Positions 1 through 64,000 of a DNA stretch of 64,000 bases are shown here, piece by piece. The translations under genes were made by a program, and so were the position numbers. The stretch is from Iphinoe sp. HA4291-MV1 (GTDB taxonomy: Bacteria; Cyanobacteriota; Cyanobacteriia; Cyanobacteriales; Nostocaceae). The stretch spans positions 1 to 64,000 of the forward strand of contig JAHHHH010000020.1 of assembly GCA_019359415.1 (NCBI GenBank), written 5' to 3'. The notes beneath the pieces are model-generated. The model did not search any database and was not told the DNA's origin. It saw only the letters and a list, made by a program, of their open reading frames with translations. Within the stretch, counting starts at the first letter, position 1; each line of letters starts with the position of its first letter.

Positions 1-202
1 ATTTTGGAATTATTTGAACGAAAAATGAAATTAACCCACAAAAATTAGACTGATAAAAAATCTTCTGGGTTTGACTTTTCAAAATTACTAGTAATATGAA
101 TCACATCTGCGGAATGTGGGTTAAAAGGGAAAAAGCAAGAGGGAACAGGCAACAGGAAAACCTACATTGCCCATTGCCCATTCCCGTTGCGGGCTTGGTC
201 AA

Positions 203-874
203 CTATTGACGTACTTCCACTGGCGTGCCTAAACCCACCTGCTTGTAAAGCAAGCGCACATCGGGATTACGCATCCGCAAGCAGCCATGGGATATTGCAC
301 TGCCTACAACTTCGTCATCTGGCGTGCCGTGAAAGCCAATTTGATTACGTCCATCTGACCAGAAACCAATCCATCGGTCTCCCAAAGGACTATCCTCACC
401 TGATGAAAAGACTTTGCCAGTAATTGGGTGACGCCAGATAGGATTGAGTTGCTTTTTCATAATCTGGAAAGAACCAGTAGGGGTTTCCCAGCCTTTCTTA
501 CCCACACCGATTGGGTAGCTTGCGATCACGACATCTCCACGATAAACGTAAACACGGCGATCGCTTAAAGCAACTACCAATTGAGTCTTTCCAGATGCCA
601 AGCTGATAGATGATTTTTTTTGAGTCGAACCTTTAGCTGATAGCAAATTTGAGATATTATACGCAATGGCATTTTGTTTTCCCTGCGTCAGTTGCCACGG
701 TTTCTCTGCTGCATAGGCTTGCTCGGATAAAATGTTCTCTCCTGTTCCTAACTTTGCATAAGGAGTCGTAGAAGTAGTTATACGCCAGTAGTGGACAGCG
801 AGAGATAGGAATGCTGTTCCAAAACAGAGCAACATCACTACACGCGTTAATGAGTCGTTTCTTACTATCGCCAT
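203..874 (-). CDS. L,D-transpeptidase (YkuD/ErfK family)
   Basis: A 223-residue envelope enzyme expected to cross-link or remodel peptidoglycan through L,D-transpeptidation. An N-terminal hydrophobic anchor lies at about residues 12-30. The YkuD domain covers about residues 98-222 and carries the family active site: His182 in GFHGT, then SHGCLRM at 195-201 with catalytic Cys198. Length and order fit single-domain cyanobacterial LdtA-type proteins. It is transcribed leftward with no close partner, and the sigma-factor unit lies divergently upstream. The family call is secure; the exact cross-link made is not visible. Confidence 0.93.
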   Translation of the reverse strand: MAIVRNDSLTRVVMLLCFGTAFLSLAVHYWRITTSTTPYAKLGTGENILSEQAYAAEKPWQLTQGKQNAIAYNISNLLSAKGSTQKKSSISLASGKTQLVVALSDRRVYVYRGDVVIASYPIGVGKKGWETPTGSFQIMKKQLNPIWRHPITGKVFSSGEDSPLGDRWIGFWSDGRNQIGFHGTPDDEVVGSAISHGCLRMRNPDVRLLYKQVGLGTPVEVRQ

Positions 875-1438
875 CGTCTATTCTCTTTAGCAGACCTAGC
901 TCTTCCATTGATTTAGCTATCAGCTTACCCTACCTTACTCTAACCTATAACAGAAAACCGCTCTAATGATGGTGTGCTGTGCAAATGACGTGTTAATCCC
1001 TGAGAGGGGATTCGCCCATTCAAAATTATTTTTTTTGAATGAGCGAATTTTGCATTAAAGCGTAGCGAGTGGGGCTTGTAACTAGATGTTTTTTGTGCTA
1101 AGCCCTACAATGCTAGTCTCTGAGCCAATAGATACCTTTTCAAGCAAAACGCTTTTCGCACTCCATACTCTGCCAACTCTTCACAATTAGCTTGGAATGA
1201 GTGAAGGCTAGAAATAGTTATACTGATAGCTTTCTTACATTCTCGTCATTACGGTTACCAAAAATTCATCAATACTTATCAGTTCCCTCATGAATTTGTC
1301 AATAGTCGCAGGCAAACTAGGGCTATGGAGATTGCGCTAGTGCGCTCCCTTGAAAAAATCCAGGTAAGAAAGCTTCTCCCTGGAACTCTTAACGAAATGT
1401 AGCCATCAATTATTATTGGTGTGGGTGGGAGAAAAACT
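875..1438. other. Intergenic region with hairpin
   Basis: No convincing gene is seen between the transpeptidase and the small ORF at 1439. The stretch holds the divergent promoters and the inverted repeat listed separately at 1010-1048. Confidence 0.6.
1010..1048. repeat. Inverted repeat, 16-bp arms
   Basis: Arms 1010-1025 and 1033-1048 (ATTCGCCCATTCAAAA and its complement) pair at 15 of 16 positions around a 7-nt loop. A similar half-site, ATTCGCTCATTCAAAATT, recurs near 29663, so this is probably one copy of an interspersed palindromic repeat. It could also act as a terminator. Confidence 0.7.
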
Positions 1439-1594
1439 ATGTTGGAAAAACTATTGCTAGCAGTTACGATTACTTTTTCCTTGAATCTGTTTTTGCAAGT
1501 TCACGTAAGCGATCAAACGAATACGAATACTAGTAATTACCCGCAAGAAGCTGAAATAGTACAAAACCTCGTGGTAACGTTGCGACGGCAATAA
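1439..1594 (+). CDS. Possible small exported peptide (51 aa)
   Basis: An ATG ORF of 51 codons that starts MLEKLLLAVTITFSLNLFLQ, which looks like a signal peptide or membrane anchor, followed by a polar tail rich in Asn, Gln and Thr. A good ribosome binding site, GGGAGA at 1427-1432, sits 6 bases before the ATG. It lies about 260 bp upstream of the ECF sigma gene on the same strand. I recognise no family. It is supported by start context and a hydrophobic N-terminus only. Confidence 0.45.
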   Translation: MLEKLLLAVTITFSLNLFLQVHVSDQTNTNTSNYPQEAEIVQNLVVTLRRQ

Positions 1595-1850
1595 AACGTG
1601 TCAAGCGTAGGTGGTCAGTTCTCAATATTGCATAACTATTAAGTAACATCACCACACCACTGCTACCTCATAACTTAAGAGGTACATAAAGTGAGTGTCT
1701 GTACAAAAGAAGCTATAGAGAAGTTCTTTGCCTCACTATGTGTTTGCCCAGTTTTAGTATACGAAGAGTGTTCCAGTCATAAATCCGTCACTCAATCAAG
1801 GAACTTCCTGCTCATTAGCAGGTCTAATAGAAAGGGATGATTTAAAGCCA

Positions 1851-2516
1851 GTGCGATCTATGAGTCAATCGATTACTGTATCCTGGTCAACGGTTGATAC
1901 GAAGCTTCCAGAAGCATCGGTGCAGGTTGACAAACTCTCGAATCACGACCTGATTTTGCGTTGTCAAGCAGGACTACGTCCTGATCGTGCGGCGTTTGCT
2001 GAGTTGTTGTGTAGATATCAATCCCAGGTCGATAGAGTCTTATACCATTTGGCTCCTGATTGGTCTGACAGAGCTGATTTGGCTCAAGAGGTTTGGATTC
2101 GCGTGTATCGGAATATTAGCCGATTACAAGAGCCGTCCAAATTCCGGGGCTGGTTAAGCCGCATTGCCACCAACTTGTTTTACGATGAGTTGCGTAAGCG
2201 CAAGCGGGTTGTCAGTCCTTTGTCACTGGATGCTCCCCGTGCGGTAGACGATGGCGAGATGGATTGGGAAATTGCTGGAGATACTCCTGGACCAGAGGAA
2301 GAACTGACGACTAGAGAGTTTTACGAGCAACTGCGCGAGGCGATCGCGGATTTGCCAGAGGTGTTCCGCACAACAATTGTCCTTAGAGAAATTGAGGGAT
2401 TGGCATATGAAGAAATTGCCGAAATCACAGGTGTTTCTCTGGGAACAGTGAAGTCGAGAATAGCCAGAGCAAGAGCAAGATTGCAATCTCAGTTGCAGAA
2501 TTATCTAGATGCGTAA
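1851..2516 (+). CDS. sigG: ECF RNA polymerase sigma factor (SigG-like)
   Basis: A 221-residue group-4 sigma factor. Region 2 lies at about residues 45-115 (AFAELLCRYQSQVDRVLYHL, then DLAQEVWIRVYRNI) and region 4 at about 160-215, with the helix-turn-helix LAYEEIAEITGVSLGTVKSR. A linker with acidic and proline residues separates them. The sequence and the following anti-sigma gene match the SigG pair of Nostocales, known as an envelope-stress type regulator. The start is GTG at 1851 or ATG at 1860; AAAGGG at 1831-1836 does not decide clearly. It is probably autoregulated. Confidence 0.88.
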   Translation: MRSMSQSITVSWSTVDTKLPEASVQVDKLSNHDLILRCQAGLRPDRAAFAELLCRYQSQVDRVLYHLAPDWSDRADLAQEVWIRVYRNISRLQEPSKFRGWLSRIATNLFYDELRKRKRVVSPLSLDAPRAVDDGEMDWEIAGDTPGPEEELTTREFYEQLREAIADLPEVFRTTIVLREIEGLAYEEIAEITGVSLGTVKSRIARARARLQSQLQNYLDA

Positions 2517-2672
2517 TGTACAGTTTCCGTCCTTTGGTTGATGGCAGATATGATAATTCATTAAGAATATTAAAGAAATTGCAGGTGCTTCTGCCAACAG
2601 GAGAAGAATTGATTAGTTTCTCAGGCTTTGTCCGCTGTGTCTACCCGTGTATGAATTGGTAATAATGTTAAG

Positions 2673-3308
2673 ATGACTACTGATTCTCAGTTTGATGACC
2701 GTTCCTACTGGCAACATCACAAAGGTTTGCCAGATGGAAGGGCTGACCATACCAATGAATCAACGGGTGCTATGGATATGGTGAAGCGCGATCGCTTCGA
2801 GTTATTGAGTGCTTACCTCGATGGTGAGGTGACGGCTGCTGAACGCAAGCAAGTCGAGGAATGGCTTGCAAATGATGCGACAGTTCAGCGTTTGTATGCT
2901 CGGCTACTAAAGCTGCGACAAGGTGTACGGACTCTTTCAGTACCGGAACCACAACAGTCAGTAGAAGAAACAGTCGAGCAAGTGATGGCACGTTTGCGGC
3001 GTCATCCCAGGTTAGTATGGGTGGCAGGAGGCGCTGCTATTGCTGCTTGCGTCATTAGCGGCTTATCTGGTCTATTGACAGGTGGTGAGTCCAGGATACC
3101 TCAACTAGCCCAGAACCAACTAATGCAGCAAACGCAATCAGCAATTTCAACTCCGATTGTCGCTTCACCGCTTGCGGTTGCGATAAATTATCCGACAGTT
3201 CCAATTCCAAAAACAGCAGAAGCCTCGGGTGAAAATTCAGTTAATCAACTAGAGCCTCAACCGCAGGATATTGAGCACGAGCTAAATATTGAATACGATA
3301 TAAACTAA
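2673..3308 (+). CDS. Membrane-bound anti-sigma factor
   Basis: A 211-residue protein encoded 156 bp after the ECF sigma gene on the same strand. Residues about 40-90 (FELLSAYLDGEVTAAERKQV and following) form an anti-sigma helical domain of the RsrA/RseA type, without the zinc HxxxCxxC motif. One membrane helix follows at about 114-136, then a Pro/Gln-rich extracytoplasmic tail. It should hold the sigma factor at the membrane until a signal releases it. The true start could be Met34 or Met36 (MDMVKRDRF), because the first 33 residues look unconserved. Confidence 0.82.
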   Translation: MTTDSQFDDRSYWQHHKGLPDGRADHTNESTGAMDMVKRDRFELLSAYLDGEVTAAERKQVEEWLANDATVQRLYARLLKLRQGVRTLSVPEPQQSVEETVEQVMARLRRHPRLVWVAGGAAIAACVISGLSGLLTGGESRIPQLAQNQLMQQTQSAISTPIVASPLAVAINYPTVPIPKTAEASGENSVNQLEPQPQDIEHELNIEYDIN

Positions 3309-3317
3309 AAAATTATG

Positions 3318-3355
3318 AATGATGAATTTTAAGTAAAAAATTATAATTCATCATT
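3318..3355. terminator. Hairpin between convergent genes
   Basis: Perfect 11-bp arms, AATGATGAATT at 3318-3328 and its complement at 3345-3355, separate the rightward anti-sigma gene from the leftward cyclotransferase gene. It may end transcription from both sides, although it is AT-rich and lacks a long U-tract. Confidence 0.5.
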
Positions 3356-3758
3356 TGTAATTATTAGAACTGCTCCACCAACCGTCAAATTGGTGAACAC
3401 CTCCTAGTTGAATAGCTAGCTCTTCCGTCATGATATAGATCCAGGCCCATCCAAGCGAATACCCTTGTAAGTCATAAGTCTTGGTTTGCTCTCTATTATA
3501 AAGGTTTTCTGACGCTGTTCGGGCTGGGTGGTAGTCTTCTAGCTCATCCAAAGCTGTCAAAACATTTAGATTAGTGAATGAAAGTAAATATCCGTGGACG
3601 GCGTTCTCTCCTGGCGTCATCGCTGGATATCCCATCGGTAGGGCAAACAATTTTCCTTGTGCGACTGCTCTAGTAGTATTGACTACCTTACCAGCAAAGT
3701 ATCTTGGATAATTTTCTTCACCTGGTTTAAGAGTGCCATAGACAAAGACTTTTATCAC
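3351..3758 (-). CDS. Gamma-glutamylcyclotransferase (AIG2-like)
   Basis: A 135-residue protein with the family hallmark VYGTLKPGE at residues 6-14 (substrate-binding loop) and the ELEDYHP segment with the catalytic acidic residue in the middle. Members release 5-oxoproline from gamma-glutamyl amines, amino acids or peptides. The start is GTG at 3758, whose first base overlaps the TAG stop of the preceding small ORF, so translation is probably coupled. It is the last gene of the leftward operon that begins with the restriction-modification pair; a functional link to that pair is not evident. Confidence 0.85.
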   Translation of the reverse strand: MIKVFVYGTLKPGEENYPRYFAGKVVNTTRAVAQGKLFALPMGYPAMTPGENAVHGYLLSFTNLNVLTALDELEDYHPARTASENLYNREQTKTYDLQGYSLGWAWIYIMTEELAIQLGGVHQFDGWWSSSNNYK

Positions 3759-3880
3759 TAAGAATCCTCAATAGTAATATCCTGCTCTTCAATTGTAGAA
3801 GATAAGTCGTCAGAGTTTTGATATGTCTTTTGCATATCTTTTAACACTAGCTGATATACTTTTTGATTTTTCTTAGGCAA
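3758..3880 (-). CDS. Tiny coupled ORF, unknown (40 aa)
   Basis: A 40-codon reading frame starting at a TTG five bases after the methylase stop codon (start MPKKNQKVYQLVLKDMQ). It is Lys/Gln-rich at first and ends in an acidic tail. Its TAG stop overlaps the GTG start of the cyclotransferase gene. The tight packing on both sides suggests it is translated by reinitiation and helps couple the operon. No family is recognised, and a non-ATG start lowers confidence. Confidence 0.4.
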   Translation of the reverse strand: MPKKNQKVYQLVLKDMQKTYQNSDDLSSTIEEQDITIEDS

Positions 3881-3884
3881 ACGG

Positions 3885-4700
3885 TTAGAAGTAATTTTTA
3901 ATTAATAATTCTTTGCCCTTAGCAGCATTTTTTTGTTTATAGTTATTCATACCATACTGTACCTCTAATTCCGTTATGTTAGCAAAACTAAATAGCTTTC
4001 TAATTTCCAGGCAATCATCATAAGTCAGTAACCATCTGTGTTCACATGTTTTAACAACTTGGGCAAATCTTTCATGGTCAAAATTAGTATGTAAATTACC
4101 TTTCACTCCATAAAGTTTTGATTTTGTAGGTTGATAATAAGGTGGATCAAGAAATAAAAATACTTGACTTCCTCGTTGTAATAGTAGTTCTTCATAATCA
4201 CCACAAGTAATATAAACTTCTGATAAACAGCAAAATATATTTTTTAATCTTTCAATACTAGATTGAGTAAATCTTTTTTCAAATGCTTGCTGCGAATATC
4301 CACCTGAATCCATTACTCCTGAAAAAGTAATTCTATTCATAATAAAAAAACGGACTGATCTATCAAATTCAGAGCAGATATTATTTTTGTTATTTAAATA
4401 GTTGTATAGTTGTTTACCATCTTGATGCTCTTCTCGTAGTTTTGTAATAGAATGAACTAAATTATCTATATCGTCTCTAGCATATTTCCAAAATAAATAT
4501 AAGTCAAAGTTGAGGTCATTTATCCAGTATTTGCTGATTCGTCTATGAAAGACGCTCTTAATAGCTAGAAAAACTGATCCACCGCCTATAAAAGGTTCTC
4601 TAAATTCAGAAATATCTAAAGGAACATGAGGTAATATATAATCAATAACTTTTGATTTACCTCCTGGATATCTTAAGGGACTCTTTACTGATTTAGCCAT
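3885..4700 (-). CDS. DNA adenine methylase (Dam/D12 class)
   Basis: A 271-residue N6-adenine methyltransferase of the alpha group. It has the N-terminal YPGGKSK (residues 11-17), SAM-binding EPFIGGGS (35-42) and the catalytic DPPY motif at 185-188, in normal order and length. The start overlaps the end of the upstream 377-aa ORF by 8 bp, which is typical of restriction-modification pairs. The gene is visibly more AT-rich than its neighbours, suggesting acquisition. Target specificity cannot be read from the sequence. Confidence 0.92.
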   Translation of the reverse strand: MAKSVKSPLRYPGGKSKVIDYILPHVPLDISEFREPFIGGGSVFLAIKSVFHRRISKYWINDLNFDLYLFWKYARDDIDNLVHSITKLREEHQDGKQLYNYLNNKNNICSEFDRSVRFFIMNRITFSGVMDSGGYSQQAFEKRFTQSSIERLKNIFCCLSEVYITCGDYEELLLQRGSQVFLFLDPPYYQPTKSKLYGVKGNLHTNFDHERFAQVVKTCEHRWLLTYDDCLEIRKLFSFANITELEVQYGMNNYKQKNAAKGKELLIKNYF

Positions 4701-5826
4701 TCTGAGTAATTACTATGTTTAGTTTGGGGTTTTGTAGTGTTTCTTCGTTAAGTAACTCAATGAGTTGTTTTTGCTTTCCACTAAAGCTATTTTTTTGACA
4801 AAAATCTTCTACTGTAATTGTATCACTTGGCAAGTGAAGAGAGCCTTTAACACTTCCCGTAATCTTTAAGCGAGTTCTAAACTCAACTTGTGTATCACCT
4901 AAAAATAAAGTTTCTAAATTACTAAAAAGTATCAGTTTAAACAGACCATCTTTTATATCCTCCTCTGATGGCAATCGACCTTTAGATGAGTTCTTCGACT
5001 CTTGTATTGTAAATAGCTTGCCTTGTGAATACACCTCATCAGCAGTTAAGTGATAAACTCCTCCTAAATAGTTCGATATAAAGAATATTCCTTTATAACC
5101 ATCGCTTAAATATTCTAACCTATGTGTAGTCATCGATTCTCTATGAGTTGCAGTTAGCGACCTACTCAGCGTATAATTTTTAAATTTTTGTGAATCGAAA
5201 GTACCATTTTGAATAAAATTATTCAGTACTTCAAGATGCTTCTGTCTTGAATGAAGACTGACATTTTGAGTAGTTGCTATAATTTCGTAGCTGTTAACAG
5301 CATTTGAGTAGATAGTTTGAAAATCTCTTTCAAAATGTGTAGTATTCCAATGTAAGGCTGTTAGCTGATAATGACTGACTTCTAGTATTTTTTGCCTAAC
5401 ATACTCGGCATTCAATTTTTGATTCGTAATTCTATCCGTAGTATTTGCTACTCTATCAGCCGTTTCATACCATGCAAGGATAATGTATACATTCAAAAGA
5501 TTCATCCAAGACAAGGTAATAAAGTTAATCCTATCATTATTATCTGTACCTGCACCCTCATCTTTAATGACAGGAATGACTGTAATTTTCTTGGAATTAA
5601 GATGATAAGTATTGTAGATTTTAGCAAAAGGATATGTTCTGGTCCTTTTAGGAGAAGTCCATTTAGAAAATGCGATATTATTTTGCAAAGTATCTAAAGT
5701 AATTATTCCAAATGGCTTCACGCAATTTACATTAAAATCACTTATAGCGTAAGTCTGAATTTTAGGTATCAAACAAGGTGTATAAATAACATCTTTGATA
5801 AAACCAGTGAAACTAAGTAGGGTCAT
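4693..5826 (-). CDS. Putative type II restriction endonuclease
   Basis: A 377-residue protein in the same AT-rich unit and overlapping the adenine methylase by 8 bp. A segment at about residues 78-115 reads TVIPVIKDEGAG, then an Asp/Asn-rich turn and a helix (SWMNLLNVYIILAWYE). This resembles hypothetical proteins I recall next to Dam-type methylases. The KDEG region could be part of a nuclease core, but I cannot place a PD-(D/E)XK motif with certainty. The restriction call rests mainly on gene position and overlap. Confidence 0.55.
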   Translation of the reverse strand: MTLLSFTGFIKDVIYTPCLIPKIQTYAISDFNVNCVKPFGIITLDTLQNNIAFSKWTSPKRTRTYPFAKIYNTYHLNSKKITVIPVIKDEGAGTDNNDRINFITLSWMNLLNVYIILAWYETADRVANTTDRITNQKLNAEYVRQKILEVSHYQLTALHWNTTHFERDFQTIYSNAVNSYEIIATTQNVSLHSRQKHLEVLNNFIQNGTFDSQKFKNYTLSRSLTATHRESMTTHRLEYLSDGYKGIFFISNYLGGVYHLTADEVYSQGKLFTIQESKNSSKGRLPSEEDIKDGLFKLILFSNLETLFLGDTQVEFRTRLKITGSVKGSLHLPSDTITVEDFCQKNSFSGKQKQLIELLNEETLQNPKLNIVITQNG

Positions 5827-5983
5827 AGCTTGTCATAATTAAGAAGTAGAGGAATTCAATAGTACAGTATAAATACATAGAAAAAGCAGTTCAAGAGTGG
5901 CATTTCAGCTGTAATGGTAACTCTAGAGTATGCCACAATAGCGAAACAGAAGCGACTATTAAATTCAGTTAGGAGTTCTCATT

Positions 5984-8587
5984 GTGGAGTCCCGATATAA
6001 CCCAGCAGCAATTGAGGAAAAATGGCAAAAAATATGGACTGAACAAGGCTTAGACAAAACTGTTACAGATAACAAGAAGCCAAAATACTATGCCCTGTCA
6101 CAGTTCCCCTATCCTTCAGGCAGCCTGCACATAGGTCACGTCCGCGTGTATACCATTTGTGATGTTATCGCCCGCCTCAAGCGAATGCAAGGTTATCGGG
6201 TACTTAATCCGATGGGTTGGGATGCCTTTGGCTTGCCAGCAGAAAATGCCGCGATTGACAGGGGAATACCACCAGCAAAGTGGACTTATGAAAATATTGC
6301 GCAGATGAAGAAGCAGATGCAACGTTTAGGCATCTCCTTCGACTGGGAGCGTGAAGTAACCACTTGTTCACCAGACTATTACAAGTGGACGCAATGGATT
6401 TTCTTGCAGTTTTTCAAGGCGGGGTTAGCTTACCAGAAAGAAGCAGCCGTAAACTGGGACCCCATTGACCAAACTGTACTGGCAAACGAGCAAGTTGACA
6501 ACGAAGGACGCTCTTGGCGTAGCGGAGCAAAAGTCGAACGTAAATTGTTACGGCAGTGGTTCCTCAAAATTACTGACTACGCCGAAGAATTATTGAATGA
6601 TCTGGGCAAGTTGACAGGTTGGCCTGAACGCGTCAAGTTGATGCAGGCAAACTGGATTGGTAAATCAACAGGGGCTTACTTGGAATTTCCCATCGTTGGG
6701 ATAGAAGAGAAAATTGGCGTGTACACCACTCGCCCAGATACATCTTATGGGGTTACTTACGTAGTGTTAGCGCCAGAACATCCCTTGACAAAACGCGTCA
6801 CGACACAAGAACGAAAAGCAACGGTAGAAGTCTTTATTCAAGAAGTTTCCCACCAAAGCGAGTTAGAACGCACCGCAGAAGATAAACCCAAGCGTGGAAT
6901 TCCTACCGGGGGTAAAGCAATTAATCCGTTTACTGGAGAAGAAATTCCTGTCTGGATTGCTGATTACGTGCTGTACGAGTACGGTACAGGCGCAGTGATG
7001 GGCGTTCCAGCACACGACGTACGGGATTTCAAGTTTGCTAAGGAACAGAATTTGCCTATCAAAGTGGTGATTGTGCCAACAGACAAGGAGTCTACTCCAG
7101 AAGCAGCATACACAGAACCAGGAATTGTGATTAATTCCGGTCAATTCAATGGAATGCCTTCCACGGATGCCAAGCAAGCAATAGTCGCATACGCTGAACA
7201 ACAAAGTTTTGGTAAAGCACGGGTACAGTATCGCTTACGCGATTGGTTGATTTCGCGGCAGAGGTACTGGGGCGCACCTATTCCAGTGATTCACTGCCCT
7301 AAGTGTGGCGCAGTACCAGTTCCAGAAAAAGATTTGCCAGTACAATTGCCAGAAAATATTGAATTCTCTGGACGGGGAGCTTCGCCCTTGGCTAAGTTAG
7401 AAGACTGGGTGAATGTTCCTTGCCCAACTTGTGGTACTCCGGCAAAGCGGGAAACAGACACAATGGACACCTTTATTGATTCCTCGTGGTATTTCTTGCG
7501 CTTTCCCGATGCCAAGAATGAGCAACAAGTTTTTGACCCCGCGAAGACAAATGACTGGATGCCAGTGGATCAGTACGTAGGTGGTATTGAACACGCGATT
7601 TTGCACTTGTTGTATTCACGCTTCTTTACTAAAGCACTGCGCGATGCTCCTTTCCTGCGGAACGCTACGCGAACAGGAGCCGCCAAGGGCGATCGCGGTT
7701 TGTTAAACTTCGATGAACCTTTCCAAGGTCTGTTGACTCAAGGCATGGTGCAAGGTTTAACATACAAAAATCCCGTTACTGGAAAGTACATTCCCCCAGC
7801 ACAAGTAGATCCAGCAAACCCGGTAGACCCCGAAACAGGAGAACGGCTGGAAGACTTCTACGAAAAGATGTCTAAGTCGAAATACAACGGCGTCGATCCA
7901 CAGGAAGTCTTGGCAAAGTATGGGGCAGATACAGCCCGGATGTTCATCTTGTTCAAAGCGCCACCAGAAAAAGACTTGGAATGGGATGAAGCTGATGTGG
8001 AAGGACAATTCCGTTTCTTAAACCGAGTTTGGCGATTGGTTACTGATTTTACTGCCCAGCACAGACAGGTTAGCAATCAGCAAACTCATCAATTGAGTAA
8101 ACCCGAAAAAGACTTGCGGCGAGCAATTCACATTGCTATCAAAGAAGTCACAGAAGATGTCGAAGGCGAATATCAATTCAATACCGCTGTATCAGAATTG
8201 ATGAAGTTGAGCAACGCCTTGGCTGAAGCTAGCTGTAAAGATTCACCAATTTATGCAGAAGGTATTCAGACTTTGATGGTTTTGTTGGCACCCTTTGCAC
8301 CTCATATTGCTGAAGAATTGTGGAATCAATTGGGTAGTACCGAATCAGTCCACAAACAAGTTTGGCTGAAGTATGACGAATTCGCCTTGGTTACTGATGA
8401 AATCACTTTGGTAATTCAAGTTAACGGCAAAAAGCGTGCGGATCTTCAAGTTCCGGCTCAAGCAGATAAAGCAGAGTTGGAAAAGTATGCTCGTGAGTCA
8501 GAAAATGTTCAGCGTTTTATCGAAGGTAAGGAAATAAAAAAGGTGATTGTGGTGCCAGGAAAGTTAGTCAATTTTGTCGTTGGTTAA
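5984..8587 (+). CDS. leuS: Leucyl-tRNA synthetase
   Basis: A class I aminoacyl-tRNA synthetase that charges tRNA-Leu. HIGH-type motif HIGH at residues 49-52, the editing (CP1) domain around 220-410, KMSKS at 628-632, and a C-terminal anticodon-binding and tRNA-contact region. The GTG start at 5984 is supported by AGGAG at 5971-5975. The 867-residue length is slightly long because residues 555-570 form an extra block absent from the usual [19 protein letters not shown] segment. That block is encoded by a palindromic repeat (see 7646-7693). The frame stays open, so the gene is probably functional. Confidence 0.97.
7646..7693 (+). repeat. Palindromic repeat inserted inside leuS
   Basis: A 48-bp in-frame segment with ends GCTCCT and AGGAGC in inverted orientation and a core AACGCTACGCGAACAGGAGC. 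The core matches the interspersed repeats near 17921, 24300, 26290 and 29500. It encodes 16 residues (about [16 protein letters not shown]) between the D and R of a segment normally read as LRDRGLLNF. It is probably a mobile palindromic element tolerated on a protein surface. Confidence 0.7.
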
Positions 8588-8616
8588 AGGGTTTTTTCTC
8601 ACTGATGAAATGAATA

Positions 8617-8651
8617 AAAGGAAGAAGGTTCTTGTTGCCTTCTTCTTTTTT
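8617..8651 (+). terminator. Rho-independent terminator of leuS
   Basis: Stem GAAGAAGG (8621-8628) pairs with CCTTCTTC (8638-8645), followed by a T-run, starting 33 bases after the leuS stop. Confidence 0.85.
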
Positions 8652-8739
8652 GTAGTTTCTCAGAGAATATGCGAAATTTGCCAAAATATATGAGAAGGAA
8701 AATTTATAATCAAAACAATGCTTTCAGGAGATTGACATA

Positions 8740-9345
8740 ATGACATATATCTCCCCAAAAACCCTCTCCTTAGAAGATTTTCTCGCCCAATACCAAGACA
8801 ATCCTGGCTATGAACTAGCAGACGGAGAATTAATTGACATGGAACCCACTGGTCCTCATGAAACGGTGAGTGGTAAAATTGCAACGCAAATTGGTATCTA
8901 TCTTGTTGCAGAACAACTTCCCTGGTTTATTCCTCGCACTTGCTTAATTTACCCCTTCGCAGATGCAGCCACAGTTCGTCGTCCTGATGTGGTGGTTCTC
9001 GATGAAACCGTTCTCAACCGTGAACCCCTTTGGGAGCGAGAACCCATGATTACGCTGGGACGCTCCATTAAACTGGTGGTTGAAGTCGTTAGCACCAACT
9101 GGGAAACCGACTATGCTCGGAAGGTTGAGGAATATCCGCTTTTGGGCATTCCAGAATATTGGATTGTAGATTATCGAGGATTAGGCGGTGTAGCATTTAT
9201 TGGTAAACCCAAACAACCTACGTTCACTGTTTGTCAACTGGTTGAAGATACATATACTCAACAACAATATCGGTTAAATCAATCCATTAATTCGCCGCTT
9301 TTGCCTGGTTTTCAACTTCGCTTAGATGATATTTTGCCTCGTTAA
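8740..9345 (+). CDS. Uma2-family (DUF820) putative endonuclease
   Basis: A 201-residue PD-(D/E)XK-fold protein of the Uma2 family, which is greatly expanded in cyanobacteria. Conserved features are the N-terminal GYELADGELIDMEPTGPHE region, RRPDVVVLDE at about residues 78-87, VVEVVS near 115-120, and EYPLLGIPEYWIVD at about 130-143. CAGGAG at 8725-8730 precedes the ATG. The cellular role of the family is unsettled. It is the first of three Uma2 genes in this window. Confidence 0.88.
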   Translation: MTYISPKTLSLEDFLAQYQDNPGYELADGELIDMEPTGPHETVSGKIATQIGIYLVAEQLPWFIPRTCLIYPFADAATVRRPDVVVLDETVLNREPLWEREPMITLGRSIKLVVEVVSTNWETDYARKVEEYPLLGIPEYWIVDYRGLGGVAFIGKPKQPTFTVCQLVEDTYTQQQYRLNQSINSPLLPGFQLRLDDILPR

Positions 9346-9434
9346 GTGGTTGCAGGATCGTAGTAACGTAAGTTGCTAGGGACTATTGGGAATAAAACTA
9401 TACCAGCAGTTCAGTCCTGTCCTCGAAAACTTTC

Positions 9435-11204
9435 TCACTCCTCAAATAAGCGATCGCCTTTATGCAACCGATGAGCAATTTGATATGTTTGGACTTGCGA
9501 TCGCATTGTCGGCGAGTGTGCTGCTAAATATCTAGTAGCTGCCACTAATACGTGAATACCGGCAGGAGTTTGACCCAAAAAAGAATACTGGCGAAAAGCT
9601 GCTTCTACCTCTTGAATGACATGAAATTCCCGATTTTCTCGCAGCATTAATTTACCAATCATTGCCAGTAATTTTTGTGAATCACCACCACCGTAAAGAT
9701 ACTGAGCAACTAACTGACCTGCTTCATTCACTTGCTGTTGACGATTCAATAACTCCGGCAATTGTTGAAGCAATTCCTCTGGATTTTCAACTGGTTGTTT
9801 TGGTTCTGGAAGTCTGGCAGGTGGAACATTCAAAAAGCGGTTGAGGTACACACTCATTGCAGCATCGAACACACCCCGAAGTAACTCTAACGACGGTACC
9901 CGTCGCAATCCTTGATGAACTGCGTTGGCAAAGGTGAATGGATGGTGTGCGGTGTTCCAGTCTCCAAAGTCGTTATTGGTATTGAATCGGGCAACACGAA
10001 GGGCAGCGGTGTAAGAAACGACACCTGCTAATTGCTCTTGAGTGCAACCGGCTTTGAGTGCAGTTAATAGCGCGTCGGCTATAGCTTGAGCATCTTCACC
10101 TAACAGAATAGGAACCAATTCTTCTCGACCTGACCAAGTTCCCCATCGAGGTCGTCCTTCTTCCAAAACAGTTGGCAACTGTTCAAACGCAGACTCTAAA
10201 ATTGCGACTAAATCCACAGGGTAGCGCCAGGAATTCGACTCTTCCATGCGGGAGGCGTTCGCCAAGCTAGAAATCAAACTTGCTAAGACTTTCTCAGCAC
10301 CTCGCCAATCCAGAGCATCAAGTGCTTCTAACGCCTTGTTAATAAAGTCGAGTGTATGACCAACATCAATATAGCGGTGGTCTGTAGCAGCAGCAAATAA
10401 CATCTCGGCAATTTGTTTCCTATCAGCACCCATCCGAATTGCAGATACTAAACAGCGTTCTGCTGCTTCACTATCCCGTCGTTCAATAAACTGGCGAAGC
10501 CAACCTTTGAGAGTCTTGATGTCAACAGTGGAATTGGGCAATGGGTGAACCACAAAGTGAGGTGGCGCATTCGTACTTTCACGAGCAACAGCTGAAAGTC
10601 CTTGATAAAGAGCAAGAGGTCGGTCTTCTGCATCCAGATAGGGCAGCAAGTTCATCATGCAGGTGTGGATAGTTAAGCCTGCGCCCCAACCTTCTTTGTT
10701 GTAACGGGTGCCAAACTCTAATCCCGTTTGGAAGGATTCGGTAGCATCTCCCCCCATATCTTCTAGTAGGGCAATGACAGATTTGGCAATCACGAGGGAA
10801 ATGCTTTGTTCTAAGCCATCCTGAAGCCGTTGACGCTGGTGGACATAAGAGTCAACTTGGGGAGTCAAATTCACCCATACCTCGCCATCCCGAATTTCTA
10901 CAGGAAAAGCACGAACATCATCTGCCCAAGAATCGAATGTTCCCCCACTCGCAAGATCAAAGCGGGCATAGTGCCAAGGGCAAGTCACAATGCCATCTTT
11001 GCAAGTACTCCCGTGGAGGGGAAAACCCATATGAGGACAACGGTTATCTATAGCGTAGACCTGATTGTCAGAGTAGAACAGGGCAATGGTATGCTTTTCT
11101 AGATTCACCAACAAACTCCCTGCTGCTTGAACATCTGCAAGTTTAGCAGCACGAGTGTATCGGTCCGTACCTGTCGTGGGTTCAAAAGTTTGAGTCATAT
11201 GCAC
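9435..11204 (-). CDS. Rieske [2Fe-2S] protein with long C-terminal helical domain
   Basis: A 589-residue protein. The N-terminal Rieske domain (about 15-115) binds a [2Fe-2S] cluster through Cys56, His58, Cys75 and His78 in the motifs CPHMGF and CPWHYARFD. Roughly 470 residues of mostly helical sequence follow, with no catalytic mononuclear-iron motif that I can identify, so it is not a classic ring-hydroxylating oxygenase. Start choice is between two close Met codons (residues 1 and 3). The electron partner and substrate are unknown. A short stretch near 10250-10285 (SLANASRMEE) may derive from an interspersed repeat. Confidence 0.82.
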   Translation of the reverse strand: MHMTQTFEPTTGTDRYTRAAKLADVQAAGSLLVNLEKHTIALFYSDNQVYAIDNRCPHMGFPLHGSTCKDGIVTCPWHYARFDLASGGTFDSWADDVRAFPVEIRDGEVWVNLTPQVDSYVHQRQRLQDGLEQSISLVIAKSVIALLEDMGGDATESFQTGLEFGTRYNKEGWGAGLTIHTCMMNLLPYLDAEDRPLALYQGLSAVARESTNAPPHFVVHPLPNSTVDIKTLKGWLRQFIERRDSEAAERCLVSAIRMGADRKQIAEMLFAAATDHRYIDVGHTLDFINKALEALDALDWRGAEKVLASLISSLANASRMEESNSWRYPVDLVAILESAFEQLPTVLEEGRPRWGTWSGREELVPILLGEDAQAIADALLTALKAGCTQEQLAGVVSYTAALRVARFNTNNDFGDWNTAHHPFTFANAVHQGLRRVPSLELLRGVFDAAMSVYLNRFLNVPPARLPEPKQPVENPEELLQQLPELLNRQQQVNEAGQLVAQYLYGGGDSQKLLAMIGKLMLRENREFHVIQEVEAAFRQYSFLGQTPAGIHVLVAATRYLAAHSPTMRSQVQTYQIAHRLHKGDRLFEE

Positions 11205-11330
11205 CTTATGAGAAAGTAGGAGATGAGAAGCACAGGTAATATCTTCTACTTCCTACTCTGGCGAAATTTTTAAGGTTTGAGCAGATATTGACTCTAAATT
11301 TTGTTAAGTAAGTCAATAATCTAAAATTGT

Positions 11331-11384
11331 AACCGCAGATGAACGCAGATAATTGTCTGCGTGTATCCGCATTCATCTGCGGTT
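11331..11384. repeat. Nested inverted repeat (CCGCAGATGAA type)
   Basis: Outer arms AACCGCAGATGAA at 11331-11343 and 11372-11384 enclose a second palindrome, CGCAGATAATTGTCTGCG, at 11344-11361. It lies just after the 3' end of the leftward peroxiredoxin gene and could end its transcript. The sequence type is a widespread interspersed repeat. Confidence 0.75.
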
Positions 11385-11409
11385 CAAAATCCTACTCTTC
11401 AACTTTCAC

Positions 11410-12144
11410 TTAACTAGCACTCAAGTAAGCTTCTAAAGCTTCAGAACCACCAATGAGTTTGCCATCAATAAACACTTGGGGAACAGTTGATGCACCAGTG
11501 ACAGCTTGTAACGTGCGCGGTGTCACATCTTTACCTAAGACAATTTCTTCGTAACCAATACCATGCTCTGTGAGCATAGCTTTAGCACGAGCACAGTAGG
11601 GACAACCAACTCTTGTGAACAGAGAAACCAATTGAGGCTTCACAGCTTTCGGGTTGATGTATTGGAGCATTGTCTCTGCATCAGACACCTTAAAGGGGTC
11701 GCCTGGTTCTTCAGGCTCAATAAACATCTTTTCAATCACGCCATCTTTCACCAACATAGAATAGCGCCAAGACCGTTTGCTAAACCCTAGATCTGATTTA
11801 TCCACAAGCATTCCCATTCCATCTGTGAATTCACCATTACCATCGGGTATAAAAGTTACATTTTCTGCTTGTTGGTCTTTCGCCCATTCATTCATGACAA
11901 AAGCATCGTTGACGGAGATACAGACGATATCATCCACGCCATTTTCTTTAAAAACTTTTGCCAACTGGTTGTACCCAGGAACATGAGTTGATGAGCAAGT
12001 GGGAGTGAATGCTCCCGGTAGCGAAAAAACGACTACAGTTTTACCTGCAAATAGGTCATGAGTGGTCATATTAGCCCACTCATGACCTTGACGTGCGCGA
12101 AAGGTCACATTGGGAACTCTTTGTCTTTCTCGATTAGGCAACAT
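11410..12144 (-). CDS. Peroxiredoxin-glutaredoxin fusion (Prx5/Grx)
   Basis: A 244-residue hybrid thiol peroxidase. The N-terminal Prx5-type domain (about 3-160) has PGAFTPTC with peroxidatic Cys50. The C-terminal glutaredoxin domain (about 170-243) has CPYC at 181-184 plus [14 protein letters not shown] for glutathione binding. Such fusions reduce hydrogen peroxide and alkyl hydroperoxides with glutathione, the attached glutaredoxin serving as reductant. Length and domain order are normal. It is a single-gene unit in the soluble cytoplasmic antioxidant system. Confidence 0.95.
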
Positions 12145-12508
12145 GAATTTGACTCCTTAATAAATCTCCTGATAAATCATACTCATAATGAATACGACTT
12201 ATCAAGTGCAAATTTCTTAAGCCATTCTAAAGCAACAGTAGACGCGACGGAGCAATTAAGTAGCTTTTATGACAGAATGGCTGATCTGACTTTTCCCGTT
12301 AAGTCGTGAAACAACGAAATAGCAAGGGTTTCAAAATATCTTTTATTCTCAACAACTTAAGTTTAATGACAATAAACTACGAGAGAATAGGGCTTTGTGC
12401 TAAGGGTATAGTAAGCGATGGCTCCATCAAAGAGATAACGGGAAAAGTCAGAATGGCTGATGACTGAACTGCAGCGGTCAATGGTAAACCGTTTTTACTT
12501 ATTAAATT
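12145..12508. other. Intergenic, no gene seen
   Basis: Holds the promoter of the leftward peroxiredoxin gene. A reading frame at 12058-12309 has no coding character and overlaps the peroxiredoxin start. Confidence 0.6.
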
Positions 12509-13159
12509 TTACTTATTAAATAATGCCAGTAACCAACGACTGATAGCTCCGTCATCTTCAGTTTGAGAGCGCCTAATAGCTTCTTCAACCAAGTCAATTT
12601 TTAATCCTGACAAGACTTGAGATTCACGAATAGAGTGACTTTCTGTTTTAGATAAAGAAGAAGCAATGATCTTGCTAGCATTAACATCAACGACCCAATA
12701 TTCTTGCACTCCCAAGCGTTGATAAAGTTTTTGTTTGCGGTCTGTATCGTCCTCTAAAGATGAAGCTGCAATTTCAACAACTAAAGTAGGCGTGTCTGAT
12801 TCATTAAGATTGACCGAGGAATTATTTCGGGGAGGAAGCCTCAAATTTTCTCCAATATAAAAAGCAATATCAGGTTGGGCATCGCGAACTTTAGCTTTTC
12901 TGAAAGTCGTATTTGTTAGCTCCAAAATTGGAATGCTTTTGATAGCTGCATATAATACAATCACTGTTGAAACAATTGAATTATCATGACCGTGTGCAAA
13001 ACCTAGTGCAGCCATCTCAATTCTCATGTAGCCTTGGTCGTAATAAAATCTACCACTTTCTAAGGTGGGATCATCCGCAAAAGTCAGAAATTCTTCCCAA
13101 GTCGCCTCAACCCAGGTATCAGTTGGAACAGTATCTATGATAGGGAGAAGATTAACCAT
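12509..13159 (-). CDS. Uma2-family (DUF820) putative endonuclease
   Basis: A 216-residue member of the same family as the gene at 8740, but of a different subgroup. Landmarks are WEEFLTFADDP near residue 22, MRIEMAALGFAHG, AQPDIAFYIGE, LVVEIAASSLEDD and LGVQEYWVVDV. The last three carry the acidic and lysine positions of the PD-(D/E)XK-like core. It ends 33 bp from the GH57 gene on the same strand, so the two may be co-transcribed. Function is unknown. Confidence 0.86.
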   Translation of the reverse strand: MVNLLPIIDTVPTDTWVEATWEEFLTFADDPTLESGRFYYDQGYMRIEMAALGFAHGHDNSIVSTVIVLYAAIKSIPILELTNTTFRKAKVRDAQPDIAFYIGENLRLPPRNNSSVNLNESDTPTLVVEIAASSLEDDTDRKQKLYQRLGVQEYWVVDVNASKIIASSLSKTESHSIRESQVLSGLKIDLVEEAIRRSQTEDDGAISRWLLALFNK

Positions 13160-13191
13160 ATCGTGAACCTGCTGTGTCTCTAGTAATTAGC

Positions 13192-14691
13192 CTAGCTTAT
13201 TCTCAGCAGCGCTTCACCTCGGCGATAAAGTTCGCGAGCATAGTCAGTCCAAATTCCTTGTCCCCAGTATCGGAAACAACTTGTTTGCAATAACAAGTTG
13301 TATAGCAATGCTTTTTGATAGTCGGAACTCTGTGTCACTGAAGCGTCTTGCTGAACTAATGAGTCATACTTTTCGTGAAATAAAGCGCTGAATCTCTTCA
13401 TCGGATCTAAGACATTTTCGTAGCCTTTTACCCAACTTAAATTATTCGTCCAAGAAGCACCATCCATGTGAAATTGATGGTCTGTTTCTTTTAGTTCTGT
13501 TATTGCTTTTTCCACTGCTTCTGGTGTTGCTTTTTCTGGGTCTACTCGCTGCCAAATTTTGTATTGATGTACGGCTTGACAAGTTGGATACTCATCTGGA
13601 TTCACACCAGCAGCTTCAATTAATTCTAGATATTCAGTACCATTGAGTGCAACGACTCCTGAGTGATTGTTTCCTGAATCGCGAATTTCATGATATATCC
13701 TAAATAAATCGCGGGGGTATTCGTTCATCATGACGCCGCCATTTTCCCCATCAGCAATTTGAGTGACTAAAGAGGGAACTGTAACATTACCAATTTGCTG
13801 TTTACTTCTTCCTTTTGCCTCAAAATAAGGCTGCATCTGAGCTACTAATTTTGTATCTGAGCCTTGAGTTTTTATTAATGCTGTGATACTAATAGTCTCA
13901 CCTTTAGAATTGCGGGCAACCAATCGATTTGGAATATATTTATCATCATGATGTAAGCTCGAACCATCCAGACGTTCTACTGAATGTTCCTGCACCATGA
14001 GCCAACGATACCCACATTCTTTGAGAGCTTTAATATATTCAAACAAAGTATCCGGATGGTTAGGTAAGTGCATTTCTGGGGGAGAAAAGCCCTTCACTCG
14101 CTGTAGGGCATCATAGCCAAAAATGGCTGCAAAGTAATGTTGCCAAGCTTGAATATGGAGTTTTATGTCAGGAATGGGTGTGGAAGGAATAACCGCATGA
14201 CTCCACATTGTGCCCAACCATTCCACATAAGGCTGATATTGGCAGTCACAGGTGATACGCTTAAGGTTGTTGATAATATCCTCTCGTCCCTGTCGTAACC
14301 CCCACAACAAATTACCCGAATAATCAAGCATAATTCGAGGATTGCAACCTTCGGATATAAGTTGGGGAATAAAATCTCCCATACGGCTGTAGCACCAAGC
14401 AAAGGTTGTTGCGTTGTGGTTATCTCCTTCATGGGAATGTTCAAACATATACTGAAGATTGCTGATGAGTTCCCCATTAACACCTGCAGGGATGGTGGGT
14501 TGATGCATATGGAGAGCACAGGCAAACCCAGCCGTGATATTTTCTAAGCGGAGATTTGTGGTGTTTAAAAATACAGGGTTATCTCGTTGGACTACAGAAC
14601 GAATTTCTGCTTCCCAACCGCAAATATTGGGTAATCCTGTCCTGAATTCTTCCAAAACAGGTAAGTTGGCAGATGGTGCTGTTGCAGTCAT
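13192..14691 (-). CDS. Glycoside hydrolase family 57
   Basis: A 499-residue cytoplasmic GH57 enzyme acting on alpha-glucans. Visible family motifs are HMHQP (residues 61-65), VEWLGTMWSHAVIP (about 156-169) and GFSPPEM with the expected catalytic Glu206. GH57 includes amylases, 4-alpha-glucanotransferases and branching enzymes; the exact activity is not clear, but glycogen metabolism is the likely setting. The Uma2 gene follows at a 33-bp gap and no glycogen genes flank it. Confidence 0.88.
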   Translation of the reverse strand: MTATAPSANLPVLEEFRTGLPNICGWEAEIRSVVQRDNPVFLNTTNLRLENITAGFACALHMHQPTIPAGVNGELISNLQYMFEHSHEGDNHNATTFAWCYSRMGDFIPQLISEGCNPRIMLDYSGNLLWGLRQGREDIINNLKRITCDCQYQPYVEWLGTMWSHAVIPSTPIPDIKLHIQAWQHYFAAIFGYDALQRVKGFSPPEMHLPNHPDTLFEYIKALKECGYRWLMVQEHSVERLDGSSLHHDDKYIPNRLVARNSKGETISITALIKTQGSDTKLVAQMQPYFEAKGRSKQQIGNVTVPSLVTQIADGENGGVMMNEYPRDLFRIYHEIRDSGNNHSGVVALNGTEYLELIEAAGVNPDEYPTCQAVHQYKIWQRVDPEKATPEAVEKAITELKETDHQFHMDGASWTNNLSWVKGYENVLDPMKRFSALFHEKYDSLVQQDASVTQSSDYQKALLYNLLLQTSCFRYWGQGIWTDYARELYRRGEALLRIS

Positions 14692-14896
14692 AATAACTAT
14701 CCCAATCTTTAGAGATCATTGAAAGACAAAACCAGCGAGCAAAAGGGGTAAGAGCACCAAGGGCAGACACGATCAAAAGGAGAGTTCCTGGATCAGTCTT
14801 AATCTGTGAATTGCTCATTTTACCCCTTTTATAAAATAGGTATTGCAAACGATTTGTGACGAGGAATTAACTCAAGTTGCTCAAGATTACCATACC

Positions 14897-15601
14897 TCAA
14901 TGTAGTTCTTGAGAGAAACAACCCAAAGCCCCATCCATAAATTTAAAATCAGGCAGATAATCTACAGACTGAACAACCAAGGTTGATGGACATAATTCCC
15001 ATTGTTTCGTTGAGACTTGCAGGTCTTTTATGAATCCTGTTCTGATATTCAGTATCCAACCATGAACTGTTGGTGCTTTTTGGTCATGAAGTTCTTTACG
15101 CATGATTGAAGTCTGGTATAGATTTTTAACCTGTGACAGAACATTGATTTCTGCTAGACGATCTAGACGTTCTTCTTTTGTTGGCAAGGCATCAATTTCT
15201 TTTTGGTTTTGTAAATAGAGTTCTCTGATTGGATTCACCCAATTATCAATGATTCCAATGGTTCTGCCATCTAGCGCCGCCTTAATTCCACCACAACCGT
15301 AGTGACCACAAACAATAATGTGTTGAACCTCAAGATAAGAAACTGCGTATTCTAAAACGGCGAGAAAGTTAATATCCGTGAGAGACACTTGATTGGCAAT
15401 ATTGCGATGGATAAATAACTCTCCAGGTTCTGTGCGGGTAAAGTTTGTTAGCGGTAAACGACTATCAGAACACCCAATATAAAGATAAGGGGGTTTTTGT
15501 CCGCTTGCCAAGCGTTCAAAGTAGCTGGGGTCCAAAGCTAGTTTTTCTGCAACCCAAGCTTGATTATTTTTCAGGAGTTCATCAATGGTGTGATACTTCA
15601 T
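14897..15601 (-). CDS. Beta-class carbonic anhydrase
   Basis: A 234-residue enzyme that interconverts CO2 and bicarbonate. Zinc ligands are Cys44 in CSDSR (with the Asp-Arg dyad), His100 and Cys103 in CGHYGCGG. The sequence is full length for the prokaryotic beta class. No carboxysome genes are adjacent, so it may be a cytoplasmic or EcaB-like enzyme; no signal peptide is seen. Confidence 0.95.
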   Translation of the reverse strand: MKYHTIDELLKNNQAWVAEKLALDPSYFERLASGQKPPYLYIGCSDSRLPLTNFTRTEPGELFIHRNIANQVSLTDINFLAVLEYAVSYLEVQHIIVCGHYGCGGIKAALDGRTIGIIDNWVNPIRELYLQNQKEIDALPTKEERLDRLAEINVLSQVKNLYQTSIMRKELHDQKAPTVHGWILNIRTGFIKDLQVSTKQWELCPSTLVVQSVDYLPDFKFMDGALGCFSQELH

Positions 15602-16099
15602 TAATCTTTAGGAAAATCTATTTCTAGGTATTGTTGCTTGGTTATAGTTAGAGTTGAGCGATAAAGTTGACGCAATACTCAGCAACTAAACCTTGCATTT
15701 TGATAATAAAGTTAACACCATAACACTACATTTAATATAGGGTCAAATTAACGAATTTATGGTTCATACTCATGATAGGTCAATGTTAGCACAGTTATCT
15801 ATCACTCATACATTCCTACATCTACTCTCACGAGTTAACTTTGTTCATACCTGACTCTTTTTTCCGATAAAGATAAGTGTATAAAAATTATAGAGTAGGA
15901 TTGAGTCATTCAAGAAGGTTATGTTAGGTAATATTATTCTTTTGTCAGTAAATCAATATATTTTATTGTGTTTTCAAGCAAAATATGCTTTTGAATCAAG
16001 ACTTCATGTGATTAGAATAGAAACCTTTAGTGAAGAGCAACTATAATTAAATTCATTCAACAAAAATCATTGAATTTGAGAGTTGTCAGGAGAAAATTT
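15602..16099. other. Intergenic, no gene seen
   Basis: An AT-rich spacer between the divergent carbonic anhydrase gene and the membrane protein gene. It should contain both promoters. No RNA gene or clear hairpin was found. Confidence 0.6.
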
Positions 16100-16615
16100 G
16101 TGACTCAAGATTACTCAGGTAAATGGTGGGCTGCGTTTATATGTATTATATTCATCGAAGCGGTGTTGCTCATTTTGTTAATTTCTAGACAACCTACTCC
16201 ACTCCTTTTTGTAGCAATCGTTGCGATTGCATTTCTACTGTTTCTTCTTCCTCAGCTTGATGAAGTTATTGCATTGACTTTTGATAGAGGAAAGCTAGAT
16301 AGTAAAATAAATTCAATGGGAAAAAAAATCTCTACAACTAAGACAAGAACTGACAAGCTAGTTTTGTTATCTATGCCAAAGTCGATGTATGAGACTCTAA
16401 AGAAACTGACTGCGGGTAACTTTAAGTCTTATGAAATGAGTGATACTCTAGAAAGAGAACTTTATTACCTTAAAGATATAGGGTATATAGAGGTAGGTAG
16501 AATTCGTGACATTCCTTATGATGGCAATAATCTTTCAGATTATGTGAGAGTCACAGATTTCGGTAAGCAATTTATCGAGCTTCGTAAAAGTGCAGAAGAG
16601 GACAGCAAAGGTTAA
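16100..16615 (+). CDS. Membrane protein with winged-helix-like tail, unknown
   Basis: I place the start at GTG 16100, because AGGAG at 16088-16092 sits 7 bases upstream; an in-frame TTG at 16070 lacks such a site. The 171-residue product has two hydrophobic helices (about residues 9-29 and 36-54). A basic cytoplasmic region follows, ending in a helix-strand segment (ELYYLKDIGYIEVGRI, then VRVTDFGKQFIELR). That segment resembles the wing of a winged-helix fold found in bacterial sensory membrane proteins. The family is not recognised. Confidence 0.72.
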   Translation: MTQDYSGKWWAAFICIIFIEAVLLILLISRQPTPLLFVAIVAIAFLLFLLPQLDEVIALTFDRGKLDSKINSMGKKISTTKTRTDKLVLLSMPKSMYETLKKLTAGNFKSYEMSDTLERELYYLKDIGYIEVGRIRDIPYDGNNLSDYVRVTDFGKQFIELRKSAEEDSKG

Positions 16616-16735
16616 TGTTAACTTGATTGAGTTAAACCAGGGTAGTCTACACTTGATTCTCTTAAATGCTGAATTTTTACTGTTAAGATGACAACTCATA
16701 TGTGGTTTTCGTCATGTGAAAGCTAACACCTCAAA

Positions 16736-17293
16736 TTAGAAAAATTGCTTAACTATAGCGCGAAATCCTGGTAATACGGGACTGGTTAATTCATCTTCTG
16801 CATACAGTGTTACAGCTAGCTTTAAAATAGCGCGATCGCGTCGATACACTTCTAATTTGCGTAGCTGGTGATCAGCAATCCAATATTCCAAAACGCCGTA
16901 AGTTGAATACAGCTTCAGCTTAGATTCTCGATCGCGGCGCTCGTTCTTTTCGCCTGGAGACAGCACCTCAATAACCAGTTCCGGTGCAGCAATGAGATGT
17001 CCAGCATCATCAAGCATGGTTGCTAATCGTTCATGGCTAGCCCAAACCACATCGGGAATGACACTGTCGGCTTCGGAGAACACCAAACCAGGGTTAATTG
17101 CAGCTTCGCCTAAGCCACTTTCGTTTGACCAAATGGTCAGTGCTGTACCAATTTTGATGGTAACATTTTGGTGCTTCCAGTGAGGTGCTCTGGTCACAAA
17201 TAGCTCTCCGTCAATAATCTCATAATGTCTACCGTCATCGGGTAAGAGTTCTATATCAGCAACTGTCCAGCGGACTGCTTGAGTGGGAGTCAT
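16736..17293 (-). CDS. Uma2-family (DUF820) putative endonuclease
   Basis: Third Uma2 protein of the window, about 185 residues when started at the Met codon ending at 17293 (MTPTQAVRWTVADIELLPDD), the usual family N-terminus. The open frame extends 34 codons further but that part is unlike the family. Motifs: YEIIDGELFVTRAPHWKHQ, IPDVVWASHE, LVIEVLSPGEKNERRDRESK and YGVLEYWIADHQ. Confidence 0.88.
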   Translation of the reverse strand: MTPTQAVRWTVADIELLPDDGRHYEIIDGELFVTRAPHWKHQNVTIKIGTALTIWSNESGLGEAAINPGLVFSEADSVIPDVVWASHERLATMLDDAGHLIAAPELVIEVLSPGEKNERRDRESKLKLYSTYGVLEYWIADHQLRKLEVYRRDRAILKLAVTLYAEDELTSPVLPGFRAIVKQFF

Positions 17294-17446
17294 AAGTGCA
17301 TGAATGTGTAACAATAACATACAAGGTGAAGCGTCTGGGTTTACCTTGCATATCCCCAATTGTAGTTGACTACTATAAAGCGCACGCGCCATCACTCCAC
17401 AATACAGAATGCGTTACCTTAGAGGATGTAGTGCTACATATCATAA

Positions 17447-17902
17447 GTGTATAAAAGTAAAATCACTTACCTCTTATTTACACTGACCTTCATTATTGTC
17501 CTTTGCTGGACTTTTTTCTCAAAGCTACCAAACGAGCTAACTTGCCAGCAATCAAATGTTATTCGAGCAACAGGTAAAAGATACTACACACATCCCCAAA
17601 AAGTTGTCGTTAAGCCTTGGCGGGGTGAGCATCACGTTTACGCGATTTTCATGATTCCCGGTGAACATCTCAATGATAAGCTGTTCACAGTCACAATAAA
17701 AAGTGTTGGCACTTTCTGCGGAGAACTTGATTTTGCTAGCACGACTGTTGCTGACGGCGTTTATGCCAAACCAGGACATTACCTGATGAAAGCATTATTC
17801 CTAACTCGGACTGCTGTTTGGCTAATTGCCAAAGGAAAGGGAGATGAGTTAAAGCAATCAGGTAATTGGAGAGTGGGTTACGCAAAGATAGAAGAAAAAT
17901 AA
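17447..17902 (+). CDS. Unknown exported or membrane-anchored protein
   Basis: A 151-residue ORF from a GTG start, with an N-terminal hydrophobic segment (about residues 8-24) and a polar domain containing two or three Cys residues (positions near 33 and 91) that could form a disulfide. No domain is recognised and no good ribosome binding site is seen, so the start is uncertain. Its open length and signal-like N-terminus make it a likely gene. Confidence 0.55.
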   Translation: MYKSKITYLLFTLTFIIVLCWTFFSKLPNELTCQQSNVIRATGKRYYTHPQKVVVKPWRGEHHVYAIFMIPGEHLNDKLFTVTIKSVGTFCGELDFASTTVADGVYAKPGHYLMKALFLTRTAVWLIAKGKGDELKQSGNWRVGYAKIEEK

Positions 17903-17920
17903 TTTCTCAAAACCCTTCTC

Positions 17921-17946
17921 CTAAGGGAGACGCTGCGCGAACAGGT
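17921..17946. repeat. Interspersed repeat (GGGAGACGCTGCGCGAACAG)
   Basis: A copy of the short palindromic repeat family whose core CTCC(T/C)(A/T)AGGGAGACGCT recurs near 24300, 26290 and 29500 and, in related form, inside leuS. Confidence 0.65.
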
Positions 17947-17987
17947 GGGCACTGCCATAACGTAAAATGCCATACTGCCTCCTAGAA

Positions 17988-18129
17988 TTATGCTAACTCT
18001 TCAAGAATAAATTTATTGGTTGGACTGGAAAAATCCTTGAGCCACTCGTCTGTTGACAATCCCTCGCCTGACAAATTGTCAAACACTCGATCTCTAACTT
18101 CTACTTTGGACTCAAAGTCAAACCGCTCT
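17988..18129 (-). pseudogene. Orphan C-terminal coding fragment, unknown
   Basis: About 45 codons read in one frame on the minus strand (for example VEVRDRVFDNLSGEGLSTDE), ending at a TAA at 17988-17990. Codon usage and composition look coding, but stops occur immediately upstream and there is no start. I read it as the tail of a decayed gene; the family is not recognised. Confidence 0.4.
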
Positions 18130-18160
18130 CAATTTTAGAAGCTTAGCAGGAGCACCCGCC

Positions 18161-18285
18161 ATGAACTCTAAATCACTCCGAAACCGGATATTCACTCTAC
18201 ACTGCTACTTGGAATTGGCGATCAGACTGATTGTCATCATTATTGGCTAAACCGGAGCCTCTTAGTCTTCCATTTGGCATCTTAA
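18161..18285 (+). pseudogene. Decayed N-terminus of a PepSY-associated TM protein
   Basis: ATG at 18161 follows AGGAG at 18148-18152. The frame reads MNSKSLRNRIFTLHCYLELA then IRLIVIIIG and stops at 18248. This matches the start of PepSY-associated transmembrane proteins (basic leader, FTLHRYLG-like stretch, hydrophobic helix, then LTGSLLVFH). The last motif is still readable in a shifted frame just after the stop. The rest of the gene is missing. Confidence 0.5.
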
Positions 18286-18349
18286 TTATCGATATTACTA
18301 CTTTTGTGATCGCTACTAGCACTGTGCTCTGCAAACCTCTGCGTTTTTG

Positions 18350-19765
18350 TTAACGAACTTCTAGGTTTAAACCCATTACCCAGCGATAATGAGCTTCAAT
18401 TTGAGCAACAGTCTCAGACTTGCGCTTTGTATCCCACTGACTGTGTTGAAAGAGTTGTTGACGCAAATCATCTACGTTAATGGTAGTCACTTTACCATCA
18501 GCGACTATCTGCTTGCCACTAACCCACACACTCTCAATAGCATTGGTGGGACGACCAAGAATTAATAAACCAATGGGGTCTGTACGCGGTAGTAGTGATA
18601 AACTAGTAAGGTCATACATGACCAAATCAGCTTTTTTACCGACGGTGAGGGAACCAAGTTCGTTAGCCATATTCAGTCCCTTTGCACCTCCATGAGATGC
18701 CATCTCCACTGCTTGGCGGGGTGTAATCCAGTGCTGGTAATCTAAATCTGTGACGTTGTGCAATATCGAACCTATTTTGATGGCTTCTAGTAAGTCTTGG
18801 GAATCATTGCTAGATGCGCCATCACAACCAAAAGTGACGTTGACTCCAGCTTGACGATATTTCAGAATGGGCGCGATACCACTGCCTATACGCAAGTTAC
18901 TTAAAGGATTGTGGACAACTGTAGATTGGGTTTCGGCTAGAATGGCTATATCGGTGTTTGTTAAGTGGATGCAATGGGCTAGCGTTGTGCGATCGCTTAA
19001 ATAACCAATTCGATTCAAATGTTCAACCGCAGTACAGCCGTATTTTTCTTGCGCGAGTTTTTCTTGTGCTTTGGTTTCCAGTAAATGGGAGTGACGGCAA
19101 AGATTGTACTGATTGCTTAACTCAATACATCCTTGGAATAAAGCATCAGAACATAATTGTATTCCTGTGGGGGCAACTAAAATACTCACACTCTCATCTG
19201 GGCGATGAAACTGTCTTACCGCTTCTTCTATTAGTTCCAAGGTTGCTGCAGTTGAGCGAAAATAAGGTTTATGAGTTAATGCTGTGGTTTCTCCAGATGG
19301 TATCCCAGCAGTGAGAGATTCATCTTGAATGAGAGGAGAGACAAAGGCGCGGATACCAACTTCTTTATAAGCGCGAACAGCGCTAGCAATTGTTTCTAAC
19401 TCTTTTCCTGGAATGAGTATCAGATGATCTACCACACTCGTACCACCGGAAAGTAAGGTTTCTACTGCCGTTCCCAAAGCACTGAGGTAAACTTTTTCTG
19501 TATCAAGAGGCGCAAAGTCGTAGAGTTGCGCCAACCATAATTCTAAAGGTAGGGGTGGAATGATACCTCGTTGCCACATTTCCGAGGAATGGGTGTGAGC
19601 GTTAAAAAATCCTGGTAGGAGGAGTTTGTTTTCACCGTTAATCGCCGTACCGACAACCTCAAGACGAGGTGCAATAGCAGCGATCGCTCCATCTACAACT
19701 TGCACATCCACGGTTGCATAATCATTAACAGTGGCTATCAAAACATTTTGGATTGTAAAGTTCAC
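18350..19765 (-). CDS. Amidohydrolase (TRZ/ATZ, cytosine-deaminase-like)
   Basis: A 471-residue metal-dependent hydrolase. Metal and catalytic residues are visible: His57 and His59 in NAHTHSSE, His225/His227 in HSHLLET, the AHCIHL motif at 263-268, and Asp315 in GCDGASSND. The C-terminal composite beta region (KKADLVMYD) is intact. Family members deaminate or dechlorinate N-heterocycles and related amines; the substrate cannot be named. A divergently transcribed cysteine hydrolase 88 bp away suggests a joint role in nitrogen-compound breakdown. Confidence 0.9.
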   Translation of the reverse strand: MNFTIQNVLIATVNDYATVDVQVVDGAIAAIAPRLEVVGTAINGENKLLLPGFFNAHTHSSEMWQRGIIPPLPLELWLAQLYDFAPLDTEKVYLSALGTAVETLLSGGTSVVDHLILIPGKELETIASAVRAYKEVGIRAFVSPLIQDESLTAGIPSGETTALTHKPYFRSTAATLELIEEAVRQFHRPDESVSILVAPTGIQLCSDALFQGCIELSNQYNLCRHSHLLETKAQEKLAQEKYGCTAVEHLNRIGYLSDRTTLAHCIHLTNTDIAILAETQSTVVHNPLSNLRIGSGIAPILKYRQAGVNVTFGCDGASSNDSQDLLEAIKIGSILHNVTDLDYQHWITPRQAVEMASHGGAKGLNMANELGSLTVGKKADLVMYDLTSLSLLPRTDPIGLLILGRPTNAIESVWVSGKQIVADGKVTTINVDDLRQQLFQHSQWDTKRKSETVAQIEAHYRWVMGLNLEVR

Positions 19766-19853
19766 GAGCTTAACCTTGATGAAGTATTAAGTAATTAGAC
19801 TTTCCGGAGATTTTCAAGCTACAAAATAAAGAAGGTGTTGGGTATAGCAATGT
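19766..19853. promoter_or_regulatory. Divergent promoter region
   Basis: The 88 bp between the amidohydrolase and cysteine hydrolase start codons must hold both promoters, and so a possible shared regulator site. No operator motif was identified. Confidence 0.45.
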
Positions 19854-20636
19854 ATGAATATACATCTTCGGAATTTAGGAATTGCACCAAACGCATGGGC
19901 AGTCAACCATACGTTTGCAGATATTACTCGTCCTCCCCAGACCCCACAACCTGTTATCTTATCAACAGAAACCAAAACCCTGTGCCTTGACTTGGCAAAA
20001 GCTGCCATCCTCATCATTGATATGCAAAACGACTTCTGCCACCCTGATGGTTGGTTGGCGCATATTGGTGTGGATGTCGCTCCAGCGCGAAAACCTATTG
20101 AACCTTTACAAACCTTATTACCTGCACTCCGAGAGAAAAGCGTTCCCGTGATATGGGTGAATTGGGGAAACCGTCCCGACTTACTCAATATTAGTGCCAA
20201 TGTGCTTCACGTCTACAACTGTACTGGTGAAGACGTGGGATTAGGTGATCCGTTACCTAGCAACGGTGCGAAAGTACTCATGGCGGGTAGCTGGGCTGCG
20301 GCGGTGGTAGACGAACTCCAACAATTGTCCCAAGATATTCGTGTGGATAAATACCGCATGAGTGGTTTCTGGGATACCCCTCTAGATAGTATCTTGCGGA
20401 ACTTGGGAAGAACGACACTATTTTTTGCAGGCGTTAATGCTGACCAATGTGTCATAGCTACCTTACAAGATGCCAACTTTTTGGGATACGACTGCATATT
20501 AGTCAAAGACTGTACCGCCACAACTTCTCCTGATTATTGTTGGCTAGCAACACTTTACAACGTCAAGCAGTGCTTTGGCTTTGTCACCGATGCGCAAGCA
20601 ATTTTAACAACACTTCAACAAAGTGCTGAGTGTTGA
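19854..20636 (+). CDS. Cysteine hydrolase (isochorismatase-like)
   Basis: A 260-residue member of the isochorismatase-like hydrolases. The catalytic triad is Asp56 (IDMQNDF), Lys166 (DKYRMSGF) and Cys199 (GVNADQCV). An extension of about 45 residues precedes the core. The Cys nucleophile points to amide or ureido hydrolysis (as in RutB, biuret hydrolase or N-carbamoylsarcosine amidase) rather than isochorismate cleavage. The divergent amidohydrolase and the downstream cupin gene support a small catabolic set. Confidence 0.9.
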   Translation: MNIHLRNLGIAPNAWAVNHTFADITRPPQTPQPVILSTETKTLCLDLAKAAILIIDMQNDFCHPDGWLAHIGVDVAPARKPIEPLQTLLPALREKSVPVIWVNWGNRPDLLNISANVLHVYNCTGEDVGLGDPLPSNGAKVLMAGSWAAAVVDELQQLSQDIRVDKYRMSGFWDTPLDSILRNLGRTTLFFAGVNADQCVIATLQDANFLGYDCILVKDCTATTSPDYCWLATLYNVKQCFGFVTDAQAILTTLQQSAEC

Positions 20637-20656
20637 AGTGCTAAGTGTTGAATAGT

Positions 20657-20770
20657 TATAGTAATCCTAAATCAGTTGTAAAAATCTCTCTTTTCTTCCT
20701 CTGTGCTCTGGAGCGTCTCTGCGGTTTATTCACTCAAGGTTTATTTTACAAATCAGATAGGATTGCTATA
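20657..20770. repeat. MITE-like element, about 114 bp
   Basis: Begins TATAGTAATCCTAAATCAG and ends with the near-inverted sequence ATAGGATTGCTATA (about 21 of 26 positions pair). A related element lies at 21628-21738. No coding content. Confidence 0.6.
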
Positions 20771-20789
20771 TTTGGTTAGTTACTATTTT

Positions 20790-21079
20790 AGGACTTACGC
20801 ACTGTACAAAAAGACTGGACCCGTGCATAACGTGCGCGAGCACGTGGAAACATTGTCTGTATCTGCGGATCAATTGTACTGCGACGGCAAAATGCTTGAC
20901 TCTATCTACAATCCACGTTCATCTTCCGCAGCGTGCATAAGTTGATTTCACTTACACCTAGATAAGAAGTAGAAAGAGGGCTTATATCCTCGCTAGTTCA
21001 AAACCCCGACTTTATTGAGTGATTTATGCCTGCTATGGTGATTACCACACAATCAAAATTTTGTCAATGCGTAAGTTCT
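20790..21079. mobile_element. Non-coding MITE-like element, about 290 bp
   Basis: Terminal inverted repeats AGGACTTACGCACTG (20790-20804) and AGAACTTACGCATTG (complement of 21065-21079) match at 13 of 15 positions. No transposase is inside. The ACTTACGCA ends are of a type common in Nostocales repeats. Target duplications are not clear. Confidence 0.55.
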
Positions 21080-21163
21080 ATATTTAACCATTTAGCAAAA
21101 AAATAAATGATGCCTCAAAACAAAGGACTTTTTATACCCCGATAGCTATAAAGGAGATGAATT

Positions 21164-21619
21164 ATGTACGCGACTCGTTGTGTTATTCCTGTTGTCAAAT
21201 CACCCAAAGATTATCAAGCATATCGCATTAGTCCCCATGACACAAACCGCTTGGCGATTATATTCGACACAGCAAGTGCTAATACTTCTTTGACTTGTTG
21301 CATAGAAATTTTTGATGTTGGTGGCAAAACACCACCCAATCGTCATCAGTGGGCGGTGGAAATGTTTTTTGTCCTGAAAGGAGAAGGAATGGCAATGTGC
21401 GATGGCAAAATAGTCCAAATTCAAGCAGGAGATAGTTTGTTAGTCCCTCCTACAGGAACTCATTTGATTCAAAATACTGGTTCTAGTCGCTTATACACAC
21501 TGACTATTATGGTTCCTAATGAAGATTTTGCTGAATTAATTCGTAGTGGTACACCAGTGGAATTGGATGAGGAAGATATGGCAGTGTTGGGCAGAGTGGA
21601 TAGCTTAATGCCATATTGA
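21164..21619 (+). CDS. Cupin-domain protein
   Basis: A 151-residue single-domain cupin. Motif 1 is around WAVEMFFVLKGEGMAMCDG (residues 64-82), where one expected His is replaced. Motif 2 is around GDSLLVPPTGTHLIQNTG (90-107), keeping a His. AAAGGAG sits just upstream of the ATG. It may be an enzyme or a sensor for a small ligand. It follows the cysteine hydrolase on the same strand but is separated from it by two repeat elements. Confidence 0.85.
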   Translation: MYATRCVIPVVKSPKDYQAYRISPHDTNRLAIIFDTASANTSLTCCIEIFDVGGKTPPNRHQWAVEMFFVLKGEGMAMCDGKIVQIQAGDSLLVPPTGTHLIQNTGSSRLYTLTIMVPNEDFAELIRSGTPVELDEEDMAVLGRVDSLMPY

Positions 21620-21627
21620 AAGATATA

Positions 21628-21738
21628 TATAGCAGTCCTAAATCATTCGTGAAAAACAAGATCCCCCAAGATCCCCGACTTCTTAAAGAAGTCGGGGATC
21701 TGTGTCTTTCAATTTCCGCAATTCATCTAGGATCATTA
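21628..21738. repeat. MITE-like palindromic repeat with strong hairpin
   Basis: Contains GATCCCCGACTTC at 21670-21682 and its complement at 21688-21700, forming a long GC-rich stem (AAGTCGGGGATCT type). Ends resemble TATAGCAGTCCTAAATCA in inverted form. It can terminate the cupin transcript. Confidence 0.7.
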
Positions 21739-21788
21739 TTATCAAATCTTAATATAGATTTTGACAATAGCTTTACGCATTTGACAAT

Positions 21789-22706
21789 TTAAACTTCAGT
21801 ACCTATTGCCAGCCGTATCCCCCAAAATAAGATTAAAGTTGCGATCGCCAGCCAATCACCTCTTCTCAATCGTAAGTCGTGCCATTGCACTCGGTGTTCA
21901 CTAGGACTGGTAAAGCCCCGCACCGTCATTGCGCTAGCCATTTGCTCTGCCCGGAGTAACAAATTTTCCAAAAGTCGTTCTGCTACCAACATCCAAACTT
22001 TGACAGATCCTTTCAATCCTAGCTTTTTCCAATTAATAGCCCTAGTCATAACAGAGCGAATTAAATTCTGGATTTCTTCTAAAACTAAGGGAATAAACCG
22101 CAAAGATAAAGTTAAAGTCAAAGTTATCTCAGTGACAGGCAACTTCAACCGTCGCAGGGGTTGCATTAAGCTTTCTATAGCAGCTGTGATTTCCTCTGGT
22201 GCAGTTGTTAGCAGATACAGGTTGGAACTGTAAATGAGGGTAAACACCATTGTACTCACACTTATTGCCAAATCCAATGAGCGGCGAGTCACTTTGACTG
22301 GACCTTTGTCAAACAGCACGTATTTATAACCTTGCTGCTTATTGGCAAAAAAAGGTGCTGGAGTTGAAGGAGTCGAAGCTGCTTGCTCTTGTTGATTGAT
22401 TGGCAGACGCGGTTGATAATTTATACCAAGTCCATCAGGACTGATAGCTAGAATGACTAAAACAAAAAAACACAATGTCAACAGCCAGCCCATTTGCTGC
22501 TGCCAAACTCTTCGGGGAATACACGCTATTAAGGTAGCGATAATTAACAGTACTACTAACAGCACGCGCCATAAGTTGTTAGCAAGAATGTAGGTTGTAA
22601 GAAAGCTCATCAACCAGATCAACTTGACTCGCGGATCGAGTTTGTGTAGCCAAGTTTGAGGTTGTTCCAAGTAAAGCCCAATTGGCAGCGATCGCAGTAA
22701 ATCCAT
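21789..22706 (-). CDS. ecfT: ECF transporter transmembrane subunit (EcfT/CbiQ)
   Basis: A 305-residue integral membrane subunit of an energy-coupling-factor transporter for vitamins or metals. Hydrophobic segments lie at about 27-80 and 150-185, with a conserved cytoplasmic region containing ATPase-coupling Ala-Arg-Gly motifs (LLRAEQMASAMTVRGF). The N-terminus DPRVKLIWLMSF is typical. No EcfA ATPase or S component is adjacent, as usual in cyanobacteria where components are scattered. It lies downstream of der with only repeats between. Confidence 0.88.
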   Translation of the reverse strand: MDLLRSLPIGLYLEQPQTWLHKLDPRVKLIWLMSFLTTYILANNLWRVLLVVLLIIATLIACIPRRVWQQQMGWLLTLCFFVLVILAISPDGLGINYQPRLPINQQEQAASTPSTPAPFFANKQQGYKYVLFDKGPVKVTRRSLDLAISVSTMVFTLIYSSNLYLLTTAPEEITAAIESLMQPLRRLKLPVTEITLTLTLSLRFIPLVLEEIQNLIRSVMTRAINWKKLGLKGSVKVWMLVAERLLENLLLRAEQMASAMTVRGFTSPSEHRVQWHDLRLRRGDWLAIATLILFWGIRLAIGTEV

Positions 22707-22709
22707 TTT

Positions 22710-22743
22710 TAGTCATTAGTCATTAGTCATTGGTCATTAGTCA
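22710..22743. repeat. Tandem heptamer repeat (TTAGTCA)
   Basis: Four to five imperfect copies of the TTAGTCA-type heptanucleotide between der and ecfT, followed by degenerate copies (ATGACTGATGACTCTTGACT). This is the short tandemly repeated repetitive class of heterocystous cyanobacteria. Confidence 0.85.
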
Positions 22744-22778
22744 ATTGCCAAAGACTCATGACTGATGACTCTTGACTA

Positions 22779-24143
22779 CTATGACACGCGGGTGGCGCGA
22801 TTGGCATTACTACTTTCGACCTCACGGGCTTTTTTACTCCGCCATAGTATGCGGATAGGAGTTCCTTGAAAGCCCAAATGCTGCCGAAATTGCCGCTCAA
22901 TGTAGCGGCGGTAGTTGTCGTTAAAGCGCTTGGCATCGTTGACAAACAATGCTATTGTAGGTGGTTGACTACTGACTTGGGTACCGTAGTAAATTTTGCC
23001 CTGACGCCCACCGCGAGAGACTTGCGGTGAGTGCCAACTAATAGCTTCTTCCAAAACTTCGTTGATAACTGCTGTACTAACACGACGTTTGTGTGATTCA
23101 GCTGCCCTATTGACCAACTCCAAAATCTTTTCTACCCGCTGCCCAGTCAAGGCACTGACAAAAATAGTTTCTGCCCATTCAGTAAAATGCAGCCGTTCTT
23201 GCAGATGTCTTTCGTAATCATATATTGTGTAGGAGTCTTTTTCGACAGCATCCCACTTATTAACCACGATAACACAAGCTCGACCTTCTTCGGTAATCCG
23301 CCCAACTAATTTTTGGTCTTGCTCGGTGACACCGTCAATGGCATCTATAACCAATAAAACCACATCGGCGCGACGAATTGCTTTAAAAGCACGGTTAATG
23401 CTAAAGAATTCAGGACCGTATTCTACGTTTTTCTTTTTGCGAATTCCTGCTGTGTCAATCAAGCGGTAAATTTGCCCGTTTCGTTCCACGACAGTATCAA
23501 TAGCATCGCGGGTTGTACCAGAAATTGGGCTAACGATCGCTCTTTCTTCTCCCACAAAAGCATTCAATAAACTGGATTTTCCCACATTTGGGCGTCCCAC
23601 AATTGCCACTTTAATCTCATTGGTTTCTGGGACTTCTACTGTAGCTGGAAGATAGTTAATCACTACATCCAGTAACTCTCCTGTACCGCTTCCATGAATA
23701 GCAGAGACGGGGAAAGGTTCACCTAAGCCCAATTCCCAGAATTCAGCAGCTTGAATGAAACCTTGTTCTGGAGATTCGCATTTATTGACTACCAAGAGAA
23801 CAGGGACTTTTTGTTGTCGTAACCACTCAGCAATTTCTTCATCCGCCGGTGTTGGTCCAGTTTGACCATCTACCATGAAAATAGCAGCACTTGCTTCTGC
23901 TAGCGCTGCCATTGCTTGTTGGCGAATCAGTGGTAAAAATTCTGTATCGTCATTAAATACCAAACCACCAGTATCAACGACTGTAAACTCGTGATCGCGC
24001 CAGTATGCTGGTTTATAAGTGCGATCGCGTGTCACTCCTGGTTCATCGTGAACAATAGCAGATTGTTCCTCAGCAAGGCGATTGACCAAGGTAGATTTGC
24101 CCACATTGGGGCGACCAATAATAGCAACTATAGGAAGACTCAT
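22779..24143 (-). CDS. der: Ribosome-assembly GTPase Der (EngA)
   Basis: A tandem-GTPase protein needed for 50S subunit assembly. Two G domains each start with GRPNVGKS and carry DTGG or DTAG and NKCE or NKWD motifs. A C-terminal KH-like domain follows ([20 protein letters not shown]). I choose the Met at 24143 ([17 protein letters not shown]) over the one four codons earlier because it gives the family N-terminus. About 454 residues, complete. Confidence 0.96.
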
Positions 24144-24288
24144 AACCGGATGCACAATGCTCCAAATCTCTATTGTAGCGATTTGGGGTGGGTTGTACTT
24201 AACTGGATTGAGAATAGTTGGGAAGGGGAAGTGGGTTACCAGAGGGAATTGAGTATAATTTTAGGTGATACAGCAGCAATTCCTGAGT

Positions 24289-24331
24289 CAGGAGTCAGAT
24301 CGCGTAGCGTCTCCCTTTGGGAGAAGTAAAA
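24289..24331 (+). repeat. Left 43-bp inverted repeat of a 2-kb segment
   Basis: CAGGAGTCAGATCGCGTAGC and the next 23 bases are the exact reverse complement of 26277-26319. The outer octamer TACAGCAG at 24269-24276 is also mirrored at 26338-26345. It contains the GGGAGACGCTACGCGA repeat core. Confidence 0.85.
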
Positions 24332-24374
24332 AGAGCTTTCAGTCTGGCTTTTAGACCTCAGCATTATACTTCAT

Positions 24375-24707
24375 TTACTTGCAATGTGCTGTAATTAAAG
24401 AAAGTTTTGCTATGCTTCGACTGGTGCAACAAGAAGCCTGTGCTACCCGTTCATTGGTTGCCACTAGAGTTCCTTCGCCGACATCTATTTGCCCCAACTC
24501 GAATAACAGTTCGTGGATTTTTGCGTACGGAACGTGCGCGTAATTCCCCAACCAACCAATTAATGCTTGTAACCGTACCCCTAAATCTTGTCCTGGGATT
24601 ATCTCATCCGACCAGTCAGCAGCAGTTACAGTTCCGCAGTGCGAACATTGACAGTGATGGCGTTCGTCATGTTTATGATGTTCCCCTATGCATATAACTC
24701 CTGTCAA
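24375..24707 (-). pseudogene. IS66-family transposase fragment
   Basis: About 110 codons with the central IS66 signature: zinc-binding CQCSHCG, then EIIPGQDLGVRLQALIGWLG and GTLVATNERVAQA. Full IS66 transposases are near 450-500 residues, so only the zinc-finger and linker portion remains. The reading frame ends in unrelated sequence on both sides, and no terminal repeats are seen. Confidence 0.8.
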
Positions 24708-24845
24708 CTACTCCCCCACCTGAATTCTTACCTACAAACTCTTGTCCGGAACCTTACAGGACGAGGAAATGGCACAGATGAGACGCCAGAAAGAGAGTGG
24801 GAATACTAGAAACGACGAAGATATCGGTACAAACGGAGACTCCGG

Positions 24846-24958
24846 AATGTATCCGGACTCATAAAGCATAACCTATAAAGGTTTTGTAAATTTATCCATA
24901 TTTGTTATGAAGATTCATTTCACGAAACTATGCGCTTTCTCGGTTTCCAATACCTGGT
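24846..24958 (+). repeat. Duplicated 3' end of a GUN4-type gene (copy A)
   Basis: From TCCGGACTC through AACCTATAAAGGTTTT to AATACCTGGT it parallels 26034-26144, the end and downstream flank of the TIR-GUN4 gene. The last codons align (S-G-L-I-K-H-N-L-stop against S-R-L-R-E-C-N-L-stop), and the flank is roughly two-thirds identical by eye. It appears to be the tail of a lost paralogue. Confidence 0.6.
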
Positions 24959-25039
24959 ACTACAGCCAAGGGTCAGGAGAATGATAATAATTCGCCGTAC
25001 CTATTGTTGGTATCAAGGAATAACAGGAGAGGTTTCTCA

Positions 25040-26062
25040 ATGACCGACGCTCAACTTCAGTTCGATGTCTTCCTGGTACACAACAGTCAGGATAAACCTC
25101 TAGTTAGAGTGATCGCAAATGAACTCAAGCGGCGCGGTATAAAGGCGTGGTTAGATGAGGAGCAAATTCCACCAGGACGACCATTTCAAGATGAAATCCA
25201 ACAGGTGATTCCACTAGTCAAATCTGCTGCCATATTAATTGGTTTGCAGGGATTAGGAAGCTGGCAAAATTGGGAATTACGGGCACTAATATCATTGTGT
25301 GTCAAGAAGAATATCTCTGTCATTCCTGTCCTGCTTCCAGGTGTTAGTCATTTACCTGAATATCTGCTCTTCTTAGAACAGTTTAGATGGGTAAGTTTCT
25401 CTGAGGAAATTGATGATGAGAATGCATTGTACTTGTTGGAGTGGGGCATAACTGGGAAGAAGCCACAGCCAACCGTAAAAATCATACCACAAAATCCTAG
25501 CGAAAACACTCTGCAAAACAGACAAGATAACTCTGGTGATGAACTCAGTAGTGAAGGTGTTTTATACTATAAAAGGCTACATAACTTCCTAAAATTGGGA
25601 GAGTGGAAAGAAGCGGATCAGGAAACTTTCGCTGTCATGCTCAAAGCATCTGACAGAGAAGAAGAAGGCTGGCTTGATGACGAATCCATTGACAATTTTC
25701 CCTGTACAGATCTCTACACGATTGATCAACTTTGGGTAAAATACAGCAACGGTCGCTTCGGCTTTAGTGTGCAAAAGGACATTTTGCAAAGCGTCGATCA
25801 AGACTTGGAAAAGTTTGGCGATCTCGTCGGCTGGCGCCAAGGAATGTTTTGGAACAAAGGATGGCTGGTATATCGAGAACTCACCTTCGACACCAACGCC
25901 CCTCAGGGACATCTTCCCAGACCTTTAGGTCGAGCTCGCATCTCCCCAGGTCTTTCGTCTGAGCTAGTTATGGGAGGTTGGGTATTTAGGTTGTGGGAAA
26001 GTTGGGGAGGGTATGTCAGTCTCCCTTCTCTCGCGTCCAGACTGAGAGAGTGTAACCTATAA
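25040..26062 (+). CDS. TIR-GUN4 fusion protein
   Basis: Start ATG 25040 follows AGGAGAGG at 25025-25032. The 340-residue product has an N-terminal TIR domain (about 7-135: FDVFLVHNSQDKPLVRVIAN, LDEEQIPPGRPFQDEI). Glu79 in the NWEL motif fits the catalytic Glu of NAD-cleaving TIRs. A polar linker follows, then a GUN4 domain (about 175-340: GEWKEADQETF, FPCTDLYTIDQLWVKYS, GRFGFSVQ, APQGHLP). GUN4 binds porphyrins and activates Mg-chelatase in other proteins. Here it may be the sensor for a TIR effector in stress or defence. Flanking inverted repeats suggest a mobile or shuffled cassette. Confidence 0.88.
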   Translation: MTDAQLQFDVFLVHNSQDKPLVRVIANELKRRGIKAWLDEEQIPPGRPFQDEIQQVIPLVKSAAILIGLQGLGSWQNWELRALISLCVKKNISVIPVLLPGVSHLPEYLLFLEQFRWVSFSEEIDDENALYLLEWGITGKKPQPTVKIIPQNPSENTLQNRQDNSGDELSSEGVLYYKRLHNFLKLGEWKEADQETFAVMLKASDREEEGWLDDESIDNFPCTDLYTIDQLWVKYSNGRFGFSVQKDILQSVDQDLEKFGDLVGWRQGMFWNKGWLVYRELTFDTNAPQGHLPRPLGRARISPGLSSELVMGGWVFRLWESWGGYVSLPSLASRLRECNL

Positions 26063-26144
26063 AGGTTTTAGAAAATTATTAAGATTTGCTAAAAAAGTTT
26101 ATTTGACAAAACCTAATGTTTCCTTGATTTTCGATACCTGATTT
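26034..26144 (+). repeat. Duplicated GUN4 gene 3' end (copy B)
   Basis: The last codons of the TIR-GUN4 gene and the following 80 bases parallel copy A at 24846-24958. AACCTATAAAGGTTTT is identical in both. Confidence 0.6.
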
Positions 26145-26276
26145 GAACAAGTTTGGAGTACAAAAACACCAATTAATAGATAATGCCTTTTGGCTGTATC
26201 AGTTAACAGTTAATACAGCAGTTTGCATTTTTATTAAGGTACACCTTTTCAACTCAAGAGCCAGATATAGAGCTAA

Positions 26277-26319
26277 TTTTACTTCTCCCAAAGGGAGACG
26301 CTACGCGATCTGACTCCTG
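26277..26319 (-). repeat. Right 43-bp inverted repeat of a 2-kb segment
   Basis: Exact reverse complement of 24289-24331. GAATTTTGAATTCTGAATTC follows, a second simple repeat present only on this side. Confidence 0.85.
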
Positions 26320-26358
26320 AATTTTGAATTCTGAATTCTGCTGTAAGATTAATGTTAA

Positions 26359-27030
26359 CTATTCATTATGCCAAGCCCGTTCTGCAGTCCAATGACAGTC
26401 ACTTGATTGATAGACCTTAACTGCTTCCAAGCCCACCTGTGAAATCAACTGATTCACTTCATCTAGAGTGAGTGCAGCGTGAAGAGAATCACGAAATAAC
26501 TTCTTCTGATAGGCATTGTATTCTGCTCCTACACTATTAACTAAAGCATTCATTGTTGTTTCATCCGCTGGTCTAAACAAGTCGCGGATAAAAATACTAC
26601 CATTTGGTTTTAAGACACGCTTAAGTTCGCTAAAGAAAAGTAACGGATCGGACAAATGGTGGATAAGGCTATTTGATATAACCATATCAAACTGCTCATC
26701 TTGATAAGGCAAGTTTTTCGCATCTACTGATTCTAGGCGAATTTGCTGTTGCAAACCAGCTTGTTGAATGTGTTGTAAGGCTATGCGTAACATACTTTGA
26801 GCTAAATCAATAGCAATCACTTGCGATTGGGGACGCATTTGACATAGTAAAATTGGAATACGAGCGGGTCCAGTACCAGCATCCAGTATTAGACCCTGTT
26901 CCTTTGGTCCAAGGGCGATCGCTCCTTCAACAAAAGCAGTATTTACCTCAATGAAGTCCATTGCATCATACTCAATGGCTTCTTCTAAACTATCCATGAT
27001 TTCTGGTTCCAGCACTCTTTCTATCGTCAT
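26359..27030 (-). CDS. SAM-dependent methyltransferase (class I)
   Basis: About 223 residues from the Met ending at 27030 (MTIERVLEPEIMDS). The longer frame to 27174 runs through a GATGAGGGG tandem repeat and is unlikely to be coding. SAM-binding motif ILDAGTGPARIP, then VIAIDLAQSM, FDMVISNSLIHHLSDP and LKPNGSIFIRDLFRP are the standard Methyltransf_11/25 motifs. The substrate is unknown. It is divergent from the TPR gene. Confidence 0.88.
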   Translation of the reverse strand: MTIERVLEPEIMDSLEEAIEYDAMDFIEVNTAFVEGAIALGPKEQGLILDAGTGPARIPILLCQMRPQSQVIAIDLAQSMLRIALQHIQQAGLQQQIRLESVDAKNLPYQDEQFDMVISNSLIHHLSDPLLFFSELKRVLKPNGSIFIRDLFRPADETTMNALVNSVGAEYNAYQKKLFRDSLHAALTLDEVNQLISQVGLEAVKVYQSSDCHWTAERAWHNE

Positions 27031-27136
27031 GAGTCTCTCCCTCATCCCCCTCATCCCCCTCATCCTCCCCAGATGAGAGATACATTCTAATTTTGGGAAC
27101 ACTAAGTGTATCACCACTATTAACAGCAATTGGTCG

Positions 27137-28240
27137 ATGTGGAAAGACGAATGGAATCTTAGCTCGAAAAACATAGTTCCCTTGCAACCACTTACAGCAT
27201 ATCTAACAGCAAGGAAATACGGTACTATCTCTTATGATTTTAGCCATTCAGCAGAGGAAATGTTAATTCCCCAAGGACAGGAAGACCACTCATTAGAAGC
27301 ATACAAGCTATTACAGCAAGGAGTTCAACAACAGCAAGCTGGAGATTTATCTGCAGCCATGAAGTCTTTGCAAGGTTCTCTTGCGTTATTTCAAGCAGTT
27401 GGAGATATTGAAAAACAAGCGCAAGTGCTTTCTTGTTTGGCTTCCATAGTTTATATTTTAAGAGACTACAAGAGTGCTATTTCACACTCACAGCAGTGTT
27501 TATCTTTAACAAAAGATGTCGCAAACTTGCAAGTCATAAAGATGCAAGTACTTTCGCATTTAGGTAATGCTTACCGTCATTTAGGCAACTATGATAAGGC
27601 AATTGAGTCTCTGCAAGAGTGTTTGAAACTAGCACAGCAATTACAAGATAAGCAAAGTCAAGTGGCGGGACTCAATAATCTGGGATTGGTCTATAAAGCT
27701 TTGGGTGACCTTCCTCAAGTAATTGAACTTAAACAGCAAAGCTTAGAAATTGTACGGGAACTACAGGACAATTGGGGTGAAGAGCAAGTTCTGAAGAATT
27801 TAGGCAATGCTTGCTATGCTTTAGGAGATTTTGCTAAAGCGATCGCCTACTACAAGCAGTGTATGAAAATAGCTGATTCGCTTAACAATCACCGAAGTAC
27901 AATTCAAGTGTTAAATAATCTAGGGAACGCTTGTTATGCGCTAAAGGATTATGCCAAAGCTATTGTTTATTATGAGCAACGTTTACTATTAGCTAGGGCA
28001 ATGAAAGACAAGCGCAGTGAAGGACAATCATTAGGTAGTTTGGGAGTTGCTTATGAAGCTTTGGGCGATTACGCTCAAGCGATTAGTTACTATGAAGAAG
28101 GTTTGGAACTAGCCAGGTTTCTCAAAGACCACCACAGTGAGGAGCAGATTCTTACCAGTTTAAAAAAGGCTTGCCAAGCTTTAGGTGACTATACTAGAGT
28201 CATGAAATACCAGCTACAAGCAAAAACAGATAAAAAGTGA
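27137..28240 (+). CDS. Tetratricopeptide-repeat protein
   Basis: A 367-residue protein built of about seven TPR units from residue 53 to the end, each with the A/G-x-x-Y...ALGDYAKAI pattern (for example NLGNACYALGDFAKAIAYYK). It should act as a protein-interaction scaffold, probably cytoplasmic. The first 41 residues are unlike the rest, so the start may be the Met at 27260; neither start has a well-spaced ribosome binding site. Confidence 0.85.
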   Translation: MWKDEWNLSSKNIVPLQPLTAYLTARKYGTISYDFSHSAEEMLIPQGQEDHSLEAYKLLQQGVQQQQAGDLSAAMKSLQGSLALFQAVGDIEKQAQVLSCLASIVYILRDYKSAISHSQQCLSLTKDVANLQVIKMQVLSHLGNAYRHLGNYDKAIESLQECLKLAQQLQDKQSQVAGLNNLGLVYKALGDLPQVIELKQQSLEIVRELQDNWGEEQVLKNLGNACYALGDFAKAIAYYKQCMKIADSLNNHRSTIQVLNNLGNACYALKDYAKAIVYYEQRLLLARAMKDKRSEGQSLGSLGVAYEALGDYAQAISYYEEGLELARFLKDHHSEEQILTSLKKACQALGDYTRVMKYQLQAKTDKK

Positions 28241-28352
28241 TGAGTTCCGCTGGTCAACCTAATGAAACGTAAAACGCTCGATTGGGTACTGAGCTTGTGC
28301 AGCTAGTGTTTTCTACACTTTCAATAACGGCGATCGCTTACTCATCACCTTT

Positions 28353-29282
28353 CTACAAAAGTTCCCAAGCCTCTTGTTTATATCCATATTGAAAAATTTC
28401 TGGATGCAGGATTTCTGCCAAAATTTCTATGGAATCTACGAGTCGTGGTCCTGGACGATTGAAGTAGGAATTACCATCAGTAATGTACACTCTGCCAGTT
28501 TGAGAGGCGTGTAATTTTTGCCATTCTGGACTTTGACTTAATAGTTGGGCTTCTTGACGAGTGCGATTTAAATCAAAGCCACAAGGCATAAAGATTATGA
28601 TATCCGGATTGCTAGAAATGAGTGTTTCCCACTTTAAAGAAGTAGAAGGCTGACCTGTCGTGCTAAATAGTGGTTGTCCTCCGGCTTCGGTCACGAGTTC
28701 AGGAATCCAATTAGCAGCAACCATCAAAGGGTCAGTCCACTCAATGCAAGCAACAGTCGGGAGGTTTTCTGTTTGAGAAAGACCTTTTGTTTTTTGGTCT
28801 ACTATTTTCACCCGAGCTTCTAGGTTTTCTATCAACTGCAGCGAGTCCACCTCGAAAACATTAGCTACTCGTTGAATATCTTCCCAAACATCTTGAAGAA
28901 CATTTGGCTGTAAGGAAATAATCTGAGGTGAGCTATCTGTAATGGTAGCAACTGCTTCTTCCACATCTTTTAAGCTAACAGCACAGACATCACATTGGTC
29001 CTGGGTAACAATGTGAGTCGGTTGTAATTCCTTTAAAACATCTGTTTTAATTTGATAAATACTGAGTGCAGATTGCAACAGATTGTTAACTTTATCGTGA
29101 ATTTCATTGCTTGAGGCATTGCTATTTATGCGTGCTTGAGTGCAAACAGGACGATCTTGAATTTCTGGGGGATAATCACATTCGTGCGATCGCCCAACAA
29201 TTGCATCTGTTAACCCCAGAGCTGCTAAAATTTCTGTTCCACTTGGAATTAGGGAGACAATTCTCACACTACTATCTGTCAT
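28353..29282 (-). CDS. Cobalamin-binding-type periplasmic binding protein (BtuF-like)
   Basis: A 309-residue class III substrate-binding fold (VRIVSLIPSGTEILAALGLT, VGRSHECDYPPE, THIVTQDQCDVCAV, NPDIIIFMPCGFD). These match the cobalamin-binding ABC-transporter family. No signal peptide is visible, and many cyanobacterial relatives lack one too, so its location is unclear. No BtuCD genes are adjacent; cobO is elsewhere in the window. Confidence 0.82.
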   Translation of the reverse strand: MTDSSVRIVSLIPSGTEILAALGLTDAIVGRSHECDYPPEIQDRPVCTQARINSNASSNEIHDKVNNLLQSALSIYQIKTDVLKELQPTHIVTQDQCDVCAVSLKDVEEAVATITDSSPQIISLQPNVLQDVWEDIQRVANVFEVDSLQLIENLEARVKIVDQKTKGLSQTENLPTVACIEWTDPLMVAANWIPELVTEAGGQPLFSTTGQPSTSLKWETLISSNPDIIIFMPCGFDLNRTRQEAQLLSQSPEWQKLHASQTGRVYITDGNSYFNRPGPRLVDSIEILAEILHPEIFQYGYKQEAWELL

Positions 29283-29753
29283 TCTCTACCTCCAGAACAG
29301 CTACCATGACTTTAATTTTCGCAAAATTCTACAAATTAGGAATCTTTCTGTAGGTCAATGCATAGTGCCATTGGGGGAAGAACAAGGGCATTGCTGATTA
29401 AGAGTATGAATTTGGTTTCGCGCAAAGGACGCACCAGGCGAACCAGAGTTAGTGTTATTTGTTGATTTTGTGAGACAGCGCTGCGGGAGGGTTTCCCTCT
29501 CCTAAGGGAGACGCTTCGCGTTGGCGCAGCCTGTCCGCAGGACTTACCGCAGGCGACTGCGAACCCAAAGGGTCATTTCATACTTGAATTCAACAACGCT
29601 AGAACAAGTTATCTCCGGGTGTGGTCAAAACCTGTCGGTAAAGGAATAGACAAGGGGACAAGACAATTCGCTCATTCAAAATTTGGAATCTCCCTCTTGT
29701 TTGCCTCTTCATCTCCCCATTGCCCATTGCCAACCAATGATTGACCACACCCG
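29283..29753. other. Intergenic region rich in interspersed repeats
   Basis: No gene is seen. CTCTCCTAAGGGAGACGCTT at about 29497-29516 and the following GTTGGCGCAGCCTG stretch belong to the GGGAGACGCT palindrome family. ATTCGCTCATTCAAAATT near 29665 matches the hairpin at 1010-1048. Confidence 0.65.
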
Positions 29754-31922
29754 TTATCTCCTGACCCCATTTATCACTTGTGCTTGCGATTCTTCAGGTG
29801 GAGAGTTTGGCTCTACATATGAGTGAGGCAGAGCAATGGTGATATCAGTACCGTTGATAACAGTTCCCAACAATCCAAGGTCAGATTCGACCAATTGGTC
29901 GATCGCTTCGCTGAGCATATTTTCCTGTGTGTAGTTTGGTCTTGTCACCAGGACAATGCTATCGCTGTAGGGCTGTATTAACAGAGCATCATTTGATATG
30001 CTCAAAGCTGGCGTATCTAAAATGACCAAATCAAAACGCTCACGCACATCCTCCATCAGGCGTCGTATTTCGCTAGATTCAAGAATTGCTGCTGATTGAC
30101 GCACAGGACCAGGGCTGGGAAGAATGTATAAATTTTCTATATCTGGTACTAAGCGAATACATTCGCTCAAGCTGGCGTAATAACGCAAGGGTTCAATAGT
30201 CGCATCAGGATCAGTAGTTACTCTAAAGGAAGAAGAACCAGAAGGCGATCGCAAATCTGCTTCAATAATCAAGGTTCTTTTGCCTGCACGGGCGGATGCT
30301 ATCCCCAAGTTATAAGCAGTTACAGTCTTACCTTCTGCACTGCTCGTGCTAGTAATTAATACCACCTTCAATTCTTTCCCGCCAATGCGGCGTAGATAAC
30401 TGCGGAACTTCTCATAAAACTCCAGGTAGAAAGACTCTGGAGAAAGAACTACTGGTACCTCCATTGGATCTAACCCATCAACAGGCATTAAAGGCAATTC
30501 GCCCAGTAGAGGAATTTCTCGTTGTTTGAGACTGTCGCGGATATCTTCCTTTGTCTTGAAGGTTTCTTCCAATGACCCTAGTAAAAATATAACTCCGCCA
30601 CCCACCAACAATCCTAGTAAACTGCCTATGCCCAGAGTAATAGGCGTACTCAGACGATCCCTATTAGCATCAATCACGACTGGTGATCTAGCTATGCCAA
30701 GACTGCTGACTGTTTCAGCTTCTGCCGTTCTTGCGTCTGTTAGTTTTACTTGCATTTGGTCATAGACGGCTCTTTTTAATGCAACCTCCTGTTCTAAACG
30801 CGATCGCTCCAATTGCTTATTGGGTATGAGAGAATACTCCTTCCGTAATCGTGCTTCATCTTGTGTTAAATCACCGAGTTGCTCTCGCAGTGCTTCACGC
30901 TGGGTTTGCAAAGCTACCATCTGGTTTGCCAACTGCTGTCGGGCTGGATCTAGGTTGCTGCGGGAGCGAATGGCAACAGTAGCTGGAAGCGGTGCTGTTC
31001 CATCTCTACCGCCTACAACTTCACCACCACGTTGCCGAAGTAAGTTTTCGTAACCTTCTTTCTGATGCTGCAACTGAACCACTGTGGGGTGTTCGGGGCG
31101 CAAACCTTCTTTTCTCAAAACTTCAATTTGAGATTCAATTTGGTAAAGTTGTACTCGCACGTTAGCAATAATCGGATCGGCACTCAAAGCAGAAGAGACA
31201 TATGCTTGGTTAACGTTTAAACCCAACTTTTCTTGTATACTGCGAACTTGAGCATCAATTCCAGCAATAATTAATTGAATTTGTCGTTGCTGTATTTGGC
31301 TACTAGTCACTGCGTTGAGCAAACTCCCATTTTCTGCCGCTAATATTGCTGGTCGTTCTTTGCGATCATATACTTCTAACTTCTGCTCAGCCACTTGCAG
31401 TTCCTGTTTCGCCTGTGGTAAGCGTTCGTTAACTTTACTAATAACTGCTTTTAATCGTCGTGTATTAATTTCCGTACTCATTTGTATCATTGATTGCATC
31501 AATGCCTGCAATGTGTCTCGCGATCGCTGGAGATTTGTATCCTTATATTGCAGCTCAATGAGTGTGGGTGTGAGTTGTCTCTGTGTCGTTTTTAACTCTT
31601 TTTCCGGCATGATGAGCACGACATTTCGACTGATTTTTGTTGGATTGACATTGACCTTAGATGCTGTAGCATTAATGACTTGGTCTGATAACAAAATCTC
31701 TTGGCTCAGTTCCTGCCCTTGCAGATTAATTTCACTACCTGTTGCGGAAAAAGAAACTGCTGGACGATTGTATGTGAGTGCGCCGTTCGCTACATATCTA
31801 GATTGTTGTGGTTGCAAAGCCACCACCATTGTTCCCGCTACAACTAGACCAAAACTAGCTAGTCCAATCCACTTGTATTTATCGAAAGCAATGAGGTAGC
31901 GTTTAACAATTGGTGGAGTCAT
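29754..31922 (-). CDS. Exopolysaccharide tyrosine autokinase / chain-length protein (Wzc/GumC-like)
   Basis: A 722-residue inner-membrane protein of Wzx/Wzy-type polysaccharide export. The N-terminal Wzz region has membrane segments at about 16-36 and 430-450, with long coiled-coil stretches (about 130-400) between. The C-terminal BY-kinase domain has Walker A STSSAEGKTVTAYNLG, Walker A' EADLRSPS and Walker B LVILDTPA. The C-terminus lacks a tyrosine cluster, so autophosphorylation may be altered. It lies after a Wza-like gene on the same strand. Confidence 0.92.
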   Translation of the reverse strand: MTPPIVKRYLIAFDKYKWIGLASFGLVVAGTMVVALQPQQSRYVANGALTYNRPAVSFSATGSEINLQGQELSQEILLSDQVINATASKVNVNPTKISRNVVLIMPEKELKTTQRQLTPTLIELQYKDTNLQRSRDTLQALMQSMIQMSTEINTRRLKAVISKVNERLPQAKQELQVAEQKLEVYDRKERPAILAAENGSLLNAVTSSQIQQRQIQLIIAGIDAQVRSIQEKLGLNVNQAYVSSALSADPIIANVRVQLYQIESQIEVLRKEGLRPEHPTVVQLQHQKEGYENLLRQRGGEVVGGRDGTAPLPATVAIRSRSNLDPARQQLANQMVALQTQREALREQLGDLTQDEARLRKEYSLIPNKQLERSRLEQEVALKRAVYDQMQVKLTDARTAEAETVSSLGIARSPVVIDANRDRLSTPITLGIGSLLGLLVGGGVIFLLGSLEETFKTKEDIRDSLKQREIPLLGELPLMPVDGLDPMEVPVVLSPESFYLEFYEKFRSYLRRIGGKELKVVLITSTSSAEGKTVTAYNLGIASARAGKRTLIIEADLRSPSGSSSFRVTTDPDATIEPLRYYASLSECIRLVPDIENLYILPSPGPVRQSAAILESSEIRRLMEDVRERFDLVILDTPALSISNDALLIQPYSDSIVLVTRPNYTQENMLSEAIDQLVESDLGLLGTVINGTDITIALPHSYVEPNSPPEESQAQVINGVRR

Positions 31923-32096
31923 GGCAGCAGCAAATAAAAACTAGGTATAAATTAGGCTACAGTTATGAAAATATTTTGGATTTTACGAGTCTGAAATTAT
32001 AAACTATTTCATCAATTTATATTATTTCATAAATTTATACTTTACAGTTTTTCACTCCTCTTCCTTCTGTTATAAAAAGCTACAGACACGACTTAT

Positions 32097-33509
32097 CTAA
32101 TATCTGTCATACACACCAAAGAAGTAGAGAAAGCTACGAATATCGTAGAAAGGACGAGTAAATGTACTGATGAGGTTAGTAATTTTAGCAATGAGGTTTC
32201 GTCCTACTACGATAACATCGTTATCTTGAAGTGGTACATTTTGAGATACATCCCCTGCCAGTACCTTTTTAGCATTAATTGTTTGCTTGACGGCTCGTCC
32301 TCTTTCTGGGTCAAAGCGAACTAGAGCTATTTCACTAAGGTTGGCACTGTCGGTATTAATTCCTGCCAATACGTCTATAAAAGTACTGCCATTAGGCAAA
32401 GGGACAGTGACTATTCCTCCACCAGCATAATTTAAAACACGAATTCTAATCTGCGGTGTCGCTAACGTTGAGCGAGACACCAATGTGCGGTCATAACTAT
32501 CGTCGTTTGCGAGTTCTCGACGTGGCACAATGATCGCATCACCATCCTGCAAGCGTAGGTTAGGAATTTCACCGCCATTTTGTAATGGAGTATACAGGTC
32601 GATAGTTTGTGAAACCACAGAACCATCTACCAGCTTCCGACGTACTTGTACTTGCCTTAGGTCTGCCATCGTTGCAGAACCACCAGCTAAGAACAACGCA
32701 TCACTGACGCGAGGTGTTACTGAGCCAATAGGATAAATTCCAGGTCGATTGACTTCTCCATTAATGGTGACTTGAACTGGTCGCTGTCCTATAAGTGATA
32801 ATGACACAAGTGGGTCAACTAATTCGCGACTCAATGCCAAACGGATTTTTTCTTGCGCTTCTTCCAAAGTTAAGCCTTGTAGCGATACTGTACCTACCTG
32901 CGGCACAATTATGTTGCCTTCGGGGTTAATTTGAGCTGAAAAATTGAACTCGGGACGCTGCGCTGCTAGTGACAATGTCACAATTGGGTCAACCACAAAA
33001 CGATTATAGCCTGAGCGAATTTTTTCTTGTGCTTGTTCTAGAGTCAAGCCCTTTAGTGATACTGTTCCCAGTAACGGCACAGCAATGTTTCCTTCTGGGT
33101 TAATTGCGGCTTGAAAGCTTAAATCTGGGAAGCGTAAAACTGAAACTGTAATGCCATCTCCTGGTCCTAAGCGATAGCGACCGGGAGGACGCTGAACCAA
33201 AACGTTTATGCTATCTCCTGGTCCCAAAAGGTAGCGGTTCAATTGCGGCGACATCCCTTCTTGGAGACCTGGAGCGACAAAGTCAGTACTACCAGGTACA
33301 GGTGCGGGAGGTTGTCGTGGCGATTGTCCTTCTAGAGTATTAGGTACAGGTGCGGGAGTCTGTCCTGCTGGAATATTAGGTACAGGCGCGGGGGTCTGTC
33401 CTTGCGGTTGTTTCTGGGTTGGTATTTGAGCAACAACAGGTTGGGCAATTGTTACCAAAAAAACGCCTACGTAAAGACCAGCAGAAGACAGGGCGTTAAA
33501 GAAGCGCAT
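32097..33509 (-). CDS. Polysaccharide export protein (Wza/OPX-like)
   Basis: About 470 residues from the Met ending at 33509 (MRFFNALSSAGLYVGVFLVT, a signal peptide); the upstream in-frame Met adds ten unlikely residues. A Pro-rich stretch with GQTPAPVPN repeats follows. Then come two copies of the polysaccharide-export beta domain (each with INPEGNI, VPLLGTVSLKGLTLEQAQEK or its close match), next SLBB-type repeats. It should form the outer-membrane exit for the polysaccharide handled by the downstream Wzc-like protein. The doubled export domain is unusual. Confidence 0.9.
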   Translation of the reverse strand: MRFFNALSSAGLYVGVFLVTIAQPVVAQIPTQKQPQGQTPAPVPNIPAGQTPAPVPNTLEGQSPRQPPAPVPGSTDFVAPGLQEGMSPQLNRYLLGPGDSINVLVQRPPGRYRLGPGDGITVSVLRFPDLSFQAAINPEGNIAVPLLGTVSLKGLTLEQAQEKIRSGYNRFVVDPIVTLSLAAQRPEFNFSAQINPEGNIIVPQVGTVSLQGLTLEEAQEKIRLALSRELVDPLVSLSLIGQRPVQVTINGEVNRPGIYPIGSVTPRVSDALFLAGGSATMADLRQVQVRRKLVDGSVVSQTIDLYTPLQNGGEIPNLRLQDGDAIIVPRRELANDDSYDRTLVSRSTLATPQIRIRVLNYAGGGIVTVPLPNGSTFIDVLAGINTDSANLSEIALVRFDPERGRAVKQTINAKKVLAGDVSQNVPLQDNDVIVVGRNLIAKITNLISTFTRPFYDIRSFLYFFGVYDRY

Positions 33510-33684
33510 ACGACAACCAGGAACTATAAACATTGGCACTATAACTTAATCAGAGTATGAAGTGCCAACACAACAGAGTTATTATTTTACTTTAATCAAG
33601 ACGCTAGAAATTACCTTTTTTATCGCAAAATTTTACTTTTTTATACAAATGTTATTGATGAACGAATTTAAAAAAACGAATTTA

Positions 33685-34392
33685 TCAAAGACGTGCCATC
33701 AAAGCAGCTTGCACTGTTTGACCGAGAGATTTTGCTTCATTCCAAGTTGTTTCCACCTGACCCAATGGCTCCATAGGAATGAGAATACTCACAGCAACCC
33801 AAGGAGCGCGTTTTTTGTGCCACTGTGCTATCTGATCGACTACAAACCATGGTAACGGTGACGAATGACCACCATTGAACCAGGCATACCATTGCAAAAC
33901 AGCGAAGGTCTGCTGATTTTTTGTTGAGGCACGAAAGAACCTAGATTCTACCTTTGTTTCAGCAGCATTTGGCCCTGCCCCTTGTGATTTAACAGTAAAA
34001 TCAGCAGAGCGATACTGAGCTACCTGCCACTGCCAAAAGCCGTTTATTTCCGTCCACTCTACCACAGGCTGGTCTTTAGATCCTGTTTGTGGCAGCAAAA
34101 GCAGAATTGCTTTGGTTGAGTCGCCTTTTTTCTGAATCAGCTGATAAGACCATAGACGTCCTCCTATCTCTTGTTCTCGCTGTTCTATGGTTTGCCAACC
34201 AGGAAGGGTCAACCCCTTTTGACGTAAATGTTTCAACTTCTCGATGCTAGTCAGGCGTGGTAGTTCCTGCCATTCCCAGTGTCCTGCTAGGTAACCAGGA
34301 ACTGCTCCTATGAGCAACAGTAGTAACAGCAATAGAAGCGCTACTATCTGAGAAAACTGATGCTCCTTGAGAAATTTGGAAAAGGAAATCAT
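33685..34392 (-). CDS. Cyanoexosortase-system-associated protein
   Basis: A 235-residue protein with one strong N-terminal membrane helix (about 14-34, a run of leucines) and an extracytoplasmic domain. Its ending has the WYAWFNGGHSSPLPWFVVDQ and WVAVSILIPMEPLG features that I associate with the cyanoexosortase B-associated family. Such proteins accompany an exosortase (CrtB type) and polysaccharide export genes. The export genes are next to it, but no exosortase gene is seen in the neighbourhood. The family name is from memory. Confidence 0.68.
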   Translation of the reverse strand: MISFSKFLKEHQFSQIVALLLLLLLLLIGAVPGYLAGHWEWQELPRLTSIEKLKHLRQKGLTLPGWQTIEQREQEIGGRLWSYQLIQKKGDSTKAILLLLPQTGSKDQPVVEWTEINGFWQWQVAQYRSADFTVKSQGAGPNAAETKVESRFFRASTKNQQTFAVLQWYAWFNGGHSSPLPWFVVDQIAQWHKKRAPWVAVSILIPMEPLGQVETTWNEAKSLGQTVQAALMARL

Positions 34393-34540
34393 CGGTGAAG
34401 TTTACGGTACTTAGACAAAATCTTACTTTGAAAATGAACTTTATGAATAATAATATGACAGTACGCTTGTGCAGAATGTGGATTACTTGATTTCGCTAAG
34501 AAGGCTCACGCTATAGTTGTAGACGAGAGTGCCGAGTCGT

Positions 34541-35527
34541 TCACTCAGTTGCGATATCTTCTGCAATAGTCTTCATCTCTGCCTTATCAGATCCCCTACC
34601 GGATTTCGCGAGATATATACCAACCAAAACTACGAAAAAAGCCAACAAGTTAAACAGACTTAAGTGTTCAGCAAAGATGACCCAGGCAAGAATTGTAGTA
34701 ATAATCGGCTCAAGTAGAAGGAACAGAGAAGCAAACCCTGAGGAGAACTGCTTGAGGCTATAAGCGAGAATCCCCGAACCGATCACTTGGCAGAAAAGAG
34801 CTAGGCAAAACACTGGTAACCATCCCTCCACCGAAGAAGGGAAAAGTCGCTCTTCAGTGAATGCAGCGACTGGAAACGTCAAAAAACTTCTGATCAAACA
34901 AGACCACAGTAGTATGCTTGTGGTGGAAAACTTGACTCTCAGTTTTTCTGCCGCTAGCAGACCCCCCGCATAGAATACAGCAGAAAGTAAAGCCAAAGCA
35001 TCACCGATAAGTTGATCAGCAGCGATTTGCGAATCTTGAATGCCAATGGCGATCGCTCCCCCTATGGCTAGAAGCATACCCATGAGAAATCTGCGATCAA
35101 AGTAGTGACCCAACAGCACCCACCCCCCCAGAGTGGCGAAAATTGGGGTCAAATTATGCAGTAAATTCGAGTTAGCAACGTTAGTTTGAGTCAGAGACCA
35201 AGCCCAGGAAATATGAGACATGGGAATTACAGTACTCCATACTAGCAACATCACTAGATCGCGAATTGTGTAATTCTGCTTTTGCGGGGGGGAGTCTCGG
35301 GACAGTCGAGAACCCATAGCCCTGATACCCCTCCACAATCCAAGGATGACAGTAGCTATCCAAAAGCGATTGAAAACTGTGGCATTAGGACCGATATACT
35401 GTTCGCTTAATTTGATAAAGATTGCTGCTAGGGACAGGGTAAATACCCCTATGATTAATAAGGTAAGCAGCATCAGAGTTGATAATGAATCTGTTTGTTG
35501 CTGTGGCGCTTCTAGTGTATTAGTCAT
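34541..35527 (-). CDS. EamA/DMT-family transporter
   Basis: About 328 residues from the Met ending at 35527 (MTNTLEAPQQQTD). There are ten hydrophobic helices in two EamA repeats (SLAAIFIKLSEQYIGPNATV; LLSAVFYAGGLLAAEKLR; LLEPIITTILAWVIFAEHLS). DMT carriers export amino acids and other metabolites. It lies next to the M20 hydrolase and the halogenase-type genes on the same strand, so it may export their product; that link is inference. Confidence 0.9.
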   Translation of the reverse strand: MTNTLEAPQQQTDSLSTLMLLTLLIIGVFTLSLAAIFIKLSEQYIGPNATVFNRFWIATVILGLWRGIRAMGSRLSRDSPPQKQNYTIRDLVMLLVWSTVIPMSHISWAWSLTQTNVANSNLLHNLTPIFATLGGWVLLGHYFDRRFLMGMLLAIGGAIAIGIQDSQIAADQLIGDALALLSAVFYAGGLLAAEKLRVKFSTTSILLWSCLIRSFLTFPVAAFTEERLFPSSVEGWLPVFCLALFCQVIGSGILAYSLKQFSSGFASLFLLLEPIITTILAWVIFAEHLSLFNLLAFFVVLVGIYLAKSGRGSDKAEMKTIAEDIATE

Positions 35528-35719
35528 ATTTGTTGTGTTGCAAAAACTTTTTGAGAACAGCCGTGGAATAATGTAGCACTTTGTCAATGAGTAAGAAATC
35601 TATTAATAGAGTTACCCGAAAGTTTAAGCAACAAATGAGAAAATTATGATCTGAGTTTAAAGACTCAAAATTCTTAGAAATGGTGTATTAAGAAACACAT
35701 CCATAAATTCATCCATAAA

Positions 35720-36904
35720 TTAAATATGTTTGCCCTGAAAGTACTGACAAACGCTATAAGCTAAGGTCATAACACCTGCTAGAATTGAGGTCTCATCAAC
35801 ATCAAACTTTGGGTGATGCAAAGGATAATTATATTTGTCTTTGTATCCAACTCCCAAGCGGAACATAGCACCGGGGACATAGTTGAGATACTCAGCAAAA
35901 TCCTCTGAACCTAACGAGGGATCTGGCAAAACTTGAACATAATCATTTCCTAATGCCTCAGTGGCTGCTCTCTCTAGCAATTGAGTCAGTTCTGGATAAT
36001 TGACAACTGAAGGCATTGAGTGATGATAGTGTAATTCATACTCAGCTCCATAAGCATGGCAAACTCCAGCGACAACTTGCTCAACCCATTCTGCTAACCT
36101 AGCCCGTACCTCTGGATGGAGAGTACGTGCTGTCCCTACCAACTTAACTCTGTCTGCAATTGTATTAGAGTTATATCCACCACGGATTTTCCCAATTGTG
36201 AGAACTACCGGACGTTGTGGATCCTGCATCCGACTAATTGCTTGCTGAAGGCTAATGATAACTTGGGACGCTACCCAGATAGCATCTACCCCCTGTTTGG
36301 GATTACCCGCATCGGCTGCTTGACCTATAATTGTGATTTCCACACTATCCAACGATGCTGTCAGAGAGCCATATCTGATGCCAACGGAACCAGCGGGGAT
36401 TGTCGGAAATACGTGCAGACTAAGGATGGCGGAGACATTTTCTAAAGCCTTATTTTTAATCATCCACATAGCCCCTTGACCAATTTCCTCCGCTGGCTGA
36501 AATATAAAGCGAACATTGCCTGGTATCTGCTCTTTGAGATGAGATAGTACCATAGCCGTGCCCAAGCCAACAGTAGTATGAACATCGTGACCGCAAGCGT
36601 GCATCACTCCCGGAACTTTTGAAGCAAACTCAAGACCAGTTTGCTCGTGAATCGGTAAGGCATCCATATCGACGCGAATAGCTAGCTGTCGGCTGTCTGT
36701 TCCTTGACCTTGTAGTTCTCCGAAAAGACCTGTTTTTCCGACGTTCTCTTGCACGTGCAGCTCGTAAGAACTGAGAACTCCTGCGACAAAAATGGCTGTT
36801 AGGTGTTCCTGTCCACTCAATTCTGGATGGCTGTGGAGATGTCGCCGAATTTCCTTCAGGCGAGGCATAAGTTCTTCAGCGATTTGTTTAATTTCAGTTA
36901 GCAC
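35720..36904 (-). CDS. M20 metallo-amidohydrolase (N-acyl amino acid hydrolase)
   Basis: A 394-residue zinc peptidase-family amidohydrolase of the hippurate/IAA-amino acid hydrolase group. Metal-site motifs: HACGHDVHT (about 104-112), PAEEIGQGA (about 137-145), and LGSEDFAEYL near the C-terminus. The GTG start at 36904 overlaps the TAG stop of the GNAT gene by one base, so the two are translationally coupled. It may remove an acyl group that the acetyltransferase adds, or trim an N-acyl or gamma-glutamyl conjugate. Confidence 0.92.
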   Translation of the reverse strand: MLTEIKQIAEELMPRLKEIRRHLHSHPELSGQEHLTAIFVAGVLSSYELHVQENVGKTGLFGELQGQGTDSRQLAIRVDMDALPIHEQTGLEFASKVPGVMHACGHDVHTTVGLGTAMVLSHLKEQIPGNVRFIFQPAEEIGQGAMWMIKNKALENVSAILSLHVFPTIPAGSVGIRYGSLTASLDSVEITIIGQAADAGNPKQGVDAIWVASQVIISLQQAISRMQDPQRPVVLTIGKIRGGYNSNTIADRVKLVGTARTLHPEVRARLAEWVEQVVAGVCHAYGAEYELHYHHSMPSVVNYPELTQLLERAATEALGNDYVQVLPDPSLGSEDFAEYLNYVPGAMFRLGVGYKDKYNYPLHHPKFDVDETSILAGVMTLAYSVCQYFQGKHI

Positions 36905-37383
36905 TATTGTAATCCCAACTCGAGTTCCTCGTATATCATATAGCCAGTGTCTTTCATACCTAAAGCTTTATAAGTTTTTTGTGCAACAGTATTTTGATGA
37001 TCCACATAAAGTCTAAAACCACAGATTCTTAGTTCATTTTGTTCATTTCTCGCTTTTTCTTTCACAAACTCGTAGAGTTTTCTATAAATCCCTTGACGAC
37101 GAAACTTTGGGTGAACATAGACACTTTGTATCCACCAAAATCTCCCATTTCGCCAGTCGCTCCACTCTGTCGTCACCATCAGAGAAGCAGCGACTTTATC
37201 ATTATTTTCTGCAACAACATAAAAACCAAAATCCGAATTTTTTAACAAAGTTTCTACACCAGCCGTGACAATCTCTAAAGAGAGGTCTTTATCCTCGGTT
37301 TCACGTGCCATTGCTCGATTGAATTCAACTAATACATCTAAATCGTCAGTCTTTGCTAAACGAATTAACAACTTGTTTTCCAC
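36904..37383 (-). CDS. GNAT-family N-acetyltransferase
   Basis: A 159-residue acetyltransferase. Typical motifs are WIQSVYVHPKFRRQGIYRKL (acetyl-CoA pyrophosphate loop R-R-Q-G-I) and LYVDHQNTVAQKTYKALGM. It is the first gene of a coupled pair with the M20 hydrolase. The substrate is unknown; an amino group on a small amino acid is plausible given the neighbours. Confidence 0.9.
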   Translation of the reverse strand: MENKLLIRLAKTDDLDVLVEFNRAMARETEDKDLSLEIVTAGVETLLKNSDFGFYVVAENNDKVAASLMVTTEWSDWRNGRFWWIQSVYVHPKFRRQGIYRKLYEFVKEKARNEQNELRICGFRLYVDHQNTVAQKTYKALGMKDTGYMIYEELELGLQ

Positions 37384-37769
37384 CTATTTTCCTCTATATA
37401 ATTATGAATTGAGAAGAAACCAAGACCAAAAATGTATTCAACTAAAAAATAAGCATTGTATCTTAAAATTCTCAATTTATGAGCTAAGTTACTGGCTTAA
37501 GAATGTGTTTTATTGTATCATAACTCAAATGAATATTTTCTAATTATATTAGTTTCAAAGTTTTCATTATCTAATTAATTAAATAACTATATACTTTTGT
37601 AAATATATCTGTTTTCGTATATATGAAATAAATAAAATCTATAAAGTTATTAAGCTAGACGACTTGGGTCAAATAGAGAAATCATCAAAGTAGAATTTTC
37701 AGTCAATCATTTAGCTATCATAGATTTGACTTAGGAGTTAAAGTCATTTGAGCACAAAAGGAGTTAGTT
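37384..37769. other. AT-rich divergent promoter region
   Basis: The spacer between the leftward GNAT-M20 operon and the rightward ligase gene. No gene or clear repeat is seen. It should hold both promoters. Confidence 0.6.
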
Positions 37770-39119
37770 GTGAAAAATAAACCATTGCTCACTTATCAAG
37801 ATCTTCTATATTTCTTTCTTAAAAACGAAGCAGTTACTGAGAAAATAGGAATGGAGGTGGAATTAGGTGTAGTCGATCCCAACACGGGAATATCCCTACC
37901 TTACAAGGGAACCAATGGAGCTCGAGCCATACTTGAAGTTTTGATGAAAACTGATAACTGGACTCCCGTTTATGAAGAAAATCTTCTTCTCGGTGTTGTA
38001 CGAGCCGATGGATGTCAAGTAACCTTAGAACCTGGAGGACAAATCGAATATTCATCTCCTCCAGCCAAGGATTTAGTAGAACTTGTCCAGAAGATGCGTC
38101 AAGTCGTTTTGAGCATTGCAGAGGTGGCGCGAGGATTAGGATCTGCCTTGATAGCGGGTAGTATGCTGCCGTTCGATAAACCCGAAGATGCCAAATGGGC
38201 ACCGAAGCCACGATTTCAAATGACACTGGATTATTTAGCCAGTTTGGGAATCGATTCGCTGGGTTGGTGTACAATGGCACGAACATTGTCTACACAAGTC
38301 ACCTTTGATTACCTGTCTGAAGATGACATGAATCGAAAGGTGCGAGTTCTTGTAGCAGCAGCGCCTGTGTCTTGTGCTCTTTTCGCTAACTCTCCGATCG
38401 AGGGGGGAGTGCTTGACGGTGTTCTCTCGCATCGAGGAAAGTACTGGCTGAGATTCGATCCAGCACGCTGCGGTTGTATTCCTCCAGCTTTGAGTGGTTC
38501 GATGACTTTCAATGACTATATCCAATGGGCGATGGAAATTCCGATGATTGCTTCTATGGTTAACGGAGTTTGTCAACCGATGTATGGACGCCCCTTTTCT
38601 TCAGTATTAAATAGTGGCTTTGATGATGGAAGCCAACCGACATTTGATAACTGGCGTGCTCACTTCTCATCTATTTACACTGATATTCGCTTGCGCGATA
38701 CTATTGAAGTTCGTGCGATGGATGGACTAGCTTTTGAACACATACCCTCTGCCTGTGCTTTTTGGACTGGACTGGCTTATCATCAACCCTCTATTGAATC
38801 CTTGTGGAAACTATTAGAAAATCGAACGCTTGAAGACTATCAAACAGCACAAGCTGAAGTTTGCGTTAAAGGATTAAAAGCAAGGTATGGTGAAGACTCG
38901 GTTCAAGACTTAGCGATAGAAATGGTGAAGCTTGCAAAACTTGGGCTAGAAGCACGAGTGAATGCACAGCTTGAACATCCAGAAGTCTTAAGTTACCTTG
39001 AGCCTCTAGAAGAAGTTGCTTTTTCCGGTCAAACTTTTGCAGAACGTCTGATTGAGAAGTGGAAAGGTGAGTTGCAATTTTCTCGCGATCGCTATGTAGA
39101 AGCTTATCGAATCAATTAG
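37770..39119 (+). CDS. GCS2-type glutamate-amino acid ligase (GshA/EgtA-like)
   Basis: A 449-residue ATP-dependent gamma-glutamyl ligase of the GCS2 (plant/EgtA) class. It has the N-terminal GMEVELGVVDPNTG, ADGCQVTLEPGGQIEYSSPP at about 94-113, QVTFDYLSEDDMNRKVRVL and IEVRAMDGLAFEHIPSACAF. The GTG start has AGGAG about 8 bases upstream (37760-37764). The usual cyanobacterial GshA is a different, shorter type, so this is probably a specialised ligase. It faces a heme-oxygenase-like enzyme and a halogenase-type enzyme, which suggests that Glu is joined to a modified amino acid. Cysteine as substrate is not excluded. Confidence 0.86.
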   Translation: MKNKPLLTYQDLLYFFLKNEAVTEKIGMEVELGVVDPNTGISLPYKGTNGARAILEVLMKTDNWTPVYEENLLLGVVRADGCQVTLEPGGQIEYSSPPAKDLVELVQKMRQVVLSIAEVARGLGSALIAGSMLPFDKPEDAKWAPKPRFQMTLDYLASLGIDSLGWCTMARTLSTQVTFDYLSEDDMNRKVRVLVAAAPVSCALFANSPIEGGVLDGVLSHRGKYWLRFDPARCGCIPPALSGSMTFNDYIQWAMEIPMIASMVNGVCQPMYGRPFSSVLNSGFDDGSQPTFDNWRAHFSSIYTDIRLRDTIEVRAMDGLAFEHIPSACAFWTGLAYHQPSIESLWKLLENRTLEDYQTAQAEVCVKGLKARYGEDSVQDLAIEMVKLAKLGLEARVNAQLEHPEVLSYLEPLEEVAFSGQTFAERLIEKWKGELQFSRDRYVEAYRIN

Positions 39120-39136
39120 GACTTATTTTCAAGAAG

Positions 39137-39217
39137 TGAGCAGACAGCCCTAAAATATGCATAACATTGCAAAGATGCTTGAGTGCTTCTTTTATGTCTT
39201 TTGGGGCTAACTGCTCA
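39137..39217. terminator. Shared hairpin between convergent genes
   Basis: Arms TGAGCAGACAGCCC (39137-39150) and GGGCTAACTGCTCA (39204-39217) pair at 12 of 14 positions across the gap between the ligase and diiron-enzyme genes. A long loop makes it a moderate candidate. Confidence 0.5.
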
Positions 39218-39244
39218 TCCCGACTTCTTTAACTGTTTTAAAAC

Positions 39245-39997
39245 CTATGTTTGATTGCCTAAAAGAAGCGCCTCAACACCATCCCAATAAGTTGCTACAA
39301 GTTCTAGGAATCCATTCATCCCTTTCTCAAATAACTCTCTGGTATCCTGTTCACTAATGTAAGGAGAGATAGCATTGAAAACGTTGTTGCTGTGTCCCAC
39401 TTCCACATTGATATGAATCAGCCAGAAATTCCTGAGCTTCTTATCATACTCCTGGTTCTCTAGCCCATCGTTTAACTTAGAAACCATCGTAGCAGACATA
39501 GTTTCATCAGCATACAAGGCTCCCAAACATTTCTCAATCGGCGGCTCAGTGTAAAGCTTCATAATACCTTGGTTGAGTGCCGTTGTGGTGGGCAAACATT
39601 TGTAATTCTCAAACTCTTCGTTGGTAATCCCAATTTGGTGTAGAAAATCCCTGTAAATCATTGAATGAGTCACCTTGCTCCCAACTTCATCAATGACATT
39701 GAGGATCACTTCCCGCAGGATATTCTCATCTCTAGTATGTAAAGCCATACCAGTGATATAAAAAGGAAGATACTGGAAGAAGTAGAAACACTCTAGGAAA
39801 AGCTTCTTTTCTTGTTCTTTGGTTAGCTTGTTCTTTCTGTAGTAGTTAAGAAAAGGATGCTCTACTGCTCGGTGAGCCAAAATGTATTCAATTTGCTCAT
39901 CAAGATACTTTTTAGTCTCTTGATTATCCAGCTTGACTCGTTTGCGAATATTGGGATCTTCTACTTCTTCAAATCGCTTAATTGTTGTAGATGTCAT
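39245..39997 (-). CDS. Heme-oxygenase-like diiron enzyme (HDO; BesC-like candidate)
   Basis: Starts at the Met ending at 39997, preceded by AAGGAG; the frame reaches 40036 but without support. The 250-residue, all-helical protein keeps a full set of candidate diiron ligands: Glu69 (FLECF), Glu104 and His111 (NVIDEVGSKVTH), and His195, Glu199, His202 (HINVEVGH). This is the pattern of heme-oxygenase-like diiron oxidases and lyases such as BesC, UndA and SznF. BesC cleaves 4-chlorolysine to chloroallylglycine. Its place 64 bp after a BesD-like gene makes a BesC role likely, though not proven. Confidence 0.8.
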   Translation of the reverse strand: MTSTTIKRFEEVEDPNIRKRVKLDNQETKKYLDEQIEYILAHRAVEHPFLNYYRKNKLTKEQEKKLFLECFYFFQYLPFYITGMALHTRDENILREVILNVIDEVGSKVTHSMIYRDFLHQIGITNEEFENYKCLPTTTALNQGIMKLYTEPPIEKCLGALYADETMSATMVSKLNDGLENQEYDKKLRNFWLIHINVEVGHSNNVFNAISPYISEQDTRELFEKGMNGFLELVATYWDGVEALLLGNQT

Positions 39998-40060
39998 TTG
40001 CAAACTCCTTTTCAGCGACGAACTCTTATGAGACACATCTCAAATGAAACTGGAGTAGCT

Positions 40061-40831
40061 TCAGCTATAAACCCCAGCTTCTACTTCTTTTTCAGCCCAC
40101 CATCTATCGTTGGTGATCATTTGCTTCTTCAGATCGTCTTCACATCCCCAAGTCATATTAATCATGATTCTGATTGCATCGTGATTCAGAGGAACTGTGC
40201 GATGGAGAGTCGTATCTGCTTTTAAAAAGTAGATGTCGCCACTCACAAAACCATAAGTTTTAATGAGATTTTGACATAGATACTCGTGGATTTTTGGATT
40301 AGATTTGTCCCAATTGGTGTGAGGAACACATTGAAGCATACCACCATATTCTGTTGGCGGTGTTTCCAAAATCCAAATTAAAGCAAAACGATAATCTCCC
40401 CAGTGCCATCCATGAGTATCACCACTTTTTTCCTGTCTAGTAATGAGAAATTCTTCATCCTTTGAAGGACATGGCAAAAGGGGTTCACCGGCAAGAGCTT
40501 CGAGAAAGCTCAACAAAGCTTTGGAACGGTATATTGTGTTAATAAATTCACTGTTAGCAGCAATCGTTTCACTGGTCACAACGCTCATCTTTCTTGGAGT
40601 ATTTCCTGTTGTTGCCAGTTTGAGATCTCTGCGTTCTGCATAGAGTTCCAAAAGTCTTAACGCTTCTTCTTTCATAGATTTTCGGATTTCCAAAGGCATA
40701 ACCTCTGGAATCTTGATCACCCCCTCTCTCTTAAATTGATTAGAAAGAAAAGGAAGAGTCTTTTTAGAGTATTTCTCGACAAGATTAGAGCTAATCTTTT
40801 CTTCAGTTTGAGATGAGATAGACAGAACCAT
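40061..40831 (-). CDS. Putative BesD-family Fe(II)/2-oxoglutarate amino-acid halogenase
   Basis: A 256-residue cupin-fold oxygenase. The iron site reads His143-Trp-Gly145 and His210, so the usual carboxylate ligand of HxD is Gly, the mark of radical halogenases, which leaves room for chloride. Against BesD residues as I remember them (R74, E120, H134, H137, G139, D140, H204, N219, T221, W239) this protein has the same residue six positions later every time (R80, E126, H140, H143, G145, D146, H210, N225, T227, W245). These include acidic residues that hold the lysine side-chain amine. It is first in an operon with the diiron enzyme. Substrate lysine or ornithine is inferred. Confidence 0.82.
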   Translation of the reverse strand: MVLSISSQTEEKISSNLVEKYSKKTLPFLSNQFKREGVIKIPEVMPLEIRKSMKEEALRLLELYAERRDLKLATTGNTPRKMSVVTSETIAANSEFINTIYRSKALLSFLEALAGEPLLPCPSKDEEFLITRQEKSGDTHGWHWGDYRFALIWILETPPTEYGGMLQCVPHTNWDKSNPKIHEYLCQNLIKTYGFVSGDIYFLKADTTLHRTVPLNHDAIRIMINMTWGCEDDLKKQMITNDRWWAEKEVEAGVYS

Positions 40832-41545
40832 TGTCTTTTATCACGCACAGAATAGCCAGAATTTACTAATGCTTTTAGGCATCAGTTTGTCTACCAGTTA
40901 CGTTGCTATTAACTAAGTCTTATAAAAGTACTTTATCATTTCTGAAAATGGTAGCCAAATTTATGCCTAAAACCACTGTTGTTTATGAAATTCATTTGAG
41001 ATGAATTCCTAACAAAATAAATATTACTACAAATATATTAGTAAAAAGTTTTATTTTATTTTTTTTAACAAAAAAGATTTTTATTTCTCCAAAATGGCTT
41101 TTTTGAGACCTCAGAAGGATTTATTTGCATGGATTGTTGGTTAATAACTACAATTTTTTGTAGAAATTAAATAAAATTTTCAATAAAATAACATTAAATA
41201 TTTATTTTTTAAAAATAAATATTTAATGTTAGAATACACATTTTACAGTGCAGATCGCAAAACATTGTATTTTTAAAGCATGACAGCTTCACCATTTAGA
41301 TATCAAATACAGAATATTGACCACTGCGATATAGTCGCTCTCATCATCAACGAAATGAGTCTAGTAGAGTAAATTAACCGATCGCTGAGAACTCATACTA
41401 AATCCGCAGCTTAAAAGTAATTATTTTCAACAGACTGAGTTTTTTGTACCCTATTATACACATATGGCGATTCGAGAAACCACCACCCAGATTTAAAGCA
41501 ATGTGTGTACTGAGAAAAAAGCGCCGATTTTGAATTTTGTATTGC
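40832..41545. other. Long AT-rich intergenic region
   Basis: 714 bp without a gene. It holds the halogenase promoter and a perfect 20-bp-arm AT palindrome (41190-41230). Confidence 0.65.
41190..41230. repeat. Perfect AT palindrome, 20-bp arms
   Basis: AACATTAAATATTTATTTTT at 41190-41209 and its exact complement at 41211-41230, separated by one base. It can form a cruciform or a transcript hairpin. Confidence 0.9.
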
Positions 41546-43672
41546 TTATGGTGTTATCGGTGTGGGTGTAGGCGAAGATGTCGGTGTCAGTGTTGGTGTT
41601 GGCGTAGCTGTAGGCGTAGGCGAGGATGTCGGTGTAGCTGTAATTGTAGGCGTGGGTATGGGTGAGGATGTCGGTGTTGGTGTGACAGTTTCTATAGGAG
41701 TTGACGTCGGCGATGGAGGTGGAGCAGGATTTTCTGCTGTGACCGAAAGTGTATAATTTGATTTATTTAACCCTGTAGAAACAACGACATATTCATAAAA
41801 TCCAGTTTCTGGAAGTTTAATGGATAAGGTACGTTGTGTTGAATCTTCCAAGAATCGGAATTTACCACTGGGGGAATAGATGGAAAGCAGAATTTTAGAA
41901 TTCGCATCTAGCTCAACTTTCATCAATTGTTCTTCTTGAAGCCCAGCGATAAAAACTTTACCTTCTCCTGATTTAAGAGTGCCACTAACTCTGCTACCAA
42001 TAGCCCCTTTGTCAAAGATTAGTTTTCTGAAAGCGCTACCAGCAACAATAGCATTGAGTTTATCGCTGACAAATCCTTGCCAGACTTGTCCAATCGGCTG
42101 ATCGATAAAATTCTTACCACGCTGTTCTGGAAATTGCTGGAAAAATGCCGCATCCCCTAAATCATACAAAGAACGGCTACCAACGTTGATTTTGTTGACT
42201 GCCACTTTAGCGCGATCGCGTTCTGCTTGTGTGAAACTACCCAATTGCCTACGTGCATCTGAACTCAGTACTGCAAGCTTGTCCAGCAATTCGTCTGCTA
42301 TGCTATCCCACCGTACCCGTAGTTGTGCATCTTCCGAGTTATCAGTTAGGGTACGGTTGCGTAAACTTGGATTTCTATCCCAAAAGACTTGATTGACTAA
42401 CTCAGTAAAAAATTTATTATTAATACCCAATTGTTGACGGCGCTCATCTAATCTTTCCTTGCGCTGTCGTTCTTCTGGAGGAAGTTTTGAATCATCAGAC
42501 AACAGGGGTGAAGAATAATTAAATAACTGATTTGCTCCCCACATACCCACACCAACGGCAGTAACCATTATTGCCACTATTACAATGATTTTGCCAGGTG
42601 TCCACCAGCTTGTGGGAGGGGATGAGGAGGATGAAGGGGATGAGGGGGATGAGGGGGATGGAGCTACGGCTACGGTTTGTTCTGTTTGCGCTGGTGGCGT
42701 TGGTGGAGGGGGATAGTTGACAGGTGGCGGAGTAAGAGCCTGCAGAACTTGATGAGCGCTTTGGTAACGTTCTTTTGGTGTTGGTGATAGCATTTTATCC
42801 AACACCATTCCAAAAGTGTGGCTCAAGTTAACTTCTCGTCGCCATTGCCAAGTAAAGGTATGATTATCTATAAGTTCTTGTGGCTGTTTGCCTGTCAGTA
42901 AAACGAGTACCGTTGCTGCTAAAGCATACAAGTCGCTATGAGGCTCTACTAACCCCGTTTGCATTTGTTCTGGGGGAGAGTACCCTGCTTTACCCAATAA
43001 TGTTGGGAGTCCAGAAGCAGTACCAGGTTGATAATACTGCGAGACGACTGTTGCAGCGACTTGTTTAACCCCACCAAAATCAATTAACACTGGCAGTTGG
43101 TCAATACCGCGTAAAATTAAGTTGTCAGGAGAGATATCGCGGTGAATTACTCCCATAGAGTGGATGTATGCCAAAACAGGCAGAATTTGCTGCATGAGAA
43201 AACGGACTTCCGCCTCTGTAAACCGCAAACCTTGCTTTTTCCTAGCGTCTAATAAAGAGCCATAAGTTTGCCCTTCTACAAAGTCTTGCACCAAAAATAG
43301 ATATTCCTTATCAACTAGGTTAATGCGGAAAAGTTCCCGGAAGCGGGGAATTTGGGGGTGTTGCAGTTTGTAGAGAACGCTGGCTTCTCGCTGAAACAGT
43401 TCTTCGGCTTTTTGTAGAACATATGGTGTTTGAACTTGAGGGGAGAATTCCTTTAAAACACAAAGTTCGTGAAAGCGATTAATATCCTCAGCTAAATAAG
43501 TACGCCCAAAACCTCCCTGTCCCAATTGACGCACAATAAGATAGCGATCGTTCAAAGTTTGCCCGCTTTGAATACCTTGACTCATCGGGTTACCCAAATT
43601 TTCGCCGCAGTGCAGACAAAAGCGACTACTAGCTGGATTTTCATGTCCTTTGGAGCAATAAACAGGATTCAT
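41546..43672 (-). CDS. Zinc-ribbon Ser/Thr protein kinase with TM and Pro/Thr tail
   Basis: About 708 residues. A CxxH/CxxC-type zinc ribbon (YCSKGHENP, FCLHCG) is followed by a Hanks-type kinase domain (about 42-315: GQGGFGRTYLAE, catalytic HRDISPDN, IDFGG). Then come a Ser/Pro linker, one membrane helix (about 365-385), a domain shared with the next kinase, and a threonine-proline repeat tail of about 50 residues. I take Met at 43672; the Met two codons earlier falls inside a heptamer repeat. The Pro-Ser linker is encoded by GATGAGGGG-type tandem repeats. Confidence 0.9.
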   Translation of the reverse strand: MNPVYCSKGHENPASSRFCLHCGENLGNPMSQGIQSGQTLNDRYLIVRQLGQGGFGRTYLAEDINRFHELCVLKEFSPQVQTPYVLQKAEELFQREASVLYKLQHPQIPRFRELFRINLVDKEYLFLVQDFVEGQTYGSLLDARKKQGLRFTEAEVRFLMQQILPVLAYIHSMGVIHRDISPDNLILRGIDQLPVLIDFGGVKQVAATVVSQYYQPGTASGLPTLLGKAGYSPPEQMQTGLVEPHSDLYALAATVLVLLTGKQPQELIDNHTFTWQWRREVNLSHTFGMVLDKMLSPTPKERYQSAHQVLQALTPPPVNYPPPPTPPAQTEQTVAVAPSPSSPSSPSSSSSPPTSWWTPGKIIVIVAIMVTAVGVGMWGANQLFNYSSPLLSDDSKLPPEERQRKERLDERRQQLGINNKFFTELVNQVFWDRNPSLRNRTLTDNSEDAQLRVRWDSIADELLDKLAVLSSDARRQLGSFTQAERDRAKVAVNKINVGSRSLYDLGDAAFFQQFPEQRGKNFIDQPIGQVWQGFVSDKLNAIVAGSAFRKLIFDKGAIGSRVSGTLKSGEGKVFIAGLQEEQLMKVELDANSKILLSIYSPSGKFRFLEDSTQRTLSIKLPETGFYEYVVVSTGLNKSNYTLSVTAENPAPPPSPTSTPIETVTPTPTSSPIPTPTITATPTSSPTPTATPTPTLTPTSSPTPTPITP

Positions 43673-43714
43673 AGTCATTAGTCATTAGTCATTAGTCATT
43701 AGTCATTAGTTAGT
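43672..43714. repeat. Tandem heptamer repeat (TTAGTCA)
   Basis: About five consecutive TTAGTCA copies between the two kinase genes, touching the start of the second. Confidence 0.9.
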
Positions 43715-43787
43715 TGTTAAAAAGTACTACTAACCACTAACTACTAACGACTAACCATTTCCTATCTTCCCATTTTCCCATCTTCTT

Positions 43788-45527
43788 CTAGTTAGTAGAT
43801 CCTAGTTGACTCACTTGCTCGGCAGCAAGTGCATACCATATTTGACCAAACGTCTGTTTATCCAGTTTCTCATTTCTACGTCGCTGCCCCGGAAATAATC
43901 CATCAAATTTTTTGTTTGTGTCTCCGTTGAGTTGCTTGATGGTATAGTTACCCAACTGTCCAGCTTGTGCTTGACGTCTCCAATTGTCGTAATCTTGCTC
44001 ACTATATTTTCCCAGATTGCGACGCGCTGATGTGTTCAGATCAGCCCGTTCTAGTTTATTTAATAAATCTTCAGCGATCGCGAACCATTCGTTGCGCAAA
44101 GCAGCATCCTCTGAACTACCCGTGAGGATGCGTCCCTTTGCTTCAGGATTTTTCGTATAGAAAATTTGATTTACCATTAGTGTAAAAAAGACTTCTGGTA
44201 TTTCTAGCTGCTGACGGCGACGGATAATTTGGTTACCGCGATTTACTTCGTTGCTATCTGTTGGTTTTTCAGGAGCAGTTGGTTTTTTAGGAGAATCTGA
44301 TCCCCCTGGAATTTTCGGTAATGAGATTGTTGGTATAGAAATAGATGATACAGCCTGAATAACACCGTTGACGACTGCCCAAGTCCCTGCCAAAGTCAAA
44401 ACAATGACACTTGTGCTGATAAGACTCAAAGCAAAAGGACGAAGCCAAACAGGCAAAGGTAACGCCTGAGCAACCGCTTGAGTTTGATTATGAAGCTTAC
44501 CAACAAGAGTCTTGACACGTTTGCGCCCAGGAGCAACAACCATCGTCTTCAGCTTAGTTATACCAGTATTGACAGGTTTGGCAGTTTTGGCAGGGTTGGG
44601 AGCAGGAGTGTAATACTTCAAATCTTTGAGGACATCGTCGGCTTTTTGGTAGCGATCGCTTGGTTTATAAGCCAGCATTCTTTTCAGCACTGCTTCTAGT
44701 TTGGGGCTGACTTTTATTTGTTCTCCCCAACGCCAAGTTCCCTGATAAGAATCATACAGTCGTTGTGGTTCAAGTCCCGTTAATAATACGAGCGCTGTCA
44801 CTGCCAAAGAGTACAAATCACTACTAGGAAATGCTTTTCCCTGACGTAATTGTTCCTCTGGTGCGTAGCCCTTTTTCCCCAAAATCGTACGAATTCCACC
44901 TAGTTGGGTAAACCAAAAACCCTTAGAAGCTGGCAATTGTTTCACCCCACCAAAGTCAATCAACACGGGTAAATTATCACTATGTCGCAAAATCACATTA
45001 TCAGGAGAAATATCGCGATGAACGACATTGCAAGAGTGAATGTAAGACAAAATAGGCAACATCTGTTGCAGCAGTTTGACGACTTCCTCCTCGCTAAAGG
45101 TTTGCCCCTCAGTTGTGCGGTTTTCTAATAAATCCCAGTAGTTGTCACCCTCCACATAGTCTTGCACCAAAAAGAAAAAATCTTTGTGACTCAACTGCAC
45201 TTGTAACGAGGCGTGGAAACGTGGAATCTGTGGGTGCTGTAGTTTTTTCAGCACACTTGCTTCTCGTTCAAACAGTTCTTTAGCTTTTTCTAAATCTTGT
45301 TGTTCTTCAACTTGGGGTGCAAACTCCTTCAGAACGCACTGTAGTTGAGATTGATGTAAATCCTCAGCTAAATAAGTACGTCCAAAGCCTCCCTGTCCCA
45401 AATGACGTATAATCCGATAACGGTTATCGACAACTTGCCCCACACGAAGAGGTAACGGTTCACCGCACTGAGTGCAAAAACGGTTACTCTCATTATTTAC
45501 ATGTTGTTTGCTGCAATAAACATCCAT
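43788..45527 (-). CDS. Zinc-ribbon Ser/Thr protein kinase (paralogue)
   Basis: A 579-residue kinase with the same architecture as the next gene: zinc ribbon (YCSKQHVN, FCTQCGEP), kinase domain with GQGGFGRTYLAE, HRDISPDN and IDFGGVKQ, a membrane helix at about 370-395, and a C-terminal domain (IIRRRQQLEIPEVFFTLMVN and following) shared with the paralogue. It lacks the Pro/Thr tail. The pair is a tandem duplication. The C-terminal domain lies on the far side of the membrane and could sense an envelope signal. Confidence 0.9.
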   Translation of the reverse strand: MDVYCSKQHVNNESNRFCTQCGEPLPLRVGQVVDNRYRIIRHLGQGGFGRTYLAEDLHQSQLQCVLKEFAPQVEEQQDLEKAKELFEREASVLKKLQHPQIPRFHASLQVQLSHKDFFFLVQDYVEGDNYWDLLENRTTEGQTFSEEEVVKLLQQMLPILSYIHSCNVVHRDISPDNVILRHSDNLPVLIDFGGVKQLPASKGFWFTQLGGIRTILGKKGYAPEEQLRQGKAFPSSDLYSLAVTALVLLTGLEPQRLYDSYQGTWRWGEQIKVSPKLEAVLKRMLAYKPSDRYQKADDVLKDLKYYTPAPNPAKTAKPVNTGITKLKTMVVAPGRKRVKTLVGKLHNQTQAVAQALPLPVWLRPFALSLISTSVIVLTLAGTWAVVNGVIQAVSSISIPTISLPKIPGGSDSPKKPTAPEKPTDSNEVNRGNQIIRRRQQLEIPEVFFTLMVNQIFYTKNPEAKGRILTGSSEDAALRNEWFAIAEDLLNKLERADLNTSARRNLGKYSEQDYDNWRRQAQAGQLGNYTIKQLNGDTNKKFDGLFPGQRRRNEKLDKQTFGQIWYALAAEQVSQLGSTN

Positions 45528-45734
45528 GACGCTGAAGGATGAATCAAAGGTTTTTATAAGTTGCTACAACTTGGAAAGCGACTATTACGCATACTCTCTC
45601 TTTTATTTTGCCCTTCTTTGTTCAAGAGCGTGATAAAGAATACAACAAAGGTTAAAATACAGGCAACAAGTAACAGTGATCTGGAGTCTACTTGGTAGAA
45701 TTAGCAATAAGAATTTTTTATAGCAACAAACATC

Positions 45735-47243
45735 ATGAATTTGGAAGAACAACGGCAGAGGGCAATTAAAGCATTCGCAGATTTTTTACAAACTCCTTTA
45801 GAAACACTACTACAACAGCATATAAATACTGATACTTCGACAGCAGCTTTGACATTATTTCACGATATGGCTGCTAGTGTACCTGCTTACAAAGATTTCT
45901 TAGCAAATCATGCAGTAAATCCTGATGAATACCAAAACTTTGAGGATTTCCAAAGATTACCGCAACTCACCAAAGAAAATTACCTGCAATGTTATCGTCT
46001 AGCTGAATTATGCCGCCATGGACAGTTACAAACATGCGATATGATAGCTGTTTCCTCTGGTTCCACAGGCAAACCTACATTTTGGCCCCGTTTCTTTGCA
46101 GATGAAATGCAAATTGCTACCCGTTTTGAGCAGGTATTTCATGACAGCTTTTACGCAGATACTAGACGTACTCTCGCTGTGATTTGTTTCACTCTAGGAA
46201 CCTGGGTAGGTGGAATGTACACAACCAATTGCTGTCGCTATCTTGCCAGCAAAGGTTATCCTGTCACCGTGATTACTCCTGGCAATAATAAAGAAGAAAT
46301 CTTTCGAGTTGTTCAAGAACTTGGTTTCGCTTTCGAGCAGGTTGTCCTGTTAGGATATCCACCGTTTCTCAAAGATATTATTGATACTGGAATTGCCCGT
46401 GGTATTGAGTGGCAGCGATATCAGATAAAGTTGGTCATGGCGGGAGAAGTGTTCAGCGAAGAATGGCGCAGTTTGGTGGGTGAAAGAGTTGGTTCCCAAC
46501 ATTCCTGCTACGACTCAGTATCACTCTATGGCACAGCAGATGCAGGTGTCTTGGGTAACGAAACACCTTTGAGTATATGCATTCGGCGGTTTTTAGCAAA
46601 TCATCCAGATGCAGCACGCGACTTGTTTGGGGAATCTCGTTTACCCACACTGGTACAGTATGACCCTATAAGCCGCTTTTTTGAAGTTATAGATGGCACA
46701 TTGCTATTTTCTGGAGATAATGGCATTCCCTTAGTACGTTACAACATCTTGGATACTGGGGGGATCCTTAGTTACGATACTATGCTCCAGTTTTTGGCAA
46801 AATATGGCTTCGACCCAGTGACGGAGTTACAACATCAGGGTGGAAGAGGGATTCATCCGTTACCTTTTGTCTATGTTTTCGGACGTTCTAACTTTACGGT
46901 TTCTTACTTTGGAGCGAATATCTACCCAGAAAATGTGACGGTGGGATTGGAGCAATCAGTCATTAGAGAATGGGTGACAGGTAAGTTCGTGTTGCAAGTG
47001 CAAGAAGATGCAGATAAGAACCGATTTTTATCTGTGGTTGTGGAGTTAGCACCGAGAGTGGAAGAGAGCGAAGATAAAAAACAGGCGATCGCATCTTCTA
47101 TTCTCACCCAACTCAAGCGCCTCAATAGCGAATTTGCTAACTACGTTCCCCCAGAATACCAGATGCCACAAGTTGCACTAGCTCCAACAGGCGATCCAGA
47201 ATATTTCCCTGTTGGGGTGAAGCATCGCTATACCCGTAAGTAG
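45735..47243 (+). CDS. PaaK-like AMP-binding ligase
   Basis: A 502-residue adenylate-forming enzyme of the phenylacetate-CoA ligase family. The ATP-binding loop is SSGSTGKPT (about 108-116), with YGTADAGVLGNE as the A5-like motif and a C-terminal lid domain. The acyl substrate is unknown and no acyl carrier or CoA-pathway gene is adjacent. Transcribed divergently from the kinase pair. Confidence 0.85.
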   Translation: MNLEEQRQRAIKAFADFLQTPLETLLQQHINTDTSTAALTLFHDMAASVPAYKDFLANHAVNPDEYQNFEDFQRLPQLTKENYLQCYRLAELCRHGQLQTCDMIAVSSGSTGKPTFWPRFFADEMQIATRFEQVFHDSFYADTRRTLAVICFTLGTWVGGMYTTNCCRYLASKGYPVTVITPGNNKEEIFRVVQELGFAFEQVVLLGYPPFLKDIIDTGIARGIEWQRYQIKLVMAGEVFSEEWRSLVGERVGSQHSCYDSVSLYGTADAGVLGNETPLSICIRRFLANHPDAARDLFGESRLPTLVQYDPISRFFEVIDGTLLFSGDNGIPLVRYNILDTGGILSYDTMLQFLAKYGFDPVTELQHQGGRGIHPLPFVYVFGRSNFTVSYFGANIYPENVTVGLEQSVIREWVTGKFVLQVQEDADKNRFLSVVVELAPRVEESEDKKQAIASSILTQLKRLNSEFANYVPPEYQMPQVALAPTGDPEYFPVGVKHRYTRK

Positions 47244-47294
47244 TGTAAAATTGCAGTGAATCCCGTCAAGCAGGTTGAGGAGGATGTCAAGGCT

Positions 47295-47469
47295 TTAAGC
47301 GACAGCAAATCCAGAGAGCGATCGCCTTTCTGGACGGTAGAATGCTAATACAATATCTTCTTTTGAAATCCCTGCTTCTAACAGGTATTGAGTAATTCCA
47401 GGCTCTGTACCATCCCATTCAATCCAAATTTTGCCGTTCCAGATTCGCAGATGAAAGACAACTGCATGG
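47295..47469 (-). pseudogene. Truncated XisI-like gene (C-terminal part)
   Basis: About 58 codons (HAVVFHLRIWNGKIWIEWDG, EAGISKEDIVLAFYRPERR, GFAVA end) match the C-terminus of XisI, named for its role in fdxN-element excision in Anabaena. A full XisI is about 110 residues. The N-terminal half is cut off exactly at the end of the IS66 element. No XisH partner is adjacent. Confidence 0.78.
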
Positions 47470-48651
47470 TATCGGCTCAATAATCAGGGGTAGGCAGTTA
47501 TTCCGTCTGCCACGACCAACCAAACAGATTAGGAGCAGTCTTGTTCCGAATTATTTGAGCTAGGGACTCTATATTTTCAGTTCGAGTGATGCGGTCGCGC
47601 AGGTATTCAAAAAAACTAACCCCCAACTTACGAGTCGTAGCGACAAGGGACATAAAAGTATCCCAAGCCTTGGTTCCATCTGAAGTCTGAGTGCCATAGC
47701 TAATATTACGTCGCAGCACCATTGTCCTGGCTCCAAGTTCAGCCGGATTATTATGTAACGGAAGTTCGGGGTGTTCTAAGACTAACAACAACTCCTCCAT
47801 TTTTGCGGCGGTTAATCGTTTTCGTTCATCCAACTCCTCATAAGCACTCTTAGTGCTGAAAATTTCCCAAAACTCAGACCGCAGTTTCTGGGAAGCTTCA
47901 TTGCTTGGAGCATCCCGGTAAGCCAATAATTCTCGGTAGTAATCCCAGAAGGATTTGAGAAATTCGTCTAAAAGCTTTTGATGATAAGCCACAACAGGAC
48001 TCAATTTTTTGTAGTGTCGTCCTTCATGTACCCAACACAAAGCCAACTGTGCAGTCAGTAATTTGAATTGAGGAGCATCGTCACATACGAGAGCTTGCAC
48101 CAAAGGCCAATCAGTTTGCTGGTGATCATAAGCGATCGCTGCTGCTTCCAAAATACGGGTACGTTGTTGAGAGCCGAGTTTGGGTAGATGGTGATCGAGT
48201 AGGGTATTAAACTCTAAATTTCTGAACTTAGTTTCTTGGGGGAAGAGTTTCAGAGACTTGTGGAATTTTTGGGGAATTTGGAAAGCCTCTAATAGGTCGT
48301 ATGTGAGTGGATTGAGAACAAACTGGAGTTCTCGCTCGTTTTGTAATCCCTTAAGAGCGTTTAATTTCTGGTTTCCCCTGTTCCCCTTTGAGACGGTTGT
48401 TTTCGTCCCTTAAGCGTTGGTTCTCGGAACGCAAGTCCTTGACTTCTGATTTTAATTCTTCTATCAGGTTCAGTAATATCTCTACAGTCTGACGCAAAGA
48501 TTCGTCTGCAATCTTGTTTGGGTCGATGGTTTGCAGGAGCTTATCTACTGGTGTCTGTGTTAACTGCTTTTGCGTCATGTGTCATATTCTATAATGCCGC
48601 GACCTCTAATATCATCATTTTCTTGCGCTACCCCTACTTATTGAGCCGATA
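47470..48651 (-). mobile_element. IS66-family element with internal deletion
   Basis: Terminal inverted repeats TATCGGCTCAATAATCAGGG plus GTAG (47470-47493) and the complement of 48628-48651 match at 22 of 24 positions. The element is 1.18 kb, short for single-ORF IS66 copies, because the middle of the transposase is missing. I found no clear 8-bp target duplication. Confidence 0.75.
47498..48578 (-). pseudogene. IS66 transposase, internally deleted and frameshifted
   Basis: The N-terminal piece (48351-48578; MTQKQLTQTPVDKLLQT and a coiled coil) ends KPEIK. The frame then changes near 48351-48380 and resumes as the C-terminal DDE portion (HLPKLGSQQRTRILEAA, LVCDDAPQFKLL, CWVHEGRHYKKLSP, LPLHNNPAELGARTM, GTKAWDTFMSL). 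The zinc-finger and first catalytic region, roughly 250 residues, is gone. It cannot transpose by itself. Confidence 0.85.
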
Positions 48652-48828
48652 CGAAATATACTTGTTAACAGGTAACAGTTCTTGTAAAGTAAAGTTTCTT
48701 TCATTCATAACGGATTGCAATCGCTGTCCGTAGAGTGCTCCTATGACACATCCTAAGTGTTCATTAATGTGGGCGATCGCCTGTTTTAACTGATGCATTT
48801 TTGTAAAACAGCAAACACTGCCAAAACG

Positions 48829-48866
48829 AAAAAACCCGTCCAAATTATTATTTAAACGAGTTTTTT
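48829..48866 (-). terminator. Rho-independent terminator of the fasciclin gene
   Basis: Read on the minus strand, AAAAAACTCGT pairs with ACGGGTTTTTT (10 of 11 positions), ending in a U-tract 55 bases after the stop codon. Confidence 0.75.
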
Positions 48867-48920
48867 GTCAAATATTTATTTCAACCTAGTTTTGTTACAC
48901 AGTGTACCTCTACCAACAAC

Positions 48921-49793
48921 TTACAAGTCTGGAGGCAAAATTACGGTATCAATGACATGGATGACGCCGTTGCTGGCTTTGATATCAGGCTGAACTACTT
49001 TACCATCATTTACTGCTACACCAGCACTTGGATCAACCTTAACGATGATTGGCTGACCTTCAATGCTTTTGACTTCACCAGACTTCAAATCGCTGGACGT
49101 TACTGAACCTTGCACTACATGGTATCGCAAAATCTTCACCAGGACTTCTTTGTTTTCTGGCTTCAACAAATCTTGTACAGCGTCTGGTGGCAGTTTGCCA
49201 AATGCAGCATCATTGGGTGCAAAGATAGTGAAAGGACCTTTGCCTTGCAAGGTTTCTGCCAGTCCAGCTGCTTTTAGAGCCTTGGTTAGAAACGTCAAAG
49301 AGTTGTTGGACTGTGCGATCGCTACTACGTTCTTGTTCTCTGTACCCGCTGCTGGTTCTTTAGAAGGCGTTTCTGTTCCAGGTGCACCAGGCGTGGTGGG
49401 TATTTCTGTTCCAGGTGTAGTGGGTGCGCTTTCAGGGGTAGATGCAGGAGGTGTAGAAGTACCACCTCCACCAGGACAAGCAGCACGGTTGTAGGGACAC
49501 TCCTGCAAAATTTTAGGGTTGGGGTTTAATCCTCCCCCTTTCTGTGCCACTGTTATGCTTTGATCTGGGGTTTTTTTGGACTTTGTTACTTCTGGCGCAG
49601 CGTCGCTAGGCTGAGTATGCTGAGCGTTTATTAAAAGGCGTTGACCGCCGTTATACGGTGCTTCCTTGAAAATACCAGGGTTAGGATTTAATACCTCGTT
49701 TGCTCCAGTGGGTAGACCGATAAGAAGACTGATGCCCGTTACTCCTACTATACCAGCCAACTTGGTCAGCAAATTGCTGTATTTAACCTTCAT
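48921..49793 (-). CDS. Secreted fasciclin-domain protein
   Basis: A 290-residue protein with a signal peptide (about 1-31) and a spacer holding two related motifs (LNPNPGIFKEAPYNG and LNPNPKILQECPYNR). A Pro/Thr-rich linker follows, then one fasciclin (FAS1) domain at about 155-290 (NSLTFLTKALKAAGLAETLQ, FTIFAPNDAAFGKLP, VIHVIDTVILPP). It probably functions in surface adhesion or the extracellular matrix. A terminator follows. Confidence 0.92.
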   Translation of the reverse strand: MKVKYSNLLTKLAGIVGVTGISLLIGLPTGANEVLNPNPGIFKEAPYNGGQRLLINAQHTQPSDAAPEVTKSKKTPDQSITVAQKGGGLNPNPKILQECPYNRAACPGGGGTSTPPASTPESAPTTPGTEIPTTPGAPGTETPSKEPAAGTENKNVVAIAQSNNSLTFLTKALKAAGLAETLQGKGPFTIFAPNDAAFGKLPPDAVQDLLKPENKEVLVKILRYHVVQGSVTSSDLKSGEVKSIEGQPIIVKVDPSAGVAVNDGKVVQPDIKASNGVIHVIDTVILPPDL

Positions 49794-50258
49794 AAATTTT
49801 ATTTGGCTTTAATTTCCACACGTTACCATAATGATTTATATCATCTTGCTACACAGAACATCTAACTAAAGAAGTGAGATTTTTCATCATCATAAATTAA
49901 GTATCAGTATGGAAAATTTGAAGAATTATCTCAATGAGGAGTATAATCTGCTGTCTGCATCAAGATACTTCTCTTGAATAAGAACAGCTATAGACGATAG
50001 AATCCTCTATTTTGTTCCCTCAAAATGAAAATTTCGTATAATTGCATTATTCCAGCTTCTAGAAAGCAAAATATTTAAATTAGTTGATTCTACTGAATCT
50101 GTCGAAAATAATTTTTATTCAAAAAATAAATTTTTCAATACCAAATAGGTTTTCAACTTCAGTATCAATTTATCAGGCATAAATTGTGAATCTAAATCAT
50201 TCTAACTAACATAAAATTGTAAAATTTATTTAAGTGAACAACGTATAGGAAAGGAAGA
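49794..50258. other. Intergenic, AT-rich, no gene seen
   Basis: The spacer between the divergent fasciclin and GST genes, with the promoters of both. No conserved element recognised. Confidence 0.6.
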
Positions 50259-51056
50259 ATGTTGGAATTATACCAGTTTGAACTATCTCAATACTCAGAG
50301 AAAGTGCGTCTTATACTTGATTATAAAGGGCTGGAGTACCGTAAAATCGAGGTGACGCCAGGAATTGGACAGGTAGAACTCTTTCGGTTGAGTGGTCAGC
50401 GGCAAGTACCCGTCTTGAAAGACGGTAGTAGGTATATAGTAGATTCAACAGAGATAGCTAAGTATTTAGACTCACAATATCCAGAACGCCCATTGATACC
50501 AACCGATCCGAAGAAGCGGGGTTTATGTTTAATGATGGAAGAATGGGCAGATGAATCAATTGGCATCAAAGGTCGCAAAGCACTGTTTTCCGCCATTAGT
50601 CAAAACCAGAATTTCCGCAAGTCCTTACTACCTACAACGACACCAGAAGTCCTCAAAACTCTGGTAGAAGGAGTACCCAACGACATACTGAAAGTTTTGG
50701 GTTTTGGCGTTGGTTATAGCCCAGATGCAATACGCAGTGCGATCGCCGACTTGAAGCAAGATTTGGAAGCGCTGACGTTGTTGTTAGCAGATACTCCCTA
50801 TTTAGTAGGAGATGAACCAACTCTAGCTGACTTTGCCGTGGCAGGTTTATCGATATTGCTAAAGTTTCCTAATGGTGCTTATTTAAATTTACCAGAAACC
50901 ATCAGAGGAAAAGGAGTTCCTGGATTGGCAGATAATCCTGTTTATGAACCCTTCTTTGCTTGGCGCGATCGCCTTTATGCCCAATATCGCAGACCTTTCA
51001 TAAGTTCTACCACAACAGGATCTGGCAGTGCGCCGACTTCAATTCAAATTGAGTGA
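50259..51056 (+). CDS. Glutathione S-transferase
   Basis: A 265-residue GST. The thioredoxin-fold N-domain (LYQFELSQYSEKVRLILDYK, then QVPVLKDGSRYIVDSTEIAK with the cis-Pro and glutathione-binding Asp-Ser pair) is followed by an all-helical C-domain ending DTPYLVGDEPTLADFAVAGL. The longer C-terminus suggests a GST subgroup of unknown substrate. GAAAGGAAG precedes the ATG. A short TTAGTCA tandem repeat (about 51053-51075) begins at the stop codon. Confidence 0.9.
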   Translation: MLELYQFELSQYSEKVRLILDYKGLEYRKIEVTPGIGQVELFRLSGQRQVPVLKDGSRYIVDSTEIAKYLDSQYPERPLIPTDPKKRGLCLMMEEWADESIGIKGRKALFSAISQNQNFRKSLLPTTTPEVLKTLVEGVPNDILKVLGFGVGYSPDAIRSAIADLKQDLEALTLLLADTPYLVGDEPTLADFAVAGLSILLKFPNGAYLNLPETIRGKGVPGLADNPVYEPFFAWRDRLYAQYRRPFISSTTTGSGSAPTSIQIE

Positions 51057-51174
51057 TTAGTCATTAGTCATTAGTTCTCAACAAATGACAAATTATAAAA
51101 GTTGCATCGCCAATTTTGTCTTCTACAATTACAATGCAACATAAGAGCAGGCTCATCACTGTGTAATTAATGAA

Positions 51175-52905
51175 ATGAATTTGGACGTTCCATTAGGTTC
51201 AGTCATACAAGGCTCTCTCATTGGAGGATTAGAAGTTAGATTGCACCCCGATATTTCGGTAGAAGATATGCGGGTCGGTAAGTTTTTAGTTGTGCAAGGG
51301 GTGCGATCGCGTTTTTTCTGCATGCTCACAGACGTAGCGTTGGGAATTGCCAATCAAAGAATTATTGCTAATCCTCCTAGTTGGGAAGACACTTTTTTAC
51401 GAGAAATTTTAGCAGGAGGTGGGACATACGGTACCATTAATCTTGCGCCTATGTTGATGTTTACCCCCGAATCTCAAGAATCGTTTTCTGCAACAAATGG
51501 CAAGAGTGCAAATCCCTTCGTTCCATCAGCGACAGGTTTGGCATCTTTTCAGCCCCAAACGAGTACAACAATGGAACTGCTTCCAGTGAAAACGATTCCC
51601 AGCCACTTTAGCCAAGTCTATGAAGCTTCAGAAGAAGATTTTCGCCGAGTATTTGGTTGGGAAGATGACCCTCAAAGGAAAAATTTTTCCATTGGAAAAC
51701 CACTGGATATGGAAGTACCAGTTTGCCTCGATTTAAACCGTTTTGTGGAAAGAAGCAACGGCGTTTTTGGAAAATCAGGAACTGGTAAATCCTTTTTGAC
51801 ACGTTTACTTTTAGCTGGGACAATCCGCAAAAATGCTGCGGTGAATTTGATTTTTGATATGCACTCAGAGTATGGCTGGGAAGCTGTCTCTGAAGGCAAA
51901 CAAATGAGTACCGTGAAAGGCTTAAAGCAGCTATTTCCCAGTTTAGTTGAAGTTTACACTCTTGACCCAGAATCTACTAAGCGTCGTGGTGTTCCTCATG
52001 CTCAAGAACTCTACTTAAGTTACGACCAAATTGAAGTAGAAGATATTAAATTATGCTCTCGTGATTTAGGACTCTCAGAAGCAAGTTTGGATAATGCCAA
52101 TATTTTATTTGCTGAATTTGGCAAGTCTTGGATTCTTCAATTGATAAACATGACAAATGAGGAAATCAAGAATTTCTGTGAGGAGAAGCGAGGACACCAA
52201 GGTTCGATTACAGCATTGCAGCGCAAACTTCTGCGATTGGAAAATTTAAAGTATATGCGTGCGGCTTGTCCGCACAATTATGTCAATCAAATGTTACGCT
52301 CTTTGGAAGCTGGGAAGAATATTGTCGTGGAGTTTGGTTCCCAGTCAAATATGCTTTCTTATATGTTGGTGACTAATATGATTACCCGACGGATTCACCA
52401 ACATTATGTCAGCAAAGCAGAAAAGTTTTTACAAACAAAAAATCCCAACGATAGACCAACGCAACTGATGATTACGATTGAGGAAGCACACCGTTTCCTC
52501 GATCCAGCAACAGTACAAAGTACGATCTTCGGGACGATCGCTCGTGAGATGCGGAAATATTTCGTAACGCTTCTGGTGGTTGATCAACGTCCATCGGGTA
52601 TAGATAATGAAGTTATGTCCCAAATTGGTACTCGCATCACCGCCTTGCTGAATGATGAAAAAGACATTGACGCGATTTTTACAGGGGTGTCTGGTGGAGG
52701 CGCATTGCGCTCTGTGTTGGCAAAGTTAGATTCTAAGCAGCAAGCTTTGATTTTAGGTCACGCTGTTCCTATGCCAGTGGTCGTGCGTACTCGTCCTTAC
52801 GATACCAAATTCTATGAAGAAATTGGCGAAACTGCTTGGGATGAAAAGCCAGATGAAGAAGTCTTTGCTGCAGCTGAACTAGCTAAAGCGGATCTCGGCT
52901 TTTAG
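51175..52905 (+). CDS. HerA-type (DUF87) ATPase
   Basis: A 576-residue hexameric-type ATPase of the HerA/FtsK superfamily. It has an N-terminal HAS-barrel-like region, Walker A FGKSGTGKS at about 197-205, Walker B MITIEEAHRF near 430-440, and the arginine-finger region VVDQRPSGIDNEVMSQIGTR. HerA proteins act in DNA end processing or translocation. No NurA nuclease gene is next to it; similar stand-alone genes are common in cyanobacteria. Confidence 0.85.
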   Translation: MNLDVPLGSVIQGSLIGGLEVRLHPDISVEDMRVGKFLVVQGVRSRFFCMLTDVALGIANQRIIANPPSWEDTFLREILAGGGTYGTINLAPMLMFTPESQESFSATNGKSANPFVPSATGLASFQPQTSTTMELLPVKTIPSHFSQVYEASEEDFRRVFGWEDDPQRKNFSIGKPLDMEVPVCLDLNRFVERSNGVFGKSGTGKSFLTRLLLAGTIRKNAAVNLIFDMHSEYGWEAVSEGKQMSTVKGLKQLFPSLVEVYTLDPESTKRRGVPHAQELYLSYDQIEVEDIKLCSRDLGLSEASLDNANILFAEFGKSWILQLINMTNEEIKNFCEEKRGHQGSITALQRKLLRLENLKYMRAACPHNYVNQMLRSLEAGKNIVVEFGSQSNMLSYMLVTNMITRRIHQHYVSKAEKFLQTKNPNDRPTQLMITIEEAHRFLDPATVQSTIFGTIAREMRKYFVTLLVVDQRPSGIDNEVMSQIGTRITALLNDEKDIDAIFTGVSGGGALRSVLAKLDSKQQALILGHAVPMPVVVRTRPYDTKFYEEIGETAWDEKPDEEVFAAAELAKADLGF

Positions 52906-53282
52906 ATATTTGAGATTTTGGATTTTGGATTTGGCGATTGGTAGTTAATATTTAAGCTACGTGAAGCAGTCCAGAGAGGTTTGCGAGAACCTTTAGATGC
53001 ATGAGTTCAAGCTGGATAAGCTGATGTGCAGCTAGATTGTATAAGACGAAAACGTAAAATCATTGTAGTGCGGACCGGACAGCCCGCGTCCCATATACAA
53101 ATTAAATACGCAACAGCTTATCACAGACACTAAAAGAAAAATTCGCATACAGGCTGGTGACCAATGTGGTTACTGTTGTAGTTTACAAAAGATAGAATAA
53201 TAACTATCTGGATATTTTCATCTATAACGAGAAAGATGTTATTATTGTAAATAGTTCCTTCCTGCAGATTCGAGGGGGTATA
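52906..53282. other. Intergenic, no gene seen
   Basis: Contains the repeat-like GTGCGGACCGGACAGCCCGC near 53070. No coding signal found. Confidence 0.55.
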
Positions 53283-53699
53283 GTGTTGCCAGAGCAGGAA
53301 GGTTTTGGACAAAGGCTGCTCAAGCAAGTGGACAACTTCTTAGCAACTTGTCCTGCGGCGCTGTCAGCGAATGAAATCCAATTGTGGCGTACCTGGTTCA
53401 AGAAAATGTTAAAGCGTATCTCCCAAGGAGACATTGAAGCTGACTTCCGTCGTGTGTGGCTGTTGTATGACCTGCTTGAAGACTACTTTGCCTTACGCAC
53501 AGAAGTGGATTTCGGTTCAAAGAAAAGTTGAAACTGGCTTAAAACTCATGACCCAGACACCTACGTAGTACTTGAGATTGCTCTCAAACCAGCAGTGTCT
53601 TTTTCGGCTATTGAGTCCTTGGTGGAAAAAGTGATAGCTTGTGAACCCAAGTTAACGGAAAAACATATCAACTACCAATTCCCAATCTCCCATTTCTGA
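53283..53699 (+). pseudogene. Conserved small protein gene split by an in-frame TGA
   Basis: GTG at 53283 follows GAGGGGG. The frame reads 82 codons (NFLATCPAALSANEIQLWRT, FRRVWLLYDLLEDYFALRTE) and meets TGA at 53529-53531. The same frame then continues as coding-like sequence (NWLKTHDPDTYVVLEIALKP, VSFSAIESLVEKVIACEPKL) to a stop at 53697-53699. The whole looks like one protein of about 138 residues broken by a single nonsense codon, or read through. I recognise no domain. The ending (after EKHI) may also be altered. Confidence 0.62.
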
Positions 53700-54193
53700 T
53701 TTCTAGATTTCGTGACATCCCTCCATGATGAGAACCATTTCAGTTCGGTTATCCGGCTATGGGCAGAGGACTGATTATGGACTATTAGCGTCACTATAGA
53801 TGTAGTAAGTTTTGATAAAAATCAGATTTTTCGTACAAAAAGGTAAATTTGCATTACAATAGGAAGATTTAACTAAACTACTTTACTCTCAACATGATTT
53901 GTCTTATTATAGATTAAGTAGAACTCATACTGACTTCGTATTATTCAGATCGTCACCAGCGATTGAAGGATTAAAAGAATTCTTGAAAACAAGCCAGCGT
54001 GCTGGTAAACGGTTTCAAAATTTAGGGAAAGAAGGGGAACCTATCTAAAAGAGTGATCGTCTTGACAGGTTCTGTGGAAATCAATTTTCTTTCTTGATGG
54101 TTCCCCTGGTTGCGTAATACGTGTACTAACTTTCCCAATCCGCCTAGTTATTGAGTATTTATTTTTGTTTACGGAGTAGAGGAAAACGCACCA
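53700..54193. promoter_or_regulatory. Long upstream region of the sigma-factor gene
   Basis: 494 bp without a gene. AGGGGAACC at 54033-54041 is exactly complementary to 54099-54107, a long-range stem about 90 bases before the start codon. CCAGCGTGCTGG near 53995 is a small hairpin. These may belong to a structured 5' leader. Confidence 0.45.
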
Positions 54194-55177
54194 ATGCCTA
54201 CTGTTAACACCCAAACTGAAAACCTTAACGCCAAATTCACGGCTGATATGGTGCGAACCTATCTGCGCGAGATTGGTCGTGTACCACTGCTAACCCGTGA
54301 GCAAGAGATTGTATATGGGAAGCAAGTACAACAAATGATGACACTCGTGGACGCTAAGGAGGCTTTGGCGAAGAAATTGCGCCGCGAACCTAGCTTACAA
54401 GAGTGGGCTACTCATGTTCGTAAATCTGAAACTGATGTCAAAGAGATAGTACATCAAGGCAAGCGAGCAAAGCAGAAGATGATTGAAGCGAATTTGCGCT
54501 TGGTTGTCGCCATTGCCAAAAAGTATCAGAAGCGGAACATGGAATTTCTGGATCTTATCCAGGAAGGAACACTAGGATTAGAGCGAGGAGTGGAGAAATT
54601 TGACCCAACGCGGGGTTATAAGTTCTCAACTTACGCTTACTGGTGGATTCGCCAAGCAATTACTCGTGCGATCGCTCAGCAAGGTCGTACCATTCGCCTA
54701 CCTATCCACATTACCGAGAAGCTGAACAAAATCAAGAAAGTGCAGCGGGAACTTGCTCAGAAATTGGGAAGATCACCAACTCCTGCTGAAATTGGCAAAG
54801 AGCTAGAATTAGAACCTGCTCAGATCCGTGAGTATCTGAACATGGCGCGTCAACCAGTCTCTTTGGATGTCAAAGTTGGCGATAACCAAGATACCGAACT
54901 GCAAGAAATGCTCGAAGATGAAGGACCATCACCAGAGTATTACATGACGCAGGAATTTTTGCGCCAAGACTTGAACAATATGCTGGCAGAACTCACCCCG
55001 CAACAGCGAGAAGTTTTAGCCCTACGCTTTGGTTTAATGGATGGCAACGAAATGTCTTTGGCAAAAGTTGGCGAACGGTTGAACCTCAGCCGCGAACGCG
55101 TCCGCCAGTTAGAGCATCAAGCCCTTGCTCATCTGCGTCGCCGTCGTGCCAACGTTAAAGAGTATGTTGCTAGTTAA
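54194..55177 (+). CDS. Group 2 RNA polymerase sigma factor (RpoD-like, SigB type)
   Basis: A 327-residue sigma-70 family protein. Region 1.2 is [20 protein letters not shown]; region 2 has [40 protein letters not shown] and the -10-binding [20 protein letters not shown]; region 3 and then region 4.2 ([20 protein letters not shown]) follow. The acidic region 1.1 of SigA is absent, so it is an alternative group 2 factor. The sequence is closest in my memory to SigB of Nostoc-type cyanobacteria. A terminator follows. Confidence 0.92.
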
Positions 55178-55216
55178 CTAGAGTAGCATTGCTACGTCTT
55201 TATCAAGATGATGACG

Positions 55217-55246
55217 CGCCCCCTGAATTCAGGGGGCGATTTTTTT
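55217..55246 (+). terminator. Rho-independent terminator of the sigma gene
   Basis: Perfect stem CGCCCCCTGA / TCAGGGGGCG (55217-55238) followed by seven T residues. Confidence 0.95.
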
Positions 55247-55714
55247 GTCATAACTGACTTCTCATCCTACACTTCTCCTGCTTTCCCCTACTCTCGTCAT
55301 AATTTCTGCCAAAATCTTTGGATAATATCCGGAATTAAGAGAATTGCTTGTGTAGTTTTGCTTGTTCATACAGTTCATACATTAGAGAGATGACTCTACC
55401 AATAAGGTGTCAATTGTTTTTGAAATTAAATAATGAAAAAGAAAAAATATCAAAATAAAACTTTTTATTTTTTAAAAGAATTATTTAATTGAGTGAATCT
55501 AATGGATGAAGCGCGAATAGCTTGAACAATGGTAAGTTAAGATTATGGCTCAGAATCAGTCACTCAAAATTAAATAAAAAATTTCTTTGTTGGCAGAGAT
55601 TTTTTCTAGACAATATAAATCAAACCATTGACGGAGCCTTTACATATCAATACCTCGGTACGTTTGTAAGTAAGTTGCAAAAAATCAAGATATTTTTTTG
55701 ACAGGAGGAATCGG
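55247..55714. other. AT-rich intergenic, no gene seen
   Basis: Promoter region for the exported protein gene. TTTTTATTTTTTAAAAG-type runs only. Confidence 0.6.
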
Positions 55715-56464
55715 GTGCCAAACAACATCAAAAAGTTTCTTTCTCCAAGTTTATTAGGAATCCCTTTTGTTGGCATATTTTTGTTGCTTGGCTTTGTTGC
55801 TAATCGCCCTAAACCAGTACTGAGTAATCAGGTTGCATACGTTGACTCATCCACTGAGTCGGCTAAAGATTCTCAGTTACCAATTTACACTTGGTTACAG
55901 AGAAATTCTTCCCCAACTTCAGAATTCGCTGGGGAGAAAGAAGCTCGACTGCGTAGAGCACTAGCAAAATCAGTTACTGTTCCAAATCATGTCACTCGCT
56001 CAAATGATTCGGAAGCAGTCTCTACAACCACAGCAACAATTGCAGAACCCCAAACATCTGGCAAAATTCCCAGAGTTACGTCTACAGAAGCTAAGTTTCC
56101 CAAACAAGATGGCGTTTACCTTTATAGTCAGTCACCCAGGTCAGGTCAACTGGGACAAGGGTATATCATATTTGAAAAGCAGCAGGGCAAGGTGATGGGC
56201 GCGTTGTATATGCCAAGCTCTGAGTTTAGTTGTTTTAATGGCACACTCTACTCCTCTGGAGAGTTGGCAATGACAGTGACTGGTTACCCAGGTGATAAAA
56301 GCCCAACTCAGGTGGCAACAAACAATACATTACCTCGGGTTATGGATGATGAGTCCAGCACTTATGCCCACTCTGTAACGCTGCAAGATTATTATCAGCT
56401 AAATAACATCAGTACTGACGATCGCCGCGTTTTGCAAATGTGTCAGGCAAACGTTCAAGAGTGA
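55715..56464 (+). CDS. Exported protein of unknown function
   Basis: A 249-residue protein from a GTG start with an excellent AGGAGG at 55703-55708. It has an N-terminal membrane anchor or signal (about 11-30) and a Ser/Thr-rich middle. A C-terminal domain from about 140 reads GVYLYSQSPRSGQLGQGYII, GKVMGALYMPSSEFSCF and CQANVQE, with two Cys that may pair. It resembles conserved cyanobacterial hypothetical proteins; no function is known to me. Confidence 0.8.
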   Translation: MPNNIKKFLSPSLLGIPFVGIFLLLGFVANRPKPVLSNQVAYVDSSTESAKDSQLPIYTWLQRNSSPTSEFAGEKEARLRRALAKSVTVPNHVTRSNDSEAVSTTTATIAEPQTSGKIPRVTSTEAKFPKQDGVYLYSQSPRSGQLGQGYIIFEKQQGKVMGALYMPSSEFSCFNGTLYSSGELAMTVTGYPGDKSPTQVATNNTLPRVMDDESSTYAHSVTLQDYYQLNNISTDDRRVLQMCQANVQE

Positions 56465-56479
56465 GGAATTCATCAATTT

Positions 56480-57181
56480 TTAATACTCAATTCCTGGTTG
56501 TGCCTTAATACCTTGGTCCCGGAAGGGATGCTTAACTAGGGTCATTTCTGTTACTAGGTCAGCTCGTTCAATCAATGCCGTGGGTGCACCTCTACCAGTC
56601 AGAATAACGTGATTGTCAGGTTGCTTTTGAGCTAACCCAGCTAAAACTTGCTCAACTTGTAAGTAACCAAGTTTCAGAGCAATATTAATTTCATCCAACA
56701 GCACTAGCTTGAAGTCTGGGTTACGGATGTATTCTAATGCTTTTTGCCAAGCGGCGACAGCTTTTGCAATATCGCGATCGCGGTCTTGAGTTTCCCAAGT
56801 GAAGCCTTCGCCCATAGCATGAAATTCTAGTAAATCATCTTGCCAAAGACTGAAAACTTTTTTTTCGGCAGGTTCCCAGGCACCTTTAATAAATTGAATG
56901 ATAGCAACCTTATACCCATGACCAAGCGCACGTAATACCATCCCTAGTGCCGCTGTGGTCTTCCCCTTACCATTACCAGTATTAACAATAATTAACCCTT
57001 TTTCGTTAGACGCATTCTTCATTCGCACCTCCTGGACTTCCTTGCGGCGCTGCATCTTTTTGCGGTGCTGTTCTGACGTAAGGGAGGAATTTTCCTCAGG
57101 AGCTACATTACTAGTAGTTGTCCAAGTTTCATCGGTTTGCATGACGCTGGCATTCAGTTTAGTGTCATTACTACAAGGCAT
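56480..57181 (-). CDS. cobO: Cob(I)yrinic acid a,c-diamide adenosyltransferase
   Basis: An ATP:corrinoid adenosyltransferase of the CobO/BtuR type, which attaches the 5'-deoxyadenosyl group to cobalt. Walker A is VNTGNGKGKTTAALG. Further motifs are QFIKGAWEPAEKKVF, FKLVLLDEINIALKLGYL and VILTGRGAP. I start at the Met ending at 57181; the frame extends 28 codons more through hydrophobic, AT-rich sequence unlike the family. Soluble, about 233 residues. Confidence 0.93.
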   Translation of the reverse strand: MPCSNDTKLNASVMQTDETWTTTSNVAPEENSSLTSEQHRKKMQRRKEVQEVRMKNASNEKGLIIVNTGNGKGKTTAALGMVLRALGHGYKVAIIQFIKGAWEPAEKKVFSLWQDDLLEFHAMGEGFTWETQDRDRDIAKAVAAWQKALEYIRNPDFKLVLLDEINIALKLGYLQVEQVLAGLAQKQPDNHVILTGRGAPTALIERADLVTEMTLVKHPFRDQGIKAQPGIEY

Positions 57182-57334
57182 TACCAAAAGTTCTTGATTA
57201 GGGCATTTATTATATAACAAAAAGTATAAAGAATTGAGAAAAATGACCAGAAAAAAATCTGTCACATAGCTAAGTCAAGAGTATCAAATCAAGAGTATAA
57301 AGAAAAATATAAAAATTTTTGAAAAACGACTAGG

Positions 57335-58234
57335 GTGCCGAAAAGCACGAATCGAATAAAATATCAAGTTTTAATGAAGTTAAGTGTGATCGTACCCTGT
57401 TTCAATGCAGCGAACACCATTGCTTATCAATTGGAAGCGTTAGCTAATCAGCAATGTTCTGAACCGTGGGAGATTGTTGTTGCCGATAACGGCTCGATTG
57501 ATGATACGGCGGCAATTATAAAGCAATATCAGCACCGCATACCTCATCTTCGTTTTGTCGAAGCATATGCTTGCAGAGGTTCTGCCCACGCCCGCAACGT
57601 TGCTGCAAGTGTTGCCAAGAGTGAGGCACTTGCATTCTGTGATGCTGACGATGAAGTTGCCCCAGGATGGGTCGCAGCTATGGTTGAAGCGCTCTCCAAA
57701 CACGACTTAGTTGCAGGTTGCAACGAGTACTGGAAACTGAATCAACCGTGGGTCATTCAATGCTGTGGATATAGAGAAGGAAATGGAGTTAACAAACATC
57801 CCTATTTCCCATATGCAGGCTGTAGTAATCTTGGTGTCAAGCGTTCAGTCCATAAAATGGTCGGTGGTTTCGATGAAACGATGCACTCTCTTCAAGACGT
57901 TGACTACTGCTGGAGAATACAAGAGGCAGGGAAAACACTTGGGCAAGCAAAAGATGCACTCGTTCATTTCCGGTTTCGCAATACCATTGGAGATATGTAC
58001 CGTCGATGTTGGAAATTAGCTAGTTACGATATTTTGCTACATAAAAAGCACCAACAAGTAGGTATGCCTAAGTTGATCAAATACCAGGGGTTTGTCAAAG
58101 ACGCTGTCATTCTTCCTTTGAAATTTATCTTGAAAGTTCGTAATAGAGAAAGTTTGGTAAGGTGGTTATTAGATTTTGCCTGGTTTGCCGGACACTTGGA
58201 TGGTTGTATAAAGCATAAGTATTTTCCTTTATAA
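57335..58234 (+). CDS. Family 2 glycosyltransferase
   Basis: A GT-A fold enzyme: KLSVIVPCFNAANTIAYQLE at the start, VVADNGSIDDT, the FCDADDEVAPGWVAAM metal-binding DxD region, and FDETMHSLQDVDYCWRIQEA near the C-terminus with the catalytic acidic residues. The start may be GTG 57335 or, more typically for the fold, ATG 57374. The sugar and acceptor are unknown. A decayed gene follows directly. Confidence 0.88.
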   Translation: MPKSTNRIKYQVLMKLSVIVPCFNAANTIAYQLEALANQQCSEPWEIVVADNGSIDDTAAIIKQYQHRIPHLRFVEAYACRGSAHARNVAASVAKSEALAFCDADDEVAPGWVAAMVEALSKHDLVAGCNEYWKLNQPWVIQCCGYREGNGVNKHPYFPYAGCSNLGVKRSVHKMVGGFDETMHSLQDVDYCWRIQEAGKTLGQAKDALVHFRFRNTIGDMYRRCWKLASYDILLHKKHQQVGMPKLIKYQGFVKDAVILPLKFILKVRNRESLVRWLLDFAWFAGHLDGCIKHKYFPL

Positions 58235-58237
58235 TTA

Positions 58238-58401
58238 GCAGGATTTGGGGTTTCTGCACTGGCACCGCTGAACCGTAATGGATTTATTGATTGGATGATT
58301 AGTACTGGTGCTAATATTTACCACAATATTCACTATGGGCTAGTTTTGAACTCTTCGCTGGCAATCCATTTTTGGATGATGTGAAGCTTGACAAACGGTA
58401 A
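58238..58401 (+). pseudogene. Decayed deoxyhypusine-synthase-like gene fragment
   Basis: One frame reads [20 protein letters not shown] then [15 protein letters not shown]. After a frameshift near 58340 another reads [18 protein letters not shown] and stops. Together this is the NAD/substrate-binding core of cyanobacterial deoxyhypusine-synthase-like (homospermidine-synthase-like) proteins. Both ends are missing and it has at least one frameshift, so it is a remnant. Confidence 0.78.
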
Positions 58402-58959
58402 TAAATAATAGACAAGCTGCGGACAGACTATTTAGCAGCTAAAACTCAACCAGTAGATGAAATACCTGTTGCTGTAGCTGAAAGCACATCTGGTTCAGGA
58501 AGTAGCAACGCATCCTGTAGGCAGACTAGTACAACGCGGCGGAAATAAAGCTACCATTCCAAAGCAGCAAAAAGCCCACATAATCAGCTTTTTGACTTTT
58601 GACTTTTGACTTTTGACGAACGCCAGCGGTACTAGTCAATACGGGAGCGGAGAATAGTAGGGGAAGATGGGGCTAAGGATCTCCACGTAAACACTCCGTG
58701 CACACTTCGTGTTTCAGTTTTGCCTAGCTTCATCTTTTAGGATTCTCTCATTTGTCGCAATCTTTTTCAAATTAGTATTAGTTTTACAAAGCTTTGATAA
58801 AAAAATTCCCATTGCCCGCTATTTTTATGAGGACAATGCTTAAATGGGAAAGAATTATTAATGGTTAATGGTCATTAGTAGCAGTCATATAGGATAGTGA
58901 GGAGTAAAGTATTAGGTTAAAGAATGTGGACGCCCTATGGTGGCTGACTAGAGGCTAGG
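58402..58959. other. Intergenic with possible gene remnants and tandem repeat
   Basis: A short open stretch from 58411 reads like a protein tail (DKLRTDYLAAKTQPVDEIPV), perhaps another decayed gene. TTTTGAC occurs four times in tandem at 58590-58617. No intact gene is seen. Confidence 0.5.
58590..58617. repeat. Tandem heptamer repeat (TTTTGAC x4)
   Basis: Four perfect copies of TTTTGAC. Confidence 0.92.
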
Positions 58960-59154
58960 ATGAGTTATGAACTAGAGGCAAAAGTATATATACGCCTTGA
59001 GGGTGAATTCCCCCAAAGTGGTATGAACTATAAAGTGAAGTATGAAGTCATTCTTCCTTTATCTTTTCTTGGTCATCCTCACGAAAATCTAGCTATACTC
59101 ATGTTGCGACCATTAAGCCATGATCGTAGCACAGGCAAAAGCCTGTCTAAATGA
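58960..59154 (+). CDS. Possible small ORF, unknown (64 aa)
   Basis: Starts MSYELEAKVYIRLEGEFPQS. It has alternating hydrophobic residues that could form strands and no homology that I recognise. GAGGCTAGG precedes the ATG. A hairpin (ACAGGCAAAAGCCTGT) lies inside its 3' end, which argues that the last codons are terminator sequence rather than protein. Confidence 0.3.
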   Translation: MSYELEAKVYIRLEGEFPQSGMNYKVKYEVILPLSFLGHPHENLAILMLRPLSHDRSTGKSLSK

Positions 59155-59280
59155 TGGATATTGTATGCGTGATTATGGCTAATGTCAGATCACATCGGGT
59201 AATTGACTTTGCTGTTGAGCAGAAATTCTCGCTCAGGATATTGAGATAGAGCAAGTAAGTGGACTAGGCGGACGAGGTAG

Positions 59281-59646
59281 ATGAATACACACACTTTTGA
59301 TAATCATTATGTGACTTGCCCAATTTGCCAAAAAAATGCTAAGCCAAAGCTAGTAAATAAGTGCACTGGATTGTATATTTGTCCGTATTGTCAGGAAAGG
59401 CTAGTAGTCTGTCAAAGCGGTCATTACGTCCGCGATCCGTTTGCCTATAAACAGATAATGATATCGTCAATGCTCCGTCGTCAAAGCCGACCTTTAGCTA
59501 GAATTCTACGGGATTTTGTCATTCTCAAGCGTCCTGTAGTAGCTCTGGTTGTAGGAGGTGCTATTCTCTTGAGTGTCATTGGTATAACCCAGCAAACCTC
59601 AGATCAAGATTCTCCAAGGTTGCCAAAAACAGAGAAGCAACGTTAG
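59281..59646 (+). CDS. Zinc-ribbon single-pass membrane protein, unknown
   Basis: A 121-residue protein with paired CxxC motifs (CPIC and CPYC, about 14-37), which should bind zinc, plus CQSGHYVRDPFAY. It then has one membrane helix (about 85-103) and a charged tail. Possibly an accessory or regulatory membrane protein; the family is not recognised. Confidence 0.7.
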   Translation: MNTHTFDNHYVTCPICQKNAKPKLVNKCTGLYICPYCQERLVVCQSGHYVRDPFAYKQIMISSMLRRQSRPLARILRDFVILKRPVVALVVGGAILLSVIGITQQTSDQDSPRLPKTEKQR

Positions 59647-59721
59647 AAATTCGGAATTGTTATTGGTTAGTGGTTAGTTGTTTACTGCTAACCACTACTT
59701 TGTTCGATCTTCTTGGCAAAG

Positions 59722-61335
59722 CTATTTAGTATTTTTTGTAACTAAGAACCAATCTGAAGTACGGTTAACTAACTTCACCGACTCCAATTCAAGAGTTTTG
59801 AGTGCAGTTCCCTGAAGCAGGAGGTAAGGTTGTCTGTCAGATTGCCAATAATGCTTTAGTTGAGGAAAAGAAGCAGGAAGAATCGTGCGATCGCTATAAA
59901 AATTCAGTGACGGACGATGGTAAGGGAAAGATGTGTAAATTTTCGTGACTGTTGGGTTTGCCTGCTGGATCATCTGTGCAACTGGTTTGACTGGATAAGC
60001 TTCCCCTAGTTCCCAAACCCAGTAATTGGATTTCATCAACAATAGTAGCGAAACATAACTGCCCCAAAATAGAATCTTGAGGAATTGTCCATCACCTCGC
60101 TCTGCCAAAATAGCGGCTATTGCCATTGTTACCGCTACTGCTGCAAAAATCAGTTGTAAGTCTGATTTTGGTGTGCTTCCCAAACTATAGTAAATGCTAA
60201 GCGCAGTTGCCACTAGAGATAAAACTGTCAAAGATACAACCAAATAGCGAGGATAAGATGACAATAAAGGCATATTTTCGATTTCCGCAAGCTTGGCACC
60301 ACAAACCAAGGCTATACCTGGGTAAATTGGAAATACGTACCAAGGAAGTTTGGTTCCCATCAGGGAAATAGCGATGAGATAAACTAAACACCACACCAGC
60401 ACGAGTTTCGCCCAGCTCAAGTTGCGATTTTCCCAACTGAAGCGCAAACTAGACGGCAAAAAAATGAGCCAGGGCCATGTGTACTTGAGAATTTCCAGTA
60501 AATAATACCACGGCGGTCCAGAATTACCCTCGACAGATTGCCAAACACGGCTGAGGGATTGATCCATCATGCCGATTTTGGTAAAGGTGTCACCATAGTG
60601 TATCCACTGGGCACCATACCAAAAAGTCACAGGTAAAATGCCAAGTAGGATTCCTGTCCACATATATCGACTGGTAAGCAATCGCGGTGTGTCCCAGAAG
60701 AGAAAAACAAGCACGATCGCACCCAACAATAAAGCCAATATACCTTTTGTCAGGCAAATTAACCCAAAACCGATGCCAACACCAAGGCAGTAGCGTAAGT
60801 TGCGGCGCGATCGCAGCAAACACAGTATCATAACCATGAAAAAACAGACTGCTGCTCCATCCAACATTGCTAACCGCCCATGACGCACCACTGGTAGCAT
60901 TGTGAGGTAAACTAAGGCGCTATAGATAGCTGTCCAACGTTGGTGAAATATTTCTCGCCCAATGTAATACAGTAAAGGCACTGAAATAGCTGTGAGCAGC
61001 GCTCCAGGTAAGCGTGATGTCCACTCATGGACTCCCCCCAAGGAGTAAGCCCAAGCAATCAGCAAGTGCATGAGCGGTGGCTTATTATAATATGGTTCAC
61101 CCCCAAGCGTTGGGTAAAGCCAATGCATAGAACCAGCTGGGGCACGCCATATTTCACGCGCAACTTGTGCCACAGTACCTTCATCCCAATCTCGTAGCGG
61201 CAATTCTCCCAAATTTATAGTGAAGAGTAAAACTGCTGCCAAAAGCAGCACCAGAACCCATACCCAATCAATCCATTTCTCTACCGTGCTATACTGCCTT
61301 TCCAGACGACCCCTAATAAAGCTTCCTTCTTGCAT
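59722..61335 (-). CDS. ArnT-like family 39 glycosyltransferase
   Basis: A 537-residue polytopic membrane protein (about ten helices). A luminal acidic motif follows the first helix (LPLRDWDEGTVAQVAREIWR), then YNKPPLMHLLIAWAYSLGG, typical of GT39/PMT enzymes that move a sugar from a polyprenyl-phosphate carrier to lipid or protein. The C-terminal periplasmic domain is present. Substrate unknown; it may decorate surface glycolipids or glycoproteins. Confidence 0.9.
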   Translation of the reverse strand: MQEGSFIRGRLERQYSTVEKWIDWVWVLVLLLAAVLLFTINLGELPLRDWDEGTVAQVAREIWRAPAGSMHWLYPTLGGEPYYNKPPLMHLLIAWAYSLGGVHEWTSRLPGALLTAISVPLLYYIGREIFHQRWTAIYSALVYLTMLPVVRHGRLAMLDGAAVCFFMVMILCLLRSRRNLRYCLGVGIGFGLICLTKGILALLLGAIVLVFLFWDTPRLLTSRYMWTGILLGILPVTFWYGAQWIHYGDTFTKIGMMDQSLSRVWQSVEGNSGPPWYYLLEILKYTWPWLIFLPSSLRFSWENRNLSWAKLVLVWCLVYLIAISLMGTKLPWYVFPIYPGIALVCGAKLAEIENMPLLSSYPRYLVVSLTVLSLVATALSIYYSLGSTPKSDLQLIFAAVAVTMAIAAILAERGDGQFLKILFWGSYVSLLLLMKSNYWVWELGEAYPVKPVAQMIQQANPTVTKIYTSFPYHRPSLNFYSDRTILPASFPQLKHYWQSDRQPYLLLQGTALKTLELESVKLVNRTSDWFLVTKNTK

Positions 61336-61569
61336 ATTCGGTGGATATTTATTGTGCTTGCTGGTTCAATTAAACTCCAGACGCTTTGGAGTCTCGAATG
61401 TTGCCACTTGTAACAATGAGTGTTCTTAAACAATCTCTTCTTATTTAAATTAACTTACATTTCCTCGTTAAGAAATAGTTTTTTTCATTTAATAATCTTT
61501 ATTTTAGGAAAAATGCTAAAACTATTACTAATCAAAACATCTAATTGATTTTTCAAGGAGAATATTTTC

Positions 61570-62751
61570 ATGAATCTACCTGTTATTTTAGATATTGCTC
61601 TTGGCTTAATTTTTATTTACTTGATTTTGAGCTTACTAGCTTCAGAAATTCAGGAGCTAATTACCACACTTTTACAATGGAGAGCTAAACATTTAAAAAA
61701 CTCAATAGAATTGCTTGTCGCAGGTGGTAGTCAAACTGAACAATCAGATATTACCAAAGCAGAGTTTTTGGTACAGGAACTTTATAAAGACCCCTTGATT
61801 AATACTCTGAATCAACAAGCTAAGGAGAAAGTAGAAAAGGAATTCCGGGAATTGACTAAAAAATTTGACCAAAAATCATTAGGAGTAAAACAAAGCGCTC
61901 CTTCTTATATTCCTTCCGAAACTTTTGCAGTTACCTTATTGGAAACCTTAAAAATTCCAGAATTAATTAATCATGTCAATAATCCTTCTGAAGAGTTTAA
62001 AACTAACTTACACATGATATTGGCTTCTTACAAAGAACTGAAAACATCTATTAATAACCCAGAAAGTGAAAGCTACCAAAAAATTCAAAGAATTTACGGA
62101 AATATTGACCAAAACTTTAAAAACTTTGTTAATGATGAGTTACCTGATTATGTGCCTGATAATTTAATCACGAGTCTTAGTGTTCTCGCTCAGCGAAGTA
62201 GGATAAAGATTGATGACCTTAGAGAGGAAATGAATCAGTTTAAAAAAGAGGTTGAAACGTGGTTTGACCGCTCTATGGATCGGGCAAGTGGTGTTTATAA
62301 GCGTAATGCCAAAGGAGTTGCTATTTTAATTGGGGTATCAGTTGCTATATTAACCAATACCGATACATTTCACCTATTGAGAAGACTTTCACAGGATTCG
62401 GCTATCCGCTCTGCGATTACTCAAAGTGCAATTCAGCAAGGCAGTTTTCTTAACAACTCAGATAATAGAAAGCAAGTTGAAAAACTTTTAGGAGATGCTT
62501 CTATACCCATTGGATGGCAAAATATAAGTCAACAATTTGAGCCATTAAATACTAGTCGAGGGAATAGTGTTAACAGTTTGTTACTCGGAATTTGGGTAGT
62601 TTTTAAACTCATTTGCGGTTGGATTGTGAGTGGTTTAGCTATTGCTATGGGTGCGCCTTTTTGGTTTGATATCCTCAATAAAGTTATCAATGTACGTAAT
62701 TCAGGTCCAAAACCTGTTGCATATACTAAGGATCAGCCGCCTGAAAAATAG
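61570..62751 (+). CDS. Conserved membrane protein, unknown
   Basis: A 393-residue protein with an N-terminal membrane helix (about 3-25), a long soluble helical middle, and further hydrophobic segments at about 250-265 and 340-365 ending GAPFWFDILNKVINVRNSG. The conserved ending occurs in bacterial hypothetical proteins I recall but cannot name. TCAAGGAG sits upstream of the ATG. The role is unknown. Confidence 0.75.
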   Translation: MNLPVILDIALGLIFIYLILSLLASEIQELITTLLQWRAKHLKNSIELLVAGGSQTEQSDITKAEFLVQELYKDPLINTLNQQAKEKVEKEFRELTKKFDQKSLGVKQSAPSYIPSETFAVTLLETLKIPELINHVNNPSEEFKTNLHMILASYKELKTSINNPESESYQKIQRIYGNIDQNFKNFVNDELPDYVPDNLITSLSVLAQRSRIKIDDLREEMNQFKKEVETWFDRSMDRASGVYKRNAKGVAILIGVSVAILTNTDTFHLLRRLSQDSAIRSAITQSAIQQGSFLNNSDNRKQVEKLLGDASIPIGWQNISQQFEPLNTSRGNSVNSLLLGIWVVFKLICGWIVSGLAIAMGAPFWFDILNKVINVRNSGPKPVAYTKDQPPEK

Positions 62752-62764
62752 CATTTCTATTCAA

Positions 62765-64000
62765 TTAAAAGATAAAAATAATTTGCAATTTCCACTCTTT
62801 ATCCTGACGAATAATCTCGATTTGCCGAATGAATTCTCGAAAGTAAAATCGTCGCTCTGCTTCAGACAAATCTAACCAAAATTGCGGAATTGAAACAGCT
62901 TGAGCAACAGAACGCAAATTAACGGGTGGTAAAGTTGCTAGTTTTGCTTGAAGTGAAGATATTTCTGTGCGGAGTTTGTACGCCCTTAACTGAGCTGTTT
63001 GAGCATCCAAAACTCCAGTTGCTAACAAAGAGGGAAGTTGATTGAGTATTTCTTGCTGACGGGAAATGCCTTCACTTAAATTATTTTTAACTGCATCCAA
63101 CTGAGGAAAATTTATCCCCACTACAGCAAGGGGTAGATCACGGCAAACAGCTTGAATTGTCTGTTCTAAAATTTCTTGGTAAGAAAGGGCGCGACACTTG
63201 GGATGTTTGGGACAGTTAATAGGACGTAAATAAAGATATTCTTTCTCTTGGTTCCGCATAGTCACACGAGTCACTGTCATGTAAGACTGACACTCATGAC
63301 AGACAACCAACCCAGCCAGAGAACGCGGTGCGCTAGCAGTCCGAGGAGGTAAACGACTGTTGCGGCGTAACAGTCGATCAACCTGGGCGGCTTCTTCCTT
63401 GGTAATAATAGGAGCATGGGTATTAGAGATGATTTCTCCGTTCTGATAAGCTGTATCACCCCGATAAACTGGATTTGTCAACCAACGGCGTCCAGTAGTG
63501 ACAGAGATTTTCTTACTGTATTTTTTTACTAGGTAACGTACTGCTCCCCGCAGAGAACCATAGAGTAAGAAATGTTCAAAAAAATCCTTAATAACTGGCG
63601 AAGTGGTGCGATCAATAGTGTATTTTCCTTTGCCTCGGCGGTAACCGTAGGGTGCTCTACCAGGTGGTGGTGCAGCATCCAGACGGTTGCGGGCGTGTCC
63701 TTGACGGATGCGGCGACTACGTTGCTGACGCTGAATTTCGTACAGTAATTTCAGCAATTCTGCACGAAGATTGGGAGTTTGTTGAGAAGAATTATAGTCT
63801 TGCTCAACAGCAATGAGTGTTATTCCCATTGCTTCAAGTTCCGCAAGGCACGAACTGACCTCTTCTACAGTATCTCCCAGTTCTTCTAAGCAGCGTATAA
63901 GGAGACAATCAGGCGATTCTGTTTTACAGTTGTTGAGTAATTGTTGTAGTTCAGTGCGTTTACCTAAGTCTTGGTAAATAAGGTCTAATTCCCAACCCCA
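62765..64000 (-). CDS. Large serine recombinase, XisF-like (5' end beyond window)
   Basis: Read inward from the right edge, the frame is open from 64000 without a stop, so the gene begins outside. Visible: the end of the resolvase domain (CLLIRCLEELGDTVEEVSS, EAMGITLIAVEQ), the recombinase domain (PPGRAPYGYRRGKGKYTID, WLTNPVYRGDTAYQNGE), a zinc ribbon (CHECQSYMTVTR, then NCPKHPKCRALSYQE) and a C-terminal coiled-coil part. The pattern fits XisF, the fdxN-element excision recombinase of Anabaena, at about 410 codons visible. No attachment site was found here. Confidence 0.85.
   Translation of the reverse strand, partial: WGWELDLIYQDLGKRTELQQLLNNCKTESPDCLLIRCLEELGDTVEEVSSCLAELEAMGITLIAVEQDYNSSQQTPNLRAELLKLLYEIQRQQRSRRIRQGHARNRLDAAPPPGRAPYGYRRGKGKYTIDRTTSPVIKDFFEHFLLYGSLRGAVRYLVKKYSKKISVTTGRRWLTNPVYRGDTAYQNGEIISNTHAPIITKEEAAQVDRLLRRNSRLPPRTASAPRSLAGLVVCHECQSYMTVTRVTMRNQEKEYLYLRPINCPKHPKCRALSYQEILEQTIQAVCRDLPLAVVGINFPQLDAVKNNLSEGISRQQEILNQLPSLLATGVLDAQTAQLRAYKLRTEISSLQAKLATLPPVNLRSVAQAVSIPQFWLDLSEAERRFYFREFIRQIEIIRQDKEWKLQIIFIF

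Follow-up and report, generated by a model that had tools for sequence, protein, structure and literature searches.

A predicted BesD/BesC-like route from lysine to a chlorinated amino acid in a filamentous cyanobacterium, with a GCS2-family ligase as candidate conjugating enzyme

Does a cyanobacterium chlorinate free lysine, and what would it make of the product? The question is raised by positions 1 to 64,000 of contig JAHHHH010000020.1 of Iphinoe sp. HA4291-MV1 (the window), in which a sequence-only reading had recognized a BesD-like halogenase, a BesC-like diiron protein and a convergent GCS2-type ligase; the three open reading frames are all present where it had placed them (Table 1). According to the available portions of PMC10187165 and PMC13108848, BesD uses Fe(II), 2-oxoglutarate (2OG), O2 and chloride to convert free lysine into (4R)-4-chloro-L-lysine, and BesC converts 4-chlorolysine into L-4-chloroallylglycine, formaldehyde and ammonia. 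We propose that the window likely encodes a pathway of the Bes kind whose product is a chlorinated non-protein amino acid, with conjugation by the GCS2 ligase and export by an EamA-family protein included.

Table 1. Genes of the window considered in this study
Feature	Position	Strand	Remarks
besD-like gene, predicted free-lysine halogenase (Fe(II)/2OG-dependent; HalD/BesD family)	40061..40831	(-)	256 aa
besC-like gene, heme-oxygenase-like diiron oxidase, predicted	39245..40036	(-)	ORF opens at GTG 40036, 263 aa
GCS2-family carboxylate-amine (gamma-glutamyl) ligase, predicted	37770..39119	(+)	449 aa, convergent with besDC
GNAT N-acetyltransferase	36904..37383	(-)	PF00583
M20 amidohydrolase	35720..36904	(-)	TIGR01891, 392 bits vs cut-off 153.75
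EamA exporter, predicted	34541..35587	(-)	PF00892; likely start ATG about 35527

Window BesD aligns with BesD of known structure (PDB 6NIE) at E = 1e-91, with identity at 134 of 231 aligned positions (58.0%), and window BesC aligns with 7TWA at E = 9e-91 and 59-60% identity, E-values that exclude a chance match. The HalD profile PF23169 gives window BesD 313.2 bits against a cut-off of 26, a family match. The NCBIfam equivalog models for BesD (NF042920, 342.8 bits; cut-off, 450) and BesC (NF042919, 350.5 bits; cut-off, 500) both score below their cut-offs, and the two proteins are thus family members rather than curated equivalogs. The metal site is the one read earlier from the letters, H143-W144-G145 with H210, a His-x-Gly site; a carboxylate ligand was looked for there and is absent. 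In the alignment with 6NIE, no mismatch was found at the 15 positions compared (R80, E126, H140, H143, G145, D146, I152, H210, R221, N225, T227, D242, R243, W244, and W245), all of which carry the BesD residue; these 15 were chosen for the present analysis, independently of the ten counted in the sequence-only reading. The offset of +6 noticed earlier agrees with the BesD numbering H137/H204, and the offset is +3 relative to the chain index (H140/H207) found in the available portion of PMC13244439. According to the same portion, the changes D142G, N149I, and V223N convert a solved lysine hydroxylase into a halogenase; window BesD has the halogenase state at all three positions (G145, I152, and N225), where the hydroxylase 9oet has D, N, and V, and it conserves all the lysine contacts given there (E123, D143, D239, R77, H137, and W241).

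The adjoining gene likely starts at ATG 39997 (250 aa), preceded by GGAG and 63 bp past the besD stop. It had been read as a BesC-like heme-oxygenase-like diiron protein with six candidate iron ligands, and in the 263-aa frame these are E117, H124, E178, H208, E212, and H215, all six common to 7TWA; they include the HX3EX2H element of the HDO family. Altogether, metal site, halogenase-state residues, lysine contacts and diiron ligands agree with the BesD/BesC reading, and the assignment of the first protein as a predicted halogenase of the BesD/HalD family is supported.

From family, residues and gene order, which are observed, we infer the following activities and order of steps. Window BesD would convert free lysine into (4R)-4-chloro-L-lysine using Fe(II), 2-oxoglutarate, O2 and chloride; window BesC would then abstract hydrogen from C4, and fragmentation would release L-4-chloroallylglycine (2-amino-4-chloropent-4-enoate), formaldehyde and ammonia. 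That these two steps run as proposed appears highly probable. As already noticed in the sequence-only reading, a BesB-type PLP enzyme is missing: BesB had no match in the window or in the genome (95.35% complete), the Streptomyces cattleya record used as positive control matched, and the general PLP relatives seen in 13 of 14 control genomes were all below the cut-off. The vinyl chloride is therefore the expected end point and would be retained. Two further searches, with BesA and with the Fe/2OG gene beside besD in the S. cattleya locus, presumably BesE, covered the window and 40 kb of C138, the site of a second besD-besC pair of the same genome, and neither query matched.

The GCS2 ligase would most likely couple chloroallylglycine to glutamate via the gamma-carboxyl, the EamA protein would export the amino acid, free or conjugated, and self-protection may come from masking and unmasking of the amine by the GNAT and the M20 enzyme; the EamA, M20 and GNAT genes (34541-37383) are probably part of the same cluster as besDC. 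None of the other besDC loci that were clustered has a homologue of the M20 amidohydrolase. The suggestion that a convergent GCS2-type ligase could take the role of BesA held as to family (PF04107, 126.2 bits; cut-off, 21) and orientation. BesA is an ATP-grasp enzyme (NF042917), which rules out GCS2 as a BesA homologue, so that it could only be a non-homologous stand-in. We consider the chances of the GCS2 step evenly balanced. Its best curated models are glutamate-cysteine ligases: the plant-type model TIGR01436 gives 253.9 bits, below the cut-off of 463.15, and the PDB match is a plant-type glutamate-cysteine ligase (2e-53). A GCS2 like that of the window is an accessory gene, present in 1 of 30 chosen genomes, and the idea that it is restricted to its own genome was overturned among 386 cyanobacterial genomes, 119 of which match it at 1e-40, a single one (G278) closely (79%) and the rest at no more than 31%. 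The copy in G278 adjoins an EamA gene 71% identical to that of the window, with a TauD-type Fe/2OG enzyme alongside; besD and besC are absent within the 20 kb examined around it. Since this close relative again adjoins a matching EamA, GCS2 and EamA may form a gamma-glutamyl-conjugate-and-export module.

It is possible, if rather doubtful, that BesDC make free 4-chloroallylglycine and that GCS2 is an unrelated neighbor, e.g., a second glutamate-cysteine or thiol ligase, in which case no gamma-glutamyl conjugate would arise. The opposite strand of GCS2, its best curated models, the different family of BesA and the fact that, among the besDC loci clustered, only the window has GCS2 beside besDC are all in keeping with such a neighbor. 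Against it stand the great rarity of close copies in the phylum sample, the presence of another, better-scoring GCS2 elsewhere in the genome, and the gene order in G278, where the close copy once more has a matching EamA next to it, along with an Fe/2OG enzyme.

The second besD-besC pair is diverged from that of the window, and its partner genes are different. At least seven genomes have this second type (lineage A), those of Anabaena, Cuspidothrix, Kamptonema, and Oscillatoria among them. All seven assembled cyanobacterial genomes that carry it have one amidinotransferase subfamily (78-100% identical to the probe). The co-occurrence, counted as 5 of 5, lacks phylogenetic independence; the Anabaena loci L004 and L005 (G072 and G429) are identical in BesD and BesC. 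A MAG had no copy of the subfamily, and the remaining 213 family genomes reach at most 58% identity to the probe. Lineage-A BesC shows 14 fixed changes relative to three references, and BesD of that type shows none. The amidinotransferase comparison took in six of the eight non-cyanobacterial loci with BesC (all except L038 and L042). Gene calling by longest ORF is unreliable in GC-rich loci, and our conclusions draw on match positions and on cyanobacterial loci, which are AT-rich. Five cyanobacteria have BesD and no BesC in the stretch examined, which for L028 ends shortly past a besD fragment. We tentatively propose, as a reading that falls only a little short of even, that cyanobacteria have two chlorolysine pathways: the window type, with GCS2 replacing BesA, and the second type, with a dedicated AGAT/SxtG-like amidinotransferase (in some loci also a methyltransferase) leading to a guanidino metabolite, creatine-like or derived from chlorohomoarginine, and with a BesC pocket re-tuned for a different substrate.

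That both pairs serve one product, finished as a guanidino compound by the amidinotransferase and methyltransferase of the second locus, with the window pair as a spare copy, we regard as unlikely. The single copy of the besDC-linked amidinotransferase in the genome would fit such sharing, as would the likeness of the window GNAT (59-64% identity) and EamA to those next to the amidinotransferase elsewhere, the GNATs in question being those of Anabaena and Cuspidothrix. However, the window EamA is closest to the GCS2-linked one of G278, with only 50-51% identity to those of five lineage-A loci, and window BesC branches apart from the clade that the remaining cyanobacterial BesC proteins form, with 57-63% identity to them and 59-60% to solved BesC of the S. 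cattleya type. The BesC tree was built without C138, for which BesC identities and ligands were determined separately.

The BesD tree, computed without rows L028, L035, L046, L052, and L053 (fragments or misframed), places the window protein within a nine-row cyanobacterial group (support, 97/97), whose union with 6NIE is weak (83/50). The solved hydroxylase 9oet adjoins the halogenase 9oer inside the same 29-row group as the window protein, so the tree is not decisive on a hydroxylase reading, which we reject from the residues. In the residue table (L035, L046, and L053 unreadable; L052 readable in part), His-x-Asp is seen in the relatives from G385 and G213, which are probably hydroxylases. 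Enzymes of the HalD/BesD family also accept ornithine according to the available portion of PMC8407142. Hydroxylation by the window enzyme, or chlorination by it of ornithine or some other amino acid in place of lysine, is very improbable despite these relatives and the place of 9oet, given Gly145, Ile152, Asn225 and the checked lysine contacts as in BesD and the adjoining BesC-like partner gene.

If the preferred reading, a Bes-like pathway in the window, is right, small vinyl amino acids bearing chlorine, and possibly guanidino compounds that bear it too, are products of cyanobacteria, bloom-forming genera among them. Our literature search found no report of either kind of compound from cyanobacteria, nor of cyanobacterial BesD/BesC, in a BesD literature covered in part and without the original 2019 papers. 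One filamentous cyanobacterium holds two different gene sets that are predicted to chlorinate free lysine and to cleave the product to a vinyl amino acid still carrying the chlorine; the tailoring enzymes differ between the two sets, and a candidate family of small chlorinated metabolites becomes searchable in the phylum. Moreover, two diverged BesC lineages beside a BesD with no lineage-fixed changes may represent a natural experiment on substrate choice in heme-oxygenase-like diiron enzymes, the determinants of which are poorly known according to the available portion of PMC13108848. The cyanobacterial enzymes also add sequences for biocatalytic C-H chlorination.

Among known systems, the closest is the bes cluster of Streptomyces (Streptantibioticus) cattleya (beta-ethynylserine; L151, pSCATT), which shares with the window adjacent besD and besC genes (58% and 59-60% identity of the products), a nearby EamA-family exporter and an amino acid-glutamate ligase, for which the window has a candidate. 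It differs in having BesB, in its ATP-grasp ligase where the window has GCS2, in an EamA protein only 18% identical, and in lacking the added GNAT and M20 genes. The loci of Streptomyces palmae (L021) and Catenulispora (L016) were rejected as bes-type clusters, with no BesC match and different neighbors. With the HalD/BesD family (PF23169; BesD, HalB, and HalD structures), the window protein shares the family match, the His-x-Gly site and the BesD-like C-terminal D-R-W-W, and it differs in its score below the BesD equivalog cut-off, its cyanobacterial host and its partners. The amidinotransferase of the second locus is 51% identical to AGAT, and the AGAT residues D254, H303, and C407 are kept in all six copies aligned. 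These copies have Ser at AGAT N300 in every case, with Cys at S354 in Oscillatoria, and the besDC-linked enzymes form a subfamily of their own, 76-94% identical internally and seen only in besDC-bearing genomes.

The product of 40061-40831 has BesD (6NIE, E = 1e-91) as its closest solved relative, other lysine halogenases and the lysine hydroxylase ranking lower. It shares 58.0% identity with BesD (134/231); for the halogenase 9oer the figure is 52.0%, and for 9oet, the hydroxylase, 47.3%. The BesD residues binding lysine, succinate, and iron, as well as three hydroxylase-to-halogenase changes, are given in PMC13244439. The window protein shows the BesD state at 15/15 checked positions, and so does each of the nine rows that represent cyanobacterial besD-besC loci (two being identical), in line with the BesD-like active site noted in the sequence-only reading. 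The nine rows form one tree group (support 97/97), and an enclosing 29-row group (100/98) contains 6NIE, 9oer, and also 9oet. Because 9oet shares this larger group and the fork linking the nine rows with 6NIE is weak (83/50), the call of a predicted halogenase is carried by the residues and not by the tree. Since the score lies below the cut-off of the curated BesD equivalog (342.8 versus 450 bits), we file the protein as a HalD/BesD family member, not as curated BesD. Two cyanobacterial BesD relatives with a His-x-Asp metal site, one in genome G385 (locus L066) and one in G213 (L068), lie close to the halogenase family and are probably hydroxylases.

The gene following besD matches BesC (7TWA) at E = 9e-91 and its product keeps all six diiron ligands, in agreement with the sequence-only reading, whose coordinates for besD, besC, and the GCS2 gene were also confirmed; the 350.5 bits of the BesC-like protein fall below the equivalog cut-off of 500. 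A Shine-Dalgarno-like GGAG lies upstream of the besC ATG at 39997, 63 bp downstream of the besD stop. The most likely order of the window pathway is BesD, BesC, GCS2, and EamA, of which we infer the steps after BesC. BesD would convert lysine to 4-chlorolysine and BesC would convert 4-chlorolysine to 4-chloroallylglycine, reactions published for the homologues (PMC10187165, PMC13108848). GCS2 would then form the gamma-glutamyl conjugate, which may be exported through EamA, and GNAT and M20 could have a protection role.

Coordinates of the gene clusters and neighboring features (L-handles are fetched loci)
Feature	Source	Position
besD-like gene	window	40061-40831 (-)
besC-like gene	window	39245-40036 (-)
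GCS2 ligase gene	window	37770-39119 (+)
GNAT gene	window	36904-37383 (-)
M20 gene	window	35720-36904 (-)
EamA gene	window	34541-35587 (-)
IS66-type transposase fragment near the cluster	window	47498-48151
Second besD-besC pair with EamA, class I methyltransferase, and AGAT/SxtG-like amidinotransferase	contig C138	L056:14977-16149; L056:16997-19028; L055:1435-3212
besDC surroundings with recurring proteins	contig C138; Brasilonema, Kamptonema	L056 263-14856; L001; L002; L141
GCS2-EamA-TauD row	genome G278	L153:10213-13892
GCS2 relative (43%) directly 3' of a flavin amine oxidase gene	Streptomyces sp. NBC_01435 plasmid	L152:7406-10359
HalB-like lysine halogenase loci		L016 7248-11413; L021 1137-7150

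The window GCS2 is a plant-type GCL relative scoring under the curated cut-off, and another GCS2 of the host genome G000 scores higher in Pfam (190.9 versus 126.2 bits). Among 386 cyanobacterial genomes, 119 have GCS2 matches at 1e-40; the only close copy besides the window's is in G278 (79%, same family), the remaining matches reaching at most 31%. The G278 gene adjoins an EamA exporter 71% identical to that of the window and a TauD-type Fe/2OG enzyme, and neither besD nor besC was found in the 20 kb fetched around it. As this adjacency is repeated without besDC in that stretch, GCS2 and EamA of this type look like a portable conjugate-and-export module, and the G278 row is perhaps a further gamma-glutamyl amino acid module.

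Searches for BesA and BesB across the window and 40 kb of C138 found neither. The absence of a BesB-type PLP enzyme, as first noted, holds in the window and throughout G000 (7.36 Mb, 140 contigs, completeness 95.35%; G407 is from the same genus): a genome-wide search, in which the S. cattleya record matched as positive control, found no BesB there. Of the seven further besDC genomes, six likewise had none, and the seventh (G567) gave two pieces of 21 bits in the same frame, well short of the cut-off of 800.

The second besD-besC pair of G000, on contig C138, belongs to a diverged lineage A, also represented in Brasilonema, Kamptonema, Cuspidothrix, two Anabaena, Oscillatoria, and a Microcoleaceae MAG. 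The two pairs share 78% identity in BesD and 63% in BesC. With 7TWA, window BesC shares 59-60% identity and the seven lineage-A BesC rows share 48-52%; between window BesC and the other cyanobacterial BesC, identity is 57-63%. Seven other cyanobacterial BesC form a clade excluding window BesC (100/99) in a tree that left out the C138 copy, itself 72-95% identical to the clade members. Sites invariant in the window, locus L010, and the solved enzyme but changed to one other residue in 7/7 lineage-A rows number 14 in BesC, including L90E, E104Y, F131Q, K187Q, and F204H (window ORF numbering). These changes could be plain divergence along one branch; because they stand against 0 in BesD, they suggest a diiron step re-tuned in lineage A and a conserved chlorination step. 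Around besDC in Brasilonema and Kamptonema, secreted-looking proteins of unknown function recur, one with CxxCH, as do galactose-oxidase-like and SnoaL-like proteins; two large recurring proteins had no match in Pfam or NCBIfam.

Lineage A goes with an amidinotransferase. Oscillatoria has besD-besC-methyltransferase-amidinotransferase on a single strand, and in C138, Brasilonema, Cuspidothrix, and Anabaena the genes for the amidinotransferase and an EamA exporter are divergent; in Brasilonema and Cuspidothrix the amidinotransferase gene lies on a different contig from besDC. With BesC as query, 76/218 family genomes match, and among the matches listed 5 reach at least 57%, the others 20-29%. 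The amidinotransferase matches 35/218 at E 1e-60; the same 5 genomes carry it at 79-80%, the next best match being 58%, a coincidence with a chance of 2.6e-10 if genomes were independent, which these are not. The six assembled genomes from which the besDC loci L001-L005 and L007 come carry it at 78-100%, making 7/7 with G000 and 7/8 overall, the besDC-bearing 3.0 Mb MAG (L006) having no match. At 1e-30, it was found in 0/5 cyanobacteria with BesD but without BesC in the stretch fetched, 0/6 other bacteria with BesC, and 0/2 further controls; among the genomes searched, this subfamily occurs only in besDC-bearing cyanobacteria. The enzyme is 51% identical to human AGAT, whose D254, H303, and C407 are kept in 6/6 aligned copies, N300 being Ser in 6/6 and S354 being Cys in Oscillatoria. 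The methyltransferase lies in 4 of the clustered besDC loci and matches 2/218 genomes at 61-66% and one more at 43%. An agmatinase-like gene is close to besDC in three genomes, one copy identified by family. Most likely, the amidinotransferase would move an amidino group from arginine onto the chlorinated amino acid, either onto the chloroallylglycine alpha-amine, giving with the methyltransferase a creatine-like product, or onto 4-chlorolysine, ahead of BesC.

Elsewhere, HalB-like lysine halogenase genes in L016 and L021 adjoin genes that, judged by eye, resemble QueC, QueE, and an ATP-grasp ligase, which suggests a 7-deazapurine-linked chlorolysine product. In 14 Pseudomonas, Paraburkholderia, and Legionella loci (L008, L009, L011-L015, L017-L020, L029, L045, L047), a conserved ~440 aa gene and a ~200 aa gene, by eye a LysE-type exporter, come after the halogenase match; these loci look like a separate halogenase cluster type.

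Altogether, the reactions are already known. The cyanobacterial host, the ligase exchange, the lack of BesB, and the branch with the amidinotransferase are described nowhere in the literature searched, which covers BesD incompletely, so that an earlier mention of cyanobacterial BesD is possible. The initial proposal that GCS2 could do the gamma-glutamylation done by BesA stands as a putative role, for a ligase that is not homologous to BesA. The S. cattleya bes cluster, for beta-ethynylserine, has BesB (NF042918, 945 bits, cut-off 800) and an ATP-grasp BesA as ligase counterpart (NF042917, 881.6 bits, cut-off 750), whereas the window, matching neither, has GCS2 as its candidate ligase.
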